Positions 1 through 64,000 of a stretch of DNA of 64,000 bases are shown piece by piece. A program made the translations under genes and the position numbers. A model generated the notes under the pieces. That model saw nothing but the letters and a program-made list of their open reading frames with translations. It was not told where the DNA came from and ran no database searches. This stretch comes from Lacihabitans soyangensis (GTDB taxonomy: Bacteria; Bacteroidota; Bacteroidia; Cytophagales; Spirosomataceae). Location: assembly GCF_024343775.1 (NCBI RefSeq), contig NZ_RJUF01000173.1, forward strand, positions 1 through 64,000, read 5' to 3'. Each line of letters starts with the position of its first letter. Position 1 is the stretch's first letter.

Positions 1-1430
1 CGTAAACGTAGTTGCATTTATCGGACAGTTATTCGCTGAGTTTGTTCCAGTTAAGTTAAATGTCAGCGTTACGTTGGCATTGGTTGTATTGTTTATTACA
101 GGCAAATCTACGTTGGCTCCTGTTCCGGTGGTTGCTGACATCGTTACGCCCGCTGGTAATGTTCCTTGTAGCGTCCAAGTAAAGGTGTTCGTTCCTCCAC
201 TTGTATTATTCACAGTTGGCGTTACTGCGGCTGGATTTCCTCCACTACAAATTGATGGTATTGAAACAGTACTGAAAGTAATGGTTGGAAGAACTGTTAT
301 GGCAATTGTGAATGGAGTTCCATTACAACCGGCGGTAACTGGAGTTATTGTGTAAGTAACAATGCCATTCGAGCTTCCGTTATTGGTTAAGGTTTGAGAA
401 ATTGGGGCATTTGCACCAACTAAATTATCCGAATGGCCAGTTATTGTCCCTGCTGTAGGACTTGTTGTTATGGCAGCTGTCCAGGTGTAGGTTGTTCCTG
501 CTATGTTTGAAGTTGGGGTTCTACTGAAACTTGATCCTGAACAAATAGTTTGCGGACCAGGATTTGTTATTGTTATTGTTGGTTGAACAGTTATGTCGAA
601 TGAAAATGGAGTGCCATTACATCCATTGGCAATAGGCGTAACTGTATACGTAAGAACACCGTTTGTAGTTCCTGAATTAGTTAAAGTTTGACTTATTGGT
701 GCAGAAGAGGCAGTCGAATTATTGCTGCTTCCAGTTATAGAACCTCCAGTTGGTGCAGTAGTAACTGCAACCGTCCAAGTATATGTAGTTCCTATAATAT
801 TAGAGTTTGGTGTTCTACTAAAAGCTGTTCCCGAACAAATTGTCTGAGGTCCCGGATTGATAATGGCTATAGTTGGTTGAACAGTTATCGCAAACGTAAA
901 TGGAACACCGTTACAACCATTTGCAACAGGAGTTACGGTGTATGTAACTACTCCATTTGTTGTACCTGTATTGGTTAATGTTTGTGTTATGGGGGCGGCA
1001 GAAGCAACTGTGTTGTTAGTAAAACCCGTGATTGTTCCAGATGTTGGTGCCGAGGTTATCGCAGCAGTCCAAGTATAGTTAGTTCCTGTAATATTTGAAG
1101 TTGGAGTTCTACTGAATGCATTTCCTGAACATATCGTTTGATTACCAGGGTTGATGATCGTTATAGTCGGCCTCACTGTAACATCAAATGTAAAGCTTGC
1201 TCCAGGACAAATACCATTATAAGGAGTAACCGTATATCTCACCACAGCATCAACTGCGGTTGTGTTTGTAAGAGTTTGCGAAATTGGACCACTAACTGAA
1301 GTGGTTTGATTTGTATGTCCAGAAGAAGTTCCAGAAATTTGAGCAACTGTCCATCTATATTGTGTACCTGGAATATTAGAAGTAGGAGCAACCGAAAATG
1401 CAGTACCTGTACAAATAGTTTGTCCTGTAG
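1..1430 (-). repeat. tandem ~98-residue PKD-like repeats inside the giant adhesin
   Basis: The motif QTICSG followed by TPTSNIxGTxYTW recurs at about 1425, 1140, 848 and 552 (minus strand), with a degenerate copy near 246. Spacing is 280-296 bp, or about 94-98 residues. Each unit runs QTICSG...SRTP.SNI.GT.YTW...ISQTLTN.G..NGVVTYTVTP...GC.G.PF.F.ITV. The copies are close to each other at the DNA level, which suggests recent amplification and a region prone to recombination. Confidence 0.85.
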
Positions 1431-4400
1431 CACTTGCCACTGGTAATGGAGTAACTATTACCTGCGTAGTTGCTGTAGCCGAACAATTATCAACATCTCT
1501 TGCTGTTACAGTATAGTTTGTTGTAGTCGTTGGACTAACAGATACCGTTCCACCCGTTGCTGTTGTATTGGTCCAGGTGTAAGTGTAAGGAGAAGTACCT
1601 CCGCCTCCAACTGCGGTCAACGAAGCACTTGATCCATTACAAATAGTAACTGGTGGGGTTACTGTAACGGTTACAGGCGGTACAATTATTTGAGTTATTT
1701 GACTAGTAACAGAGCAGCCTGGATCATTGATAGTTCCCAATGTTGTTGAAAGTCGAATACGGTAAAGTTTACCACTTAAAGCCGAGACAATAGGTGTAGG
1801 CAAGTTTACAGAAACATTCATAACACCGCCAGAATAAGTACCTTGAGCTGGAGCGGTGGTTTGCGTCCAAGTTACTCCGTTATCATTACTTTCCTCCCAT
1901 TTATAAAAATCGTACTCACCATATGGGTCAGCGATAGTCGCAGAAATAGTCTCATTTGTACCTCCTAAACATGCCACAGATTGGGCATTAAGTGAAATAT
2001 TAAGTGGACATTTACTTACTTTAATATCGTCAATTATAAAGTTATTACCAAATCCACCTGGTGCTAGGTTTCTAATAGCAAATAATGCAGAAGTGGTACT
2101 AGCTCCCGTTTTAAATGAAAATCCAACTTGTTGCCAATCATCTAGAACTTCTCCAGAAGATGCTCTGATAACACCATCAATAATAAATGAGACATTAGGC
2201 TTTATTGTTGACTCTGGTGAAATATTTCTTAGCCAAGCCGTAAAATTATATTGTGTATTAGGGCATAAGTTATTTATAAATTTTTCAACGACTATGTTTG
2301 GAGTATATCCGGCATTAACAACCATCATGTATCCATTTACGTCACCAGGCGTATGGTCTTCAGTCAATACTCTCCACCAGCCAGTTGCTTGAGTGGTTGA
2401 AAACGATTGTCCACCATTAGGACCACCACAGTTTGTATTGTTTGTTATCGAATAAAATCCATCCCAAGGAGCAAAACACGTATATGTTGAATAGCCATAC
2501 TGTGTATCTACGTAAACTGGACCGTTTTCGCTAGCTCCACTGCCAAAATCGCCATTTGGAAACAAGTTCGGAGATAAAGCATCGTCACATGTTGCAGATG
2601 GATTACAAGGAGTTCCACTATTCGGTACAACTACATATCTTTCAGAATAACAATATTCACCGTTTCGCGAAACCTTAACATAATATGTTCCTGGAATTAA
2701 CCCAGTAATAGTATTGGCAGGTGACAAACTACTAACCGGAACAGATGTTGTGCCGAGTGTAGCCATCCATGAAACCTGATCTGTTGGATTGACACCATTC
2801 AGCTGAATTGCACCTGTTGCCGAATAGCAACCATTGGCCGGGGTAACCGTTTGCCCAGTAAAAAATGTACTTGTAGTAGAAACTAAAGTAATATTTACAT
2901 TTTTACACACTGTACCACTAGCTACATCTCTTACAAAGAATAAGGAATTACCAACCGACATATTTGTGTAAGAAAAATTCCCTGTATTCCAGTTTACACC
3001 GTTTAAGCTGGTCTGAATTGCATTTGATGTAGTGATAGATACTGAACCTGTGTTTGTTGTACAAGCTCCGGGATTTGTAGGAACTATAACGAATTGACCT
3101 GTACAAATATCATCACAGTTGGTATCAATTGTCATATTCGTAGTAGCCGTATTGGTACATTGGTTGGCACCTGTGGCGGTTACTGTATACACTCCACCCA
3201 TGGCTGCACTACTCACCAATACCAAAGGACTTTGCTGTGTACTGGTGAAGCCGTTTGCACTTGACCAAGAGTAGCCCGTTATTGGCGTTGGAGTTGTTGG
3301 ACTTGGAGTTGCAGTTAGTTTAAATACCGAACCAATACAATGTACCCCAGTGTTTGTTACACTCAAAGTTGGCCTTGGCAATACCGTTATCATTTGAACG
3401 TTTGACTCTGCCGGTAAACAGCCATTACCACTTGCGTTTACAATTACTTTATAGTATCGGGTATTTTCAGTAACTGTCGGAATTACATAGGTATCAGAAT
3501 TTCCTCCGGAAGCTACATTAGAGAATGTTCCAGCAGAACCAGTAGTTGAAACTTGCCATTGGTAGGTAAAAGGACCAACACCATTATTTATACTAGAATT
3601 GAGCGTATATACGCCATTCAAACAAATTATGGGATTACTTGGTGCTATAGTTACTGTTGTCTGTGGTACTATATTTAAAGTAATAGACTCAGAATACTGG
3701 GGTCCACAATTAAGTGCAGTGGAATTAACTCTTAGCCTGTAATAAACTGTTCCAGAACTGTTAGTTGGTGGGTTAAAGTTTAAAGATGTTGCTCCCGGAG
3801 CATCGCTCCAAGGATCAGAAAGAGAACTTCTTCGCTCCCATTGATAAGACGCAGTTCCTGTCATATTACTAACTACACCTTGTAGTTGTGTATTGCCATT
3901 AATACATACAGGTTGATTGGTAATTGTAGCTGTTACTACTGGAAAATCATTGGTTTGGATTTGAACAGGTGCAGGATAAAATAAACCACATGAACTAAAG
4001 TTAACAACCGCTCGATAGTATCTTAATCCTAAAGTGTCGTTGGTTATATTGTAAATGGCATTTGTAGCACCGGTTAAATTCCACCAGACAGAAGGACTTG
4101 AGCCTTCTTGCCATTGGAGGGAATGAGTACCACTCACACTTGTCACAGAAGTATTTAATGGCAGTATAGCGTTTAGACACACTTGGGATGAAACTGGAGT
4201 AGTAGTTACCACTCCAGGGTTCACCACCGTATAAGTAAAACTTGGCGAAACCGCATAAGAACAACCAACCCCCGACATGGTGGCAATAACCCGATAATAA
4301 AAAACACCCGCTACACCAAAATCAGGCGTATAATTTATGCTATTAACTCCAACATCGTACCAACCCGTTGAACCATCTAAAGACTGCTGCCATTGAAAAG

Positions 4401-7400
4401 AGATGGATCCTGTTCCATTTGAAACATTCGCTGTTATTCTCGAAGGAGTTCCGATACAGGTAACATTGCTAGCTGCTACTACAGTGGCAGTAGGGGCTGG
4501 TACCACCCTAATCCTAAAAGTATTTGATGTACCCGGTGAGCAAGAACCACCAGCTCCGTCTACCTCTAGGCGGTAAAAATTATTGTTACCAGGTAGCAAA
4601 AAGCTTTGAGTTAAGGTAGGACCAGTTGCCCCTGATAGAAAATTCCAAGAAGTACCATTTGTTGAACTATACCACTGATAAGAATAAGTTCCCTGAACAT
4701 TCAGAGAAGAAGTAATAGTTGAAGAACCATTCACACATATCAAACTATCTACCGAAGTTATGTTAACTGTAGGACTCGACACTATATTTACTGTAACATT
4801 CCCCGTTGCAGTACATCCTGCGTTATCAGTTACTGTGAGAGTGTACGTTCTTGTTGAGTTTGGATTAACGGTAATTGTTGATGTATTTGGAAGACTACCT
4901 CCACCAGTCCATAAAAAAGTATAAGGTGCTACACCCTGAGTAGTTGAGCCTGATATTGGCACAGATATTTGGGCACAGGCCGTAATATTCGGAGACATAG
5001 TCAAACCACGCAATTGCCCATTATGAGCCAAAGTGACACTAGGCAAAACAATCGGACATTGAGTACCTGATGTCCATCGAGCTCTTAAATTATATATACC
5101 AGCTGGTAAATTAGGTATCGTATAAGTACCAATATTATCATTAACAGTGTAAGGATAAGTTGTTCCACCATCAATACTCAAACTTATTTGAGTTTGACTT
5201 GGATCATCTGTAATGTCAAAAGTTATCGAGCCATCGTTAAATCCACAATTTGGATTAACAAAGGTCCGAGTTACCACTGGATTAGCGACCACTGAAATAT
5301 TAGTGGTATAAGTATTTGTACAGCCACTTACTGTAACTGATAGGGTGTATATACCCGCAGCTGCTGTACTTGCATTTGAAATACTAGGGTTTTGACTACT
5401 ACTTGAAAATCCATTTGGCCCTGCCCAACTATAAGACCCTCCCGAAACATTCGTAGCAGTTAAATTAATTGATGCCCCCTGACATACTGTTAAATTGGAA
5501 TTGGGTGTTGAGCTAAAAGATGCCGGCTGAGTAATAGTAATGGTGTTTGTAGCCGTACATCCATAAGAATCTTGCAATGTTACCGTATAATTACCCGCTG
5601 CTAGGTTTGAAAATACACCTGACGACTGAAAAGCTCCACCATTAATACTATATGTATAAACCGGAATGGTCAAGGAACTTGGAGTAAAAGGTCTTAAAAC
5701 TGAAGATGGTAAAATCTCTGATGGAACTACTGTAGGCTGACCGGGCTTCGACCAACCAACTGCTAGGTTATCACCACCACCACCTTCCTTGTGCAATATC
5801 TCAAGGTAATAGATCTGACCAGCAGTTAGTGTAATGGCTACCGATCTTTGCGATGGAAACTTATTCCATTCCTCTTCATTGGTAAAACCCGACACATTTG
5901 CTCTTAAAACTCTACTACTAGGATCACTAGTTGTACCTATCCACAATTGACTATCATCATCCGACGAAATCCAAAAGTAATAAGTACCAGTTTCGCGTGG
6001 TACTAGATATCCAATCATTCTCGAACCATAATTGTCCAAGAAATTAGAAGGGGCCTTTGTTCTACTTATCAAAAAGTTACCATCGGGAGAATTGGGATAG
6101 TCTGGATTGGTAGTTGTATTGGTCAAATTAGAAACTGCACTTCCGCTCAAATTATCCCAATACTGATAGGTGATATTACCCAAACCTCCATTACCAAGTG
6201 TACCTGTAGCAGTGATTGTTCCATTATTTTGACCAAAACAACTTACATTGGTTCTTGTTACAGCAACAGCTGGTGGCAAACAAACTACGGGCGTTGCATC
6301 TACTGTTATTACTTTAGAAATACTGACCGAATATCCGTTTTTTGTAACTGTAAGCGTGTAAGTACCCGAGTTAATAGCTTGGGCGTTTGGAATACTTGGA
6401 TTAGGCAAATTGCTCGTGAATCCATTTGGACCAGTCCACAGGTATGTCACTGGAGTATGCTCATAAACGGTCATGTCGTCCATTGCAAAATTATTACCTG
6501 TAGAGCCAGCTGTGAAATTCCGGACAGATATTACCACCGAACCAGTGGTAGTGGCTGTAAATGTAGTGGCCAATTCAGCCCAAGTTCCAGCCGGTGCTGT
6601 TAGATTCCCTGTTCCTAAAGGATTGTTATCTAAAAACCATCTCAATGTGCTCGGGGTACCGCCTGAATTAAAACTTCTTACCCATGCAGATAAATCATAG
6701 GTATTGCCAGCCACAATACTAATGGTCGTAAACCACATTCTCTGTCCCACAGTTCCCGGGGCAGTTACTGCAAAAAGCTCACCTCTTCCAAATCTATCGT
6801 AAAAGTTTTCATAACTAGAACCAAAAATATCAATAGGTCTATCTCCAATGTTATACCTTCCTTCAACATTACCCAAAGGCACGTCAGAGCTAAAGCCTGA
6901 ATTACCATTTGTAAAACTTCCATTTGGAAGTTCATCCAGCAATAAATTTGGAAAACTACCAGTTTGATTAAGATTCAAGGTATTACCAGCTGTTATTACA
7001 ACAGGAGTTGTAATGGTATAATTAGTTACTACTTTTGAAATAACATTAGAAGTAGCTTCAAAACCTGCCGTTTGTGATCTTACCAATCTTCTGTAGTAAG
7101 TGGTTACAGTAATTGGTCCAGGATTGTAGGTCTGCGAGTTTGTGCCAGCGATATCCGTCCAAGTAGTTCCATTGGTACTCGACTGCCAACGATATTCTAT
7201 GGTACCATTGGTTGTAGTTGCTGCTGACACACTTGTGATCAAGGCCGGATCAAAAGGACCATTATTAATTTGATCACCAGCTATTTGTCCGGAGAAGTTT
7301 ATTGGAGGAGCAGGTATGTAAGATTTTACTCTTGAAAGATTTTCCTTTGCCACCGCATGCCCAAAAACAAAGAAACCCCACGCCAAAATTATAGCGAAGG

Positions 7401-7452
7401 TAATTCTGTTTTTAAACAGGTTGGTAAAATTTCTTTCTAGTAAAATTTGCAC
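1..7452 (-). CDS. giant multi-domain surface adhesin (PKD/SprB/PA14 type), 3' end outside window
   Basis: One uninterrupted frame covers 2,484 codons and leaves the left edge still open, so the C-terminus is missing; I expect a T9SS sorting domain there but cannot see it. A hydrophobic signal peptide lies at residues 15-35 (core AIILAWGFFVFGHAVA). Then come Ig/PKD-like modules with repeated YQW and YYR signatures, a jelly-roll-like module ending in NNFAMDDMTVYE (residues ~170-330), and a SprB-type repeat beginning VSCFGQNNGTITATGT (residue ~403). A PA14-like domain sits inside that SprB repeat (residues ~425-580). A second jelly-roll-like module ends in NNFIIDDIKV (about positions 2640-2020), and a block of ~98-residue PKD-like repeats follows. 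No ATG lies between the upstream in-frame stop and the signal peptide, so I chose GTG at 7452. Likely secreted and attached to the cell surface for adhesion or gliding; this is inference from domain content. Confidence 0.85.
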   Translation of the reverse strand, partial: MQILLERNFTNLFKNRITFAIILAWGFFVFGHAVAKENLSRVKSYIPAPPINFSGQIAGDQINNGPFDPALITSVSAATTTNGTIEYRWQSSTNGTTWTDIAGTNSQTYNPGPITVTTYYRRLVRSQTAGFEATSNVISKVVTNYTITTPVVITAGNTLNLNQTGSFPNLLLDELPNGSFTNGNSGFSSDVPLGNVEGRYNIGDRPIDIFGSSYENFYDRFGRGELFAVTAPGTVGQRMWFTTISIVAGNTYDLSAWVRSFNSGGTPSTLRWFLDNNPLGTGNLTAPAGTWAELATTFTATTTGSVVISVRNFTAGSTGNNFAMDDMTVYEHTPVTYLWTGPNGFTSNLPNPSIPNAQAINSGTYTLTVTKNGYSVSISKVITVDATPVVCLPPAVAVTRTNVSCFGQNNGTITATGTLGNGGLGNITYQYWDNLSGSAVSNLTNTTTNPDYPNSPDGNFLISRTKAPSNFLDNYGSRMIGYLVPRETGTYYFWISSDDDSQLWIGTTSDPSSRVLRANVSGFTNEEEWNKFPSQRSVAITLTAGQIYYLEILHKEGGGGDNLAVGWSKPGQPTVVPSEILPSSVLRPFTPSSLTIPVYTYSINGGAFQSSGVFSNLAAGNYTVTLQDSYGCTATNTITITQPASFSSTPNSNLTVCQGASINLTATNVSGGSYSWAGPNGFSSSSQNPSISNASTAAAGIYTLSVTVSGCTNTYTTNISVVANPVVTRTFVNPNCGFNDGSITFDITDDPSQTQISLSIDGGTTYPYTVNDNIGTYTIPNLPAGIYNLRARWTSGTQCPIVLPSVTLAHNGQLRGLTMSPNITACAQISVPISGSTTQGVAPYTFLWTGGGSLPNTSTITVNPNSTRTYTLTVTDNAGCTATGNVTVNIVSSPTVNITSVDSLICVNGSSTITSSLNVQGTYSYQWYSSTNGTSWNFLSGATGPTLTQSFLLPGNNNFYRLEVDGAGGSCSPGTSNTFRIRVVPAPTATVVAASNVTCIGTPSRITANVSNGTGSISFQWQQSLDGSTGWYDVGVNSINYTPDFGVAGVFYYRVIATMSGVGCSYAVSPSFTYTVVNPGVVTTTPVSSQVCLNAILPLNTSVTSVSGTHSLQWQEGSSPSVWWNLTGATNAIYNITNDTLGLRYYRAVVNFSSCGLFYPAPVQIQTNDFPVVTATITNQPVCINGNTQLQGVVSNMTGTASYQWERRSSLSDPWSDAPGATSLNFNPPTNSSGTVYYRLRVNSTALNCGPQYSESITLNIVPQTTVTIAPSNPIICLNGVYTLNSSINNGVGPFTYQWQVSTTGSAGTFSNVASGGNSDTYVIPTVTENTRYYKVIVNASGNGCLPAESNVQMITVLPRPTLSVTNTGVHCIGSVFKLTATPSPTTPTPITGYSWSSANGFTSTQQSPLVLVSSAAMGGVYTVTATGANQCTNTATTNMTIDTNCDDICTGQFVIVPTNPGACTTNTGSVSITTSNAIQTSLNGVNWNTGNFSYTNMSVGNSLFFVRDVASGTVCKNVNITLVSTTSTFFTGQTVTPANGCYSATGAIQLNGVNPTDQVSWMATLGTTSVPVSSLSPANTITGLIPGTYYVKVSRNGEYCYSERYVVVPNSGTPCNPSATCDDALSPNLFPNGDFGSGASENGPVYVDTQYGYSTYTCFAPWDGFYSITNNTNCGGPNGGQSFSTTQATGWWRVLTEDHTPGDVNGYMMVVNAGYTPNIVVEKFINNLCPNTQYNFTAWLRNISPESTIKPNVSFIIDGVIRASSGEVLDDWQQVGFSFKTGASTTSALFAIRNLAPGGFGNNFIIDDIKVSKCPLNISLNAQSVACLGGTNETISATIADPYGEYDFYKWEESNDNGVTWTQTTAPAQGTYSGGVMNVSVNLPTPIVSALSGKLYRIRLSTTLGTINDPGCSVTSQITQIIVPPVTVTVTPPVTICNGSSASLTAVGGGGTSPYTYTWTNTTATGGTVSVSPTTTTNYTVTARDVDNCSATATTQVIVTPLPVASATGQTICTGTAFSVAPTSNIPGTQYRWTVAQISGTSSGHTNQTTSVSGPISQTLTNTTAVDAVVRYTVTPYNGICPGASFTFDVTVRPTITIINPGNQTICSGNAFSRTPTSNITGTNYTWTAAITSAPTSGTITGFTNNTVASAAPITQTLTNTGTTNGVVTYTVTPVANGCNGVPFTFAITVQPTIAIINPGPQTICSGTAFSRTPNSNIIGTTYTWTVAVTTAPTGGSITGSSNNSTASSAPISQTLTNSGTTNGVLTYTVTPIANGCNGTPFSFDITVQPTITITNPGPQTICSGSSFSRTPTSNIAGTTYTWTAAITTSPTAGTITGHSDNLVGANAPISQTLTNNGSSNGIVTYTITPVTAGCNGTPFTIAITVLPTITFSTVSIPSICSGGNPAAVTPTVNNTSGGTNTFTWTLQGTLPAGVTMSATTGTGANVDLPVINNTTNANVTLTFNLTGTNSANNCPINATTFT

Positions 7453-7674
7453 AAATTCCGTTTTTTTTATGTGAGCAGAACGCTTTGGAGATTTTACTCT
7501 CTGAAACCTTCTTTAAACTTATCAAACGGAGGCAAAAAGTGTGCCAACAATTGAATCCTAAGCAATAACAAAACCTAATACACTTGAAAACAAACATTTA
7601 CAAAAATAAAAACTTTTTAAAATGTATTATTTAATTATTTGTACATATATCTAAATATAATTTAATTAATAAAA

Positions 7675-7718
7675 AAAAAGGCCATTCGGAAGCATAATAT
7701 CCTCCAAAAAGCCTTTTT
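7675..7718 (-). terminator. rho-independent terminator downstream of the LytTR gene
   Basis: Outer stem AAAAAGGC / GCCTTTTT with an inner GGAG/CTTCC pairing. On the minus strand it is followed by a run of T. The stretch 7453-7822 otherwise holds no gene I can support; it is A/T rich and contains the upstream region of the giant adhesin. Confidence 0.6.
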
Positions 7719-7822
7719 CACCTTTAAAATTCGTTTATATACTATTAAATCATAATACGCTTGCTATCAATACATTAAATACAATATCAATACCTCCTCG
7801 TACTCCCAGAATCTATTTTAAA

Positions 7823-8197
7823 CTAACCCTCATTGAGGTATTCAATAAGCCTTGAACCTAATCGCCTTGAAAGCTTAAAGACTTCACCTGTTGATAGTTT
7901 CACAGACTTAACGCCCTTTTCCTCCATTATTTCATCCACGAATTCAAGATTGAGCAAAAGCCCTTTTCTTGCAAGGAAAAAATTGCACTTTCCTTCTAAT
8001 TTGGTGGTATAATGTTTAAGGGTAAATGATGAACAAATATAGCCCTTGTTGTTTAGCCTAATCATAGAATAATTACCAGCAAAGCTTTCAATATATTTGA
8101 TGGTGTTGAATTCCACGGCTTTTTTGCCATAATTATAAATCAATTTCTCTGGGACCAAAGTGTTAGTAAAAGTGTTCATTTCAATTATAGTTTTCAT
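7823..8197 (-). CDS. stand-alone LytTR DNA-binding domain protein
   Basis: The C-terminal ~100 residues look like a LytTR domain: IKYIESFAGNYSMIRL, then FTLKHYTTKLEGKCNFFLARKGLLLNLEFV and VKLSTGEVFKLSRRLGSRLIEYL. There is no receiver or transmembrane sensor domain, so this is a one-domain transcription factor rather than a classic LytR response regulator. The start is uncertain. The frame is open to a GTG at 8266 and has ATGs at 8233, 8197 and 8179; I chose 8197 because the LytTR homology begins just after it. It lies alone, divergent from rpe and upstream of the giant adhesin on the same strand. Target genes are unknown. Confidence 0.75.
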   Translation of the reverse strand: MKTIIEMNTFTNTLVPEKLIYNYGKKAVEFNTIKYIESFAGNYSMIRLNNKGYICSSFTLKHYTTKLEGKCNFFLARKGLLLNLEFVDEIMEEKGVKSVKLSTGEVFKLSRRLGSRLIEYLNEG

Positions 8198-8398
8198 TAA
8201 GTGCTGTAAAATTGCGAAAAGGCGGTGAAACATTTTAGAGTAAAATCCCCTGTTTAGTTCTTTCACTCAATCTAAATTATAACCTTCATAATTCGAAATC
8301 AAACGGTAATAAACGGTTAGTCTCAAAAACTGAGTGAATGGTATAAATTGGTAAATAATTGACAAATCAGTAAATTGCACCAAAAATCAGATTAATAC

Positions 8399-9046
8399 AT
8401 GCCTATCATAGCACCCTCCATGCTGGCCGCAGATTTTGCCAACATCCAAAGAGATACCGAACTCATCAATAATTCATTAGCAGACTGGTTTCATATAGAT
8501 ATCATGGACGGCGTTTTTGTTCCAAATATCAGTTTCGGTTTTCCGGTAACCGAGGCCATAAAGAAGCATGCCAAAAAGCCTTTGGATGTACACCTTATGA
8601 TAGTTAGACCCGAAAACTACATTGATCAATTTGCCAAGTTAGGTGCGGCATATATCTCTGTACATTGGGAGGCTTGTCCTCATATTCATCGCACACTTGG
8701 ACAAATTAAAGAAGCGGGATGTAAAGCCGGGGTGGTTCTAAATCCAGGCACTCCAGTGCACATGTTGGAAGAAATTATATCAGACTGCGACTTGGTCTTG
8801 CTGATGTCAGTAAATCCTGGTTTTGGGGGACAAAAATTTATACCTTCAACCATAGAAAAAGTAAGAAAACTGAAGCAAATGATAACAGAGGCCAAATCAG
8901 ATACCATTATAGAAATCGACGGAGGAGTGAACTACGAAACTGGTAAAGCACTGGTTGAAGCAGGTGCAGATGCCTTGGTAGCTGGCAGTTATGTATTTAG
9001 CAATGCTGATCCATTAAAAACAATAGAAGGCCTTAAAAATCTATAA
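8399..9046 (+). CDS. rpe: ribulose-phosphate 3-epimerase
   Basis: Interconverts ribulose-5-phosphate and xylulose-5-phosphate in the pentose phosphate pathway, in the cytoplasm. The 215-residue product has the full TIM-barrel signature set: IAPSMLAADFANI at the N-terminus, HIDIMDGVFVPNISFG with the metal-binding His and catalytic Asp, LDVHLMIVRPENYI, GVVLNPGTP, VNPGFGGQKF and the phosphate-binding EIDGGVN and AGSYVF near the C-terminus. Length is normal for the family. It stands alone, with the next gene 124 bp downstream carrying its own promoter-like element. Confidence 0.97.
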   Translation: MPIIAPSMLAADFANIQRDTELINNSLADWFHIDIMDGVFVPNISFGFPVTEAIKKHAKKPLDVHLMIVRPENYIDQFAKLGAAYISVHWEACPHIHRTLGQIKEAGCKAGVVLNPGTPVHMLEEIISDCDLVLLMSVNPGFGGQKFIPSTIEKVRKLKQMITEAKSDTIIEIDGGVNYETGKALVEAGADALVAGSYVFSNADPLKTIEGLKNL

Positions 9047-9125
9047 AACAATACATTATCCTGTTTTAAGGCAAAAATATTATCAGAGCCTTACTGTTAT
9101 TCATTATTATTTAACCGAAAATTAG

Positions 9126-9133
9126 TAAATTTG
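9126..9133 (+). promoter_or_regulatory. Bacteroidota -7 promoter element (TAAATTTG)
   Basis: Matches TAnnTTTG exactly, 37 bp before the alpha-oxoamine synthase start. No clear -33 TTTG is visible. Confidence 0.5.
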
Positions 9134-9170
9134 CGGAATTTTTAATTACCATATATTCTAACAAATCAAA

Positions 9171-10418
9171 ATGGTCGAAGATATTTTTGACAAAGTAGCA
9201 AATAACATGGGACCCATTGGATCTCATGCCCATTATTCTCATCACTACTATTCATTTCCTAAACTTTCTGGCGAATTGGGCCCATACATGTCCTTCAACG
9301 GCAAAAGAATGCTCAATTGGTCACTCAATAATTATTTAGGCCTAGCTAATCACCCAGAAGTCCGAGAAGCAGATGCCAAAGCCGCTGAAGAATACGGATT
9401 GGCCTATCCAATGGGTGCTCGTATGATGACAGGAAATTCTGAACTTCATGAGGAATTCGAAAAGCAATTGGCTGAGTTCGTTGGTAAAGAAGATGCTTTT
9501 TTGTTAAACTATGGTTACCAAGGCGTTATGTCGGTTGTGGAATCTATGGTGGATTTCAAAGACGTTATTGTATATGATGCGGAGTCACATGCATGTCTTA
9601 TTGACGGTGTGAGACTACACAGAGCTAAAGGCGGCAAAACCTACACCTTCAAACACAACGATATGGAGAGTTTGGAGAAAAACCTTGTGAGAGCTACCAA
9701 GATAGCCGAAGAACAAGGCGGTGGTATAATGGTAATCACTGAAGGGGTATTTGGTATGTCTGGTGCGGTGGGTAGCTTAGATCAAATAGCAGAATTCAAA
9801 AAGAAATATAAATTTAGACTTTTGGTTGATGATGCTCATGGATTTGGTACTATGGGTAAAACCGGTGCCGGAGTACCTGAGCATTTTGGGGTTCAAGATG
9901 CAGTTGACCTACACTTCTGTACTTTTGCAAAATCTATGGCAGCTATAGGAGCTTTCATCGCAGCCAAAAAAGAGATTATCATGTATTTGAAATACAACAT
10001 GAGGTCTCAAACTTATGCCAAGGCTTTGCCTATGCCATTTGTTTTGGGTGGAATGAAAAGACTAGAATTGATAAAAAAGAATCCTCAGTACAAAGACCAA
10101 TTGTGGACAATTGTAAAGGCCCTTCAGGATGGTTTCCGTAGCAGAGGTTTTAATATTGGCAATACCACCTCACCTGTAACTCCTGTTTTGCTTCAGGGTG
10201 ACTATGACTTGCCTACTGTTACCAATCTTATTAGAGATTTAAGAGAAAACATGGCTATTTTCTGTTCAATAATTGTTTACCCGGTGGTTCCAAAGGGTGT
10301 TATACTTTTAAGGGTTATTCCTACCGCTGTTCATACGCTGGAGGATGTTGAATATACCATGAATAGCTTTGAGGTAGTGAAGCAAAAACTAACGGATGGA
10401 GCTTACAAACCGCAGTAA
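9171..10418 (+). CDS. alpha-oxoamine synthase, PLP-dependent (serine palmitoyltransferase / cysteate acyltransferase type)
   Basis: Fold-type I PLP enzyme of the AONS/KBL/SPT family, which condenses an amino acid with an acyl-CoA or acyl-ACP. Visible: WSLNNYLGLANHPEV, PMGARMMTGNSELHEEFE, the PLP-contact motif VDDAHGFGTMG (D220-H223) and Schiff-base lysine K254 in FCTFAKSMAAIG. The 415-residue length fits. Family knowledge: Bacteroidota use such enzymes for 3-ketosphinganine (SPT), and a sister group makes capnine-type sulfonolipid bases from cysteate, linked to gliding. The N-terminal region with GPIGSHAHYSHHYYSFPKL resembles the version usual in gliding flavobacteria and cytophagas more than the Bacteroides SPT. 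I cannot decide the amino-acid substrate from sequence alone. It is monocistronic. Confidence 0.85.
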   Translation: MVEDIFDKVANNMGPIGSHAHYSHHYYSFPKLSGELGPYMSFNGKRMLNWSLNNYLGLANHPEVREADAKAAEEYGLAYPMGARMMTGNSELHEEFEKQLAEFVGKEDAFLLNYGYQGVMSVVESMVDFKDVIVYDAESHACLIDGVRLHRAKGGKTYTFKHNDMESLEKNLVRATKIAEEQGGGIMVITEGVFGMSGAVGSLDQIAEFKKKYKFRLLVDDAHGFGTMGKTGAGVPEHFGVQDAVDLHFCTFAKSMAAIGAFIAAKKEIIMYLKYNMRSQTYAKALPMPFVLGGMKRLELIKKNPQYKDQLWTIVKALQDGFRSRGFNIGNTTSPVTPVLLQGDYDLPTVTNLIRDLRENMAIFCSIIVYPVVPKGVILLRVIPTAVHTLEDVEYTMNSFEVVKQKLTDGAYKPQ

Positions 10419-10556
10419 AATGTCGACCAAATAAGATTATTACTATATAATCCTCAAAAAATGTAAGTTTTTTTTTGTTAAAAATATTTGAAATTAAAGT
10501 TTTTTCATAAATTGCACTGTGAATTATTTATTATACACTTAAACCCCTTTAAATTC

Positions 10557-10736
10557 ATGGATAAGTATTCTGAACTTTACGACTTAGTTACTTCTTTGAA
10601 AGACGACTTCGACAAATTTTATGACAAGAAAAACAAAGCTGCCGGCACAAGAGTAAGAAAAGGCATGCAAGATGTTGGTGCTTGGGCTAAAGCCGTTAGA
10701 GCTGAAGTACAAGCAATGAAAAATGCTGGTATGTAA
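10557..10736 (+). CDS. histone H1-like (Hc1 family) DNA-associated protein
   Basis: A 59-residue basic, helical protein: MDKYSELYDLVTSLKDDFDK, then KKNKAAGTRVRKGMQDVGAW and AVRAEVQAMKNAGM. This matches the short Bacteroidota 'histone H1' proteins (Hc1-like). The frame is open further upstream, but the ATG at 10557 gives the family N-terminus, so I placed the start there. A strong terminator follows within 30 bp, so it is probably an abundant single-gene transcript. Nucleoid role is inferred from the family. Confidence 0.85.
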   Translation: MDKYSELYDLVTSLKDDFDKFYDKKNKAAGTRVRKGMQDVGAWAKAVRAEVQAMKNAGM

Positions 10737-10763
10737 TATCTGATATTATCTGCTAAAATATAG

Positions 10764-10797
10764 AAAAGCCGCCAATTGAAAAATTAGCGGCTTTTTT
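10764..10797 (+). terminator. rho-independent terminator of the histone-like gene
   Basis: Perfect 9-bp stem AAAAGCCGC / GCGGCTTTT with a 14-base loop and a T6 tail. Confidence 0.85.
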
Positions 10798-10851
10798 ATT
10801 GGCCTATTTCTTTGAAAGTCCAGCCAAAGTTTAAACATAATCTAAGCCTTA

Positions 10852-11268
10852 TCAATAATGCTCCTCATTCATCAGGGTACCAATTCCCCTGATAGTCATT
10901 TTCTTAGTTTCCTTGTTAATTACCTGCGTAGCTATCTGGGCTATGTGCCTTGCGGAATCCACACTTACCACCTCAAAAACCACCTGGTAGGGCGTATCTA
11001 CGTGCATTGGTCTTAGGTATTCGGTCTCTTGTTTCATATATATAGAACCCGGACCGCCTGGTTTGCCCATACCCAAAAACCTTGTAAAAACACTACTGCT
11101 CAGATGCCCATGAATAATCGGCACTTTAAACTTTGTTGTAGCTGCATATTCGGCATCCAAATGTATAGGGTTATGGTCTCCTGTAAGATTGGCAAAAGCT
11201 ATTACGTCTTCTTGGCTAAAACTAAAATCATGTTCAAATTTGGCCCCAACTGGTATCTTCTCGCTCAT
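10852..11268 (-). CDS. MaoC-like (R)-specific enoyl-CoA hydratase/dehydratase
   Basis: Single hot-dog domain of 138 residues. The hydratase catalytic motif is intact: TGDHNPIHLDAEYA (catalytic Asp31 and His36), followed by VPIIHGHLSSSVFTRFLG, the usual substrate-tunnel helix. Family members hydrate (R)-enoyl-CoA in fatty-acid or polyhydroxyalkanoate metabolism. There is no acyl-CoA gene next to it, so the pathway cannot be named. It shares orientation with the DUF4440-like gene upstream (36 bp gap) and may be cotranscribed. Confidence 0.85.
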   Translation of the reverse strand: MSEKIPVGAKFEHDFSFSQEDVIAFANLTGDHNPIHLDAEYAATTKFKVPIIHGHLSSSVFTRFLGMGKPGGPGSIYMKQETEYLRPMHVDTPYQVVFEVVSVDSARHIAQIATQVINKETKKMTIRGIGTLMNEEHY

Positions 11269-11304
11269 TGTTAATTTATAATGGTTCGTTGCAAATATAA
11301 AAAT

Positions 11305-11727
11305 TTAGCTTGTATGGTCACTCACAATTACCCATTTTCCATTTATTTTTTTAAAAATCAAGGTAAAATATCCGCCAACATCACCTTTCTCTGGCCGGGT
11401 CAAATACCATTTACCCAATACCCAAGCAGATTTCTTGGAGTGAAAATCAACCTCAAGAATATCAAACTTCAACTGGCCCATGGTAGCCCTGTCTGGGTAA
11501 CTTTTAAAATACCTATCCTTGGTAACTTGCCATCCTTTAACAACGCCTTTACTACCGATAAACTGTAGATTTTCCGATTTCCAATAGTCTTCCATAAACT
11601 TATCAATATCGCCCGAATTCCAATTGGCTTGCTGTCGGGCCATTATTTCAAGTATATCTTCTTTTTTTTGCGAAAAAACACCAAAACAAACCGTAGAAAA
11701 CATTAAAATTAGAAATAGTTTTTTCAT
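11305..11727 (-). CDS. secreted NTF2-like/DUF4440 family protein
   Basis: 140 residues with a signal peptide (MKKLFLILMFSTVCFGVFSQ) and an NTF2-like cone fold signature: ILEIMARQQANWNSGDIDKFMEDYW, FIGSKGVVKGW, KSAWVLGKWYL, and the C-terminal GGYFTLIFKKINGKWVIVSDH. Such proteins (DUF4440/SnoaL-like) are common in Bacteroidota. A ligand or activity is not predictable. Its start is back-to-back with the lipid kinase on the other strand, so the two promoters overlap. Confidence 0.75.
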   Translation of the reverse strand: MKKLFLILMFSTVCFGVFSQKKEDILEIMARQQANWNSGDIDKFMEDYWKSENLQFIGSKGVVKGWQVTKDRYFKSYPDRATMGQLKFDILEVDFHSKKSAWVLGKWYLTRPEKGDVGGYFTLIFKKINGKWVIVSDHTS

Positions 11728-11765
11728 TTTTGCAGTTCAATTTTTCCCAAATATATCCAATTAAA

Positions 11766-12632
11766 TTGAGCAGTCAAACTCCCGTCTTTATTATCAACCC
11801 CATAGCTGGTGCAAAAAAAGTAAACTCTAAAAAGCTCATAGAAGAATTCCTTTCTAACAACAAGCTAATGGGAATAATTGAAACAACCACAGAAAAAAAC
11901 CATGGTAAAACCCTCACCAAGAAATACTTTGAAGAGGGATTTAGGCATTTTGTGGCGGTTGGGGGCGACGGAACAGTAAACGAAGTGGCCTCGCAACTCA
12001 TAAACACTGAAGCATATTTTTCAATCATTCCTTTGGGTTCGGGCAATGGGCTTGCCAGAACACTGAAAATTCCGATGAACCCAAACGAAGCACTTGACAA
12101 GGTTTTTAATGGAAAAAAAAGCGTGATGGACATTGGGCTTATTAATGATCTCCCTTTTTTTTGTACGGCTGGTGTTGGTTTTGATGCCCATTGTGCCAAA
12201 CAGTTCGCTACCGGGAACCACAGCCGAGGGCTATGGAATTATATAAAAGTCATTCTGTCTGGTTATTTTAGTTATCAAACTAACCAAAGTATATTTTGTG
12301 AGCAGCCTAAGGAGTATTTCTCTGTAACTTTCGCAAATGCCAATCAATTCGGAAACAACGCCTACATAGCACCAGACGCAGTTTTGGACGATAACCAATT
12401 GGATTGTACCATCATAGAAAAACACCCGAAGTGGTACGGAATGGTGATGGGTTATTTGCTGATGTCAGGTAAAATCAGGCAGTCTTCTTATGTGGAATAT
12501 TACCGAGGTACAGAGTTCTCATTACGCCACAATGAAAAAATACTCATGCACATTGATGGCGACTACGTCGAGCCGTTTTCAGACAACATAATAGCACAAA
12601 CGCTGCCACATGCTTTAAAATTAATTATTTAA
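11766..12632 (+). CDS. diacylglycerol kinase family lipid kinase
   Basis: DAGK catalytic domain: VFIINPIAGAKK at the N-terminus, the nucleotide motif FVAVGGDGTVNEVASQL and PLGSGNGLARTLKIP, then the C-terminal beta-sandwich with a closing HIDGDYVEPF. Phosphorylates a lipid such as diacylglycerol or a sphingoid base; substrate unknown. The frame is open to a TTG at 11730, but the homologous part starts at the TTG at 11766 (LSSQTPVFIINP), which also leaves room for a promoter-like CATTTTTG at 11725-11732. No ATG is available. Confidence 0.85.
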   Translation: MSSQTPVFIINPIAGAKKVNSKKLIEEFLSNNKLMGIIETTTEKNHGKTLTKKYFEEGFRHFVAVGGDGTVNEVASQLINTEAYFSIIPLGSGNGLARTLKIPMNPNEALDKVFNGKKSVMDIGLINDLPFFCTAGVGFDAHCAKQFATGNHSRGLWNYIKVILSGYFSYQTNQSIFCEQPKEYFSVTFANANQFGNNAYIAPDAVLDDNQLDCTIIEKHPKWYGMVMGYLLMSGKIRQSSYVEYYRGTEFSLRHNEKILMHIDGDYVEPFSDNIIAQTLPHALKLII

Positions 12633-12808
12633 AAATTGAGTAATTCCAAAATCTTAATCTACAAATCGAGAAAAACGAATTACTTTTTATTTTTATAACT
12701 ATTTGAGGAAAATAAATATTTATGCATTTCACAGAACTAGGTTGAAAATATGAAGGACAATTATGATTTCTTTACATTATAGCTACCTAGCAGTAATATA
12801 AAACACAT

Positions 12809-13144
12809 ATGAAAAAAACCAAAAACCAAGGTGGTGTGGTTTATTCCACAAATCCAGATTTTGAATACGACAACTTCGATACCGAAGCTGAAACCTTACC
12901 AAATGATAAACAAAATTTCAAAATTTGGTTAGATAGAAAAGGTGGCGGCAAGGTAGTCAGCAGAGTGGAGGGGTTCATCGGTACCGAAGACGACCTCCAA
13001 GCACTCAAGAAAAAATTACAAAATGCCTGTGGAAGTGGAGGAACAGCCAAGGAGGCCGAAATATTGATTCAAGGCGACCACCGCGACAAAATACTGGCTT
13101 TTCTACTCAAGGAAGGGTATAAAGCAAAAAAAGCGGGAGGTTGA
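12809..13144 (+). CDS. SUI1/eIF1-like translation factor (YciH family)
   Basis: 111 residues with the SUI1 fold: KIWLDRKGGGKVVSRVEGF, DDLQALKKKLQNACGSGGTAKE and AEILIQGDHRDKILAFLLKEGY. Bacterial YciH-type eIF1 homologues bind the small ribosomal subunit and influence initiation fidelity; the cellular role here is inferred. The basic KAKKAGG tail is typical. The 176-bp upstream gap holds no other recognisable feature. Confidence 0.88.
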   Translation: MKKTKNQGGVVYSTNPDFEYDNFDTEAETLPNDKQNFKIWLDRKGGGKVVSRVEGFIGTEDDLQALKKKLQNACGSGGTAKEAEILIQGDHRDKILAFLLKEGYKAKKAGG

Positions 13145-13156
13145 CCTTCCCGCTTT
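13130..13156. terminator. bidirectional terminator between convergent genes
   Basis: AAAGCGGGA / TCCCGCTTT stem overlapping the stop codon of the SUI1 gene; it can serve both that gene and the convergent peptide transporter. Confidence 0.65.
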
Positions 13157-13176
13157 CCTGTTTAATTCTGAAAATC

Positions 13177-14625
13177 TTATTCGATACCCCCCATCCATTT
13201 CTTGATAGGTTTGTATAAAAGTATAAATATCAAGCCTAAAACTACACCGTAAATACAAACCTGCATAAATAAATCCGGCATTTGCTGCACATTCTCTTCA
13301 TTGAAATTACCCGCAAACAAGCCAGCAATGAGATTACCCAACGAAGCAGCTACAAACCATAAACCCATCATTTGGCTGTAATATTTTTTAGGAGCCAATT
13401 TGGTGTTACTACTTAGCCCCACAGGACTCAAACATAGCTCTCCAAGCGTATGAAACATGTAAGTAAACGTTAGCCAGCCCATACCTGCCATCGAACCGTC
13501 CAAGATGTTCTTAGCGGCAAAATACATAATTAAGAACCCAAGGCCCATTTGCAATAAACCCAAACCAAATTTGACGGGTGTGGAAGGATTCAGATTTTTC
13601 TTATTCAGGTAAATCCATAAAGCACCCACAGGAGCTGAAAATATCAAAATAAAAAATGAATTTGCGTTCTGAAACCACGAAGCAGGTAATTCCCAACCAG
13701 CCAACATCCTATCGGTATGTCTATCGGCAAAAATGGTGAGGGTAGTACTTGCCTGCTCAAATCCAGACCAAAAAAGAGCTGCACCAATGAAAAAGACAAA
13801 CAATACGCCTACTCTCTTTCTCTCAACAACGGTAAGGCTTTTGTCCATAAAACCAATATAGGCGAAATAGAGTAGCGTAACGGTACTTATGATGTACTTC
13901 ATTGACTGGGCCAGTGACACACTATCTAAAACACCAGTAACCACCAAAAGTGCCATAAATGCCAAGGCTCCAACTACTACATACAAGTAGGTATAGCTTG
14001 ATTGTGCCTTTGGTTTATCGCCTAGTCCATCAAGATATTTGCCGTTCAATTTAAAGTTTATCAAACCAAAAAACATGGCAAAAGCAGCAGCTCCAAAGCC
14101 ATAATGCCAGCCAATTTTCTCTCCCAAGTAGCCCACAATGAACATACCCAAAAAGGCTCCGAGGTTGATCCCCAAATAAAATATCGAAAAGGCGGCGTCA
14201 CGTTTTGCTCCACCCTCTGGGTATAATTCCCCAACAATAGAGCTTATGTTTGCTTTCAATAAACCTGTTCCAACTGCTACAAAAGCCAAGCCTAAGAAAA
14301 ACACGTACGTATTGCCAGGAATCGCTAATATTGCATGTCCTATCATAATCACTATTCCGCCCCACCATATGGCCTTTTTCTGGCCCAAAATATTGTCGGC
14401 AATCCAGCCTCCGGGTAATGTGAGTAAATATACCGAAGCCATGTAAAGTCCCATTATGGCACCTCCTGACTTTTCATCGAGACCCAAGGCCCCTTCAGAA
14501 GCACTTTTGGTAAGATATAAAAACAAAATGGCACGCATGCCATAATAGCTGAAACGCTCCCACATTTCTGTAAAAAATAGCACAAACAGGCCTTTGGGAT
14601 GTCCAAATAGTTTCTTGTCGCTCAT
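13177..14625 (-). CDS. proton-dependent oligopeptide transporter (POT/PTR2 family MFS)
   Basis: 482 residues with 12 or more hydrophobic segments. The POT signature is clear: FTEMWERFSYYGMRAIL near residue 18 (the ExxERFxYY proton-coupling motif), GGWIADNILGQKKAI, FYLGINLGAFLG (PTR2 signature) and a C-terminal TLGELCLSPVGLS. Imports di- and tripeptides with protons across the inner membrane. Length and organisation are ordinary; it appears monocistronic. Confidence 0.93.
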   Translation of the reverse strand: MSDKKLFGHPKGLFVLFFTEMWERFSYYGMRAILFLYLTKSASEGALGLDEKSGGAIMGLYMASVYLLTLPGGWIADNILGQKKAIWWGGIVIMIGHAILAIPGNTYVFFLGLAFVAVGTGLLKANISSIVGELYPEGGAKRDAAFSIFYLGINLGAFLGMFIVGYLGEKIGWHYGFGAAAFAMFFGLINFKLNGKYLDGLGDKPKAQSSYTYLYVVVGALAFMALLVVTGVLDSVSLAQSMKYIISTVTLLYFAYIGFMDKSLTVVERKRVGVLFVFFIGAALFWSGFEQASTTLTIFADRHTDRMLAGWELPASWFQNANSFFILIFSAPVGALWIYLNKKNLNPSTPVKFGLGLLQMGLGFLIMYFAAKNILDGSMAGMGWLTFTYMFHTLGELCLSPVGLSSNTKLAPKKYYSQMMGLWFVAASLGNLIAGLFAGNFNEENVQQMPDLFMQVCIYGVVLGLIFILLYKPIKKWMGGIE

Positions 14626-14705
14626 AATTGATTTTTGTTAGGGTTTTGAATTATTAGTTTGTATTTGATTAAAGTAAGTTTTTTATGTTTTCAGAAATTA
14701 CATAT

Positions 14706-15245
14706 TTAAAAGATCAATGATAAATTTCTTTCTTTTTCTATGATTGAATCTATAAAATCATTCACATGTCTTTCTTTGAGCTCAGCGTATAGCTTTTTAT
14801 CCTGCCCGGCCTTCACAGCTAATTCATATTTCATTTCTTGGTACATCAGCCTAGCCCACTCATTTTTTCTTAAATAGTCCCTCGATAATAGATGCCTTTC
14901 TAAAGCTTTACTATGTGTAGGGCAAACATAAAAATGATGGACGATACTGTCCAATATTGGATTTGAGCGATTTCCTCCACGTTTAAAAACCTCCCGTTCC
15001 TTTATTCCCTGATTACCGTTGTGGTGGTACCCTCCCACTTCCAATCTGGCTTTTATTTTGTCAAACTCGGATTCATTTTCATAGATAACATCAATATCTA
15101 TAATGTTTTTTGAATCCAGGCCTGGCACAGCGGTGCTACCAACATGCTCAATCCGATAGTTTAGTCCCGCTAATATCTTGTCAATTTCATTTTTAAGAGC
15201 ATTAAAACTTTCAACCCAATCGGTTGTATATTTTTTTAAGAGCAT
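14706..15245 (-). CDS. GrpB family protein (UPF0157, nucleotidyltransferase-like)
   Basis: About 179 residues. GrpB hallmarks: IEHVGSTAVPGLDSKNIIDIDV, YHHNGNQGIKEREVFKRGG, HFYVCPTHSKALERHLLSRDYLR and YAELKERHVNDFI. The family has a nucleotidyltransferase-like fold; its biochemical role is poorly defined. The frame is open to a TTG at 15269, but the ATG at 15245 gives the usual N-terminus. Confidence 0.85.
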   Translation of the reverse strand: MLLKKYTTDWVESFNALKNEIDKILAGLNYRIEHVGSTAVPGLDSKNIIDIDVIYENESEFDKIKARLEVGGYHHNGNQGIKEREVFKRGGNRSNPILDSIVHHFYVCPTHSKALERHLLSRDYLRKNEWARLMYQEMKYELAVKAGQDKKLYAELKERHVNDFIDSIIEKERNLSLIF

Positions 15246-15312
15246 ATTACTGAAAATGACAATGAACAAACATACAAACGAAATCGAAAATCACCAAAAA
15301 TTGGTCTAAACA

Positions 15313-15348
15313 AAAAATAGAGATTGGACTACTCCAAACTCTATTTTT
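15313..15348 (-). terminator. terminator downstream of the ABC permease gene
   Basis: Perfect AAAAATAGAG / CTCTATTTTT stem with an inner TTGGA/TCCAA pairing, 22 bp past the permease stop codon. Confidence 0.8.
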
Positions 15349-15369
15349 CTATACCCTTAGGGTAATATT

Positions 15370-16716
15370 TTAGCTTTTATAAAAAATCCATTTACCCAAT
15401 TCTTTCCAAGTTACTTTCTTGCCATACATCAAGATACCCACTCGATAAATTCTTGAAGCCAACCATGTAGTAAAAATAAAACCACCAATGAGTAACAATA
15501 CCGAAACGACGATTTGCCAAACAGGTACCCCAAATGGTATACGCACCATCATAATTATAGGTGATGTGAACGGAATCATTGAAGTCCAAATGGCAAGATT
15601 GCTGTTGGGGTCGCGAATAACAAACTGAGCAATCATAAAAGCTGCAATTATCGGAATAGTTATGGGCAACATAAACTGTTGTGTGTCAGTATCGCTATCG
15701 ACTGCTGAACCCACCGCTCCAAACAATGCACTGTACAAGAGATAACCTCCAACAAAGTAAAACAGAAACGAAACAATGATAGTAGTTAATGGCAAAGTAT
15801 CCAATGCTCCAAAAAGATTTGGCATCATTTCAGCAGAAATCCCACCACCTTGTTGCATTTTTTCTTTAGCCATCTCCTGGGCCTCTGGTGGCAAACTCGC
15901 CATTTGAGCCTCAGTCATTGCATTTTTGGATTGCATCAGTTTGTCACCAACTAATTTGCTACCAAATGTCAAAACACCCGTCGAAAGGATAATCCAAAGA
16001 CCAAACTGGGTAAGGCCAACTAAGGCTACTCCAACGATTTTACCTATCATTAACTGAAAGGGTTTTACCGAACTTATCAAAATTTCTACAATTCTGCTGG
16101 TTTTTTCTTCGGTAATACTACGCATCACCTGAGCTCCATAAATAAATACAGATAGGTATATTAAGAAGGCACAGATACCTCCAATTATAGAGGCTGCAGC
16201 AGCACTACTTTTCTTTTCTCCTCCTTCCTTCAAGCTAATAGTCTCAGACGAAACATCCATTTTGGCACTTTCTAACACACTTTTAGTTATGCCAGCTTCC
16301 GTAAGTTTTATAGTCTCTATTTCTTTCTCAATGGCATTCTCCACTCTCGACTGAAGCTCCAAAGTCACCCCTTTTTCTGAATAAATCTTGATATCTTTCG
16401 GATTTTCAAGAACATTGGCCGGAATATGAACCAAGGCATCAAATTCACTTCCTTTCAATGATTTCTTTAAGTTAGCAATATTGTCATCTTTGAAAACAAA
16501 AACGAATTCCTCTGAAGATTTAAATTTCCCTTTGAACAAGTTGCTTTCATCTAGCACCTCCACCTTCTTTTGGTTAACAGAGCTTATAGCCGCCCAAATA
16601 ACCCCCGCGTACATCAAACCCATGAGCAAAGGGCCCAAAATAGTCATCACAATAAACGACTTTTTCTTAACCCGCGTCACATATTCCCTTTGTATTATTA
16701 GTAATATATTGTTCAT
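15370..16716 (-). CDS. ABC-2 type transporter permease (NatB-like)
   Basis: 448 residues. One N-terminal membrane segment (VMTILGPLLMGLMYAGVIWAA), then a large extracytoplasmic domain, then five or six C-terminal segments including GGICAFLIYLSVFIYGAQVMRS with TEEKTSRIVEILISSVKPFQLMIGKIVG, the ABC-2 permease signature. It follows the ATPase gene after 7 bp, so the two form one exporter. NatAB-like exporters move sodium or other small substrates; the substrate here is not identifiable. A met-rich loop near residues 270-300 is poorly conserved. Confidence 0.9.
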   Translation of the reverse strand: MNNILLIIQREYVTRVKKKSFIVMTILGPLLMGLMYAGVIWAAISSVNQKKVEVLDESNLFKGKFKSSEEFVFVFKDDNIANLKKSLKGSEFDALVHIPANVLENPKDIKIYSEKGVTLELQSRVENAIEKEIETIKLTEAGITKSVLESAKMDVSSETISLKEGGEKKSSAAAASIIGGICAFLIYLSVFIYGAQVMRSITEEKTSRIVEILISSVKPFQLMIGKIVGVALVGLTQFGLWIILSTGVLTFGSKLVGDKLMQSKNAMTEAQMASLPPEAQEMAKEKMQQGGGISAEMMPNLFGALDTLPLTTIIVSFLFYFVGGYLLYSALFGAVGSAVDSDTDTQQFMLPITIPIIAAFMIAQFVIRDPNSNLAIWTSMIPFTSPIIMMVRIPFGVPVWQIVVSVLLLIGGFIFTTWLASRIYRVGILMYGKKVTWKELGKWIFYKS

Positions 16717-16723
16717 AAAATTC

Positions 16724-17638
16724 TTAGTTTGATTCGTTTACGGCTTTTATAAATATCTCATTCATAGAGGCTACATCCTCTTTAAAAGATTTCACAGTCA
16801 CTTTTTCAAGTATTTCTTTCAAGAGATCATTTCCAAATTTCCCGTCTGCGGCTTTCAGAACAGCAGTTTGGCTACCATCCATATTTTTCTGATTACTCAA
16901 AATATTGAAATTCAGGGCAGCATCTGCCATTTCACCTTCATAATTGAGTGTATAGGTGTTTGACTTGAACTGGTCCTTTATATCCAGCTTTTTACCTTCC
17001 AATACCTTTTTCGACTTATTTATCAGAGCTATGTAATCACAAAGTTCTTCTACTGATTCCATACGGTGAGTTGAAAAAATGATTGTGGAACCCTTTTCTT
17101 TTAGTTCTAAAATTTCGTCTTTTATTAAAGTAGCGTTAATTGGGTCAAAACCAGAAAATGGCTCATCCAAAATAATCAATTTAGGCTGGTGAAGTACCGT
17201 AGCCACAAACTGAATCTTTTGCTGCATACCTTTGGAAAGGTCTTCTATGGGCTTGTCCCACCAAGTCTTGATGTCGAACTTTATAAACCATTCTTTCAGC
17301 TTGTCCATCGCAGCATCTTTACTTAGCCCTTTTAGCCTCGCCAAGTACAAAAGTTGTTCACCAACCTTCATTTTCTTGTATAATCCGCGGTCCTCGGGCA
17401 AATAACCAATCTCGTAGATGTTTTTTTCGTTAAGAGGAACACCGTTGAAAAGCACCCTTCCGGCATCTGGGGCGGTTATTTGGTTGACAATTCTAATCAG
17501 TGAGGTTTTACCGGCCCCGTTTGGTCCCAAAAGACCATAAATAACACCTTTGGGCACTGTAAGACTTACATCGTCCAATGCTCGGTGGTTGGCATAGTTT
17601 TTTACAACATTATGAATCTCCAGAATATTATCTGACAT
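16724..17638 (-). CDS. ABC transporter ATP-binding protein (NatA-like)
   Basis: Single nucleotide-binding domain: Walker A GPNGAGKTSLIRI, Q-loop region GYLPEDRGLYKKM, signature DLSKGMQQKIQ, Walker B KLIILDEPFSGFDP and switch His in IIFSTHRMES. A C-terminal extension (~75 residues) is typical of DrrA/NatA-type ATPases. The reading frame continues upstream to 17773, but ATG 17638 (MSDNILEIHNVVKNY) begins the domain, and a TAATTTTG element ends 18 bp before it, so the longer version would include the promoter. Partner of the downstream permease. Confidence 0.92.
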   Translation of the reverse strand: MSDNILEIHNVVKNYANHRALDDVSLTVPKGVIYGLLGPNGAGKTSLIRIVNQITAPDAGRVLFNGVPLNEKNIYEIGYLPEDRGLYKKMKVGEQLLYLARLKGLSKDAAMDKLKEWFIKFDIKTWWDKPIEDLSKGMQQKIQFVATVLHQPKLIILDEPFSGFDPINATLIKDEILELKEKGSTIIFSTHRMESVEELCDYIALINKSKKVLEGKKLDIKDQFKSNTYTLNYEGEMADAALNFNILSNQKNMDGSQTAVLKAADGKFGNDLLKEILEKVTVKSFKEDVASMNEIFIKAVNESN

Positions 17639-17655
17639 AGCATTTGTTTTTTCTT

Positions 17656-17663
17656 CAAAATTA
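17656..17663 (-). promoter_or_regulatory. -7 promoter element (TAATTTTG) of the ABC exporter operon
   Basis: Exact TAnnTTTG on the minus strand, with ACTTTTG about 15-20 bp further upstream; supports the start at 17638. Confidence 0.55.
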
Positions 17664-17805
17664 CCTGAAAAAAAACAAAAGTTCAGAAATTTGTTTGAAA
17701 GGCTTTTTTCGTGAACGAGTGGACAAAATTTACTTCGATTGTTGTTTTTTATTTTTGTTTTAACATAAAACATCTATTTTTGGCTAAAATGAATAATTCA
17801 TATTC

Positions 17806-17813
17806 TAAATTTG
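17806..17813 (+). promoter_or_regulatory. -7 promoter element (TAAATTTG) of the PBP1A gene
   Basis: Exact TAnnTTTG ending 21 bp before the start codon; a TTTG lies at 17779-17782, slightly further away than usual for the -33 box. Confidence 0.5.
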
Positions 17814-17834
17814 CGTTCCGTATAAAATCTAAAA

Positions 17835-20414
17835 ATGGAGTTTATCAAAACTATAGTTGACAAAATAAAATTGGTGTTGGCATTCTTTTCTGACAAGCTG
17901 AATGTAGCTGGGGAGCTTTTTGAGCTGCTTTTGCACAAAATTTTTGGAAAAGAAAGAGTTCGTAATTCAAAGAATTACTTAGTTACCAAAAGAGAATCCA
18001 TCAGAAAATCACTTTATGGCCACCTAAATCCCGATGGTGCCTACTATTCTGTTTTGAAAGGTTTGTATAAATGGACTTATAACATTGGTTTCGGAATAAT
18101 TTTTTATATTTTTCTTATAAAAACCAATTTCCTTTGGTTGACAGGCGGTATGCCAAGTGTGGAGCAACTTCAAAATCCTAAACTATCGCAAGCCTCAACC
18201 ATATACTACGCAGACGGCGAAATAATGGGCAAGTTTTTCACTGAAAACCGCTCACCAGTTGATAGTTCGGCTATATCACCTTGGGTTTTCAAAGCCTTGA
18301 TAGCAACCGAAGACAAACGTTTTTTTGAACATTCGGGAATCGACCTAAGAAGAATGGTTGGAGTAGCCAAAGGTATAGTTACAGGTAATTCAGACTCGGG
18401 TGGTGGGAGTACCATATCGCAGCAGTTGGCTAAAAACCTATACAACACACGTAAAAAGGAGATGCGTGGTTTACTTTACTACATTCCTTTAGTGAAAACT
18501 CTGGTATATAAAACCAAAGAATGGCTAACAGCGATTCAGCTCGAAAAGCGTTTTACGAAAGGAGAAATAGCCACAATGTACTTAAATACAGTAGATTATG
18601 GCAACAATGCCTTTGGAATAAAAACAGCTGCAAAGACTTATTTTAACAAAACCCCAGATGCCTTGAACGTTTCTGAGGCTGCGGTTTTGGTTGGTTTGCA
18701 AAAAGCTACGACGTATTACAACCCCATTCGTAACCCAAAAAACTCTAAGAAAAGAAGAAATACGGTATTTCAGAGATTGGTACAAAATGGAGATTTAGAC
18801 CCCAAAGAGGCTGAAAAACTTGCAGAAAAAGATATCAAACTTGATGTAAATATTGAGGATTCTTATGAAGGTCAAGGAAACTACTTTAAAGGAACACTAG
18901 CAAAGTTTATTGATAGCTGGTCTGAAAAAAACGATCTTGGAATAGACATTAACAGAGATGGATTGAGAATTTATACCACTATTGATTCGAAAATGCAGAC
19001 CTATGCTGAAAACGCCGTGACTCAGCATATGAAAATGCTTCAGAAAGAATTTAATGCACAGTGGAAAGATAAAAACCCTTGGACCTATGAAAACGGTGAG
19101 GAAATACCCAATTTTATAGAGGCAGTGGCCAAAAGAGAAAAAATATATAAGCAACTGGCCATCAAGTATAACAACAATGAAGATTCTATAAACTTCTACA
19201 TGAACAAACCCATACCCATGAATGTTTTCAGCTGGGAGGGTAACAAAAAGCAATTAATGAGTCCTATGGACTCTATCAGATATTACAAAAAATTTCTTCA
19301 GGCTGGCATGATGGCATTTGATCCCTATTCGGGTTTTATAAAGGCTTGGGTAGGTGGTATAGACTTTGACCATTTCAAATACGACCACGTAAAACAAGGC
19401 AGAAGACAACCTGGCTCATCTTTTAAGCCTATAGTTTATACCGCAGCAATAGACGGCCCTTTGAATCTATCACCTTGCGATAGACGTCAAGATAAAGAAA
19501 TAGAGATGAAATGGAAGGAAAACGGTGTAGAGAAATCCTACAAACCTAAAAATGCTAACGGAAGATTTTCCAATAGTAATATGACCCTCCGAACAGCCAT
19601 TGCAAGATCCGTTAATTCTGTAGCCGTTCAACTTACCAACGAAATAAAACCAAGCAAAGTAGTAGAATATGCAAAAAAAATGGGCATTACTTCTCCACTT
19701 GACCCTGTGGTTTCACTAGGCTTAGGTAGCTCCGATGTATCGCTTTACGAAATGGTGGCAGCATACGGTATTTTCTTAAATGAAGGCATGTACAGAGAGC
19801 CAATATTTGTATTTAAAATTGAAGACGCCTCAGGAAAGGTATTGTTCGAGTTTGAACCCAAAACACATGAAGCCATAAGACCTGAATCAGCCTACTTGAT
19901 GCAATATATGTTAAGAGGAAATGTGGAAGAGCCCGGTGGAACAGGAGCCAGAATGTTTAATTACAGTGAATTATTCAAAAATGGCGGTCAGGTTGCTGGT
20001 AAAACAGGAACGACTTCTAATAACTCCGATGCTTGGTATGTGGGCTTTACCAAAGACCTTGTCGGGGGTGTTTGGGTAGGTGGTGATGACCGAAGTATCC
20101 ATTTTAGAGGTGGTCTAGGCGAAGGTAGTAAGTCTGCCCTACCGATATTCGGAATGTTTATGAACAAAGTTTACGCCGACAAATCGCTTGGCTATAGCCC
20201 AGGGCCATTTCCCAAACCAAGTGTAAAAATAGAAAAAGACTACTTAAGTTGTTACTCATACGTTAAACGAGACACTAGTGCATTGGATAGTACATCCGGC
20301 AGTGCTAGTTTAGACTCTGTAGAACGTTTTAGAAATAGATTTAATGTAGACTCCAATATCAATCTAGACAGAATAAATAGTAGGCGAATAAAGCCTGACT
20401 CAATCAAGCAATAA
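17835..20414 (+). CDS. bifunctional penicillin-binding protein 1A
   Basis: Class A PBP of 859 residues that polymerises and cross-links peptidoglycan at the inner membrane. One transmembrane segment (residues ~82-103). The GT51 glycosyltransferase has catalytic Glu159 in ATEDKRFFEH, GGGSTISQQLAKNLY (~189-203), and KGEIATMYLNTVDYG. The transpeptidase has SxxK at S528 (QPGSSFKP), SVN at 592-594 and KTGTT at 723-727. All key residues are present. An ~80-residue cytoplasmic N-terminal extension precedes the membrane segment, and the C-terminus ends in a Ser/Asp/Arg-rich tail. Confidence 0.95.
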   Translation: MEFIKTIVDKIKLVLAFFSDKLNVAGELFELLLHKIFGKERVRNSKNYLVTKRESIRKSLYGHLNPDGAYYSVLKGLYKWTYNIGFGIIFYIFLIKTNFLWLTGGMPSVEQLQNPKLSQASTIYYADGEIMGKFFTENRSPVDSSAISPWVFKALIATEDKRFFEHSGIDLRRMVGVAKGIVTGNSDSGGGSTISQQLAKNLYNTRKKEMRGLLYYIPLVKTLVYKTKEWLTAIQLEKRFTKGEIATMYLNTVDYGNNAFGIKTAAKTYFNKTPDALNVSEAAVLVGLQKATTYYNPIRNPKNSKKRRNTVFQRLVQNGDLDPKEAEKLAEKDIKLDVNIEDSYEGQGNYFKGTLAKFIDSWSEKNDLGIDINRDGLRIYTTIDSKMQTYAENAVTQHMKMLQKEFNAQWKDKNPWTYENGEEIPNFIEAVAKREKIYKQLAIKYNNNEDSINFYMNKPIPMNVFSWEGNKKQLMSPMDSIRYYKKFLQAGMMAFDPYSGFIKAWVGGIDFDHFKYDHVKQGRRQPGSSFKPIVYTAAIDGPLNLSPCDRRQDKEIEMKWKENGVEKSYKPKNANGRFSNSNMTLRTAIARSVNSVAVQLTNEIKPSKVVEYAKKMGITSPLDPVVSLGLGSSDVSLYEMVAAYGIFLNEGMYREPIFVFKIEDASGKVLFEFEPKTHEAIRPESAYLMQYMLRGNVEEPGGTGARMFNYSELFKNGGQVAGKTGTTSNNSDAWYVGFTKDLVGGVWVGGDDRSIHFRGGLGEGSKSALPIFGMFMNKVYADKSLGYSPGPFPKPSVKIEKDYLSCYSYVKRDTSALDSTSGSASLDSVERFRNRFNVDSNINLDRINSRRIKPDSIKQ

Positions 20415-20420
20415 TTGACT

Positions 20421-21122
20421 TTAATATATCAAAAATATCGCAGGCCTCTTGTTTAAATCCGGGAGGCCTTTTCTTTTCCAAGATTCAACACTTTGTGTTT
20501 TAATGTACTCCGTTTCGGCAGTAATGTCAGCAGCAATACACAGTCTAGTATTTGGGTTGAGGTTATTAACAATAGCGGCAAGCATCTGATTATTTCTATA
20601 GGGTGTCTCCATAAAAATCTGTGTCTGCTTTTTCTGAAGTGCTTCTCTCTCAAGTGAACGTAGTTTTTTTGCTCTTTCATCGTCTTTAATGGGCAAATAG
20701 CCGTTAAAAGCAAAAGATTGGCCATTAAAACCAGAAGCCATCAATGCCAAAAGAATGGAATTGGGCCCTACCAAAGGCTTGACTTGTAAGCCTAATTGAT
20801 GAGCAACTTCGACCACCAAAGCACCAGGATCGGCCACACCAGCACAACCCGCCTCCGAGATAATCCCTGCATCTTGGTCAAGTTCGCTCAATATTCCGAA
20901 AAGCTCTTCAAAATCTGAGTTTTGATTGATTTCTATAAACCTCAAATCGTCAATTACGATTCCGGCCTTCAAAGAAGAGATAAACCTACGGGTGGTTTTG
21001 ATATTTTCTACAAAAAACACCTTGATGGTCTTCATGGCCTCCAAAGCGTATGGAGTTAGCACAGACTGATGAGAATTTTCAGCCAAAAGCATGGGTAAAA
21101 GAAAAATATCAGGTCGTTTCAT
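20421..21122 (-). CDS. RsmI-like SAM-dependent methyltransferase (tetrapyrrole methylase fold)
   Basis: About 233 residues with the TP-methylase fold: IFLLPMLLAEN, FFVENIKTTRRFI, GIISEAGCAGVADPGALVV (the conserved SEAG/DPG loop), GPNSILLALMASGFNGQSFAFNGYLP and METPYRNNQML. This resembles RsmI, which 2'-O-methylates C1402 of 16S rRNA, but it is shorter and is the second Bacteroidota type; substrate uncertain. ATG 21122 overlaps the upstream stop as ATGA, so it is translationally coupled to the DUF5916 gene; the alternative start at 21176 would run into that gene. Confidence 0.8.
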   Translation of the reverse strand: MKRPDIFLLPMLLAENSHQSVLTPYALEAMKTIKVFFVENIKTTRRFISSLKAGIVIDDLRFIEINQNSDFEELFGILSELDQDAGIISEAGCAGVADPGALVVEVAHQLGLQVKPLVGPNSILLALMASGFNGQSFAFNGYLPIKDDERAKKLRSLEREALQKKQTQIFMETPYRNNQMLAAIVNNLNPNTRLCIAADITAETEYIKTQSVESWKRKGLPDLNKRPAIFLIY

Positions 21123-23338
21123 AGGCTTAGCCAGTAAGTAAGTTTTGCGAAAAGTGCTCTGTTTTTTGGAAGCCAAATTTCAGAATTGTAATTGTCAGAA
21201 TATACCAAGAAAAAGTCAGAAACTGGGGCAAACCGCCACTGAAGTCTTGAGTTGACGTTAAGGTTTTTGAACTGAGAGTTGTACTGTACATAATTGGTCC
21301 AAAACAGCTTTTTACTCATCGTGAAATCTATATTGGGTCCAATGACATACACCTTATTATTACCTGTAGAAAGTTTAATGTCGTTATAAGAATAATTCAA
21401 GGCAACCAAGCCGTAAGGTTGAAAACGGTAATTGAGATTACCGGACATAGAAATAATTCTGCCGTCGTAATATTGACCAAGCAAAGGATTGAAATTGAGA
21501 GCAATAGTTTTGCGTTGATCCGTCACAAAGTTGGCATCAATCGTATAATATTTGTACCTATTACCAGCCAATAATCTTGGCATTTTATTATTACTTCTTA
21601 ACGCATCAAAATCTTTAAACAAATAGGTATAATTTTGACTAAACGTCGTGAGTAGTCTTGTGGTATTCTGAAACACAAGCAATACAAAAGGCCCAGCTTT
21701 GCGGTCGGTCACACCAATACCCTTGCTTTCGTATTGGTCATAATTTAAACCAAAACTATATCTGTTTAAGACTTTAGATTTAGGAAAAAAGTTAAAACCG
21801 AAGGTTGGGTTAAAATGGAAGAAGTTGCCTCTCGGTACAAAACCAGCTTCGGCGTTGAATCCTTTTCCAAGATAATCGTGCGACCATTTGGCTATGAATT
21901 TTCGCGTATTATAATTGAGCAAAAGTCCTGTGGCAAAAGGATTCTCTTGTTGAATTCTATCGAAAGAATGGTGATAAAACAATTTCCCAATCCATTTATT
22001 ATTAGTTGATTGCAGATTATATTCCAGACCTCCTACCCTATTAAAGCCACTAACAGACTCGCTATTTGGGTCGAATTTATTCACAAAAATAGCGGCAATA
22101 TTAGATCGCTGAAAAACCCTTTTCTGTAAGGCAAATACCGTGAAATTCTCAGCTTCTATTCCCTTTTCTTCGTCTTCGGCCGTTTGACTATTGAGTATTC
22201 CTACACGCCAAGTGTCTCCTATTTTACCGCTCAATCGAGCACCGTAGTTTATTCGGCTCTGCACATTTACACCAGTAGAGGTATCCAAGCCAATACCAAT
22301 ATTTCTTGAAAAAAACGGACTATAAAGCTGATTTCCAACTATCAAAGTTCCTGTGGGCGGTAAGAATGGATTGGTAATCAAACTTCCAAAACCAGTAAAT
22401 AAATCTGAATTTTCTATAAAAAACTGCCGCTGTTCTGGTAGGTTCACATCAAACCGTGTTAGGTTAACTACTTGCCTATCAGCCTCCACATTAGAAAAGT
22501 CAGGATTTATGGTTAAGTCCAAATTCAAACCAGACGTCACTCCTATTTTGGCATCCAATCCGATTCCAGATTTGTAAATTGTGGCGGGGTCTTTGGCCTC
22601 AAAATCTTTAGATACTTTACTGGCTATGTAAGGAATAAGGGCCACGTTTGCTCCATTTTTTCTTAGAGGCCTTTCGAATTTTATTGGTATGGTATACCCT
22701 AAACTCATAATAATTTGATTCTGTGGCATTTTCACGAGCGAAGTCTGCTCATTGGTTTGAGTATCAAATCTATAAGCCTTAAAAAACCATAACTGCGAAC
22801 CCTCTTTGAATCTCAAAGTTGAAAAAGGTATAACTGATTCGGAAATCCAAGCATCATCGGCAATATAGGAGTTTGATTTCCATTTATTGTCCCAAAATAT
22901 ATTCAAAAAGCTATTGTCACTGGCTGCGTTGAACATCAAACCTTCACGCATAACACCGTAGGGGTTGGTTCCGAACATAAAACCGTTGGTATGGTCGGCA
23001 AAAGTGTCAAAACAAAAAGTGATGTTATCGTTACCTCCGGCTCTAAAGTCTCTTCGTAATGATGGAATAATGTAGTTTTTCGCCTTCGAATACATCTTGG
23101 CCGAAATGTACAGATTCTTATCGTCGTAGAACATCCTTATCTCCGTGTCATTCACAGCCAGGCCCGAGTCGCTGGGAAAATACTGCCTGAAATTTTTAAG
23201 AACCTCTGCTTTTTGCCATGCTTCCTCGTCTAACTTTCCATCAATATTTATGGTCTGGTTAATGTATTTTACCTCATAACCACCTTGTCCGAATGCAAAA
23301 GAACCCCCAAAAAGCAATAAAAATAAAAATCTTATCAT
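21119..23338 (-). CDS. DUF5916 outer-membrane protein with N-terminal CBM9-like domain
   Basis: 739 residues. Signal peptide (MIRFLFLLLFGGSFAFGQ), then a CBM9-like beta-sandwich (INIDGKLDEEAWQKAEVL, ITFCFDTFADHTNGFMFGTNPYG), then the DUF5916 barrel-like region with DLTINPDFSNVEADRQVVNLTRFDVNLPEQRQFFIEN, ending on alternating beta-strands and WLSL. Function of the family is not established; carbohydrate binding is inferred from the CBM9 part. It overlaps both neighbours by 4 bp (ATGA). A paralogue sits at 53.8-56.0 kb. Confidence 0.88.
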   Translation of the reverse strand: MIRFLFLLLFGGSFAFGQGGYEVKYINQTINIDGKLDEEAWQKAEVLKNFRQYFPSDSGLAVNDTEIRMFYDDKNLYISAKMYSKAKNYIIPSLRRDFRAGGNDNITFCFDTFADHTNGFMFGTNPYGVMREGLMFNAASDNSFLNIFWDNKWKSNSYIADDAWISESVIPFSTLRFKEGSQLWFFKAYRFDTQTNEQTSLVKMPQNQIIMSLGYTIPIKFERPLRKNGANVALIPYIASKVSKDFEAKDPATIYKSGIGLDAKIGVTSGLNLDLTINPDFSNVEADRQVVNLTRFDVNLPEQRQFFIENSDLFTGFGSLITNPFLPPTGTLIVGNQLYSPFFSRNIGIGLDTSTGVNVQSRINYGARLSGKIGDTWRVGILNSQTAEDEEKGIEAENFTVFALQKRVFQRSNIAAIFVNKFDPNSESVSGFNRVGGLEYNLQSTNNKWIGKLFYHHSFDRIQQENPFATGLLLNYNTRKFIAKWSHDYLGKGFNAEAGFVPRGNFFHFNPTFGFNFFPKSKVLNRYSFGLNYDQYESKGIGVTDRKAGPFVLLVFQNTTRLLTTFSQNYTYLFKDFDALRSNNKMPRLLAGNRYKYYTIDANFVTDQRKTIALNFNPLLGQYYDGRIISMSGNLNYRFQPYGLVALNYSYNDIKLSTGNNKVYVIGPNIDFTMSKKLFWTNYVQYNSQFKNLNVNSRLQWRFAPVSDFFLVYSDNYNSEIWLPKNRALFAKLTYWLSL

Positions 23339-23991
23339 TTAAGAAGATTTAAAACTGTCTCAACATCTATTTCGGTGTAATCTTGAATGTACGCACTGCA
23401 TGGAGGTAGCTCTTCTTTGGTATGCGAACTCAACACACCCACTACTTTCATACCTGCATTTAAGCCTGCAGAAACGCCTGAAAATGAATCCTCAAAGACC
23501 AAACAGTTTTCGGGAGCAGCACCTAAATTTTGAGCCGAAGTCAGATAAACCTCTGGATGAGGCTTGTGATGACTCACGTTTTCTGAAGCCATTATGGACT
23601 CCATGCTTTCTTCAAAACCCAAGAATCCCATTATCAAATCAAGATTGGCCCTTGGTGCAGACGTAGCTACACCTGTTTTCAGACCAGCTTCTTTCAACGA
23701 AGCCAAAAATGGAAGAAAGTTAGGAATAGTGACGATATGGTTGGCGTAAATCTCACGGAAAAGAGATTCTTTTTCAAACTCTAAATCCAAAAACTCTTGT
23801 CCAACAATTTCTCTTCCAAGAAAATGTTTCAAAATGTAGCTATTGCTTTTTCCATACATGTGCTGGGCAAATTCCTCCTCTGTCGGAAATAGATTTCGCT
23901 TACCAAAAAAAGACTTAAAAGCTAAACTATGGTAGGGATTGGTATGGCAAATCACACCATCCATGTCAAAAATTACAGCGGCTTGGTTCAT
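23335..23991 (-). CDS. HAD-family hydrolase, beta-phosphoglucomutase-like
   Basis: 218 residues. Motif I FDMDGVICHTN (nucleophile Asp9, Asp11), a helical cap, motif II VATSAPRANL, motif III lysine in SHHKPHPEVYL and motif IV VFEDSFSGVSAGLNAGMKVVG. This is the beta-phosphoglucomutase/phosphatase branch (subfamily IA); sugar-phosphate substrate likely but unproven. First gene of a three-gene coupled operon with DUF5916 and the RsmI-like gene. A TAATTTTG element ends only 4 bp before the ATG. Confidence 0.88.
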   Translation of the reverse strand: MNQAAVIFDMDGVICHTNPYHSLAFKSFFGKRNLFPTEEEFAQHMYGKSNSYILKHFLGREIVGQEFLDLEFEKESLFREIYANHIVTIPNFLPFLASLKEAGLKTGVATSAPRANLDLIMGFLGFEESMESIMASENVSHHKPHPEVYLTSAQNLGAAPENCLVFEDSFSGVSAGLNAGMKVVGVLSSHTKEELPPCSAYIQDYTEIDVETVLNLLK

Positions 23992-23995
23992 ACTT

Positions 23996-24003
23996 CAAAA
24001 TTA
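23996..24003 (-). promoter_or_regulatory. -7 promoter element (TAATTTTG) 4 bp before the HAD start
   Basis: Exact TAnnTTTG followed by AAGT and ATG. If used, transcription begins at or next to the start codon. Confidence 0.45.
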
Positions 24004-24294
24004 ATGGAAATACTTCAAAACCAGTTTTTTGTTCGACAAAATAATAAGTTTAGGAGCTAAAAAGGGCAAACAAATATTAGATTTCTGCAATTTTCAAAAA
24101 ACTCCCTCAGGGCATTTGTTAGAATATCTTGATATCTTTTTTAGAAAATTATAATTTAAACTTTTGCTATTCCTTTGAGTTAAAATTGTGATTAGGAGGT
24201 TGAGTTTGAAATTCAAAAGACATTTTAGCTATTAAAGAGCTTTTTTGCTAAGAATATTATCAAACTCAAGCGAGTATTTTCCTCGAAAACCCAT
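24004..24294. other. divergent intergenic region between the HAD operon and uvrA
   Basis: A/T-rich, no open frame or stable hairpin that I could support. It carries the two outward-facing promoter elements at its ends. No obvious SOS-type palindrome was found in front of uvrA. Confidence 0.5.
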
Positions 24295-24302
24295 TATTTT
24301 TG
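24295..24302 (+). promoter_or_regulatory. -7 promoter element (TATTTTTG) 4 bp before uvrA
   Basis: Exact TAnnTTTG followed by CTAA and ATG; the same 4-bp spacing as on the opposite side of this intergenic region. Confidence 0.45.
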
Positions 24303-24306
24303 CTAA

Positions 24307-27162
24307 ATGAAAAAAAGCGATTCTGCAGTAGATATTAAAGACATTGATTCCCTCGACCCGAAACAGTATATCATCATAAAAGGTGCTCGGGTAAATAACC
24401 TCAAAAATGTTAGCGTAGCCATTAAAAGGAATACTTTAACGGTCATTACGGGGCTTTCGGGAAGTGGAAAATCCTCCTTGGCTTTTGACACACTTTATGC
24501 TGAAGGTCAAAGAATGTACGTGGAAAGTTTGAGTTCCTACGCTCGCCAGTTTTTGGGAAGAATGGAAAAACCCGAGGTGGACTACATTAAAGGAATTTCG
24601 CCTGCGATTGCCATAGAACAAAAGGTTGGTTCAAAAAACCCTCGTTCAACTGTAGGAACTACCACTGAGATCTACGATTACTTTAAATTGCTATTTGCAA
24701 GAATCGGTGTGACCTACTCCCCCAAAAGTGGTGAAGCAGTAAGAAAAGACAGTGTCTCTGACGTGGTCAACTTTGCTTTTACTTATCCAGAAAACACTAA
24801 AGTAATTATACTCAGTCCGCTCAAAACCAAAGAAAATCGTGATGTTTTGGAGGAATTATTGCTTCACCTCAAAAAAGGCTTTACCAGAATAATGGTAAAA
24901 GACGAGGTGGTGTTGATTGAGGATTTTTTAGAACTTGCCGATAAGAAAAAAGTAAAAGCCTCAGACGTTAAAATACTGATAGATAGAGCAGTTGTACATT
25001 TCGACGAAAATAACAATCCCGAGGAAGACACCCAATATAGAATTTCAGACTCCGTTCAAACGGCGTTTTTTGAAGGAGAAGGCGATTGCGAGGTTCAGAT
25101 TATTTCAGAAGATGGCAAAGTTTCGAAATCATTTTCAGATCGATTCGAATTAGACGGAATGCTTTTCGAGGAGCCAACCGTAAATTTGTTTACTTTCAAT
25201 AACCCCTACGGTGCATGTAAACGCTGTGAAGGCTTTGGAAATGTCTTGGGTTTAGATCCTGAATTGGTTTTTCCTGACAAAAATCTTTCTGTATTTGAAG
25301 GTGCCATAGCACCATGGAGAAGCGAAAAAATGAACGAATATTTGATGCCCTTAGTAAGAAAAGGTATTCAATTCGATTTTCCGATACATAGAGCCATAAA
25401 AGACCTCACCGAGGAACAATATCGCCTATTATGGACTGGAAACGAGTACTTTATGGGCTTAGATGACTTCTTTAGATTTCTTGAAGAACAGACCTATAAA
25501 ATACAATATCGCGTGATGTTGTCGAGATATAGAGGCCGTACTACCTGTCCAGATTGTCGAGGATCAAGACTCAGAAAAGACGCTTCTTATGTTAAAATCG
25601 GCGGCAAATCAATAATTGACTTGGTACTCATGCCCATTTCCACCGTTTCTGAGTTTTTCAAAAACCTAGAAATTACGGAATATGAGCAGAAAGTTGCCAA
25701 AAGAATTCTGATAGAAATAAATAACCGACTCGACTTCATGCAAAGAGTTGGCCTTGGATACTTGACACTCAATAGATTAGCCAACTCGCTTTCGGGCGGT
25801 GAAACGCAAAGAATCAGACTCGCCACCTCTTTGGGTAGTTCGTTGGTGGGCTCTATGTATATTTTGGATGAGCCGAGTATTGGTCTTCACCCGAGAGATA
25901 CACAACGCTTGGTAAGTGTTTTGGAATCTTTGAAGGCCCTTGGAAATACTGTGATTGTGGTTGAACACGAAGAAGAAGTGATGCGAGCTTCTGACGAAAT
26001 TATAGATATTGGCCCCGACGCAGGAAATTTGGGCGGACATTTGGTGTTTCAGGGAGCTTGGAATGGTCAAAAAGTAGAGAAATCTGACAGCCATACGTTG
26101 AACTTTCTGAGTGGAATAGATAAAATAGAAATCCCAAAACATAGAAGAAAATTTTTGGATTTTATATCGGTTAATGGAGCTTCTGAAAACAACCTGAAAA
26201 ACGTAGATGTAAAAATTCCATTGGGAGTTTTGGCAGTAGTTACAGGCGTTAGTGGCTCTGGCAAATCGACTTTGATTCGGAAAATACTTTATCCTGCCCT
26301 CGCAAAGCTCAAAGGCGAATATGGTGACGATGTTGGTAAATATAGTGATATTACCGGAAGTCTGAGCCGAATAACGCAGATAGAAATGGTTGACCAGAAT
26401 CCAATCGGAAAATCAAGCCGTTCAAATCCAGTTACTTATATCAAAGCTTATGATACCTTGCGTGCCTTGATGGCAGAGCAGCCATTGTCAAAAACACGTG
26501 ACTACAAGCCTGCTCATTTCTCGTTCAACGTTGAAGGTGGAAGATGCGAAGCCTGCCAAGGCGAGGGACATCAGACGATAGAAATGCAGTTTATGGCTGA
26601 CGTAAAACTAACATGCGAGAGTTGCCAAGGACGAAGATTCAAAAAAGAAGTTTTGGAAGTCAAATACAATGACAAAGACATTGCCGAAATATTGGACATG
26701 ACGGTTGATGAGGCCGTAGATTTTTTCAAGAATAGTCAGGCCAAAATTGCCGATAAGATTCAGCCGTTGCAAGATGTTGGTCTGGGTTATATCAAGCTCG
26801 GCCAGGCTTCTAACACGCTTTCGGGAGGAGAAGCTCAAAGAGTTAAGCTGGCGTTTTTTCTTGGAAAAGGAAATGCAGACAAAGGTAAAACACTATTCAT
26901 TTTTGACGAACCGACCACAGGCTTACACTTTCACGACATCAAGAAGTTGCTTAAAGCCATGAATGCACTTGTTGACCAAGGTGATAGCGTCATTATCATT
27001 GAACACAACATGGAAGTAATAAAAAGCTCCGACTGGATCATTGATCTAGGCCCAGAAGGCGGCGATGCTGGTGGCTATGTGTGTTTCGAGGGTACTCCTG
27101 AAGAAATGGTAAAAATCGAAGGTAACTACACCGCAGATTTCTTGAAAGAAAAGTTGGCTTAA
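24307..27162 (+). CDS. uvrA: excinuclease ABC subunit A
   Basis: 951-residue DNA-damage recognition ATPase of nucleotide excision repair. Two ABC modules: Walker A GLSGSGKSS at 49-57 and GVSGSGKST in the second half; signatures LSGGETQRIRLA and LSGGEAQRVKLA; Walker B YILDEPSIGLHP and FIFDEPTTGLHF. Zinc-finger cysteines are present: CKRCEGFG and CPDCRGSRL in the first half, CEACQGEGH and CESCQGRRF in the second. Length and order are canonical. The short upstream gap to its promoter may give a leaderless mRNA. The next gene starts 4 bp downstream. Confidence 0.98.
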   Translation: MKKSDSAVDIKDIDSLDPKQYIIIKGARVNNLKNVSVAIKRNTLTVITGLSGSGKSSLAFDTLYAEGQRMYVESLSSYARQFLGRMEKPEVDYIKGISPAIAIEQKVGSKNPRSTVGTTTEIYDYFKLLFARIGVTYSPKSGEAVRKDSVSDVVNFAFTYPENTKVIILSPLKTKENRDVLEELLLHLKKGFTRIMVKDEVVLIEDFLELADKKKVKASDVKILIDRAVVHFDENNNPEEDTQYRISDSVQTAFFEGEGDCEVQIISEDGKVSKSFSDRFELDGMLFEEPTVNLFTFNNPYGACKRCEGFGNVLGLDPELVFPDKNLSVFEGAIAPWRSEKMNEYLMPLVRKGIQFDFPIHRAIKDLTEEQYRLLWTGNEYFMGLDDFFRFLEEQTYKIQYRVMLSRYRGRTTCPDCRGSRLRKDASYVKIGGKSIIDLVLMPISTVSEFFKNLEITEYEQKVAKRILIEINNRLDFMQRVGLGYLTLNRLANSLSGGETQRIRLATSLGSSLVGSMYILDEPSIGLHPRDTQRLVSVLESLKALGNTVIVVEHEEEVMRASDEIIDIGPDAGNLGGHLVFQGAWNGQKVEKSDSHTLNFLSGIDKIEIPKHRRKFLDFISVNGASENNLKNVDVKIPLGVLAVVTGVSGSGKSTLIRKILYPALAKLKGEYGDDVGKYSDITGSLSRITQIEMVDQNPIGKSSRSNPVTYIKAYDTLRALMAEQPLSKTRDYKPAHFSFNVEGGRCEACQGEGHQTIEMQFMADVKLTCESCQGRRFKKEVLEVKYNDKDIAEILDMTVDEAVDFFKNSQAKIADKIQPLQDVGLGYIKLGQASNTLSGGEAQRVKLAFFLGKGNADKGKTLFIFDEPTTGLHFHDIKKLLKAMNALVDQGDSVIIIEHNMEVIKSSDWIIDLGPEGGDAGGYVCFEGTPEEMVKIEGNYTADFLKEKLA

Positions 27163-27166
27163 CGAA

Positions 27167-27721
27167 ATGAAAACGCCCTTGGTCTTCAAGCTGATTCTTT
27201 TGCTAGTATTAGCGTGGCGTTTGATAATTACCAACCAGAAATCAACCAAACCTTCTGAAAAAGGTTACATTAATCTTTGGGATTTGTCGGTAAATGAGTT
27301 CCGAAAACCCAATCCTGAAATAGAACCGCGAGAGGCCATTAAAAGGTTTTACAGAGATTTCGTTAGAGAAAACTCAAATCAAAATCAATTGTACTTTCTA
27401 TGTTTTTTAGCTAATAAACTACAAAAACACTATAGTAAAAGAGGAATTTTTCGATTTTTTTGGTACGACCAGCACCTTGTGGTAGCATTCTTTCAGTCTT
27501 TGCATTTACTAAAGTTGGAGAACGAAAGGAAATGTTTTGCAAAAATTCTAACAAACCTAAATACCGATAGTTTTAGAAAAGTAATGAATAACGAAATACC
27601 AGAGTCAAATGCTTTTTTGGAAACGAATCAGGATTTTGACCAATTTTACCTCGAATTTGATCAAATGTTTGATTTCGGTAAATATTGTGAGACTTTAGTA
27701 AACCAATTTTATGCTGATTAA
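27167..27721 (+). CDS. hypothetical protein, helical, one N-terminal membrane anchor or signal
   Basis: 184 residues. The hydrophobic N-terminus (VFKLILLLVLAWRLII) is followed by a mostly alpha-helical region: QLYFLCFLANKLQKHYSKRGIF, VAFFQSLHLLKLENERKCFAKIL and a C-terminal FYLEFDQMFDFGKYCETLVNQFY. The pattern faintly recalls DMP19/DUF4375-type proteins, but I do not recognise it with confidence. It starts 4 bp after uvrA and overlaps the next gene by 11 bp, so it is probably cotranscribed with both. Confidence 0.6.
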   Translation: MKTPLVFKLILLLVLAWRLIITNQKSTKPSEKGYINLWDLSVNEFRKPNPEIEPREAIKRFYRDFVRENSNQNQLYFLCFLANKLQKHYSKRGIFRFFWYDQHLVVAFFQSLHLLKLENERKCFAKILTNLNTDSFRKVMNNEIPESNAFLETNQDFDQFYLEFDQMFDFGKYCETLVNQFYAD

Positions 27722-28364
27722 AAATACCCGTGCCATCATATACTTACAAGCCTCCATGTATCTGGCGGGCATAATTGGTCTAAGTATATCTTCAACACAA
27801 GCTTTTTTCCAATTGTTGACACCATTTCACCTATTGTCCTCATTTATTTTCTTGATTATAACTCAAGACAAACGAAATACTGCCTTTTGGCAATTTGTAC
27901 TTACGGCCGTTTCATTGGGTTATTTCGTTGAAGTTTTGGGAGTAAAAACGCAAATGATTTTTGGAGCCTATCAATATCAGACAACTTTAGGTTTTAAAAT
28001 CTTTGAAGTGCCACCTATGATTGGTATAAATTGGTTTCTTATGGTTTTCTGTGCAGGAGTATTGATAGATCAAACTTTTAAATCAGACAAAAACATAATT
28101 CTAAAATCTACATTCGGAGCTACCATATTAACTATTTTTGACTACATAGCCGAGCCAGTAGCAATAGACCAAAACATGTGGACTTGGACTTTTGGAGTGC
28201 CACCATTGCAAAACTATATTGCTTGGTTCTTGGTAGCATTTGTCTTGCTTTTCGCTTTTTTCCGACTAAAATTCACGAAAAATAATCCACTTGCTATTGC
28301 ACTATTCATCTTTCAGTTAATATTCTTTGGAGTACTCAGATTTTTGATATATTTACAAGGTTAA
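27711..28364 (+). CDS. carotenoid biosynthesis protein (CruF/DUF422 family)
   Basis: 217-residue integral membrane protein with 6-7 hydrophobic segments. DUF422 signatures: VEVLGVKTQMIFGAYQYQ, LGFKIFEVPPMIGINWFLMVF, DYIAEPVAIDQNMWTW and VPPLQNYIAWFLVAF. CruF homologues hydrate the 1',2' double bond of gamma-carotene and similar carotenoids, producing hydroxylated pigments in many Cytophagia. Alone here, with no other crt genes in the window. It overlaps the preceding hypothetical gene by 11 bp. Confidence 0.85.
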   Translation: MLIKNTRAIIYLQASMYLAGIIGLSISSTQAFFQLLTPFHLLSSFIFLIITQDKRNTAFWQFVLTAVSLGYFVEVLGVKTQMIFGAYQYQTTLGFKIFEVPPMIGINWFLMVFCAGVLIDQTFKSDKNIILKSTFGATILTIFDYIAEPVAIDQNMWTWTFGVPPLQNYIAWFLVAFVLLFAFFRLKFTKNNPLAIALFIFQLIFFGVLRFLIYLQG

Positions 28365-28375
28365 ACACCTTAAAT

Positions 28376-29200
28376 ATGAAAATTGATGCTCACCAGCATT
28401 TTTGGAATTATGATTCTGAAAACTATTCCTGGATTGACAACAGCATGTCCAAAATCCAAAAAGATTTCTTACCAGCAGACCTAAAACCCATATTAGACAA
28501 AAATCAAATTGACGGATGCGTTTTGGTTCAAGTAAATCAAACCGAAGACGAAACCACGTATTTTAATTCTCTGGCTGAGCAGAATGACTTCATTAAAGGA
28601 GTAGTAGGTTGGACAGATTTGCTTTCAAAGGATTTAACAGCTCATCTTGAAGATTACTCAAAATACCCTAAAATCAAGGGTTTCAGACACATTGTGCAAG
28701 GAGAGCCCGTTGGATTTATGCAAAATCCTGATTTCGTAGCTGGAGTTCAAGAATTGGCCAAGTATAACTTCACTTACGACATTTTGATTTATCCAACGCA
28801 ACTAAAAGACGCCAAATATTTGATTAAACAATGCCCGGACAATAAATTCATTATAGACCATCTGGCTAAACCTTATATAAAAGAACAAAAAATAAGTCAG
28901 TGGGGAAACTACATGCAGAAACTGGGTGAAATGCCTAACGTCTATTGCAAAATTTCAGGAATGGTTACCGAGGCCGATTGGCAAAATTGGAAGAAAGAGG
29001 ACTTTTATATTTACCTAGACGTAGCCTTAAATAGCTTTGGAATTGATAGACTTGTCTATGGTTCTGACTGGCCCGTTTGTCTCGTAGCAGCAGAATATGA
29101 GGAACAATTAGATATAGTTAAGAGCTACTTTCAAAAACTTAGTCTCACGGAGCAAGACAAAATATTTGGCGGAAATGCAGTGAGATTTTATCGGTTGTAA
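28376..29200 (+). CDS. amidohydrolase, L-fuconolactonase-like
   Basis: 274 residues. Metal-binding N-terminal motif DAHQHFWNYD, then GFRHIVQGEPVGFM, HLAKPYIKE and a C-terminal YGSDWPVCLVAAEYEEQL (conserved Asp). This is the COG3618 branch, which includes L-fuconolactone and L-rhamnonolactone hydrolases. Sugar lactone is the likely substrate, but no other deoxysugar-catabolic gene is nearby. It is 11 bp after the CruF-like gene and probably ends that operon. Confidence 0.85.
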   Translation: MKIDAHQHFWNYDSENYSWIDNSMSKIQKDFLPADLKPILDKNQIDGCVLVQVNQTEDETTYFNSLAEQNDFIKGVVGWTDLLSKDLTAHLEDYSKYPKIKGFRHIVQGEPVGFMQNPDFVAGVQELAKYNFTYDILIYPTQLKDAKYLIKQCPDNKFIIDHLAKPYIKEQKISQWGNYMQKLGEMPNVYCKISGMVTEADWQNWKKEDFYIYLDVALNSFGIDRLVYGSDWPVCLVAAEYEEQLDIVKSYFQKLSLTEQDKIFGGNAVRFYRL

Positions 29201-29289
29201 GGATTATTCAAAGGTTAGGACTTTACATTCTAAAAATTAAATATAGTTTGTAAAACGATAAATAATAATTTACATTTACAAAAGGTAAT

Positions 29290-29308
29290 ACCTGCAAAAA
29301 AAGCAGGT
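29290..29308 (+). promoter_or_regulatory. perfect 6-bp hairpin in the leader of the small-protein/HNH pair
   Basis: ACCTGC-A7-GCAGGT, 17 bp before the start codon, without a T tail. It could affect transcription or translation of the pair; role unknown. Confidence 0.4.
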
Positions 29309-29325
29309 TTAAATGCAATAGAGTA

Positions 29326-29559
29326 ATGGTTAAAGAATCATCCGTATTAAACGAAATTTCAAATTTTATTGCTGGTATGAATCCAGAAAAAGTTATAAAT
29401 TTCAAAGCGTCTGACTCGTCTCAAGATCGGTTAGAGTTCCTTTTATCCAAACAAAAAAAAGAATCACTTTTGGAGGAAGAAAAAACTGAGCTGGAACACT
29501 ATTTGATTATTAATAGAATAGTAGGTCTTGCAAAAGCTCGAGCGTTGAAAATGTTGTAA
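29326..29559 (+). CDS. small hypothetical protein paired with an HNH nuclease
   Basis: 77 residues, charged and helical: SSQDRLEFLLSKQKKESLLEEEK, then TELEHYLIINRIVGLAKARALKML. The ending with a YLxxNxxxxLAKARAL pattern is one I know from small proteins that sit directly before HNH genes in cyanobacteria and Bacteroidota. The nuclease gene starts 1 bp after its stop. Whether it is an antitoxin, immunity protein or adaptor is not known. Confidence 0.7.
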   Translation: MVKESSVLNEISNFIAGMNPEKVINFKASDSSQDRLEFLLSKQKKESLLEEEKTELEHYLIINRIVGLAKARALKML

Positions 29560-29560
29560 A

Positions 29561-29965
29561 ATGCGAAAGTCACTATCCCAAGCCACAAAAGTTTTTGTTG
29601 CAGAGAGGGCAAACTACAGGTGTGAATACTGTTTAATTTCTGAGAATCTTTCCTTCTACAAATTTCAAATTGAGCATATAATTAGCATAAAACATGATGG
29701 TGACGACCAAAGGGAGAACTTAGCATACTGTTGTCCTGAATGCAACTACTCCAAAGGAACTGACATCGGAACCTTCATTCACAATAAATTAACTCGTTTT
29801 TTTAACCCTCGAACAGATAATTGGATGGACCATTTTACTATAAAAAATGGTGAAATAATTGGAAAAACGGATATTGGTAAAGCAACTGTTAATATCTTGA
29901 AGTTTAATCAAATAGATCGCCTTATTTTTAGAAATCAATTAATTTCAATGGATTTATACTTCTAA
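29561..29965 (+). CDS. HNH endonuclease
   Basis: 134 residues. Zinc-binding CEYC, the His of the catalytic motif in FQIEHIISIKHDGDD, Asn in RENLAYCC and a second pair CPECNYSKGTD; these are the full HNH signatures. The C-terminal part (KFNQIDRLIFRNQLI) is a conserved tail of this subgroup. Acts on DNA (inferred); target unknown. Translation is probably coupled to the preceding 77-residue gene. Confidence 0.85.
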   Translation: MRKSLSQATKVFVAERANYRCEYCLISENLSFYKFQIEHIISIKHDGDDQRENLAYCCPECNYSKGTDIGTFIHNKLTRFFNPRTDNWMDHFTIKNGEIIGKTDIGKATVNILKFNQIDRLIFRNQLISMDLYF

Positions 29966-29996
29966 ATTGGATTCTTTCCTTTTACCAAAGCTAAGA

Positions 29997-30026
29997 TTTG
30001 CCACCCACTAAAACCATTTAAATTTA
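29997..30026 (+). promoter_or_regulatory. promoter of the acyl-CoA dehydrogenase operon
   Basis: TTTG at 29997-30000, 18-bp spacer, TAAATTTA at 30019-30026 (one mismatch to TAnnTTTG), start codon 21 bp downstream. Confidence 0.5.
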
Positions 30027-30046
30027 CTTTTCATCAAAACAAAACT

Positions 30047-31255
30047 ATGAATAATATCTTCGAAACACCCAAAATAAAAGAGCTAATACCTAAAATTAAA
30101 CAGTTTTTAAAAAAGCATCTTTATGAACTGGAAACGCCTGAAAACCTAAATGGGCTATTCTCAAAAATAGAACCTCTACTCTTAGAAAAACGAGAATTAG
30201 TGAAAAAAGAAGGCCTTTTTGGTTTACACCTTTCGGAGGAAGAGGGTGGAAAGGGCCTTTCTCTCTGTGAATTTGGACAAATTTCAGAAGTTTTGGCTTA
30301 TTCACCTTTTGGTCATTTTGTTTTCAATACTCAAGCTCCTGATATCGGGAATACCGAATTATTGCACAAATATGCCTCTAAAGAACTCAAACACAAATAC
30401 TTAAAACCGTTGCAAGAGGGTAAAATCAGAAGTTGTTTTAGCATGACTGAACCTGAATTTGCAGGTTCAAATCCCGTAATGATGGGTACAACTGCCATAA
30501 AAGATGGCTCAGATTATATAATAAATGGTCATAAATGGTTCACATCTTCAGCCGATGGGGCAGCTTTTGCCGTGGTAATGGCTGTAACAAATCCAGAAGC
30601 GGCTCCACATCAAAGAGCGAGTCAAATAATTGTTCCTTTGGATACGCCCGGATATGAATTTATCAGAAACATTCCAATCATGGGTCATGCGGGCGATGGA
30701 TGGGCAAGCCATGCCGAGGTAAAATACAACAATGTCAGAGTCCCACAGACCAATTTGGTGGGTGAAGAAGGAAGTGGATTCAAACTCGCACAAGAACGCC
30801 TAGGACCAGGTCGGATTCACCACTGCATGCGGTTTATCGGCATTGCACAACGCAGTTTTGACCTCATGTGTCATTATGCTCTCAAAAGAAAAATAACAGA
30901 TGATAAAACTCTCGGTCATCAGCAGTTTATACATGGTTTTATTGCCGAGTCCAAAGCAGAAATTGATTCTACTCGCCTTCTGGTACTCAATACAGCCAAA
31001 AACATTGACGAATTTGGAGCATCCGCTTGTCGTGACGAGATTTCAGCAATCAAATTCCATACTGCCAACATGATGTTGCGGGTAGTGGACAGAGCCATTC
31101 AAGTACACGGTGGCCTTGGAATGACCAACGACGTTGTTTTATCGTATTGGTATGCCCACGAACGAGCCTCAAGGATATATGACGGAGCTGATGAGGTGCA
31201 TAAGTCAGCCTTGGCAAAAAATATTCTTAAAAACTTTAATCCGGTTTCATTATGA
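30047..31255 (+). CDS. acyl-CoA dehydrogenase (ACAD11-like)
   Basis: 402-residue flavoprotein. Signatures: CFSMTEPEFAGSNP (the ACAD FAD-binding stretch), GHKWFTSSADGAAF, and QVHGGLGMTNDVVLSYWYAHERASRIYDGADEVHKSALAKNIL at the C-terminus, matching the long-chain/ACAD10-11 branch. Its stop overlaps the start of the APH kinase gene (ATGA). In animals the two functions are fused in ACAD10/11, which convert 4-hydroxyacyl-CoAs through a phosphorylated intermediate; the same pathway is inferred here. Confidence 0.88.
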   Translation: MNNIFETPKIKELIPKIKQFLKKHLYELETPENLNGLFSKIEPLLLEKRELVKKEGLFGLHLSEEEGGKGLSLCEFGQISEVLAYSPFGHFVFNTQAPDIGNTELLHKYASKELKHKYLKPLQEGKIRSCFSMTEPEFAGSNPVMMGTTAIKDGSDYIINGHKWFTSSADGAAFAVVMAVTNPEAAPHQRASQIIVPLDTPGYEFIRNIPIMGHAGDGWASHAEVKYNNVRVPQTNLVGEEGSGFKLAQERLGPGRIHHCMRFIGIAQRSFDLMCHYALKRKITDDKTLGHQQFIHGFIAESKAEIDSTRLLVLNTAKNIDEFGASACRDEISAIKFHTANMMLRVVDRAIQVHGGLGMTNDVVLSYWYAHERASRIYDGADEVHKSALAKNILKNFNPVSL

Positions 31256-32322
31256 TTTCAGACGAAGCTAAAGAAATAAGAACCGGAGAAGAAATTGACA
31301 TATCGTCTCTAGAGTTTTTTTTGAACCAAAACATAGAGCATTTCGGCAAAATAACTGGCATAAAGCAATTTCCTGGAGGGTACTCTAACTTAACCTACCT
31401 GATTCTGACCGAAAACAAAAACTACGTACTACGCAAACCGCCCAAAGGTGCAAAAGCGATCAAAGGAGGGCACAATATGCATCGAGAGTACGAAATATTA
31501 GAAAGTTTGACAAAAGCAGGCTTTGACAAAATACCAAAACCGATATTTTACACTGGTGACGAATCAGTATTAGGCAGTGAATTTTACTTAATGCAAAAAC
31601 TAGAAGGTACAATTCTAAGAAATTCCGAATTTAAGAAACAAAAAGAGTTTCTAAATCCTGAATTAATGGCAAAGTTGTCCCAACAAATATGCGAAACACA
31701 GGCAGAATTACACAAAATTAAGATAGAAAACACCCCACTTCAGAACATTGGAAAACCAGATGGGTATATTGCGAGGCAGGTAACAGGATGGCATGATAGG
31801 TATCTGAATGCAAAAACTGACGATATAGAAACGGAGTTATTGGTTTTCAATTGGCTCACCGAAAATATGCCAGTTGAAATAAAACCAACACTGTTGCACA
31901 ACGATTTTAAATATGACAACGTAATATTTGACATAGAAAATCAAAAGATATTGGCGATTCTGGATTGGGAAATGGCAACCATTGGTGATCCAAGAATGGA
32001 TATTGGAACTAGCCTCTCCTATTGGTGTGAAGCTGGAGATGGTGATTTTGAGAAAAACTTTAACCTGAGTTGGCTTCCGGGGAATTACACCAGAGAAGAA
32101 TATGTGGCACATTATCAAAAAATAAATCCAGAACTCGATTTATCAAATATTCTTTACTTTTATGTTTTTGGTTTATTCAAAAATGCCATCATCATTCAGC
32201 AGATATATGCCCGATACAAACGTGGCCTTACGGATGATATGAGATTTGCCAATCTGATTCTCGGAGTGAAGGCCCTCATGCTAAAATCTTACAATTCTAT
32301 TCTGGAAAACAGAATGCTTTAA
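31252..32322 (+). CDS. APH-family phosphotransferase (ACAD10/11-type kinase)
   Basis: 356 residues, aminoglycoside-phosphotransferase-like kinase fold: YVLRKPPKGAKAIKGGHNMHREYEIL (nucleotide-binding part), PTLLHNDFKYDNVIFD with the catalytic Asp, and ILDWEMATIGDPRMDIGTSLSYW (Mg-binding DxD-type motif). Coupled to the upstream acyl-CoA dehydrogenase. Probably phosphorylates the 4-hydroxyacyl substrate rather than an antibiotic. A terminator follows within 20 bp, closing the two-gene operon. Confidence 0.87.
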   Translation: MISDEAKEIRTGEEIDISSLEFFLNQNIEHFGKITGIKQFPGGYSNLTYLILTENKNYVLRKPPKGAKAIKGGHNMHREYEILESLTKAGFDKIPKPIFYTGDESVLGSEFYLMQKLEGTILRNSEFKKQKEFLNPELMAKLSQQICETQAELHKIKIENTPLQNIGKPDGYIARQVTGWHDRYLNAKTDDIETELLVFNWLTENMPVEIKPTLLHNDFKYDNVIFDIENQKILAILDWEMATIGDPRMDIGTSLSYWCEAGDGDFEKNFNLSWLPGNYTREEYVAHYQKINPELDLSNILYFYVFGLFKNAIIIQQIYARYKRGLTDDMRFANLILGVKALMLKSYNSILENRML

Positions 32323-32342
32323 CAGAACCATATAGACACAAA

Positions 32343-32365
32343 AAAAGGGGCTTAAAGCCCCTTTT
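32343..32365. terminator. terminator of the acyl-CoA dehydrogenase/kinase operon
   Basis: Perfect AAAAGGGGC / GCCCCTTTT stem with a 5-base loop; it can also terminate the convergent gene at 32385. Confidence 0.9.
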
Positions 32366-32384
32366 CAATATCGTCCTAACAAAA

Positions 32385-33422
32385 TTATCTGTTCAATATC
32401 AAGCTTTGAGTCATAGCCTCTGTGCCATTGATTACTCTCACGGTTAGGTTAGTTGTAACCATACCTTGTGGTAGAGTGTAGGCTTTTCTAAGTTGCTTAA
32501 CCGTACCATCCATTTTCATAACCACTCTACCATCTTGGTTAGTAATATCCACCGAAATGTTGTCAGTGTCTCTCATACCCGTTAATTTCAGGTTGAACTC
32601 ACCTTGTGTTGGGTTTGGCCATACCCCGATTTCTTTAGTTATGTTTCTACCCTTTCCTGAGGTAAACATAGCACCTTCTTTGCTGGCACTCGAAACAGCC
32701 ATTCTACTGTTGTCTTTTACCCAAACTCCACCTTTAAGATAGGCAACATCTGAATTGTCATTCAATTTAACATCAACTGTATTGTTATCAGTAGATTTCA
32801 ACACCCAATATTCTGTTTGGTTGATTTCTTCTACATCATAATCCAATTCAGAAGCCACTTCTAGCGGATTTCTAGCAATATATTGGGCTTCAAGAGCATT
32901 TCCTGACATTTTGCTCACTTGGAAACTTTTTAAACTTGAGCCATCGCCTACAGGAAATTCAAAAGAACTGTTACCTGTCTTTTTAACAGAACCAGAAACG
33001 TGCGACAAATCGCTTGCTCCATTATGAATAGCATGGTCTCCCAATTCCAATGCAGAACCGTTATTACTTGAAACGATGCCTTTTCTAAATGAAACCTCCT
33101 CAGAAACAGAAACTGGAGTTTGAAGATTCACATCATTCTCAACAGCCACTTTTGACATTTCTGCCATTTGAGTACCTGAAATAGTTTGTGGAGTTGTTCC
33201 ATCAACCACAACTTCACCTTTAGAAACTAATTTTGCATTGTTTTTAAGGTCACCTTTTAGATGCACTTTACCATTGTTAGTGATTTCACCCGTGTTGGTA
33301 ACATCAGTTCCGAAACTTACCAAGGCTCCTTCGCTAATGTGAATTTTTGTAGAGTTAACCACCTGAGCAGATACAGAGCTAACAATTAGTCCTAGGCCGA
33401 TTGATAGTATTACTTTTTTCAT
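32385..33422 (-). CDS. secreted protein with T9SS type A sorting domain
   Basis: 345 residues. Signal peptide MKKVILSIGLGLIVSSVSAQ. The middle contains short beta-helical repeats (EGALVSFG, NTGEITNNGKVHLKGDL, GEVVVDGTTPQTISG). The C-terminal ~75 residues hold the T9SS cargo signature: IGVWPNPTQGEFNLKLTG, followed by VDITNQDGRVVMKMDG and LTVRVING. It is secreted through the outer membrane and then anchored or released. The function of the body is unknown. Confidence 0.85.
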   Translation of the reverse strand: MKKVILSIGLGLIVSSVSAQVVNSTKIHISEGALVSFGTDVTNTGEITNNGKVHLKGDLKNNAKLVSKGEVVVDGTTPQTISGTQMAEMSKVAVENDVNLQTPVSVSEEVSFRKGIVSSNNGSALELGDHAIHNGASDLSHVSGSVKKTGNSSFEFPVGDGSSLKSFQVSKMSGNALEAQYIARNPLEVASELDYDVEEINQTEYWVLKSTDNNTVDVKLNDNSDVAYLKGGVWVKDNSRMAVSSASKEGAMFTSGKGRNITKEIGVWPNPTQGEFNLKLTGMRDTDNISVDITNQDGRVVMKMDGTVKQLRKAYTLPQGMVTTNLTVRVINGTEAMTQSLILNR

Positions 33423-33552
33423 ATATTTTTTTATTTATTTCTAAATCCTGAGATAAAATTACTTTTAAAGAAACACAATTAAAAGCATTGAATTCATTTT
33501 TTATTAAATGGTGAACGTGCTTGAAATTAAATTCATACCAAAAATAATACCT

Positions 33553-34473
33553 TTAATTCATAAAACCATTCAAACGCATCCATTCTTCGAGTCGGGCTGG
33601 CCAAATGGCCACAGGGCCTTTATTGGTTTTCTTCATTGAAAATCCATGTCCACCTCTATCGTAAAGGTGCATTTCTGAAGCTACTCCATTCTTTCTTAGT
33701 GCTTTATAATAATTTAAGCTATTATCCACATGAACCCAGTCGTCGAAAGCATGAACCAAAAAGGCAGGCGGAGTATCCTTATTCACCTGCAGTTCATTAG
33801 AATAAGATTCTATTTTAGCAACCGGAGGATTTTTACCAATTAGATTGTCCCTAGAACCCATATGACTAATTTTATCAGAAAAAGAAACCACTGGATACAT
33901 CAAAATAGTAAAATCGGGTCTTACACTTATTTGAGGATTGGTTATTTCACCTATCTGATTAGAAAAATGCGTTGAAGCCGTAGCAGCCAAATGCCCACCA
34001 GCTGAGAAACCCATTATCCCTATTTTATTGGCACTCACCCCAAACTTCTCTGCATTTTGCCTGATATACCTAATAGACTGCTGAGCATCTTGAAGTGGTC
34101 TAACTTCCGCATTCTCAAAAAGTTCGTCTTGGGGTAGTCTATATTTCAAAACAAAAGCAGTAACTCCTTTACTTGCAAACCACTCCCCTATGCTCGTGCC
34201 CTCATGATCCCAAGCCAATATGGCATAACCTCCTCCTGGACAAACTATAACAGAAGCGTCAGAAGTTTTCTTTTTGGGCTTTATAACTGTAAGCGTTGGC
34301 ACTGTGATGTCATTTATTCTGGTGATGCCATCTTTTTCTTTCACAACATTCTCCTTTTTCGATACCGCCTCGGGCTTCAAACCAGGGGAATTACCTTCAT
34401 ATAGAGGAATAATAGGATATTGTGCTAAGAGTGTTTGACTTACCAACATTAGTGCAAATAGTTTTTTCTTCAT
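33553..34473 (-). CDS. secreted alpha/beta-hydrolase (BD-FAE/acetylxylan-esterase-like)
   Basis: 306 residues with a signal peptide (MKKKLFALMLVSQTLLAQ). Alpha/beta hydrolase fold: VIVCPGGGYAILAWDHEGT (oxyanion region), nucleophile elbow IGIMGFSAGGHLAATAS, acid Asp in FLVHAFDDWVHVDNSL and catalytic His in LYDRGGHGFSM. Members of this family deacetylate or de-esterify plant polysaccharides or small esters. It lies on the minus strand between the T9SS cargo gene and the PorE-like gene, with 30-130 bp gaps and no obvious operon link. Confidence 0.86.
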   Translation of the reverse strand: MKKKLFALMLVSQTLLAQYPIIPLYEGNSPGLKPEAVSKKENVVKEKDGITRINDITVPTLTVIKPKKKTSDASVIVCPGGGYAILAWDHEGTSIGEWFASKGVTAFVLKYRLPQDELFENAEVRPLQDAQQSIRYIRQNAEKFGVSANKIGIMGFSAGGHLAATASTHFSNQIGEITNPQISVRPDFTILMYPVVSFSDKISHMGSRDNLIGKNPPVAKIESYSNELQVNKDTPPAFLVHAFDDWVHVDNSLNYYKALRKNGVASEMHLYDRGGHGFSMKKTNKGPVAIWPARLEEWMRLNGFMN

Positions 34474-34506
34474 TTTTATAGGGTTGAATAATTAAAAGAT
34501 CAATGA

Positions 34507-36567
34507 CTATTCTTGGGCTATTTCCAAGACTTTGAATTCTGTCCTACGATTTATCTGGTGCTCCTCTTCGTTTTTGGCTTCTTGAATAATCAATTCAGTC
34601 TCACCATACCCTTTGGCAGTAAGTCTTTCTTTAGAAATTCCTTTTATGGCCAAGTAATTAATTACTGACTCAGCACGACGTTGTGACAGTCTGCTATTGT
34701 ACAAATCAGACCCTCGTGTATCGGTGTGAGAGCCCAGTTCAATTTTAATGAGGGGATTGTCCTTTAATATCTGGACCAATTTATCCAATTCAACTGCGGC
34801 GTCGGCTCTGATATCGAATTTATCGAGATCATAATAGATATTTTCAAGCCTAAATGTTTTACCAACAAAAAGCTTCTCAAGATTTATTTCTGTTTGGAAA
34901 GTAGTATCGGTTACCGCTTTTTTAAGTAGAGGATATGGAATACTTCTGCCATACATTGAAAAACCTTCTCTTTTAGTTAGATAAGTGCTTTTTTCGACCA
35001 AAATCACATAATCCTCATCTTCCTCCATTTTTACTGGGCCAAACTTTCCATTTTGTGTAAAAATCTCAGCAAAATCAGACTCTACCCCTCCATCCAGCTT
35101 ATAAATTCTTACCAAAGCGGAGTCTATGGAGACTTTATCGCTCTTCACCATACCCTCCAAGTAATAGTTGGCGATTTTCTGAGACTTAGAATTTGGATTA
35201 TTCGGGTCGTTTTTATTGACATTATTTGGATTATTCGGATCGTTGGGGTCATCTACTTTCGCGACTTCATCAACAGGCTTAGGTGGGGCCAAATAATAAT
35301 AGATGTCGTCATTTCCTTTTCCACCAGCTCTGTTGGAAGTGAAAAATATATTTCCAGCATCGTCCGAAGAATAACCAAAGTCGTCCATAGAGCTATTGTA
35401 AGGCAATCCCAGATTTTCAACTGTAGTTTTACCACCAGACCTAACTGCAACAAATATGTCTAACTTTCCAAGACCAGGATGTCCATCAGAAGCAAAAAAC
35501 AATTTACCGTCAGCAGATACAAAAGGAAACATTTCGTCTCCGGCAGTATTGATGGCTTTTCCCATATTAGCTGGGTTACCAAAACGGCCAGAGGCGTCCA
35601 TATTTACCCTATAAATATCTAATCCACCACTTCCTCCGGCACGATTCGAACTAAAATAGATGGTTTTTCCGTCTCTAGAAAATGCTGGGGAGCCATCCCA
35701 TGCAGAAGAATCCGAAGCCGAAACGAGCTTTGGTTCTGTCCAACCTTCGTTTGGAACATTCCTGCTTATGTACAAATCCACATCAGGAGATATATCCTTA
35801 CGCTTACCTGAATTTCCTCTTGCGAAAATCATTATTTTTCCGTCCGGAGAAAATGTTGGCGTCCCTTCGTTTCTGTCGGGATCAAGAATATTTTTACTCA
35901 ATGGCTCAGCTGGTCCAACAGTGCTAAAATCTGCAGAAACCTTGGATTGATATATTCCTAGAAAAGGGAGACCATTAGAATAGACTTTGTCTTTTTTCGA
36001 GGCTGAATAAATAAAATAACCGTCTTTCACAATTCCCGAAAACTCTATATTCTCCGTATTGATGGCCGATAAATTCTTAAATTCAAGTTCTGACTTTTTG
36101 GTCTTAATGTCAGATATTAGCAAAAGGGTGTTCAATTCCCTCAGTGCACGTTCGTTTAAGACTTTATTTGTTGATTTTGAATCAATGTATTTTTGAAAGG
36201 AAACCTTGGCTTTGTCATACTCTTCGTTGGCTTTAAGGGCGTAGGCATAATAAAAACTCGCATCATTGTTCACAAAACCAGCCTCAAAAGCCTTCTCATA
36301 AAATGGAATAGATTCTACCCAACGATTGGACAAACGATAGGCTTCAGCAATTTTAAAGTTCAATTCACCTTTCTTTGATTCTTCTATTTCCTTTACTTTT
36401 GAAAATTCCTTTATAGCAATATCATAATAGCCGCTTTCGAAACTGGTCAGACCTTTTTTATAACTCTTCAACTGAGCTTGCCCAAGAAATGAGGATAATA
36501 TCAGAACAGTAAGTAAGGTGTATCTCAAAATAAAAGTCTTAGATGGTATAGAATGTATCGAAAACAT
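34507..36567 (-). CDS. OmpA-family protein with TPR, PD40 propeller and CRD (PorE-like architecture)
   Basis: About 686 residues. Signal segment (FILRYTLLTVLILSSFLGQAQ), tetratricopeptide-like helices (LTSFESGYYDIAIKEFSKVKE), WD40-like PD40 blades (GTPTFSPDGKIMIFAR, GSPAFSRDGKTIYFSS), a Asp-Pro-Asn-rich linker, a carboxypeptidase-regulatory-like domain and a C-terminal OmpA peptidoglycan-binding domain (GSHTDTRGSDLYNSRLSQRRAESV). The same order occurs in PorE of the type IX machinery, but paralogues are many, so the T9SS role is uncertain. ATG 36567 is chosen because a TATATTTG element lies 30 bp upstream. Confidence 0.85.
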   Translation of the reverse strand: MFSIHSIPSKTFILRYTLLTVLILSSFLGQAQLKSYKKGLTSFESGYYDIAIKEFSKVKEIEESKKGELNFKIAEAYRLSNRWVESIPFYEKAFEAGFVNNDASFYYAYALKANEEYDKAKVSFQKYIDSKSTNKVLNERALRELNTLLLISDIKTKKSELEFKNLSAINTENIEFSGIVKDGYFIYSASKKDKVYSNGLPFLGIYQSKVSADFSTVGPAEPLSKNILDPDRNEGTPTFSPDGKIMIFARGNSGKRKDISPDVDLYISRNVPNEGWTEPKLVSASDSSAWDGSPAFSRDGKTIYFSSNRAGGSGGLDIYRVNMDASGRFGNPANMGKAINTAGDEMFPFVSADGKLFFASDGHPGLGKLDIFVAVRSGGKTTVENLGLPYNSSMDDFGYSSDDAGNIFFTSNRAGGKGNDDIYYYLAPPKPVDEVAKVDDPNDPNNPNNVNKNDPNNPNSKSQKIANYYLEGMVKSDKVSIDSALVRIYKLDGGVESDFAEIFTQNGKFGPVKMEEDEDYVILVEKSTYLTKREGFSMYGRSIPYPLLKKAVTDTTFQTEINLEKLFVGKTFRLENIYYDLDKFDIRADAAVELDKLVQILKDNPLIKIELGSHTDTRGSDLYNSRLSQRRAESVINYLAIKGISKERLTAKGYGETELIIQEAKNEEEHQINRRTEFKVLEIAQE
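35180..35268 (-). repeat. Asp-Pro-Asn-rich low-complexity linker in the PorE-like gene
   Basis: Short imperfect 9-12 bp repeats encode alternating DPNNP/NPNN units between the propeller and the CRD. Such repeats may vary in copy number. Confidence 0.6.
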
Positions 36568-36596
36568 ATTTGTTAAGGTTATTTTCTGATTTGAAA

Positions 36597-36604
36597 CAAA
36601 TATA
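36597..36604 (-). promoter_or_regulatory. -7 promoter element (TATATTTG) of the PorE-like gene
   Basis: Exact TAnnTTTG 30 bp upstream of ATG 36567, inside what a longer start would make coding. Confidence 0.55.
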
Positions 36605-36949
36605 AAACGCCTTTGGCTTTTTATTGTTGTAAATACGTAGATTTTGACCAAAAAGGAAAGAATTAAAGACAATATCTTTAGCCTATAAATTTGAAATTTC
36701 GAAGTAAATAAGAAGTTATGGCAATTTGCGTCTACTAATATTGATGCAAATCAGCATAAGCTCAAAAAATATAACAATTTAAATTGAAGTGTAAATATTT
36801 TCAAAATCTATAAAAAGGTATCAAAGAATAGCCGAAAGTAGATGGATTCCGCCGTCCTTACTTCATTTCTTACTAATTTTCAATAAGTTAAATTATTGTT
36901 AACAGCAAAGTATTTTCTAGATTCATTAGGTTGGCAAGATAATTGTCCC

Positions 36950-37066
36950 TACTTTTACAAATAGTTCGAGTTTTTATTTCGTTTGCACATTTTGGGTTCA
37001 GTTTTGTTACTTTGATTTTGCTGCGTTGTTTTAGCTCTTTTTTTTAATTTATTTAATATTTTTATT
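36950..37066 (+). promoter_or_regulatory. conserved ~100-nt leader of the first RRM gene
   Basis: TACTTTTA at 36950 fits the -7 element with one mismatch. From TTCGAG at 36965 to the ATG the leader is exactly 102 nt, and it aligns with the leader of the second RRM gene, sharing TTCGAGTTTTT, TTCGTTTG and CGTTGTTTTAGCTC. The stretch 36605-36949 otherwise holds nothing I recognise. Confidence 0.6.
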
Positions 37067-37339
37067 ATGAACATTTTCGCAGCAAAATTGAATTACGACA
37101 CTACTGACGAAACTTTACAAGCCGCTTTCGAAGAATTCGGAGAAGTTGATTCAGCAAAGGTTATCATGGACAAATTTACAGGCCGTTCTAAAGGCTTTGG
37201 ATTTGTTGAAATGTCTAACGACGCAGAAGCAAGAAACGCTATCAATGCATTGAACGACTCAGAATTAGACGGTCGTACTATCGTTGTTAAGGTAGCTGAG
37301 CCAAAAGGCGACAGACCACAAAGAAGAGAGAGATATTAA
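37067..37339 (+). CDS. RRM-type RNA-binding protein
   Basis: 90 residues, one RNA recognition motif. RNP-2 is NIFAAKL at the very N-terminus; RNP-1 is SKGFGFVEM at residues ~44-52. The C-terminus is a short basic tail, RPQRRERY. Such Bacteroidota RRM proteins bind single-stranded RNA and probably act as global post-transcriptional or cold-responsive regulators. 75 of 90 residues match the second copy downstream. It has its own terminator. Confidence 0.95.
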   Translation: MNIFAAKLNYDTTDETLQAAFEEFGEVDSAKVIMDKFTGRSKGFGFVEMSNDAEARNAINALNDSELDGRTIVVKVAEPKGDRPQRRERY

Positions 37340-37358
37340 TTCTCATTTTCAGATAGAA

Positions 37359-37387
37359 AAAAAGCCTTTCCAACGAAAGGCTTTTTT
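37359..37387 (+). terminator. terminator of the first RRM gene
   Basis: Perfect AAAAAGCCTTTC / GAAAGGCTTTTT stem, 4-base loop, T-rich tail. Confidence 0.92.
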
Positions 37388-37576
37388 TATGCCCAATTTT
37401 TTGAAACACTCCTTTAAAAATAAATAGAATCTTATTTCTTCTTCAAATAAGTATATTCCAATTCTTATTCATTGCATTTATATTTAATACTTTGATAAAA
37501 TAAACTTCATTCAAAACCCACAAAATAAAGATTCGATTAAAAATTGGACATTTTGGGCTTATTATTAGAAAATAAA

Positions 37577-37607
37577 TTTGGAAATAAAATATTTTATTAT
37601 ACATTTG
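37577..37607 (+). promoter_or_regulatory. promoter of the second RRM gene
   Basis: TTTG at 37577-37580, 19-bp spacer, TACATTTG at 37600-37607: an exact match to the Bacteroidota housekeeping consensus and spacing. Confidence 0.75.
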
Positions 37608-37716
37608 AACCGATTTCGAGTTTTTTCTTCGTTTGTCTGAATGGTTTTCTTTTTTGATTTATCGTTTTGCTACGTTGTTTTAGCTCTTTTTTCTTAATTT
37701 TTTAATTTTTATTTAA
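37608..37716 (+). promoter_or_regulatory. conserved leader of the second RRM gene
   Basis: From TTCGAG (37615) to the ATG is 102 nt, the same length as in the first copy, with the same sequence blocks near both ends and a variable middle. U-rich, no stable hairpin seen. Confidence 0.6.
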
Positions 37717-37989
37717 ATGAACATTTTCGTAGCAAAATTGAATTACGACACATCAGATGACACTTTATTAGCAGCATTTGAAGAATTTGGAACTGTAGAT
37801 TCAGCAAAAATTATTTTTGACAAATTTACAGGACGCTCTAAAGGATTTGGTTTCGTTGAAATGCCAAACGACAGCGAGGCTAAAAACGCAATCAGCTCTT
37901 TGAACGAAACAGAATTAGACGGACGTACCATTGTAGTTAAAGTAGCTGAACCAAAAGGCGAAAGACCACAAAGAAGAGAAAGATATTAA
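37717..37989 (+). CDS. RRM-type RNA-binding protein, second copy
   Basis: 90 residues with RNP-2 NIFVAKL and RNP-1 SKGFGFVEM. It differs from the first copy at 15 positions, most of them conservative (Asp/Glu, Ser/Thr, Ile/Val), and is the same length, so this is a tandem duplication kept under selection. Transcribed from its own promoter and ended by its own terminator, so the copies can be regulated separately. Confidence 0.95.
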   Translation: MNIFVAKLNYDTSDDTLLAAFEEFGTVDSAKIIFDKFTGRSKGFGFVEMPNDSEAKNAISSLNETELDGRTIVVKVAEPKGERPQRRERY

Positions 37990-38006
37990 TTGCTCTAATG
38001 CAAATC

Positions 38007-38036
38007 AAAAAAGCCCTCCACTAGAGGGCTTTTTTT
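38007..38036. terminator. terminator between the second RRM gene and the convergent beta-lactamase
   Basis: Perfect AAAAAAGCCCTC / GAGGGCTTTTTT stem with a 5-base loop; strong in both directions. Confidence 0.92.
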
Positions 38037-38053
38037 ATGTGTAAACTTCATAA

Positions 38054-38962
38054 TTACAGCCACTTATCATAGCCTTCGGGCAATTTCCACTTAGATTTTG
38101 GCTCGAAATACCTCCAAAGGGCCGACGAAATACTTCTAGCAGCACGATACCCTTCATTGTTCTTGTTCCATTGAGTATCTGTTTGATTTTTGGTAATCAT
38201 ACAAAAAACATAGTCGCCATGCGGAGCATGCACCAACATCACCTCAGATTTTGACCTATCCACGGCACCTGATTTATAGGCAGTTTTGATATTTTCCGGT
38301 ATTTGTGAGAGACCTTCACCATCCCAATATTGATTGCCCAATGTTTTGTACATTCTGTATGAAGCATCTTTCGTGAAAATCTCCCCTTTTCTGAGCATCT
38401 TCATTAATGTTGCCATTTCTCTAGGTGTTGTTTGCCCCCAACCATACATTTTTTGAAAACTCCTTCTACCCTCGGTCCTTGAATTCACTCGGGTACTTTT
38501 CAAACCCAGCGAATCCATCAGATAATTAATTCTTTCGCCTTTAACTATACCTTGAAGCCATAGACTTGCGGAATTATCCGAAACCGACTCCATCAAATAA
38601 ATAAGCTCTGAAACAGGAATCTTGGTGCTGTCACGAAACGAACCCACAATGCCATCATCGTACTTCAAGGAATCCTTGTAAGTTAAGACCTCGTCATATT
38701 TTAGTTTTCCGTTTAAAATATGAGAAAAAGTAGCAATCATGATGGGTATTTTTATCATACTAGCCGTTGGAAAAGTAGTATCCGCATTAACAGCGGCAAA
38801 CTGTCCCGTTCTCAGATTTTCGACATACACGCCTATCTGACCATCGAAGCCTGAGGTTTCTTTTTCTAATATTTTCTGGAGTTTCAGGTCAACTTTGGTT
38901 TTTTGTGAAAAAATATTAAAGCCGAAAAATAAGAATACTAAGGTAATTATAGATTTATTCAT
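38054..38962 (-). CDS. class A beta-lactamase-like serine hydrolase
   Basis: 302 residues, signal peptide (ITLVFLFFGFNIFSQ). Active-site motifs: SxxK at S68-K71 (ASMIKIPIM), SDN in MESVSDNSASLWL, and KSG in TAYKSGAVDRS in place of KTG. The acidic residue expected in the omega loop (ExxLN in true class A enzymes) is not evident (the region reads TRVNSRTEGRRSFQ), so deacylation of beta-lactams is doubtful. It may be a housekeeping PBP-like carboxypeptidase or esterase, or a true beta-lactamase of a divergent type. Confidence 0.82.
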   Translation of the reverse strand: MNKSIITLVFLFFGFNIFSQKTKVDLKLQKILEKETSGFDGQIGVYVENLRTGQFAAVNADTTFPTASMIKIPIMIATFSHILNGKLKYDEVLTYKDSLKYDDGIVGSFRDSTKIPVSELIYLMESVSDNSASLWLQGIVKGERINYLMDSLGLKSTRVNSRTEGRRSFQKMYGWGQTTPREMATLMKMLRKGEIFTKDASYRMYKTLGNQYWDGEGLSQIPENIKTAYKSGAVDRSKSEVMLVHAPHGDYVFCMITKNQTDTQWNKNNEGYRAARSISSALWRYFEPKSKWKLPEGYDKWL

Positions 38963-39035
38963 CGATGAAAATTTTAGAATGTTTACCTAAAAATAGGAAA
39001 AACATTTGTATGCACTGAGTTATAAAAAATATAAG

Positions 39036-39067
39036 TTTGGCGTATCATTAGTTTTGGCGTAATTTTG
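39036..39067 (+). promoter_or_regulatory. promoter of ychF
   Basis: TTTG at 39036-39039, 20-bp spacer, TAATTTTG at 39060-39067, start codon 18 bp downstream. Confidence 0.7.
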
Positions 39068-39085
39068 CGGAAAATTTAAAAATAT

Positions 39086-40189
39086 ATGGCACTTAGAGCA
39101 GGAATAGTAGGATTACCAAATGTAGGAAAATCAACCTTGTTTAATGCGGTTTCGAGCAGTGCAAAGGCACAGGCGAGCAACTACAGATTTTGTACGATTG
39201 ATCCCAACGTAGGTTTGGTAGACGTTCCTGATACAAGGCTTGACCAACTTTCGGAGATAGTAAAACCCAATAAAGTGGTACCTACACAAATTGAAATTGT
39301 GGACATTGCTGGTCTTGTAAAAGGTGCCAGCCGTGGTGAAGGTCTTGGAAACAAATTTTTGGGAAATATCAGAGAGGTTGACGCTATCATCCATGTGGTG
39401 CGTTGTTTTGAAGACGAAAACGTGCTAAGAGAAGAAGGTGAAATAAACCCAGTTAGTGATAAGGAAATTATTGATATTGAGCTTCAGTTCAAGGACTTAG
39501 ACAGCGTTGATAAAAAAATACAAAAGACGCAAAAGCAGGCAAGAGTGGGTGGAGATGCCCAAGCTAAGTTTGAGTTGGATGTGCTTGAAAGAGTGAAAGC
39601 TTGGCTTGAGCAAGGTAAAAACGTAAGGATGATGGGCCTTACCAAAGAAGAAATGGTGGCCATTGATGATTTGTTCTTATTGACCGTGAAACCCACAATG
39701 TATGTGGCTAATGTTGATGAAGCTTCAATGCACACGGGAAATAAGTACTCAGATGCTCTTAAAAAAGTGGCAGATGAAGAAGGTGCCGAATTGGTGGTAT
39801 TGAACAACTCCATAGAGGCCCAAATAGCCGAAATGGAAGACCCAGACGACAAAGCTTTGTTTTTCGAAGAGTATAAAATGGCTGAACCAGGACTAAACCG
39901 ACTGATAAGATCAGCTTATAAACTGTTGAACTTGGCAACCTATTTTACGGCTGGTGTTCAGGAAGTTAGAGCTTGGACTATCGGTAAAGGCTGGAAAGCA
40001 CCGCAAGCGGCAAGTGTGATTCATACCGACTTTGAAAAAGGCTTCATCAAGGCTGAGGTTATCGCTTTTGACGATAGGATTAAATATGGAACTGAGGCAG
40101 CTTGTAGAGAGGCGGGGAGACTTAGAATTGAAGGAAAAGAATATATCGTTCAAGACGGAGACGTAATGCATTTCAGATTTAATGTATAA
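39086..40189 (+). CDS. ychF: ribosome-associated ATPase YchF/OLA1
   Basis: 367 residues. G1 motif VGLPNVGKSTLFNAVS at 8-23, G3 DIAGLVKGASRGEGLGNKFL, the ATP-preferring form of G4 (YVANVDEA instead of NKxD), and the C-terminal TGS domain ending in YIVQDGDVMHFRFNV. Binds ribosomes and is involved in translation-linked stress responses. Canonical in all respects. Monocistronic, with its own promoter and a terminator downstream. Confidence 0.97.
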   Translation: MALRAGIVGLPNVGKSTLFNAVSSSAKAQASNYRFCTIDPNVGLVDVPDTRLDQLSEIVKPNKVVPTQIEIVDIAGLVKGASRGEGLGNKFLGNIREVDAIIHVVRCFEDENVLREEGEINPVSDKEIIDIELQFKDLDSVDKKIQKTQKQARVGGDAQAKFELDVLERVKAWLEQGKNVRMMGLTKEEMVAIDDLFLLTVKPTMYVANVDEASMHTGNKYSDALKKVADEEGAELVVLNNSIEAQIAEMEDPDDKALFFEEYKMAEPGLNRLIRSAYKLLNLATYFTAGVQEVRAWTIGKGWKAPQAASVIHTDFEKGFIKAEVIAFDDRIKYGTEAACREAGRLRIEGKEYIVQDGDVMHFRFNV

Positions 40190-40284
40190 ATATTTTTTCG
40201 GCAAGTTACTTATTTCAAGAGACTTAAGAAAAAAATAAACAAAAATATTTTAGGAAAATTTTTCTACTAAAGATTTAATTATTC

Positions 40285-40317
40285 AAAAAAGTCAGACCTT
40301 CATGGTTTGACTTTTTT
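40285..40317 (+). terminator. terminator downstream of ychF
   Basis: AAAAAAGTCA / TGACTTTTTT stem extended by ACC/GGT, with a T tail. About 95 bp past the ychF stop. Confidence 0.75.
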
Positions 40318-40362
40318 CTATTTTAGGTAAAAAATAACCGCAGAATTTTGAAAGAATAATAT

Positions 40363-41202
40363 TTGTCATTATTTTTAGAAACCAAACCCTACTATCTGAA
40401 GATAACTTTTACCATATCGCTTTTGATTTTTGCTGTACTATCCACCAACGCTCAATACACCAATCTCGGTGCCGGGGCTTATGGTCGAGCAAATTCTTTG
40501 GTTGCAGTTCCCGATATTTCCTCAGTTTATCAAAATCCGGCAGGCATAGCTTGCCTAAATGACAATTTTGTGGCAGTAGCTATTCACAAAACCTTACCTG
40601 TTGAGGGTCTTACAACGGTTGGATCTTTCGGACAATTAAGCACCAAAGTTGTAAATTTTGGCTTTTCGGTTGACAATTTTGGAGATCAATATTACCATGA
40701 AACTAGGCTTGGTATAGCGGCTGCCAAAAAAATGGATAAGGTTTCGATGGGCTTAAAGTTCTCATTGATGAACAATGCCGTGAAAGAGATGAGCAGCAGA
40801 CAGACCTTTCTAGGCGAATTTGGCATACTGGCCATACCCTCGAAGTTCTTCAGCATTGGACTTCATGTAGTTAACTTCACCAGAGCCAAACTCTACGATT
40901 CACAAGCCTTGCCCACTTTTATCAATTTTGGAATTGGCCTAAATCCATCTAAAAAGATAAATATTAGCGGGCAAGTGGATTATCCTGTTGGTGAAAAGCC
41001 ATTCTTAAAAATGGGCTTAAATTATCAAATAAAAGAAAGTCTTGGACTATCAGCTGGTATCAATCCAAACCTCAATTCCGTCCATCTTGGACTTAACCTT
41101 GACATCAAAAAATACAAATTTTCCTATGCCGTAAGTACGCACCCAAATGTAGGCCTATCCAATCATTTAACCTTAGCACTTTTGTTAAATGGAAAAAAAT
41201 AA
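40363..41202 (+). CDS. PorV/PorQ-like outer-membrane beta-barrel protein
   Basis: 279 residues. Signal peptide (ITFTISLLIFAVLSTNAQ) then a FadL-superfamily barrel start typical of PorV/PorQ relatives: GAGAYGRANSLVAVPDISSVYQNPAGIACL. The rest is alternating amphipathic strands ending LALLLNGKK. There is no ATG before the signal peptide, so the start must be a rare codon; TTG at 40363 is the best choice. It overlaps the next gene by 14 bp, which indicates coupling. Role in T9SS or uptake not established. Confidence 0.75.
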   Translation: MSLFLETKPYYLKITFTISLLIFAVLSTNAQYTNLGAGAYGRANSLVAVPDISSVYQNPAGIACLNDNFVAVAIHKTLPVEGLTTVGSFGQLSTKVVNFGFSVDNFGDQYYHETRLGIAAAKKMDKVSMGLKFSLMNNAVKEMSSRQTFLGEFGILAIPSKFFSIGLHVVNFTRAKLYDSQALPTFINFGIGLNPSKKINISGQVDYPVGEKPFLKMGLNYQIKESLGLSAGINPNLNSVHLGLNLDIKKYKFSYAVSTHPNVGLSNHLTLALLLNGKK

Positions 41203-43210
41203 ACATAAATTCCTCGCTTTTCTGATCTTTCTGATTTCTTTCAAAGGATTCGGACAATCCATCAATCGACCAGAAATCAACCTTGATGAATTCATACAAA
41301 AAATAGCCCCTATACAGACAGAAGATGCTAACTATGAGGATGTTTATGAAAATCTGTTCACGATTTATCAAAACCCATTGGACTTAAACAAGGCCGATAT
41401 CGCAGACTTAAGAGCTTTGTTTTTCTTGACCGAAAATCAAATAAATGCCATTATGAACCATAAAAAGACATTTGGCAACTTCCTCAGTATTTATGAGCTA
41501 CAAGCTGTAGAAGGTTTATCGATGGATGATATCAGAACCTTACTTCCCTTTGTTCAGGTAAAAAATGGCCTCGGTAGCACTCGCTTCTCGAATTTTACTA
41601 AAAAGGCCGTAGAGCATTATTTGGTCATTCGTGCAGACCAAACTCTAGAACCGAGTGCGGGATTTAAAGAAGATAAATTTGCGGGTTCACCTCAGAGATA
41701 TTACACCAGATACCGAATGAGCCACTCAAAGGACTTTAGTATAGGTTTTGTGTCAGAAAAAGACGCTGGCGAACGTAATTTTCTGGATTATTACAATTTT
41801 CATGTGCAAGTTCAGAACAAAGGAATCGTAAAGAACCTAGTCGTTGGAGATTATTTAATGCAATTTGGCCAAGGTATGATATTTTCAGCTGGCTTTGCAG
41901 CCGGTAAAGGTAGTGAACCAGTTTATACCACTCGGAGAAGCAATGTGGGCATAAGGCCTTATAACTCAGTGGTGGAAAACGGTAGCTTTAGAGGAATTGC
42001 CAACACAATAAAAAATGGAAACTTCGAGATAACTACCATGGCGGCTCATAATAAAAGGGATGCTTCGGTGGATCTAAACGAAGAAACCCAGGATGATTTT
42101 TTTAGTTCGATACTATCTGCGGGTTTTCACAGAACTGAAACCGAAATTGCAAATAAAAACTCAATTAGTGAGACCAATTTAGGAGGAAATGTTTTGTATA
42201 AATTGGATCACCTCCAAGTTGGATTTTCTGTACTTCACACCTCTTTCGACAAGACTTTTCAGAAAAGAGAATTGCTATACAACCGATATGAATTTGTGGG
42301 AGACAAAAACACGGTTTTAGGCCCAAATATTTCACTTTCTTGGCAAAACTTCAATTTCTTTGGTGAGGCGGCCAGAAGTTCGTCGGGTGGTTTTGGATAT
42401 ATAACTGGTTTGGTGGGAAGTCTCGGACCCAAGGTAGAATGGGCTTTGAATTTGCGGAATTATCAACCCAACTTTCATACTTTTTATGGGATTTCTTTTG
42501 CTGAAGGAAGCCGAACTATCAACGAAAAGGGAATCTATAATGGCTTAAAATATATTATTAAAAAAGGCCTAGAAGTATCTGCTTTTTATGATTCATTTAG
42601 TTTTCCATGGCTGAAATATCGGGTAGATGCTCCTTCCTCTGGTCAAGATTATCAAGTTCGAATATTGTATAAACCAAATAAGATTTTTAGTCAATATATA
42701 GCTTTTCACAAAGAGATAAAACAAAGAAACAGCTCTGATAATAAGAACTTTACCCACCAGCTACTAGAAACTGACCGAAACAATTTGGTTCTAGGAACTG
42801 ACTATATTTATAACACTTGGCTCAGATTACAAAGCAAACTCCAGTACAATGGTTTTGCCATAGAAAACACATCAAAATCAAACGGTTATGCATTTATACA
42901 AGATATTGAAACCAAAATAAAACGTTGCCAAATAAAGGGTAGATTGGCCTATTTTAATACCGATTCTTACGACAGCCGAATTTATGCTTATGAAAATGAT
43001 GTTCTTTATGCCGTTTCTTTTCCTGCGTATTATGGCAAAGGTTGGCGATACTATTTGATTGGAAAAATGCCAATCAGTCGTAATTTAGATGCTTGGATTC
43101 GGATTGCCCAAACTAATGTAAGCGACAGAACCACAATTGGAAGTGGTATGAGTGAAATTGAAGACAACAGAAAGACAGATTTGAAGGTACAATTGAAGTA
43201 TAATTTTTAG
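41189..43210 (+). CDS. helix-hairpin-helix + outer-membrane barrel protein
   Basis: 673 residues. Signal peptide (FLAFLIFLISFKGFGQ), then a ComEA-like helix-hairpin-helix unit: NPLDLNKADIADLRALFFLTENQINAIMNHKKTFGNF and YELQAVEGLSMDDIRTLLPFV, each with the DLN/hairpin pattern. From about residue 130 on the protein is a long run of amphipathic strands with aromatic ends, ending LKVQLKYNF, which suggests an outer-membrane barrel. A known Bacteroidota family of unknown function; the HhH may not bind DNA at this location. Coupled to the PorV-like gene. Confidence 0.8.
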   Translation: MEKNKHKFLAFLIFLISFKGFGQSINRPEINLDEFIQKIAPIQTEDANYEDVYENLFTIYQNPLDLNKADIADLRALFFLTENQINAIMNHKKTFGNFLSIYELQAVEGLSMDDIRTLLPFVQVKNGLGSTRFSNFTKKAVEHYLVIRADQTLEPSAGFKEDKFAGSPQRYYTRYRMSHSKDFSIGFVSEKDAGERNFLDYYNFHVQVQNKGIVKNLVVGDYLMQFGQGMIFSAGFAAGKGSEPVYTTRRSNVGIRPYNSVVENGSFRGIANTIKNGNFEITTMAAHNKRDASVDLNEETQDDFFSSILSAGFHRTETEIANKNSISETNLGGNVLYKLDHLQVGFSVLHTSFDKTFQKRELLYNRYEFVGDKNTVLGPNISLSWQNFNFFGEAARSSSGGFGYITGLVGSLGPKVEWALNLRNYQPNFHTFYGISFAEGSRTINEKGIYNGLKYIIKKGLEVSAFYDSFSFPWLKYRVDAPSSGQDYQVRILYKPNKIFSQYIAFHKEIKQRNSSDNKNFTHQLLETDRNNLVLGTDYIYNTWLRLQSKLQYNGFAIENTSKSNGYAFIQDIETKIKRCQIKGRLAYFNTDSYDSRIYAYENDVLYAVSFPAYYGKGWRYYLIGKMPISRNLDAWIRIAQTNVSDRTTIGSGMSEIEDNRKTDLKVQLKYNF

Positions 43211-43213
43211 CAA

Positions 43214-44089
43214 ATGAGTAATATAGTTATAGAAAACGAAAATTTAAGAGCGACCATAAATCCTTTGGGAGCGGAATTGGTAAGTCTTTTGAAATTAGAT
43301 GACCACACAGAATATATGTGGGACGCCAATCCTGCATTTTGGGGAAAGACCTCGCCAGTATTGTTTCCGATTGTGGGAGGATTAAAAAATGACACCTATT
43401 TCTACCAAGGAAAGGAATATAAACTTCCGAGACATGGTTTTGCAAGAACAATGAATTTTGAAGTGGAATCTCAGACCCAAAATTCAGTTGTGTTTCTTCT
43501 TAAAAATAACCCAGAAACCGAAAAAGTATATCCTTTTGCATTTGAACTTCGATTGGCTTATACACTTATTGCCAACAAATTAGAATTAAAATATCAGATA
43601 ACAAATCCGGATTCTAAGGCACTTTTGTTTTCTATTGGCGGACATCCTGCCTTCAAATGTCCTATAGAAAATGCATTGAATTACGAAGATTATTTCTTGG
43701 AATTTCATGAGAACGAAGATCTGAAGCGTTGGCCATTAAACTCGGCTGATTTGGTTTTAAATGAACCCTTGGAAATTTCCAAAAATACCAACAAGCTATT
43801 GCTTACCAAAGAATTATTTCACCAAGACGCACTGGTTTTCAAGCATTTAAAATCAGATTGCGTTACATTGAAATCTAAAAAGAATTTGAAACAACTAAAG
43901 TTTGAATTTAAAAATTTCCCTTATTTAGGAATTTGGGCGGCTAAAGATGCAGATTTTGTGTGTATTGAACCTTGGTGCGGAATTGCGGATTCGGCAGACA
44001 CCAATCAGAATTTAAAGACGAAAGAAGGAATCATTTCTTTGGAATCAAAAGGAGTCTTTGAAAGGGGTTTTTCGCTAGAAATTTCTTGA
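43214..44089 (+). CDS. aldose 1-epimerase-like protein (LacX type)
   Basis: 291 residues of the GalM-like beta-sandwich family. Features: NPLGAELVSLLKLDDHTEYMWDANPAFWGKTSPVLFPIVGG, catalytic-type His in GHPAFKCPI and acidic residues in IEPWCGIADSADTN. This is the bacterial LacX/YeaD-like branch; it may epimerise sugars or sugar phosphates. It starts 3 bp after the HhH-barrel gene, so it ends that operon, a slightly odd partner for outer-membrane genes. Confidence 0.85.
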   Translation: MSNIVIENENLRATINPLGAELVSLLKLDDHTEYMWDANPAFWGKTSPVLFPIVGGLKNDTYFYQGKEYKLPRHGFARTMNFEVESQTQNSVVFLLKNNPETEKVYPFAFELRLAYTLIANKLELKYQITNPDSKALLFSIGGHPAFKCPIENALNYEDYFLEFHENEDLKRWPLNSADLVLNEPLEISKNTNKLLLTKELFHQDALVFKHLKSDCVTLKSKKNLKQLKFEFKNFPYLGIWAAKDADFVCIEPWCGIADSADTNQNLKTKEGIISLESKGVFERGFSLEIS

Positions 44090-44093
44090 TAAA

Positions 44094-44684
44094 TCACTGA
44101 ATTTCAACATTCAAATTAAACTCGATACGTACCTCATCTTTGATTTTTATAAACTTAATTGGGCTTTTTGGTTGTATTTCGTAGTCACTCATTGAAATAA
44201 CTTTGCAAGCATTGATGATATAGTTTTTAGCATTTATTTTTTTCAATGTCACATTCAATGTTTGCGGTTTGGTTTTACCAGAAATACTAATGAGCGTTTT
44301 AATACAATACTTATAGGCTTTGTTTACCTGTAATTCTTGTTCTTGATGATTTGGAACGGCGGTGAGCATTTCGACATTTATAAAAGGATGTTTTTCAGCC
44401 TTTAATGAGGTCGCTAAATCGTTGTTTATGAATTTGTTACTACAATCTAAGCTTTTTATTTTTACGTTAAAATTGGCTTTATCGAAATCTATTTGTCTAG
44501 TAGAATTATTAATACGGGCAATCAATTGTGCATTTTCGAAAGTATCATCACAAGCACAATTAAAATCTTTTACTGAGGTTTTTCCTTTCAATACCATCTT
44601 GCTGCCTTTCTTGATTTGATAATGAATCAATGAGGGATTAGTGAAAGAAGATAGAAACAAAACAATCAACAATCGGACTAACAT
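44094..44684 (-). CDS. YceI-family lipocalin-like protein (second copy)
   Basis: 196 residues, signal peptide (LLIVLFLSSFTNPSLI). YceI pattern: GSKMVLKGKTSVKDFNCACDDTF, the conserved LDCSNKFINNDLATSLKAEKHPFI and the final DEVRIEFNLNVEI. YceI proteins are periplasmic beta-barrels that bind isoprenoid lipids such as quinones. A Cys pair (CAC) is present. It follows a terminator, so it is probably separately transcribed although it belongs to the same YceI/porin cluster. Confidence 0.82.
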   Translation of the reverse strand: MLVRLLIVLFLSSFTNPSLIHYQIKKGSKMVLKGKTSVKDFNCACDDTFENAQLIARINNSTRQIDFDKANFNVKIKSLDCSNKFINNDLATSLKAEKHPFINVEMLTAVPNHQEQELQVNKAYKYCIKTLISISGKTKPQTLNVTLKKINAKNYIINACKVISMSDYEIQPKSPIKFIKIKDEVRIEFNLNVEIQ

Positions 44685-44700
44685 TTGCTTAAATTTAAAG

Positions 44701-44734
44701 AAAAGAGGACTCAGTTTTATTTGAGACCTCTTTT
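44701..44734 (-). terminator. terminator downstream of the porin gene
   Basis: AAAAGAGG-CTCA / TGAG-CCTCTTTT stem, with single unpaired A on each side. Confidence 0.65.
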
Positions 44735-44748
44735 ACATTTTATTCTAA

Positions 44749-46065
44749 TTAAAATCCTACAATCGCTTGAACTACAACTCCTTTGAAGCCAGCACCTGCC
44801 AATATATTGGCTGTTGGATAATCGTTATATTTCTGATTTACATATTCTGCTTTCATTAGTATGTTGTTAGTCACAAACCATCCAGCGGCAATTGCTGTAC
44901 GATCAATACTTTGTTCATCCACTACTTTTGAAATCATCTGACCAGAGACAGTATTGTATTTTGCACCTACAAAAAGGTTCTCTTTTTTACCAAGTCTGTA
45001 AACAGCCTCTACCGCAACTTGATTGGCTTTCCTTTTGTCAAAATTCGCAACTTCCTCCGCATAAGATCCACCTTTAGAATTTTCTAATGTACCGAACACT
45101 TCCAAGCCATGAACTTTGGCGAAAACGTTGAACTGAACTGAAGCTACTTGGTTTGTAAATCCTGGATTTACCCTACCTGAAAAAGCATTTCCTGTTGTGG
45201 TTGCAGCCTCGGCCTCAGTCACATAGAAGTAATTACTACCCGTTCTATCTCCACCATAAAGTGTACTACGTCCATCGCTTTGGTTGTAGTAAAATGATCC
45301 TGAAGCTCTTACTCTTATTTTTTCTTGCACTTTTTTGTCATAGGCCAATTTACCATAAACAGAAGGGCTTCTTTTATAGGTTTCGGTAGTGCTTCCTGGC
45401 ATTAGTGGCTTTTGGAAACCACCATTGATTAATCCATTAGACAAAGCCACCATTCCCAATAATCCATTTTTTTGTAAATAAACCTCCGCAGCAACCTCAG
45501 TAGCAAAAGCATCCATGATGTAGTTTTCTATGAACGGATTGTAAAGAGCGTGTCCTCCATCGCTTCTCCTGAAGTGCATGTCCCCGTAGTTTATTTCCAT
45601 GTGACCGACTTTTACGGTTGCTAGTTTCATGATTTTATCCCAAAATTCGCCTTTGAATGGCACTTTGTCCATTTGAATGTAACCACCTTTTACCCAAGAC
45701 TCATTGTGGTGGCGAGATGAAAGATAGGTAGTTAGATTCAACCTGATACCATCAGCAAGCTGCACGTCTGTGTACAAATTGGCTTGAGCAATAGCAAAAC
45801 CAGATGCCAAACGTGGGTACAATTTCACAGCACCCGAGTTTTCATGGCTTAAGCTTTGAAAAGGTTGTGTAAAACCAGCACCAATTCTTACTTTTAATCC
45901 GTCAAATTTAGAATCTGTAATCTTAGGCGTTTCAAATACATTAATTCCAGTTTTGTCATATGCTCTAAGATTATCTATGTGTGCTTGTTGTGCTACTGTA
46001 GCTAGCGGCAATGATAATAAGGCTGTTACAGCTACATTTCTCATTTGTGAAATAAAAGTTCTCAT
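44749..46065 (-). CDS. outer-membrane porin-like beta-barrel protein
   Basis: 438 residues, signal peptide (VAVTALLSLPLATVAQQ), then amphipathic strands: GLKVRIGAGFTQPFQSL, FAIAQANLYTDVQLADGIRLNLTTYL, VKVGHMEINYGDMHFRRSDGG (a conserved loop in phosphate-selective-type porins), and a terminal strand GVVVQAIVGF with C-terminal Phe, the usual outer-membrane insertion signal. It overlaps the upstream YceI gene by 4 bp (ATGA). A substrate cannot be named. Confidence 0.78.
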   Translation of the reverse strand: MRTFISQMRNVAVTALLSLPLATVAQQAHIDNLRAYDKTGINVFETPKITDSKFDGLKVRIGAGFTQPFQSLSHENSGAVKLYPRLASGFAIAQANLYTDVQLADGIRLNLTTYLSSRHHNESWVKGGYIQMDKVPFKGEFWDKIMKLATVKVGHMEINYGDMHFRRSDGGHALYNPFIENYIMDAFATEVAAEVYLQKNGLLGMVALSNGLINGGFQKPLMPGSTTETYKRSPSVYGKLAYDKKVQEKIRVRASGSFYYNQSDGRSTLYGGDRTGSNYFYVTEAEAATTTGNAFSGRVNPGFTNQVASVQFNVFAKVHGLEVFGTLENSKGGSYAEEVANFDKRKANQVAVEAVYRLGKKENLFVGAKYNTVSGQMISKVVDEQSIDRTAIAAGWFVTNNILMKAEYVNQKYNDYPTANILAGAGFKGVVVQAIVGF

Positions 46066-46661
46066 ATGTTTACGTTGTTTATTTTTTTAAGAATTACATC
46101 AAAAGTTATTTCAATTTCATCGTCCACCTTTATGGCTCCAGCCATGAAAGAAGGTGGCTTAATACCGTGGTTTGACATTAATATTTTCCTACTTCCTTTG
46201 ATTTGGACGTCTCCGTTGTCGAGGTTGACTACTTTTAAAATCAAATCAACCGACTTGCTAACTCCACCAATTGTAAGATTTCCATTAACTTTTAAGGTGG
46301 ACAAATCTCCCTTTGTTTCAGCAGAAAGCGTATTGGTGTATTCGTAGGTGATATAAGGAAACTTTTCGGCTTTCAGAGTTTTGTGGGTTCTTTCATCCAT
46401 CAAATCTGAGTCTTGATGTGACTTCATAGAACTCACCTCCATTCTTACCACAGCAGCATTGATTTTCTTTAGATTTCCATCGACAATGGAGAAGTCGCCC
46501 GAGAAATTAAGTTTTGTAACAGCAGATGACCATTTGTGCATGGTGGAGTTACCAGAAATAAGAACTTTTGCAGATCTAGCACTGATTTTAGTTTGACTGT
46601 AAGCTAAACTCCCAACTACAAAGGCTGGAATGAATAACATCAGAATAGTTTTTACTTTCAT
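46062..46661 (-). CDS. YceI-family lipocalin-like protein (first copy)
   Basis: 199 residues. Signal peptide in MKVKTILMLFIPAFVVGSLAY. YceI motifs: SARSAKVLISGNSTMHKWSS, SGDFSIVDGNL, LMDERTHKTLKAEKFPYITY and GNLTIGGVSKSVDLILKV, MSNHGIKPPSFMAGAIKVDDEIEITFDVIL. The frame is open to 46763, but ATG 46661 starts a proper signal peptide. First gene of a YceI-porin operon; a CRP/FNR-type palindrome lies about 100 bp upstream. Confidence 0.87.
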   Translation of the reverse strand: MKVKTILMLFIPAFVVGSLAYSQTKISARSAKVLISGNSTMHKWSSAVTKLNFSGDFSIVDGNLKKINAAVVRMEVSSMKSHQDSDLMDERTHKTLKAEKFPYITYEYTNTLSAETKGDLSTLKVNGNLTIGGVSKSVDLILKVVNLDNGDVQIKGSRKILMSNHGIKPPSFMAGAIKVDDEIEITFDVILKKINNVNI

Positions 46662-46744
46662 TTTCTTTGATTTTTGATGATGCAAAGATTCACCAAAAAC
46701 AAAGACCATCACATGACCATGACACCCATCAGTCGAGATAAGAA

Positions 46745-46771
46745 TCACATCGTTATGTGACAAAAGTCACA
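46745..46771. promoter_or_regulatory. CRP/FNR-type palindromes between the YceI and photolyase operons
   Basis: TGTGACAAAAGTCACA at 46756-46771 is TGTGA-N6-TCACA, a perfect CRP-type operator. Overlapping it, TCACATCGTTATGTGA (46745-46760) is a second palindrome with 4-bp spacing. They lie ~100 bp upstream of YceI and ~230 bp upstream of the SDR gene, so either operon may be controlled. Which regulator binds is inference. Confidence 0.65.
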
Positions 46772-46941
46772 ATATAAAATATCTAAAAGTAAACAAAAAT
46801 TGGCTTTTTCACCGTTCCAGTCGTTATCCCAAGAGGATTATTGAAGTAGTTATATTTTTTATAAATATTAGTCTAAATTGAAAAATAAGCACTCAAACTA
46901 TTGACACTAGAAAAAAATGAAACATTTATATAATCAAAAAA

Positions 46942-46966
46942 AGACGTTGAAACAATTAGACGTTGA
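46942..46966 (+). promoter_or_regulatory. 9-bp direct repeat AGACGTTGA in front of the photolyase operon
   Basis: AGACGTTGA occurs at 46942-46950 and 46958-46966 (16-bp offset, about 1.5 helical turns), ending 25 bp before the SDR start. The rest of 46772-46941 is A/T rich with no feature I recognise, and no TAnnTTTG is evident. This could be an activator site or an alternative-sigma promoter. Confidence 0.45.
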
Positions 46967-46991
46967 TATGGTTTTTCTAAAAAAGAAATAA

Positions 46992-47684
46992 ATGAGCAAT
47001 ATATTAGTAATAGGAGGATCTTCGGGAATAGGATTATCAACCACGGAGTTGTTAGTAAACAAAAAAAAGCAGGTATATGCCACCTACAATCATTCAGAAA
47101 ACAAAATCGATGGTGCCACCTACTTTCATTTAGATGTTAATCAGCAAGAGTGGGATTTGTCGGTTTTGCCTGAAGTAATAGATGGCTTGGTATATTGTCC
47201 GGGAAAAATAAACCTAAAGCCTTTCGCAAGGTTGAAACCTGAAGATTTCATTGAAGACTACAAAATTCAGGTTTTAGGTGCCATAAAAGCAATCCAACTG
47301 CTTTTACCTAAACTGAAAAAATCAAGTTCGCCATCGATAGTTTTATTCTCTACCGTTGCAGTGCAAACTGGTTTTTCGTTTCATAGTATTGTCTCTAGTT
47401 CAAAAGGAGCCATTGAAGGACTAACCAGAGCTTTAGCAGCTGAGTTGGCTCCATCCATACGCATTAATTGTATAGCTCCCTCCATCACTGATACACCGCT
47501 CGCGGGAAATCTTCTAAACTCGCTAGAGAAAAAAGAGGCAAATGCACAGCGGCACCCCTTAAAAAAAGTAGGTGAGGCTAAAGATATAGCCCATGCAGTA
47601 GCCTTTCTTCTATCGGAGGAATCGAGCTGGATGACAGGACAAATTATGCATATTGATGGTGGAATATCAAACCTAAGAGTGTAA
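46992..47684 (+). CDS. SDR-family protein lacking the catalytic tyrosine
   Basis: 230 residues, Rossmann fold with nucleotide motif IGGSSGIG at the N-terminus and LFSTVAVQTGF holding the catalytic-Ser region (Ser120/Thr121). The YxxxK motif reads VSSSK: Val134 replaces the Tyr and Lys138 is kept. The C-terminus GQIMHIDGGISNLRV is normal. It may therefore bind NAD(P) or flavin without classical reduction. The Asn of LVYCPGKINLKPF replaces the usual NAG. First gene of the photolyase operon; the next gene starts directly after its stop codon. Confidence 0.82.
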   Translation: MSNILVIGGSSGIGLSTTELLVNKKKQVYATYNHSENKIDGATYFHLDVNQQEWDLSVLPEVIDGLVYCPGKINLKPFARLKPEDFIEDYKIQVLGAIKAIQLLLPKLKKSSSPSIVLFSTVAVQTGFSFHSIVSSSKGAIEGLTRALAAELAPSIRINCIAPSITDTPLAGNLLNSLEKKEANAQRHPLKKVGEAKDIAHAVAFLLSEESSWMTGQIMHIDGGISNLRV

Positions 47685-49151
47685 GTGATTGGGAAAAAGG
47701 CTGTAAATATTGTTTGGCTAAAAAGAGATCTTCGGGTACAGGACCATGCGGCTTTTGATGCTGCAGACAAATCAGAATTGCCAATTTTACCGATTTTTAT
47801 ATTCGAACCTAGTCAACTAGACTATCCAGATTGTTCTGATAGACACCTTTTGTTTCAGTATCATTCTATTTTAGGAATAAATGAGTTTCTGAGCCCTGCC
47901 AATATTAAAGTTGAAATATTTCACGAGGAAGCGGTACCTGTCTTCGAATACCTAAGTGAGAATTTTGATATTAAAACTGTTTTCAGTCATCAAGAAAGTG
48001 GAATTCTGCTCACCTATAAAAGAGACTTGGCAGTTAAAGATTTTCTTAAAAAGAAAAATATCGATTGGGTAGAATTTCAGAGAGATGGAATCATTAGAGG
48101 ATCAAAGAACCGAATCGATTGGGATAAAAACTGGTATGCGGCCATGCACGCCAAAATGATAAAAAACACCTATCATTTGCAAGATAAAATCGTATTAGAA
48201 AATCCTTTTCCGCTTTCGGAGGATTTAAAAGAGCGACTAAAAGAGTACCCAAAGCGTTTTCAGCCACCTGGAGAGAAAAACGGACTTCGCTATCTAGACT
48301 CGTTTGCAAATGACCGTGGCCGAAACTATTCCAGACATATTTCAAAACCTACCGAAAGCCGCACTTCTTGTATCAGGATTTCTCCCTATTTAGCTTGGGG
48401 AAATTTGTCGGTGAAAATGGCCTATCAATATTTGTATGTTGCTCAGGTCCAAAAATCTTACAAAAGAGCGATTCAAAATGCAATGGTAAGGTTAAGGTGG
48501 AGAGATCATTTTTCTCAGAAATTTGAAGTTCAATGCCAGTATGAAACAGAATGTCTAAACCCCAATTATGAAAAAATAGATTGGTCAACAAACCCCGAAC
48601 ACATAAAAGCTTGGGAGGAAGGCAAAACTGGCCTCCCGCTTGTGGATGCTTGTATGAGGTGTTTGCACGAAACCGGCTGGATAAACTTCAGAATGCGTGC
48701 CATGGTAGTATCTGTGCTATGCCATCACCTGTTTATCGACTGGCGACTAGGCACTTATCATCTTGCAAGGCTTTTTCTTGACTACGAGCCGGGCATACAT
48801 TACCCACAGTTTCAGATGCAAGCAGGTACTACTGGAATCAATACCGTCCGGATTTATAATCCAATAAAACAGTCAGAAGAGCACGATCCTGAAGGAATTT
48901 TTATAAAAAAATGGGTGCCTGAATTAGGTAATGTTCCAACGAAATATATCCATGAACCATGGAAAATGCCGGCACTGGAAATGCATCTCGCTCATTGCGA
49001 AATTGGCAAAGATTACCCCGCTCCTATTGTGGACTTTGATACCGAAATAAAGAAGAACAGACCGCTGATTTGGGGTCACAAAAAAAGTAAAGAAACCAAA
49101 AGTTTTAATCCTAAAATACTCGAATTACATGTCAGACCACAAAATAATTAG
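47685..49151 (+). CDS. photolyase/cryptochrome-family flavoprotein with atypical FAD pocket
   Basis: 488 residues. N-terminal alpha/beta antenna domain ([18 protein letters not shown]), helical FAD domain with [18 protein letters not shown] and [18 protein letters not shown], ending in a KKWVPEL block. Compared with E. coli photolyase, the canonical segment NNGGWQW reads [12 protein letters not shown], so the Asn near flavin N5 and the proximal Trp are not present by my alignment. The first FAD-domain Asn of GWMHNRLR reads GWINFRMR. It may be a specialised repair enzyme or photoreceptor. GTG start follows the SDR stop with no gap; it overlaps the next gene by 23 bp. Confidence 0.85.
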
Positions 49152-49770
49152 AACCGAAGATTTAGAACAAATGGAAACACGTTATCGTGCTTCATTTGTA
49201 AATTCCTTGGGCGGTTTCAAGAGTGTGGTGCTCATCGGCACCAAAAACAAAGAGGGCCGGGAAAATCTAGCCATTTTTAACTCTTTGATACACATCGGAG
49301 CCAATCCAGCCCTTTGTGCATTCATTGTTAGACCAGATGTTTCGCCAAGACATACGCTTGAAAACATCATCGAAACTGGCTTTTACACCATCAATCATCT
49401 TAATACAGACATATACAAATCAGCACACCAAACCTCTGCTCGTTATGATAGAGAAACCTCAGAGTTTGAGGCCACGGGTTTGGAAACAGAGTATTTGGAG
49501 GGTTTCTTCTCCCCTTTTGTGGCGGAAAGTAAAGTAAAATTTGGCTGTGAATTTGTTCAAAGGATAAACATAGAACTCAATGGAACGAGCTTGATCATTG
49601 GTAAAATAGTTCAAATCTCTGTACCTGAAGATTGTATTTTAGAGGACGGATTTGTGGACATAGAAAAGGCTGGAAGCCTGACTGTAAGCGGACTAGACAG
49701 CTATCATAGCACGTCTCGTTTAGCCAGACTAACCTACGCTAAACCCAATAAATTTCCAGAAGAGATTTGA
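49129..49770 (+). CDS. flavin reductase-like FMN-binding protein
   Basis: 213 residues, split-barrel flavin reductase fold: [52 protein letters not shown], and [23 protein letters not shown]. Members bind FMN or FAD and often NAD(P)H. In this operon it could supply reduced flavin to the two photolyase-type proteins, which is inference. It overlaps the photolyase gene and also the following DUF2256 gene. Confidence 0.85.
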
Positions 49771-49916
49771 AAAAGCAACATTTGCCCTCTAAGGTTTGTG
49801 TGGTTTGCGGCAGGCCTTTCGACTGGAGAAAAAAGTGGGAAAAAGTTTGGGATGAAGTAAAATATTGCAGCGAAAAATGTAGAAAAAACAAACCCAAAAA
49901 TCTGGAAAATATTTAA
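49767..49916 (+). CDS. DUF2256 zinc-ribbon-like small protein
   Basis: 49 residues from a TTG that overlaps the flavin reductase stop by 4 bp (TTGA). Motif [19 protein letters not shown] followed by YCSEKCRKN: four cysteines in CxxC and CxxxC pairs, matching the DUF2256 family which is often found next to photolyase/cryptochrome genes. Probably binds a metal ion. Function unknown. Its stop is 5 bp before the next gene, so it is inside the operon. It is easy to miss because of its length and start codon. Confidence 0.87.
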
Positions 49917-49921
49917 AATTT

Positions 49922-51391
49922 ATGAAAACGGCAGCATTGATATTTCCACATCAGTTGTTTGAAAACGCTGAAATACACAGCCAGAATGCTGATTTTTATA
50001 TCATTGAGGAATATTTATTTTTCAAGCAATTCAATTTTCACAAACAAAAACTTTGGTTTCACAGGGCAAGTATGAAGTCTTACGAGGCATTTCTGAAAAA
50101 CCTCGGCAAAACTGTATTTTATATCGATGCCCATTCAGACAAAAGTGATGTAAGGGCTCTGATTCCGTTTTTGAAAGAAAACGCTTACAATCAGATACTT
50201 TACACTGACCCAACAGACAATTGGCTTGAAAAAAGAATAATTTCCTGTTCTAAATCTCTCAATTTAAGAAGATTTGAATCTCCACTTTTTATTAACTCTA
50301 CCAAAGAGAATATAGCGTTTTTCGAAACGAAGAAACGTATGTTTCAAGCGGATTTTTATATTTATCAAAGAAAAAAAACTGGAATACTGGTAGATGCAAC
50401 TCAAAAACCGATCGGAGAAAAATGGAGTTTAGATGAAGAAAACCGAAAGAAATTTCCAAGTTCAAAAACTCCACCATTTGTTCAGTTCCCAGAAATTGAA
50501 AATATCCAAAAAGAAGCTTTCGAATACATAAACAACTCATTCAGAGATAATTTAGGAAAACTTAACACAACATTTAATTTCCCCATAGACTTCGAATCGG
50601 CCAAACGGTGGCTAAAGAATTTTCTGGAAACCAGATTTCATTCTTTTGGAGAATACGAAGATGCAATCGTAAAAAATGAGATAATACTGCATCACAGTCT
50701 ACTCTCTCCGCTGATAAATGTTGGTTTACTTACACCCGATTATGTATTAGATAGCACATTAGAATTTGCGGCAAAGAACAATGTGCCTTTAAATTCTTTG
50801 GAGGGATTTGTGAGGCAAATAATAGGCTGGAGAGAATTTATCAGAGCTGTTTATGAACTCAAAGGCGTCGAAGAAAGAACCAAAAATTTCTGGAAATTTA
50901 AACGTAAAATACCGGCATCTTTTTACGATGGCACCACTGGCATTTTACCCGTAGACATCACCATCAAAAAAGTCTTGCAAACTGGCTACTGCCACCATAT
51001 TGAGCGTTTGATGGTTCTTGGCAATTTTATGTTGCTCTGTGAGTTTGATCCTGTCGAGGTTTACAGGTGGTTTATGGAACTCTTTATAGACGCATACGAC
51101 TGGGTAATGGTCCCTAACGTGTATGGCATGAGCCAATTTGCCGATGGCGGTTTGATGTCTACCAAGCCGTACATTGGCGGCAGTAATTATATCCTAAAAA
51201 TGAGTGATTACCCGAAAGGCCCATGGCAGGAAGTCTGGGACGGACTCTATTGGAGATTTATTCATCAACACCGAGATTTTTTCAGTAAAAATCCTCGCCT
51301 AAACATGATGGTAAACATTTTTGATAAGATGGACGACCTGAAACAAGCCGCCCATCTTAGAAATGCCGAGGAGTTTTTGGGGAAATTATAG
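49922..51391 (+). CDS. FeS-BCP/CryB-family photolyase-like protein lacking the Fe-S cysteines
   Basis: 489 residues, the 'deoxyribodipyrimidine photolyase-related' family (COG3046, relatives of PhrB and CryB). N-terminal LIFPHQLFEN, then IGWREFIRAVY, GYCHHIERLMVLGNFMLL, FIDAYDWVMVPNVYGMSQFADGG. In PhrB-type enzymes the next segment has a CxxC-x12-C ligand block; here it reads MSDYPKGPWQEVWDGLYWRF (residues 427-446) with no cysteine and is shortened. So the [4Fe-4S] cluster is probably missing. May be a photoreceptor or a (6-4) repair enzyme of a different kind. Last gene of the operon, followed after 7 bp by a convergent gene. Confidence 0.88.
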   Translation: MKTAALIFPHQLFENAEIHSQNADFYIIEEYLFFKQFNFHKQKLWFHRASMKSYEAFLKNLGKTVFYIDAHSDKSDVRALIPFLKENAYNQILYTDPTDNWLEKRIISCSKSLNLRRFESPLFINSTKENIAFFETKKRMFQADFYIYQRKKTGILVDATQKPIGEKWSLDEENRKKFPSSKTPPFVQFPEIENIQKEAFEYINNSFRDNLGKLNTTFNFPIDFESAKRWLKNFLETRFHSFGEYEDAIVKNEIILHHSLLSPLINVGLLTPDYVLDSTLEFAAKNNVPLNSLEGFVRQIIGWREFIRAVYELKGVEERTKNFWKFKRKIPASFYDGTTGILPVDITIKKVLQTGYCHHIERLMVLGNFMLLCEFDPVEVYRWFMELFIDAYDWVMVPNVYGMSQFADGGLMSTKPYIGGSNYILKMSDYPKGPWQEVWDGLYWRFIHQHRDFFSKNPRLNMMVNIFDKMDDLKQAAHLRNAEEFLGKL

Positions 51392-51398
51392 ATTTGAT

Positions 51399-53246
51399 TT
51401 ACCAGCCAATACCATAATCTTCACCGTGATTACTGCTTCCTCCCCAGAAAGTTCCATGTTTCCAATCTAGAAATATCGCATTAATCGGACCACTTGTACG
51501 AGGCTGAAAATCAAGGGTGTATCCCTTGCTCCTTAGTTCGGCTCTCGTCCAATCTGGCATGGCATCGTTTAGCGTTAAAGCCCCTGGTTTTTTCTCGTGT
51601 TTTCCGAAAGAAGAATACATTTGGTAGGTTTTGAAGCTTGGTGCTTCACAAGCCTCTTGTACGGTCATTCCGAATTCTACCACGTTCAAGAAAAACTGCA
51701 ATAACAATTGATCTTGCTCGTCTCCCGCTTGCTTAGCAAAAGCCAATACTGGTTTTCCATCTTTCAAGGCCATACTCGGTGTGAGTGTTACCCTTGGTCT
51801 TTTCCCAGGCTCCACCACATTAAATGGATTCTCCTTTGGATCTAGGACGAATGATTGCATTCTTTGGCTTAAACCAACACCTGTATTTCCAGCAATACAA
51901 GCGGGTACCCAACCTCCACTTGGCGTAATAGAAACCACCCAACCTTCTTTATCTGAGGCAATTACAGATGTGGTTCCAGAAGTAAATTCTTTCAAAAAAT
52001 CCTCATTCATTGGGCCAGGATTTACTTTACCTACTTTATTGAAATTATTTATCAAGTCCAGATAAGGATTTAACTTATTTTCAAAAGGATACGGGTCGCC
52101 AGGTTTAACATTCGGATCGTTTTTCTCCCAATTGATGAGTTTCAAACGCTCTTTGGCGTAGTCTTTTGATAACAAACCTTTCATGGGTGATTTTGGCTCA
52201 AAAGCTGGGTCACCATAATAAAAATCACGGTCAGCAAAGGCCAGGTTCATACTTTGGTAAAGTGTATGAATGTACCTCGAAGTATTATAACCCATACTTT
52301 TCAGGTCAAAATTTTCAAGGATATTCAATGCTTGCAGCATTACGGGACCTTGCGTCCACTCTTGAAGTTTATAGACCTCATAACCTTTGTAATTGGTCAT
52401 GGTCGGCTCTTCAATCTTCACTTTCCAATTGGCTAAATCCTGCTCAGTTATTAACCCGCCTTGCTCTTGTGTACCACGAGCAATTTCTTTGGCTATATCT
52501 CCTTTGTAAAATCTATCATAAGCAGCATAAATGGCTTCTTTTCGAGATTTTCCTTTTTTCAAAGCCTCCTGTTCAGTGTAAACTAACTTCTGCAAGGTCT
52601 GTAAAAGTTCGTTTTGAACAAAAATTTCGCCTGCTTCAGGAGCCTCTCTTTCTTTGCCCAAATGTGGCAAAAACACTTTTTTTGAATAGGGCCATTGTTT
52701 AATTTGAGCCTTTCCTTTTTCGATAGCATTCGCAGTTTGTGCCTCAATGGGATAACCTTCTGCCAATTGCATGGCTGGAGCCAAAACCTCCTTCAAACTC
52801 ATGGTCCCGTATTCTGCTAACATTGTTAACAAACCACCCGGAGTCCCTGGCGTTACTGCCGCCAAAGGGCCAAATTCAGGCGGATAATTATAGCCTTTGC
52901 TTTTGTAAAAATCAGCTGTAGCACCAGTTGGAGCCACCCCTAGTGCATTTAGGGCTATTACTTTTTTGGTTTTGGGATTATAGATCAAAGCCTGCGTTTC
53001 TCCCCCCCAACTCAGCACATCCCACATCGTGCAAGTGGACGCCAACATAGCACAAGAAGCGTCGATGGCATTGCCTCCTTTGGAAAAAATCATTGCTCCT
53101 GCAGTTGCAGCCAAGGGTTTTCCGGTAATGGCCATCCAGTTTTTACCATGTAAGGGCGGTTTCTGAGTTTGTACCGGAAAAGTATTGAAAGATTGTCCAA
53201 AACTATGGAAACTGATAATTAGAAATAAGGTAAGTAGTTTATTCAT
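51399..53246 (-). CDS. gamma-glutamyltransferase family protein
   Basis: 615 residues, secreted or periplasmic (signal peptide LLTLFLIISFHSFGQ). N-terminal large-subunit motifs GKPLAATAGAMIFSKGGNAIDAS and VTPGTPGGLLTMLAEYG; the autoproteolysis/nucleophile threonine is in FTSGTTSVIASDKEGWVVSITPSGGW, and the C-terminal half has RPRVTLTPSMALKDGKP. Splits glutathione or gamma-glutamyl peptides, or belongs to the acylase branch. It faces the photolyase operon with only 7 bp between stop codons and no hairpin, so transcripts may overlap. Confidence 0.9.
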   Translation of the reverse strand: MNKLLTLFLIISFHSFGQSFNTFPVQTQKPPLHGKNWMAITGKPLAATAGAMIFSKGGNAIDASCAMLASTCTMWDVLSWGGETQALIYNPKTKKVIALNALGVAPTGATADFYKSKGYNYPPEFGPLAAVTPGTPGGLLTMLAEYGTMSLKEVLAPAMQLAEGYPIEAQTANAIEKGKAQIKQWPYSKKVFLPHLGKEREAPEAGEIFVQNELLQTLQKLVYTEQEALKKGKSRKEAIYAAYDRFYKGDIAKEIARGTQEQGGLITEQDLANWKVKIEEPTMTNYKGYEVYKLQEWTQGPVMLQALNILENFDLKSMGYNTSRYIHTLYQSMNLAFADRDFYYGDPAFEPKSPMKGLLSKDYAKERLKLINWEKNDPNVKPGDPYPFENKLNPYLDLINNFNKVGKVNPGPMNEDFLKEFTSGTTSVIASDKEGWVVSITPSGGWVPACIAGNTGVGLSQRMQSFVLDPKENPFNVVEPGKRPRVTLTPSMALKDGKPVLAFAKQAGDEQDQLLLQFFLNVVEFGMTVQEACEAPSFKTYQMYSSFGKHEKKPGALTLNDAMPDWTRAELRSKGYTLDFQPRTSGPINAIFLDWKHGTFWGGSSNHGEDYGIGW

Positions 53247-53353
53247 GTTGAATTGTTTAGGTTAGGATAAAACAAATATGAGCATTAAAATTGAAAATTA
53301 AAAAGGCATATTTCTCACAATTTATTAGTTTTATAAATACAAATAAAGATTAG

Positions 53354-53740
53354 ATGCCTAAAATAGAACATGTGGCCATGTATTGCCAAAATTTAGAGAT
53401 TATAAAAGACTTTTATGAAAAATACTTCGGCTGTAAAACGGGACCAAAATACATCAATGCTGCGAAAGGATTCGAATCTTACTTTCTAAGTTTTGAAGAT
53501 GGTAGTCGACTGGAAATCATGACGAAAACTTCTGTAAATGAATCTATTAACCCTAAAGAATTACTCGGACTTACACACTTGGCCATCAGTGTTGGAAGCA
53601 AAGAAAATGTGGACAAGCTCACAAAAAAGATAGAAGACGATGGCTATGAGGTAGTTGGACCTCCAAGAACCACCGGAGACGGATATTACGAAAGTGTGAT
53701 TCTTGACCCCGAATTGAATCGTATCGAAATTACCATCTAA
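53354..53740 (+). CDS. VOC-family protein (glyoxalase/dioxygenase superfamily)
   Basis: 128 residues with two beta-alpha-beta-beta-beta units. Metal ligands are visible: His at the start (IEHVAMYCQNLE), Glu in RLEIMT, His in GLTHLAISVG and Glu in NRIEITI. Likely a single-domain dimeric enzyme of lyase, epimerase or resistance type; the substrate cannot be predicted. It is on its own, divergent from the gamma-glutamyltransferase. Confidence 0.87.
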   Translation: MPKIEHVAMYCQNLEIIKDFYEKYFGCKTGPKYINAAKGFESYFLSFEDGSRLEIMTKTSVNESINPKELLGLTHLAISVGSKENVDKLTKKIEDDGYEVVGPPRTTGDGYYESVILDPELNRIEITI

Positions 53741-53774
53741 ATAAACCGCAGAATAAAAGCCCGTTCTAATCCGA

Positions 53775-53805
53775 TTTTAATTATCACGCATTAGAATTAT
53801 ATTTG
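53775..53805 (+). promoter_or_regulatory. promoter of the second DUF5916 gene
   Basis: TTTT at 53775-53778, 19-bp spacer, exact TATATTTG at 53798-53805, 29 bp before the start codon. Confidence 0.55.
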
Positions 53806-53834
53806 TTGCTGCAATTACACTATAAACTACCCTA

Positions 53835-56048
53835 ATGCTAAAAAAATCACTATTTCTAATTTTGACTTTTGTGACTGTTGCCAAAGCTCAAGATGCTGAA
53901 ATCTTTAAACCGAACGACCAGAAAGTTATTTTTCGAGCGACTGAAATTCAAAATAATATAAAAATAGATGGTCATTTAAAAGACGATGAATGGAAAAATG
54001 CTATACCATTTGAACAGTTCATCGAGGTAGATCCATTTCAAGGGGCAATTCCAAAACACAAAACCATTGCGAGAGCTCTCTTCAATAAGCAATTTCTTTA
54101 CATTGGTGTTTTCAATAGGGATACTTTGGGCAAAAAATCAGTCCGAGTAATCGACTTCAAAAGAGACTTTAATACCAGAACTTCAGATTATCTTGGAATG
54201 GCCATTGACGGTTTTAACGACGGACGTAATGCCATGGTATTCACCACCAATCCACATGGTGTACAGAGAGATTTTTTATCTTTTGATGCCACTTTGATAG
54301 ACCTGGATTGGGACGGGCTTTGGAAAGTAAGAACCTCAAGAAGCGACTCAGGATGGTACGCAGAATTTGCAATTCCTTGGAAATCATTAAGATACAACAA
54401 ACCCACCTCTGAAACTTCGGAATGGGGATACAACATTAACCGTAGCCGGAGAATGACCAACGAAAACTATGCTCTCTCATTATTCCCGAGGTCGTTTAAT
54501 GTCTTGAGGATGGATTACGCCGGAAAGTTGGTCGGAATCAAACCTCCTCCACCGTCGCCCAACATAAGAGTGCAACCATTTTTATTGACTTCATTTGACA
54601 AATATCAAAACATAGCTGACAAAAAACCTCAGGATACACAAGTCAAAGTAGGTGGTGAAATTAAATGGGCCATAACTCCGAATTCGGTTTTGGACTTGAC
54701 GGTAAACACAGACTTCGCCCAAGCCGATGCAGATAGACAGGTAAACAATGTAACGAGATTCAGTGTATTTTTCCCCGAAAGACGACAATTCTTCTTAGAA
54801 AATGCCTCGCTTTTTGGCACAAGCATCGGTCCTGCAGCAGATTTATCGGGCGGCTCCATGCGTATTCAACCATTTTTTAGTCGACAGATTGGCTTGGATG
54901 GATCTGGAAACCCAATCGCTTTAAATGTCGGCTCCCGTTTTGTGCATCGTTCGGCCAAGTCTAATTATGGAGCAATGTATATTCGCCAAAGAGACAATGG
55001 AAATTCACTCGGTACTAACTTTGGGATTGGTCGCTATTCGAGAAACTTTGGCGGCCAGAAAAGAATCGGTGGATTATTTACCACCAAACAAAACAGCCTA
55101 AATACCAATCTATCAGGCACTGTTGACGGTTTCTTCAGGTTTGATGCCGCCAATTCCTTAAACTGGATGGTTAGCACCACCTACGACACCCAAATCAAAC
55201 AATCGGGTTTTGCGGGTTCTGCCCAATATTTTTATGCGAATAACCAGTGGAAACTTTGGTGGACACAATCTATCATCACCAAAAACTATAATCCTGAAAT
55301 CGGTTTTGTATCTAGAAATGACATAATAGCCACCACACCAGGCATTTTCTATTATAACCGAGAGAAACTAGTACCACTCAAAAAAGTATTCAGGTCCTAC
55401 GAGCCCAGTCTTTTGGTAGAAACTTATCATCAGGCAAGTACGAAAATCTTGACAGAATCCTCAGTGGGATTGAGTCCTTTCTGGTACCTGTTGCAATCGG
55501 GAGGTTTTATTGGGCATGTTTACACCATCTTTAGCCAAAATTTGCTTGAGCCATTTAGCCCACTTAGGGTTAAAATTGATGTTGGAAAATACAATTACGG
55601 AAGGCATACGATATTTTGGTCGAGCGACGGATCAAAGAAATTGAGTTTCAATTGGAACGGGGAATATGGTAGGTACTTTAATGGAAAGCTTAACACCACC
55701 ACCTTCAGGATTAACTTCTCTCCGATTCCGCACATTGCCCTCAATGCATCGGCAAATAGAAATAAATTTACAAAGGTCGGTATCGAAAAAACAAACAAAA
55801 CTGTCGACCTAATTGCACTAGAAGGTCGTTTGGCATTAAATCCGAGATTTCAACTAATTGGATTTTATCAAAAAGACTTATCGCAAAATGCCAATAACTA
55901 CAATATAAGATTGGCATGGGAGTATCAACCTCTTTCATTCTTATATTTGGTATTCAACAATCGCCAATTTGATTCAACACTCAGGCCCGAAACTCGAGCC
56001 AGAGAGGATCACGCCATTGCCAAAATCAGCTACTTGAAACAATTTTGA
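53835..56048 (+). CDS. DUF5916 outer-membrane protein with CBM9-like domain (second copy)
   Basis: 737 residues: signal peptide (LFLILTFVTVAKAQ), CBM9-like region (NIKIDGHLKDDEWKNAIPF, GMAIDGFNDGRNAMVFTTNPHG), then the DUF5916 signature DLTVNTDFAQADADRQVNNVTRFSVFFPERRQFFLEN and a series of amphipathic strands. Same architecture and length as the gene at 21.1-23.3 kb but clearly diverged. Probable outer-membrane barrel with a surface or periplasmic carbohydrate-binding part. The transposase gene follows after 34 bp. Confidence 0.88.
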   Translation: MLKKSLFLILTFVTVAKAQDAEIFKPNDQKVIFRATEIQNNIKIDGHLKDDEWKNAIPFEQFIEVDPFQGAIPKHKTIARALFNKQFLYIGVFNRDTLGKKSVRVIDFKRDFNTRTSDYLGMAIDGFNDGRNAMVFTTNPHGVQRDFLSFDATLIDLDWDGLWKVRTSRSDSGWYAEFAIPWKSLRYNKPTSETSEWGYNINRSRRMTNENYALSLFPRSFNVLRMDYAGKLVGIKPPPPSPNIRVQPFLLTSFDKYQNIADKKPQDTQVKVGGEIKWAITPNSVLDLTVNTDFAQADADRQVNNVTRFSVFFPERRQFFLENASLFGTSIGPAADLSGGSMRIQPFFSRQIGLDGSGNPIALNVGSRFVHRSAKSNYGAMYIRQRDNGNSLGTNFGIGRYSRNFGGQKRIGGLFTTKQNSLNTNLSGTVDGFFRFDAANSLNWMVSTTYDTQIKQSGFAGSAQYFYANNQWKLWWTQSIITKNYNPEIGFVSRNDIIATTPGIFYYNREKLVPLKKVFRSYEPSLLVETYHQASTKILTESSVGLSPFWYLLQSGGFIGHVYTIFSQNLLEPFSPLRVKIDVGKYNYGRHTIFWSSDGSKKLSFNWNGEYGRYFNGKLNTTTFRINFSPIPHIALNASANRNKFTKVGIEKTNKTVDLIALEGRLALNPRFQLIGFYQKDLSQNANNYNIRLAWEYQPLSFLYLVFNNRQFDSTLRPETRAREDHAIAKISYLKQF

Positions 56049-56082
56049 TTATAACTCATCCACCCAGAAATCGAATTCACAA

Positions 56083-56823
56083 GTGACAGAATTATATAAA
56101 AACAAGTACAGAATACCTTCTGCGAGACTTCAAAGCTATGATTACGCTAGCCAAGGGATGTATTTTGTAACGATTTGCACCAAATTCATGCAGCATTTTT
56201 TTGGAAAAATCATAATTGATTCGGTAAATGGAAAGGCAAAACTTGAACCGACTGAAATAGGCAAAATCGCCGAAACGGAATGGTATAAAAGCCTAGAAAT
56301 GAGGCCTGATATGAATTTGGACATCGGCGAATTCGTTGTGATGCCTAACCACATTCATGGAATCATAATTATTGGCAAAAATGAATTTAATTCTGGGAAA
56401 AATTTATCGGAATTGAATTCCGATTTGAATTCCAATTCCGATTTGAATTCCAATTCTGATTTAAATTCCGATTCAAATTTATATTCGAATTTGCATTTGC
56501 ATTCCAATTCGCATTTGCATTCCAGTACAGACGCGATGCATCGCGTCTGTACGCGATCCATATCCGCCATGCAATCCACATCCGCCACGCAATCCACATC
56601 CAAAAACGCCTTCGCATCGCAATCCAAAAACTTGGCCTCCATCATACGGGGCTATAAATCGGCGGTAACCACATATGCCCGCAAAAACAAAATCCGATTT
56701 GAATGGCACGTACGATATCACGACCATATTATTCGAAATGAGGAAGAATATCTCAGAATTTCCAATTATATCAAAAACAACCCATCAAAATGGCTTGATG
56801 ACAAATTCAATAATTCGAAATAA
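56083..56823 (+). CDS. REP-associated tyrosine transposase (Y1/IS200-like) with a low-complexity insertion
   Basis: 246 residues from a GTG start. The HUH motif is intact: FVVMPNHIHGIIIIG, followed after the insert by ASIIRGYKSAVTTYARKN and FEWHVRYHDHIIRNEEEYLRISNYIKNNPSKW, both typical of RAYT/TnpA-REP proteins, with Tyr candidates for the nucleophile. Between them residues ~103-190 are a Asn/Ser/Asp/Leu/His-rich stretch made by 18-bp and 12-bp repeats, containing a 28-bp palindrome. The frame stays open throughout. Such single-copy transposases act on REP palindromes elsewhere in the genome. Immobile as a gene; no IS ends seen. Confidence 0.85.
   Translation: MTELYKNKYRIPSARLQSYDYASQGMYFVTICTKFMQHFFGKIIIDSVNGKAKLEPTEIGKIAETEWYKSLEMRPDMNLDIGEFVVMPNHIHGIIIIGKNEFNSGKNLSELNSDLNSNSDLNSNSDLNSDSNLYSNLHLHSNSHLHSSTDAMHRVCTRSISAMQSTSATQSTSKNAFASQSKNLASIIRGYKSAVTTYARKNKIRFEWHVRYHDHIIRNEEEYLRISNYIKNNPSKWLDDKFNNSK
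56413..56520 (+). repeat. imperfect 18-bp tandem repeats inside the transposase gene
   Basis: Units close to GAATTCCAATTCCGATTT encode alternating LNS/DLNSNS and LHSNSHLHS peptides. The array drifts along its length and its reading frame is preserved. Confidence 0.75.
56525..56552. repeat. REP-like 28-bp perfect palindrome inside the transposase gene
   Basis: GTACAGACGCGATG followed directly by its exact reverse complement. It is similar to palindromic REP elements built on ACAGACGCGAT that I know from other bacteria. It lies in frame (residues ~148-157, reading STDAMHRVCT) and is flanked by another ACGCGAT. Confidence 0.85.
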
Positions 56824-56889
56824 ATAGCACTTTGACCTCAATTTAAAAGACTCATTCACTATTTTTGAATAAAATAACCTTTTTCTAGA

Positions 56890-59800
56890 ATGAACAAACT
56901 CTTCAGAATAACGCTAATCATAATCCTTATTTTTAATAGTACAATTTTCGCCCAAAAAAAGCCTGAATTTTTAACAAAATACAATGAGGCTTGGGTAGAA
57001 AATACTCTAAAAAGTCTAACACTTGAAGAAAAGATAGGGCAATTGCTCATGCCGAGAGGCAATACCTCCGGCAAGGGTTATGATCCTGAAAAGCTAAAAG
57101 TTTGGGTGAGAGATTATAAAATCGGTGGAATCGTATTTTTTGCGGGTCAACCTACCGTTCAGGCAAGGATTGTAAATGAACTGCAAGCCATGAGCAAAAC
57201 TCCTTTGCTGATAGGGATGGATTTGGAGTGGGGAATGGCCATGAGGTTAGATAGCACCGTGCGTTTTCCATACCAAATGGCTCTTGGGAGTATGCAAGGA
57301 GGGGAAAATCTCATTCAAGAAATGGGAAATGAAGTGGGGCTACAATGCAAAAGGATGGGTGTACATATCAACTATGCACCTGTAGTTGATATCAACAACA
57401 ATCCACAAAATCCCGTGATAAATTTCAGATCTTTCGGTGAAGATAAACTGGCGGTAACCACCAAAGCTTTTGCATATATGACAGGCTTACAAAACCAAAG
57501 AATTCTCTCAACCGCAAAGCATTTCCCAGGACATGGCGACACAGGGGTAGATTCTCATTACGACTTGCCCATCATTTCACACGACAAAGCACATTTGTCA
57601 GAAAATGAATTATACCCTTATAAATTCCTGATAGAAAATGGTTTAAGTGGTATTATGACCTCGCATTTGAGTGTATTGAACCTCGACACCACCAAAAATC
57701 TTGCAGCCACGTTTTCTGGAAAAATAGTCACGGATCTATTAAGAAAAGACTTAAAATTTGAAGGTCTCACCTTTACCGATGCCATGGATATGCAAGGTGC
57801 GGTGAAATATTTCCCAAATGGAGAGGCACTGGTAAGAGCTATTTTAGCCGGAAACGACATCCTTGAAACCTTCGAAGATGTTCCCACGGCAGTGGCGGCC
57901 ATTAAAAAAGCCATCGAAAACAAACAATTGACTTTAGAAATATTAGATGAGCGAGTGAGAAAAATTCTTAAGGCCAAATCATGGGTGGGATTGGAGAACT
58001 ACAAACCCATAGAGATCAACAACCTGGTGGAAGACCTAAATACTATAAAATCCGACTATTTGAATAGAGTCTTTGCTGAAAAATCGATAGTTACCCTAAG
58101 AAATAACCAAGAAATATTGCCTATCAAAGACTTGTCGAAAAATACAGTGATATTATCCATTGATGCCTCAGGAAACACACCGTTTCAAAGAATGGCTGCC
58201 AATTATACTGATACCAAATTGATTTCTATTGAACCAAACGGAACTTTGGAACAAAACAAAACCAAAATAGAAGAGGCTTTAAAAGCTGAAAATCTAATTA
58301 TCGGGTGGCACTTGGCTAACATACGCCCAGGAGCCAATTATGGAATTAACGCCAACAATACCTTGATTATTAAAGCCTTATCGGAAAGAAAAAACGCTAC
58401 CCTAGTAATATTCGGAAATCCTTATGCTCTTGGCAAAGTGGATGGTCTTGATAACTTTGATGGCTTAATATTGGCTAATCAACTCACCAAATATACAGAA
58501 GAGGCAGCAGCCATGGCTGTTTTTGGAGGAATAGAAAGCAATGGTAGGTTATCGGTAACGGTGAATGAAAAATTCAAATTAAATGATGGGGTCTTGGTTC
58601 AAAAAAATGGTCGTCTTGCCTATGGCACTCCCGAAATGGTAGGTTTGGACAGTAAAATTTTCAATGCCAGAATTGACTCGGTGATTAATATTGGAATAAA
58701 GGAAAAAGCCTACCCAGGTGCTGTAATGGAAGTTGCGAAAAATGGCAGGGTAATTTACCAAAAAGCATTTGGATTTCATACTTATGAGCAAGCCGATGAT
58801 TTGAAAAATAAACTTAGAGCAAAAACTAATTTTGAAATTGGCAACAAATCTGATGTAATGGACAATCCGAAAGAATTACAAAATGCCAAAAACCTGGCTG
58901 TGACGAACGGAATTGACCCTAAGATATTAGGTATGGTTGATCTCAATGACTTGTACGACTTTGCTAGTGTTACCAAAATTAGCACCTCGGCCTTGGCGGT
59001 TATGCAGTTAATGTCAGAGAATAAATTTGACCTAAACCAAACCTTTGGAGATTACTATGAGCCATTCAAAAACTCCAACAAAGAGAATTTGACCTTTAAA
59101 AACATGCTCACACACAAGTCTGGATTAAAGGCTTGGATACCTTTTTGGATGGATTGTATAGACTCAGTGGCAACCATTGAAAAGGCAGTAAAAATGAACC
59201 CTGTCTTAGAGAACTTGGTGGTTAAAAATTATAAAAAACAGGGTATTTTTGCCAAAATATTGAAACTAGAGCCAAAATATACGTTCGACTATGCCGCCAC
59301 CCTGAAAAAAGACAAGACTATCTGGACCAAAAGCTTGAATACAAAAACCATCACTTGGCTACCAGGGATTTTTAGTAACACAAAAACTGATCAATACTCG
59401 GTTGAGGTGGCGGATACCTTATTCATGAATAAAGATAGGGTGGCATTTATCATGAATCAAATCAAAGAATCCCCTGTAAAACCACAGCAAGGTTATGTTT
59501 ACAGTGACTTGCATTATTATACATATCCAGCATTTGTTCAAAGTATAACCGGCCAAACTTGGGAAGACTACCTCAAAACAACTTATAAATCTCTCGGAGC
59601 TAGCACTTTAACATATAACCCACGAAGATTTTATGGTTTGGATAGAATAGTACCAACCGAAAAAGACACGCTTTTTAGAAAAACGCTGATTCATGGCCGA
59701 GTTCATGACGAAGGTGCAGGTATGTTAAACGGAATTTCTGGCCATGCTGGGCTTTTTGGTTCGGCAAATGACCTAACTAAACTCATGCAAATGTATCTGC

Positions 59801-60138
59801 AAAAAGGAAGTTTTGGAGGAAAGCAGTACATCAAACCTGAAATTATTGACCAATGTACTGACTATCAGTTCCCATATGAAGGCAATAGAAGAGGAATTGC
59901 ATTCGAAAAGTTGGACTTTAACAAAAACATAAGTAATGGCCCACAAATGGCCTCTTCAAAAAGCTACGGGCATTCAGGCTATACAGGCACATATACTTGG
60001 GTAGATCCTGAATTGGATTTGGTCTATGTATTTCTTTCCAACAGAGTTTATCCAACCAGAGATAACACAAAAATTTCGTCCCTAAATATCCGTACTGAAG
60101 TTGGTAACCAAATAATAAAGACGATTAAAGGCAAGTAA
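56890..60138 (+). CDS. NagZ-like GH3 glycosidase fused to a serine hydrolase (beta-lactamase fold)
   Basis: 1082 residues, signal peptide (ITLIIILIFNSTIFAQ). GH3 part: KHFPGHGDTGVDSHYDL at 210-226 (the NagZ His/Asp acid-base dyad) and nucleophile Asp297 in TFTDAMDMQGA, then the GH3 C-terminal alpha/beta domain with TLRNNQEILPI. From about residue 590 comes a class C/PBP-like domain: SxxK at S693-K696 (FASVTKIST), YSD at 871-873, HSG in SYGHSGYTG. Likely releases N-acetylglucosamine from muropeptides or glycans outside the cytoplasm, with the second domain acting as esterase or peptidase. Both active sites look intact. Confidence 0.88.
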   Translation: MNKLFRITLIIILIFNSTIFAQKKPEFLTKYNEAWVENTLKSLTLEEKIGQLLMPRGNTSGKGYDPEKLKVWVRDYKIGGIVFFAGQPTVQARIVNELQAMSKTPLLIGMDLEWGMAMRLDSTVRFPYQMALGSMQGGENLIQEMGNEVGLQCKRMGVHINYAPVVDINNNPQNPVINFRSFGEDKLAVTTKAFAYMTGLQNQRILSTAKHFPGHGDTGVDSHYDLPIISHDKAHLSENELYPYKFLIENGLSGIMTSHLSVLNLDTTKNLAATFSGKIVTDLLRKDLKFEGLTFTDAMDMQGAVKYFPNGEALVRAILAGNDILETFEDVPTAVAAIKKAIENKQLTLEILDERVRKILKAKSWVGLENYKPIEINNLVEDLNTIKSDYLNRVFAEKSIVTLRNNQEILPIKDLSKNTVILSIDASGNTPFQRMAANYTDTKLISIEPNGTLEQNKTKIEEALKAENLIIGWHLANIRPGANYGINANNTLIIKALSERKNATLVIFGNPYALGKVDGLDNFDGLILANQLTKYTEEAAAMAVFGGIESNGRLSVTVNEKFKLNDGVLVQKNGRLAYGTPEMVGLDSKIFNARIDSVINIGIKEKAYPGAVMEVAKNGRVIYQKAFGFHTYEQADDLKNKLRAKTNFEIGNKSDVMDNPKELQNAKNLAVTNGIDPKILGMVDLNDLYDFASVTKISTSALAVMQLMSENKFDLNQTFGDYYEPFKNSNKENLTFKNMLTHKSGLKAWIPFWMDCIDSVATIEKAVKMNPVLENLVVKNYKKQGIFAKILKLEPKYTFDYAATLKKDKTIWTKSLNTKTITWLPGIFSNTKTDQYSVEVADTLFMNKDRVAFIMNQIKESPVKPQQGYVYSDLHYYTYPAFVQSITGQTWEDYLKTTYKSLGASTLTYNPRRFYGLDRIVPTEKDTLFRKTLIHGRVHDEGAGMLNGISGHAGLFGSANDLTKLMQMYLQKGSFGGKQYIKPEIIDQCTDYQFPYEGNRRGIAFEKLDFNKNISNGPQMASSKSYGHSGYTGTYTWVDPELDLVYVFLSNRVYPTRDNTKISSLNIRTEVGNQIIKTIKGK

Positions 60139-60153
60139 TTATAAATTTCCCTA

Positions 60154-60189
60154 AACGCCTGATAAATACATTAATATCAGGCGTTTTTT
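60154..60189 (+). terminator. terminator of the GH3 fusion gene
   Basis: AACGCCTGATA / TATCAGGCGTT stem with a 10-base loop and a T6 tail, 16 bp after the stop. Confidence 0.9.
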
Positions 60190-60230
60190 GTGTACTTTTA
60201 ACCTAACTAAGGTTCTAAACTAGAAAAATA

Positions 60231-61013
60231 ATGTCAACTTTAAACAAAAAACCCGTCCTTTCTATTCTCAATTTCCTTCTGTTTGCAGCAGTGGTTTATG
60301 TCAATACACTAGCCGTAACCTTACCTATAAACGGAAAAAGCACTGGAGAACTATCGGACCAATATCCCAATCTTTTTGTCCCTGCGGGCTTTACATTTTC
60401 TATCTGGGGAGTTATTTACTTACTACTTTTTATTTTCGTGGTATATCAAATTTGGGTTTCTTTTAACAAAAAAACAGTTCAAAAAGTCAGCATTCAGAGT
60501 CAAATTTTATTTGGGCTCACCAACATCCTAAATATGAGCTGGATATTGGCATGGCATTATGAAATGGTAACTTTATCGGTACTCATAATGATCGCCTTTC
60601 TGATAACGCTCATAATACTTTTCCTAAATAATGAAAAAATAAAGACCACAACTTTTATGGAGAAAATAGCGATAGCAATCCCTATAAACGTATATTTAGG
60701 CTGGATATCTGTTGCCACAATTGCCAACATTACCGCATTATTGGTCACTTTTGGATGGACAGGAAACCCACTTACCGAAAGTACTTGGACGATTATCATG
60801 CTCAGTATTGGTGCTGCCTTGGCGGTGGTTATGTTGTTCAGAAGAACCAACTTCGCTTATGCATTGGTCATCATTTGGGCATTTTACGGTATTTATTCAA
60901 AAAGGCAAACTTCTGCCAATCCTGAAATAGCCCAAACTGCATTGATTCTGATAGCTATAATTGCCTTTAGTTTTGCCTACATTTTATTCAAAAATTTGAG
61001 GAGTAAATTTTAA
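60231..61013 (+). CDS. TspO/MBR-like tryptophan-rich membrane protein
   Basis: 260 residues with 7-8 hydrophobic segments. TspO-type features: LSDQYPNLFVPAGFTFSIWGVIYLLLFIF, WILAWHYEMVTLSVLIM and VYLGWISVATIANITALL with many Trp residues. Canonical TspO has five segments and about 160 residues; this is the longer Bacteroidota relative with extra C-terminal helices. TspO proteins bind porphyrins or sterol-like ligands and relate to oxidative stress, but that function is only inferred here. Alone between two terminator-bounded genes. Confidence 0.7.
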   Translation: MSTLNKKPVLSILNFLLFAAVVYVNTLAVTLPINGKSTGELSDQYPNLFVPAGFTFSIWGVIYLLLFIFVVYQIWVSFNKKTVQKVSIQSQILFGLTNILNMSWILAWHYEMVTLSVLIMIAFLITLIILFLNNEKIKTTTFMEKIAIAIPINVYLGWISVATIANITALLVTFGWTGNPLTESTWTIIMLSIGAALAVVMLFRRTNFAYALVIIWAFYGIYSKRQTSANPEIAQTALILIAIIAFSFAYILFKNLRSKF

Positions 61014-61101
61014 AATTTCCTCACCAGGTTCAAAAAAAATATTCTAGCCTGACTCCTTGGCATAGCTTTTGAATTTGAAGATTCAAAACAAAGCAATTTT
61101 T

Positions 61102-61614
61102 ATGGAATTATTAGGAATAGGATCAAGAATCAAACATGCAACCTTCGGAGCTGGAGTGGTAATCAATGTAAAATCTGACGGCTACGAAATAACATTTATA
61201 GAAGATGGGACACGCAAACTCAAACTGGAAGCTGAACTAGAAATCATTCATAAAACTCCCTTCTCAAATGATTTGGTAAGTCTATTTGATGTAGAAAGAT
61301 CTATTACCAAAATCCTACAAAACTGGATGGATGCTACCGAAATAGTACCCCTTGGCGATAAATGGAAAGGCGGAAAGATGATACTTGAGCCAGGAAAGGT
61401 TGGATTATCTTCCAAAGAAATCCCAGTGGATACGTTTTTTCACAAAATTGTAATGATGCGTGATAGACTACGTGTAATGGAGCAAAAGATTAACGCTTCA
61501 GAATTAGATGATGAAACCAAAGTGGATATTCAGCAATACATTTCGCGTTGTTATGGCTCTATGACCACCTTCAATATTCTATTTAAGGAGACAGACCATC
61601 AATTCAAAAGCTAA
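61102..61614 (+). CDS. hypothetical protein with N-terminal Tudor/KOW-like motif
   Basis: 170 residues. The first part, GSRIKHATFGAGVVINVKSDGYEITFIEDGTRKLK, resembles the small beta-barrel (Tudor/KOW-like) found at the end of UvrD-type helicases. The rest is helical: MMRDRLRVMEQKINASELDDETKVDIQQYISRCYGSMTTFNILF. Widespread in Bacteroidota without a known role, as far as I know. ATG 61102 is preferred over the TTG at 61069 because the conserved MELLGIGSRI begins there. Confidence 0.7.
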   Translation: MELLGIGSRIKHATFGAGVVINVKSDGYEITFIEDGTRKLKLEAELEIIHKTPFSNDLVSLFDVERSITKILQNWMDATEIVPLGDKWKGGKMILEPGKVGLSSKEIPVDTFFHKIVMMRDRLRVMEQKINASELDDETKVDIQQYISRCYGSMTTFNILFKETDHQFKS

Positions 61615-61646
61615 AAGAAAGCTGAAATTTGCAAGAATTTATAAGA

Positions 61647-61675
61647 AAAAAGAGGAGCACCACTCCTCTTTTTTT
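61647..61675. terminator. terminator between the convergent genes at 61.6 kb
   Basis: AAAAAGAGGAG / CTCCTCTTTTT perfect stem with a 5-base loop. Confidence 0.9.
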
Positions 61676-61702
61676 CTATTTAACCCTATAAACCCTTAAA
61701 AA

Positions 61703-63007
61703 TTAGTCTATTATTTTATACTCAACCCGTCGGTTGAGTTTTCTATTTTCTTCCGTATCATTTGCTGAAACTGGTTGGGTATCTCCTAAACCCACAAACT
61801 TTATTCTATTTCCAGCAATGCCTTTACTCACCAAATACTCACGAACATTGTACGCTCTTTCCAGAGATAATTTTTTGTTAGCTTTTGAATCTCCTTGGTT
61901 ATCTGTATGACCCTCAATCTGTATTTTAAGGTTAGAGTTTTCTTTCAAATACGCCGCTAAATTATCCAACTGCTCAAATGACTCGGGCAACACATTGGAT
62001 TCTCCGATTTGAAAATACACTTTATCCAATTTAAAGGACGACTTTTCTGGGTTAACAGGTACTCCTATACTTTCCTTAATTTCCTCTTTTGCCTCTACCT
62101 TTGGTTGAACCTCAGTCTGTTGTTTTGGTTGAGGTACCGGCTCCATAAACAAGTCCTTTTGGAAACTGCCTTTTTTCATAAAAGCACCTACATCAAAAGA
62201 TTCTTCCATTCCATCATAACCTGCGGAACTGATCTTGTACAAAACTTCCTTCGCAGTTATCATAAATTCATAAGAACCTGATTTAGAGGTCTGCACCGAA
62301 TCAATAATTTGTTGTGTTTTGGCATCATAACAAACAATTTTCGCTGAGATAGGTTTGTTAGTAACTGCATCTATGACTTTCCCAAAGAGTTTAAAGTCTT
62401 CGGCTTCCACGTTCTCTTCATCCTCTTTCGGAGTGACCGCTAGGGTTTTTGGTTTGGCGTTGACATCTGGGTTGTTAATGTTGATACCGAAGAAGTTCCA
62501 ATAGGTGAAATTATCTGCCCGATCGCTGTCATGTTCTATAAGGTCAATACTTTCAAAACCTTTAGGAATTTTCTCGAAATAAACCTTAAAAAAATACTTC
62601 TTCCCTGGCTCTACATCCTTTCTATTGGGTGCAGTAGGGATATCAGTAGCTTTGATAAATTTATACTTTTTGCCATCCGAAGTTTTCAAGTAAGAAGTTG
62701 GCTGAAAACTGATGGTACTGGTGTTTTCTTGTTGCATAAACTGCTGTAAAATCATGTTCCTCATCATGGGGTTCATGTTCTGCAACTGCTCCTTCTCTTT
62801 CGGATTATCCTTCAGGTATTCTTCTAAGATTTCTTTTGCCGTTTTAGCAACAAACTGCATCGAAAAAACCGTGCGATCCTCGGTTATTTCAACCTTATTG
62901 ATGAAAACATCCTTTGTAGATTTCTTTTTAATTTTGGGATTGGAAGTTACCTGAGCATCAACCCCTAAGCTAGCCAATAAGAAGATAATGAATAGGATTT
63001 GCTTCAT
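61703..63007 (-). CDS. OmpA-family protein with a CRD domain
   Basis: 434 residues. Signal peptide MKQILFIIFLLASLGVDAQ, an N-terminal beta-rich region, a carboxypeptidase-regulatory-like domain (FGKVIDAVTNKPISAKIVCYD, SGSYEFMITAKEVLYKISSAGY), a Pro/Gln/Glu-rich linker and a C-terminal OmpA domain: IQIEGHTDNQGDSKANKKLSLERAYNVREYLV and IKFVGLGDTQPVSANDTEENRKLNRRVEYKII. Anchors to peptidoglycan in the periplasm. ATG 63007 is preferred over the upstream TTG at 63049. A second OmpA gene with a CRD is at 34.5 kb. Confidence 0.87.
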   Translation of the reverse strand: MKQILFIIFLLASLGVDAQVTSNPKIKKKSTKDVFINKVEITEDRTVFSMQFVAKTAKEILEEYLKDNPKEKEQLQNMNPMMRNMILQQFMQQENTSTISFQPTSYLKTSDGKKYKFIKATDIPTAPNRKDVEPGKKYFFKVYFEKIPKGFESIDLIEHDSDRADNFTYWNFFGININNPDVNAKPKTLAVTPKEDEENVEAEDFKLFGKVIDAVTNKPISAKIVCYDAKTQQIIDSVQTSKSGSYEFMITAKEVLYKISSAGYDGMEESFDVGAFMKKGSFQKDLFMEPVPQPKQQTEVQPKVEAKEEIKESIGVPVNPEKSSFKLDKVYFQIGESNVLPESFEQLDNLAAYLKENSNLKIQIEGHTDNQGDSKANKKLSLERAYNVREYLVSKGIAGNRIKFVGLGDTQPVSANDTEENRKLNRRVEYKIID

Positions 63008-63111
63008 TTTTGTATATGCGTTTTTAGTTTTTAAAACGCACAATCTCAATAATTAGTTTTCCGAGCCACTGTTAAAAAGTGTTAATCAAATTGAAGTAGA
63101 AACCAAGAGAT

Positions 63112-63807
63112 TTAATCTCTGATGTCTTTGCCTATCATGCTTTCGAAGTTTCTGAGCTCGCCCATCATTACTAATATATCGGCAGTAGTAAATATGTGCT
63201 CCGCTTTCAATTTTGTTTCAACAGTAGCCTTTTGAGTTTTCATTCCCAAGAAATTCTTCTTCTCTTCAAAGTGCTTTATCGCAATGAGTTTTAAATCATA
63301 CTTTTGTTCAAAATCTACTGTTGATAGTTCTCTTCCAATATAACGCTCTGGTACTTGAAGTTCAATAATACTGCAATTATCTGATAAATCGAAGGACTCC
63401 ACTATACCCTTCATTTCCAACTGCTTGGCAAACATTTCAGCAGCTAATTCTTCGGGATTAAAGATGGTTTCAATACCTATAGACTCCAAAACCGTATGAT
63501 GGACAGGGCTAATGGCTCGAGCAATAATTTGTTTGGCACTGAATTGCTTCATGAGTGCGGTGGTAATAATAGAGGCTCCCACATCTTCACCGATGGCTAT
63601 AACCACTATATCCACTTCTTTGATGGGCAAACTGTTATAAGCATTGGCCTTCGAAGTATCAAGACTGATGGCATGTGTAATCTTATTTTTTAATTGATCC
63701 ACCACCTCAAATCTACTATCTACGCCAAAAACCTCATGACCCATAGTGGTCAATCTTGCGGCCAAAGTTGAACCAAAATTACCTAAACCAACTACAATAT
63801 ATTTCAT
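63112..63807 (-). CDS. potassium channel regulatory subunit, KtrA/TrkA-like
   Basis: 231 residues: RCK N-domain with NAD-binding VVGLGNFGSTLAARL (residues 4-18) and VFGVDSRFEVVDQL, ISLDTSKANAY, and an RCK C-domain VESFDLSDNCSIIELQVPERYIGREL. Gates potassium uptake by the membrane subunit encoded 10 bp upstream on the same strand. Single RCK module, so the KtrA type rather than the two-module TrkA. Confidence 0.92.
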   Translation of the reverse strand: MKYIVVGLGNFGSTLAARLTTMGHEVFGVDSRFEVVDQLKNKITHAISLDTSKANAYNSLPIKEVDIVVIAIGEDVGASIITTALMKQFSAKQIIARAISPVHHTVLESIGIETIFNPEELAAEMFAKQLEMKGIVESFDLSDNCSIIELQVPERYIGRELSTVDFEQKYDLKLIAIKHFEEKKNFLGMKTQKATVETKLKAEHIFTTADILVMMGELRNFESMIGKDIRD

Positions 63808-63817
63808 AAAAAATATT

Positions 63818-64000
63818 TTACATTACTTGAACACTGTCTTTAGGATATCTGTAAGATTCACTATCAACTTTTTTGAAAATGCCGAAAAGCATGGTAAATA
63901 GCCCAACTCTACCCAAAAACATACATACGATTAAAACCAATTTACTACCATCTGAGATAGAAGGAGTAAGATTTAGCGATAAGCCAACTGTACCGTATGC
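63818..64000 (-). CDS. potassium uptake transmembrane subunit, KtrB/TrkH-like (3' end only)
   Basis: Only the last 60 codons are inside the window; the gene begins beyond the right edge. AYGTVGLSLNLTPSISDGSK is the fourth pore-loop selectivity segment with TVGLS in place of the first-loop TTGxS, followed by KLVLIVCMFLGRVGLFTMLF, the last membrane helix, and a short hydrophilic tail ending YRYPKDSVQVM. It precedes the KtrA gene in one operon. Confidence 0.88.
   Translation of the reverse strand, partial: AYGTVGLSLNLTPSISDGSKLVLIVCMFLGRVGLFTMLFGIFKKVDSESYRYPKDSVQVM

Follow-up and report, generated by a model that had tools for sequence, protein, structure and literature searches.

The five-gene set of Lacihabitans soyangensis comprising an SDR-family gene, the photolyase-family gene PHR1, the flavin reductase-like gene FLR, a DUF2256 gene and the photolyase-family gene PHR2 probably encodes a photoreactivation set, a reading to which we assign a probability of roughly 57%. 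PHR2 would act as a 6-4 photolyase and PHR1 as a photoenzyme with a rebuilt active site, FLR and the SDR would serve reduction, and the DUF2256 protein would be a partner. The residues conserved in each family, the co-occurrence of the genes across genomes and a natural fusion of PHR1 to uracil-DNA glycosylase (Ung) form the observational basis of this reading.

Organization of the gene set

The window, that is, the whole stretch of 64,000 nucleotides analyzed here (positions 1 to 64,000 of contig NZ_RJUF01000173.1), carries all five genes on the forward strand. The SDR gene (46992..47684, 230 aa; Pfam adh_short_C2, 1.4e-38) is followed by PHR1 (47685..49151, 488 aa, GTG start; FAD_binding_7, 1.1e-72, and DNA_photolyase, 3.2e-14), FLR (49129..49770, 213 aa; Flavin_Reduct, 2.4e-18), the DUF2256 gene (49767..49916, 49 aa; DUF2256, 5.7e-23), whose TTG start overlaps the FLR stop, and PHR2 (49922..51391, 489 aa), which belongs to the prokaryotic 6-4 photolyase family and is of the Fe-S-free type. 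The successive junctions are 0 bp, a 23-bp overlap, a 4-bp overlap and a 5-bp gap, and the genes flanking the set on either side lie on the opposite strand. The compact directon noted in the preliminary description was thus borne out, and this same-strand packing makes a single transcript from SDR to PHR2 likely; its presumed promoter would lie in the intergenic region (46764..46991, forward strand) between a divergent YceI-type gene and the operon.

The closest solved relative of FLR was PDB 3fge. The DUF2256 protein scored 81.2 bits against PF10013 (gathering cut-off, 25) and contains four Cys residues arranged as two pairs, which are zinc-ribbon-like by appearance. We found no paper linking DUF2256 with a photolyase in the accessible portions of the open-licence literature, and nothing on the five genes in the accessible parts of PMC7560933, PMC9498864 and PMC12082625.

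The two photolyase-family proteins

PHR2 combines an N-terminal DPRP domain (PF04244, 1.1e-48) with an FAD domain (FAD_binding_7, PF03441, 1.6e-06), and most of its length aligns with the FeS-BCP proteins (Agrobacterium PhrB, PDB 4dja; 9hnk), with scores of 249 and 259 bits. Unlike these proteins, it lacks all four Cys residues for the [4Fe-4S] cluster, in agreement with the preliminary description. In the Cys columns, which were set from seven Fe-S rows, PHR2 shows P343, P431, a gap and E437, and 10 residues are missing from the loop that carries three of the four Cys. All four are absent in 103/103 rows (101 distinct) of the close clade of PHR2 and present in 38/38 further Fe-S copies. The positions of PhrB W342, W390, Y391, Y395 and E403 are occupied in the window protein by Tyr (Tyr335), Trp, Phe, Phe and Met, respectively, the first of them being Tyr in 65 and Trp in 38 of the 103 clade rows.

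Judged from its sequence, PHR2 matches the Fe-S-free kind designated subgroup M or PromaPL in the accessible part of PMC9178010, by description rather than in a joint tree: the two domains, the missing Fe-S Cys, an incomplete electron chain (as given in that paper), a Met by FAD N5 and paired His residues (GYCHHIERLM) are common to both. The incomplete chain is not specific to subgroup M, as Y391 is replaced by Phe in 7/7 Fe-S rows too. A Fe-S-free group of prokaryotic 6-4 photolyases is already in print (PMC9178010, as far as accessible), and PHR2, as a putative member of it, would repair (6-4) photoproducts. According to the accessible text of PMC9426592, the PromaPL-type Phr2 of Synechococcus is a predicted CPD photolyase, an assignment that counts against a (6-4) role.

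PHR1 has the same fold as CPD photolyases, including the N-terminal alpha/beta photolyase domain (PF00875, residues 9-133). It shares Y222 and W359 with the class I E. coli Phr (E. coli numbering), and W277, R342, R344 and D372 are retained in 48/48 PHR1 rows (47 distinct). In contrast to E. coli Phr, E274, N341, N378 and W384 are replaced by Arg, Phe, His and Met (R269, F335, H372 and M378 of the window protein) in 48/48 rows, and M345 by Ala or Ser (A339 of the window protein), again in 48/48. Since E274, N341, M345 and W384 are what we take to be the lesion pocket of class I CPD photolyases, that pocket is replaced throughout the family; the earlier statement that PHR1 lacks the usual Trp/Asn flavin pocket likewise applies to every row (N341F, N378H, W384M). 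T234 and R278, presumably FAD-contact positions, are also altered in PHR1 (Cys in 47/48 and His in 41/48 rows, respectively). Within the Trp triad, W306 is kept in 4/48 rows, W359 in 47/48 and W382 in 0/48, the window protein having W300, W353 and F376 at these positions.

The 48 PHR1 rows grouped neither with class I nor with DASH but apart from both with a branch support of 100/100, in a tree with few reference classes (class I and DASH) whose long stem carries a long-branch warning. The NCBIfam DASH profile gave 157.4 bits with PHR1, against a cut-off of 317.05. The NewPHL/SPL photolyases, which act on single-stranded DNA, have no N-terminal alpha/beta photolyase domain; PHR1 has this domain, and no protein of the NewPHL/SPL type was seen in the window operon. 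Members of the PHR1 branch come from Bacteroidota, Vibrionaceae, Pseudoalteromonas, Alphaproteobacteria and Deinococcus. A haloarchaeal homologue (L136), which at 232 bits does not reach the family threshold of 250 bits, contains NFRMRA, retains the Asn and Trp residues (AINYCQW) and likely represents a sister group of the family. The 48-row alignment does not include the partial PHR1 of one locus (L090), which is counted among the homologous loci below; the SDR and PHR1 sequences of L003 and L086 are identical, and L001, a repeat of the window, was excluded from all alignments.

We found no published description of the PHR1 clade, its activity or this operon in the accessible open-licence literature, and the clade is apparently without a characterized member, being the new element of an operon whose other parts are mostly familiar types. 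Two characterized proteins were considered and dropped: Vibrio cholerae Cry2 is described as a CRY-DASH in the accessible part of PMC5241685, and PhrSph98 as belonging to a sister group of class II in that of PMC9649867, where Glu310 and Asn384 are stated to be conserved in its predicted homologues. The Phr1 of marine Synechococcus mentioned in PMC9426592, as far as its text is accessible, may or may not belong to the PHR1 clade.

In Deinococcus, uracil-DNA glycosylase is fused to PHR1 in 4/4 copies scanned, and no description of this fusion was found in the accessible open-licence literature. The L. soyangensis genome also encodes a CPD photolyase-type protein (HNRVRM and NNGGWQW motifs) and a DASH cryptochrome, so that routine repair of CPDs does not require PHR1 in this organism. 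One reading, a special case of photorepair without a new substrate, takes PHR1 for a divergent and redundant CPD photolyase whose altered pocket still binds CPDs. The CPD photolyase fold and the invariant W277, R342, R344 and D372 are in keeping with it. So is the fusion, as Ung would clear the uracil remaining after photoreversal of deaminated cytosine dimers. However, the replacement of all four pocket residues in every row, together with the CPD photolyase-type protein already present in the genome, makes this reading rather unlikely. We consider it most likely that damaged DNA is the target of PHR1, which would be the second FAD photoenzyme of the set and would use altered chemistry in a rebuilt active site; this site keeps Y222, W277, R344 and D372 but not the residues that hold the CPD in class I enzymes. 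Points against it are the altered T234 and R278, the two other photolyase-type proteins of the genome, the lack of a published activity in the accessible literature and the gene distances given below.

Co-occurrence and homologous loci

The distribution of the genes was examined in a set of 198 genomes, among which related genomes are not independent, and in 80 homologous loci. The latter are the best 80 of 547 ranked by similarity to PHR2 and are therefore biased to the Fe-S-free kind, more so than the genome set; 11 of them have less than 2.5 kb of upstream sequence. Among the 198 genomes, all 27 with PHR1 also carried a PHR2, whereas class I/DASH-like genes, counted when they matched PHR1 with an E value no worse than 1e-40, were near chance (7/27; 5.7 expected). 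DUF2256 co-occurred with PHR2 in 58/62 genomes. These counts leave out 35 of 62 genomes for PHR1 (all matches at most 183 bits), 6 of 71 for PHR2 (weak partial matches alone), the weak DUF2256 matches of G082 (above the cut-off) and G011 (below it), and, for G011, one further class I-like match. In 15 of the 26 genomes carrying both, PHR1 and DUF2256 were at most 6 kb apart; PHR1 was this close to PHR2 in 5/27 and to FLR in 5/16. As to the kind of PHR2, determined from the Cys in each of the 65 genomes, 23 had the Fe-S-free kind, 42 the Fe-S kind and none both. The two kinds look like interchangeable versions, as far as can be read from their sequences. This pattern is that of a mosaic photorepair toolkit of Bacteroidota and, in part, Proteobacteria, of which the window operon would be one local form.

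These data also bear on the alternative that PHR1 is a cryptochrome-like blue-light sensor without repair activity, through which the operon couples light to the expression of repair genes or to the redox state. The loss of the class I lesion-holding residues in all 48 rows would suit a sensor, as would the presence of further photolyase-type proteins in the genome and H372, which presumably lies beside N5 of the FAD, a site at which cryptochromes differ as well. On the other hand, the glycosylase domain fused to PHR1 in Deinococcus points to DNA repair, and the company PHR1 keeps is that of PHR2 in every genome, with class I/DASH-like genes at about the expected frequency. Moreover, no regulator was seen among the identified recurring neighbor families (part of about 22 families, each in at least four loci, was scanned). 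We therefore regard the sensor as doubtful; the signalling role put forward in the preliminary description gained no direct support. A search of the L. soyangensis genome for a rhodopsin gave no match, and its controls likewise gave none.

The exact five-gene order occurred in 3/80 loci, all close relatives, and the five genes were on one strand in 6/80. The association of flavin proteins in the preliminary description is conserved. A short protein with FAD_binding_7 alone (one member scanned), NewPHL/SPL-like by appearance, was encoded in 42/80 loci. Operons with canonical residues were found for PHR2 and for neither the SDR nor PHR1: L137 and L138 have the order FLR-PHR1-DUF2256-PHR2, and L140 the order SDR-FLR-DUF2256-PHR2, each with a four-Cys PHR2 of the Fe-S type in the same kind of gene neighborhood as the window PHR2.

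The SDR shows the glycine-rich Rossmann motif (GGSSGIG) and the fold of classical SDRs, and retains the catalytic Ser120 and Lys138 as well as His131 in 20/20 aligned rows. As previously noted, Val134 occupies the Tyr position of YxxxK; this position is Val in 18 and Ile in 2 of the 20 rows (19 distinct). Including the copies beside Fe-S-type PHR2, the Tyr is absent in 25/25 rows (24 distinct), and the copies of Mesorhizobium and Methylobacterium also retain the His, Ser and Lys. The alignment leaves out matches below 150 bits, and the genome counts leave out one partial SDR match (G144). The segment Y-C-P-G stands at what we take to be the NNAG motif of classical SDRs, and the structure model is weak at the active-site loop (residues 123-133, pLDDT below 50). 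An SDR adjoining FLR in Pseudoalteromonas (L114) and a weak match in Erwinia (L134, 64.7 bits) are separate SDRs that retain the Tyr. The Tyr-less state is conserved, since all 25 rows share it, and the idea of a degenerate, passively carried copy, suggested by the loss of the catalytic Tyr, is hardly credible in view of this and of the invariant His131, Ser120 and Lys138. The SDR would instead be an NAD(P)H-binding reductase for flavin or pterin that requires no Tyr as proton donor. The Mesorhizobium locus L130 has genes around its Tyr-less SDR and PHR2 that resemble the photooxidative-stress RpoE regulon of Rhodobacter sphaeroides, which lists the SDR RSP_1087, phrA, fasciclin and cfaS (PMC7074977).

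The residues missing from the window proteins are consistently absent within each family (SDR 20/20, PHR1 48/48, PHR2 103/103), and neither chance nor decay of a single copy accounts for the absences, because the family rows share the same state. The preliminary description had ascribed them to a shared loss of standard chemistry, a view that our data contradict, as every one of the changes is a constant feature of the family concerned. A single non-textbook light or redox reaction run jointly by the SDR, PHR1 and PHR2 would explain the three losses and is favored by the physical linkage of the genes, seen both in the window and in L031-L033, but it is highly improbable: the five genes share a strand in so few loci, the kinds of PHR2 swap in otherwise similar modules (L137, L138 and L140), and the Tyr-less SDR adjoins Fe-S-type PHR2 (L130, L131 and L140), so that the three absences do not appear to belong together.

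Implications for flavin reduction and photorepair

Since the PHR1 family is without the Trp triad and PHR2 without both Tyr residues of the chain, their FAD may be reduced to FADH- enzymatically, and FLR would be our guess for its source. This is the weakest step of the photoreactivation reading. Against it stand the fast photoreduction of SePhrB without an external donor despite an interrupted chain, as reported in the accessible part of PMC9178010, and the equal lack of Tyr391 in the Fe-S rows.

PHR1 might, although we consider this unlikely, form a functional photolyase class of its own for a lesion left by the known classes, having abandoned the triad for FLR-dependent FADH-. Candidate lesions would be deaminated (cytosine to uracil) dimers, which would account for the fusion to Ung seen in Deinococcus, or secondary (6-4) products. 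If so, repair would be gated both by light and by metabolism, the latter through FLR as a dedicated NAD(P)H-flavin reductase, perhaps together with the SDR. The fusion of Ung to PHR1 provides a concrete hypothesis open to testing. The function of the Fe-S cluster is called unknown in the accessible part of PMC12082625, and the mutual exclusion of the two kinds of PHR2 in similar gene sets offers natural pairs for probing its role. Finally, the prokaryotic 6-4 photolyases, of the Fe-S and Fe-S-free kinds alike, become putative partners of the functionally unassigned family DUF2256, which may serve them as a small accessory protein.

Remodelled residues in the operon products

The genome holding the window (5.65 Mb, 198 contigs) carries five same-strand genes at 46992-51391 (plus strand), encoding the SDR, PHR1, FLR, DUF2256 and PHR2, with successive junctions of 0 bp, a 23-bp overlap, a 4-bp overlap and a 5-bp gap. 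The flanking genes, which encode a YceI-domain protein upstream and a gamma-glutamyltransferase downstream, are both on the opposite strand, and the five genes likely form a single transcript. On the minus strand at 44094-46763, a YceI-domain gene, a gene for a 438-aa protein without a Pfam match and another YceI-domain gene are consecutive. A candidate CRP-like palindrome, TGTGACAAAAGTCACA (46755-46770), located between the divergent YceI gene and the operon and present also in two homologous loci (L032 and L033), may serve the YceI gene rather than the operon. Two other contigs of the genome, C180 and C176 (loci L125 and L126), encode a CPD photolyase-type protein, whose motifs are standard, and a DASH cryptochrome.

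The preliminary description held that three of the products lack hallmark residues and asked whether homologues lack them too; both points were borne out, family by family. In the SDR, the position of the catalytic Tyr is occupied by Val134, with Ser120 and Lys138 retained. The alignment showed Val at this position in 18 of 20 rows and Ile in 2, and five further rows, including two from plasmids of Mesorhizobium and Methylobacterium, were likewise without the Tyr (25/25 in total, 24 distinct). The predicted SDR structure is a Rossmann fold, near many SDRs in structure comparison, among them 3lf2, whose title denotes an SDR with an atypical feature; the active-site loop of the model was of poor prediction quality.

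PHR1 lacks the usual Trp/Asn flavin pocket: as compared with the E. coli sequence, E274 is replaced by R269, N341 by F335, M345 by A339, N378 by H372, W382 by F376 and W384 by M378. All 48 rows scoring at least 250 bits (47 distinct), from Bacteroidota, Salinivibrio, Vibrio, Pseudoalteromonas, Tritonibacter, Novosphingobium, Duffyella and Deinococcus, had R, F, H and M at the positions of E274, N341, N378 and W384, respectively. A PHR1-type photolyase is fused to a uracil-DNA glycosylase on four Deinococcus plasmids (L116, 4998-7271; L118, 3998-6280; L119, 3995-6316; L135, 2968-5250). A haloarchaeal relative of PHR1, annotated as two genes (L136, 4920-6518), contains NFRMRA and retains the Asn and Trp (AINYCQW).

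PHR2 lacks all four Fe-S Cys and shows a 10-residue gap in the loop bearing three of them. Its closest copies are from Spirosoma (87% identity), Leadbetterella (81%) and Lacihabitans (81%), and all four Cys were absent in 103/103 rows of the close clade (101 distinct). They were present in 38/38 further copies and in 7/7 distant rows, the latter being the rows that define the Cys columns.

Two kinds of PHR2

The three losses had been read as one shared feature. They are not linked, because PHR2 with the Cys occurs in like modules and beside the Tyr-less SDR. Two loci, L137 and L138, keep the order FLR-PHR1-DUF2256-PHR2 with all four Cys in PHR2, and in L140 an SDR(Val)-FLR-DUF2256 array is followed by a four-Cys PHR2. 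A Tyr-less SDR is separated from Fe-S-type PHR2 by one CIA30 gene in Mesorhizobium (L130), and the SDR match lies about 120 bp from the Fe-S-type PHR2 match in Methylobacterium (L131). The residue observation is right but the shared-loss reading is wrong.

Among 198 genomes, Fe-S-free PHR2 was found in 23, Fe-S PHR2 in 42 and both in none, against 4.9 expected (two-sided p 0.005 with relatedness left out of account), the kinds being sorted by score and the Cys state then confirmed in all 65 genomes. One genus has both kinds, in different genomes. The two appear to be interchangeable forms of the same function.

The PHR2 of the operon is a known kind. PMC9178010 describes an Fe-S-free group, subgroup M, as lacking the four cysteines and including Prochlorococcus PromaPL, whose lack of the cluster is also stated in PMC9426592. 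As compared with PhrB, the window PHR2 has Tyr335 for W342, Trp383 for W390, Phe384 for Y391, Phe388 for Y395 and Met396 for E403; the same Met is reported in 37/50 members of subgroups Chl, HC, Ac and M, none of which has the intact electron chain according to PMC9178010. The FAD-N5 residue differs by kind, being Met in Fe-S-free rows and Val in Fe-S-type rows (L024-L030), with Phe at the Y391 position in both. For the PromaPL-type protein of Synechococcus, PMC9426592 is inconsistent on the lesion, naming PromaPL a (6-4) photolyase whereas its discussion places Phr2 with the proteins predicted to be CPD photolyases. The paper also reports that the phr2 mutant survives UV-B about 1,000 times less well.

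A mosaic photorepair toolkit

The operon genes travel as a mosaic, a photorepair toolkit. Neighborhoods were counted in the best 80 of 547 PHR2-anchored loci, a sample biased to the Fe-S-free kind. In these, DUF2256 lay within 400 bp upstream of PHR2 in 62/80, PHR1 was present in 35 (34 on the same strand), FLR in 32 (31), SDR in 17 (13), a short FAD-domain photolyase-like gene in 42 and DUF2805 in 30. Of the expectation that the five genes stay together, the recurrent association stood, but all five shared one strand in only 6/80 and the exact order of the window in 3/80. Eight loci, including L077 (6305-6778), carry an additional flavin-reductase-type gene of smaller size (157 aa; PF01613 in the scanned member).

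Co-occurrence across the 198 genomes was tighter than distance. PHR2 accompanied PHR1 in 27/27 PHR1 genomes (8.9 expected) and DUF2256 did so in 26/27 (8.5 expected), but PHR1 lay no more than 6 kb from PHR2 in 5/27 and from DUF2256 in 15/26. PHR2 of either kind was found in 58/62 DUF2256 genomes (20.4 expected), and FLR and SDR occurred together in 23/33 (6.7 expected). Counted by genus (103 genera), the PHR1-PHR2 and DUF2256-PHR2 pairings held in 17/17 and 34/36. PHR1 and class I/DASH-like genes coincided near chance in the same genomes (7/27, 5.7 expected). The 14 named control genomes gave DUF2256 matches in Caulobacter and Synechococcus elongatus, and PHR2 N-domain matches in these two and Haloferax. 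DUF2256 is tied to the 6-4 photolyase family.

Possible redox role and photooxidative setting

FLR most closely matches 3fge (E 3.5e-68), a structure described as a putative flavin reductase. Judging from family names and linkage, FLR and the SDR would hold flavin or pterin cofactors in the reduced state. Such a role need not apply, since SePhrB, according to PMC9178010, photoreduces fast despite an interrupted chain.

The Mesorhizobium terrae plasmid locus (L130, 1-10576) contains cfa, fasciclin, MsrPQ, the Tyr-less SDR, CIA30, Fe-S-type PHR2, hemH, NUDIX and a photolyase gene, and looks like a photooxidative-stress island. By gene type, it shares an SDR, a photolyase, fasciclin and a cyclopropane-fatty-acid synthase with the Rhodobacter sphaeroides RpoE regulon under singlet oxygen, for which PMC7074977 lists an SDR, phrA, fasciclin and cfaS. 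This resemblance hints at a photooxidative-stress setting. The parts that merit attention are the PHR1 clade, including its fusion to Ung, and the DUF2256 partnership.
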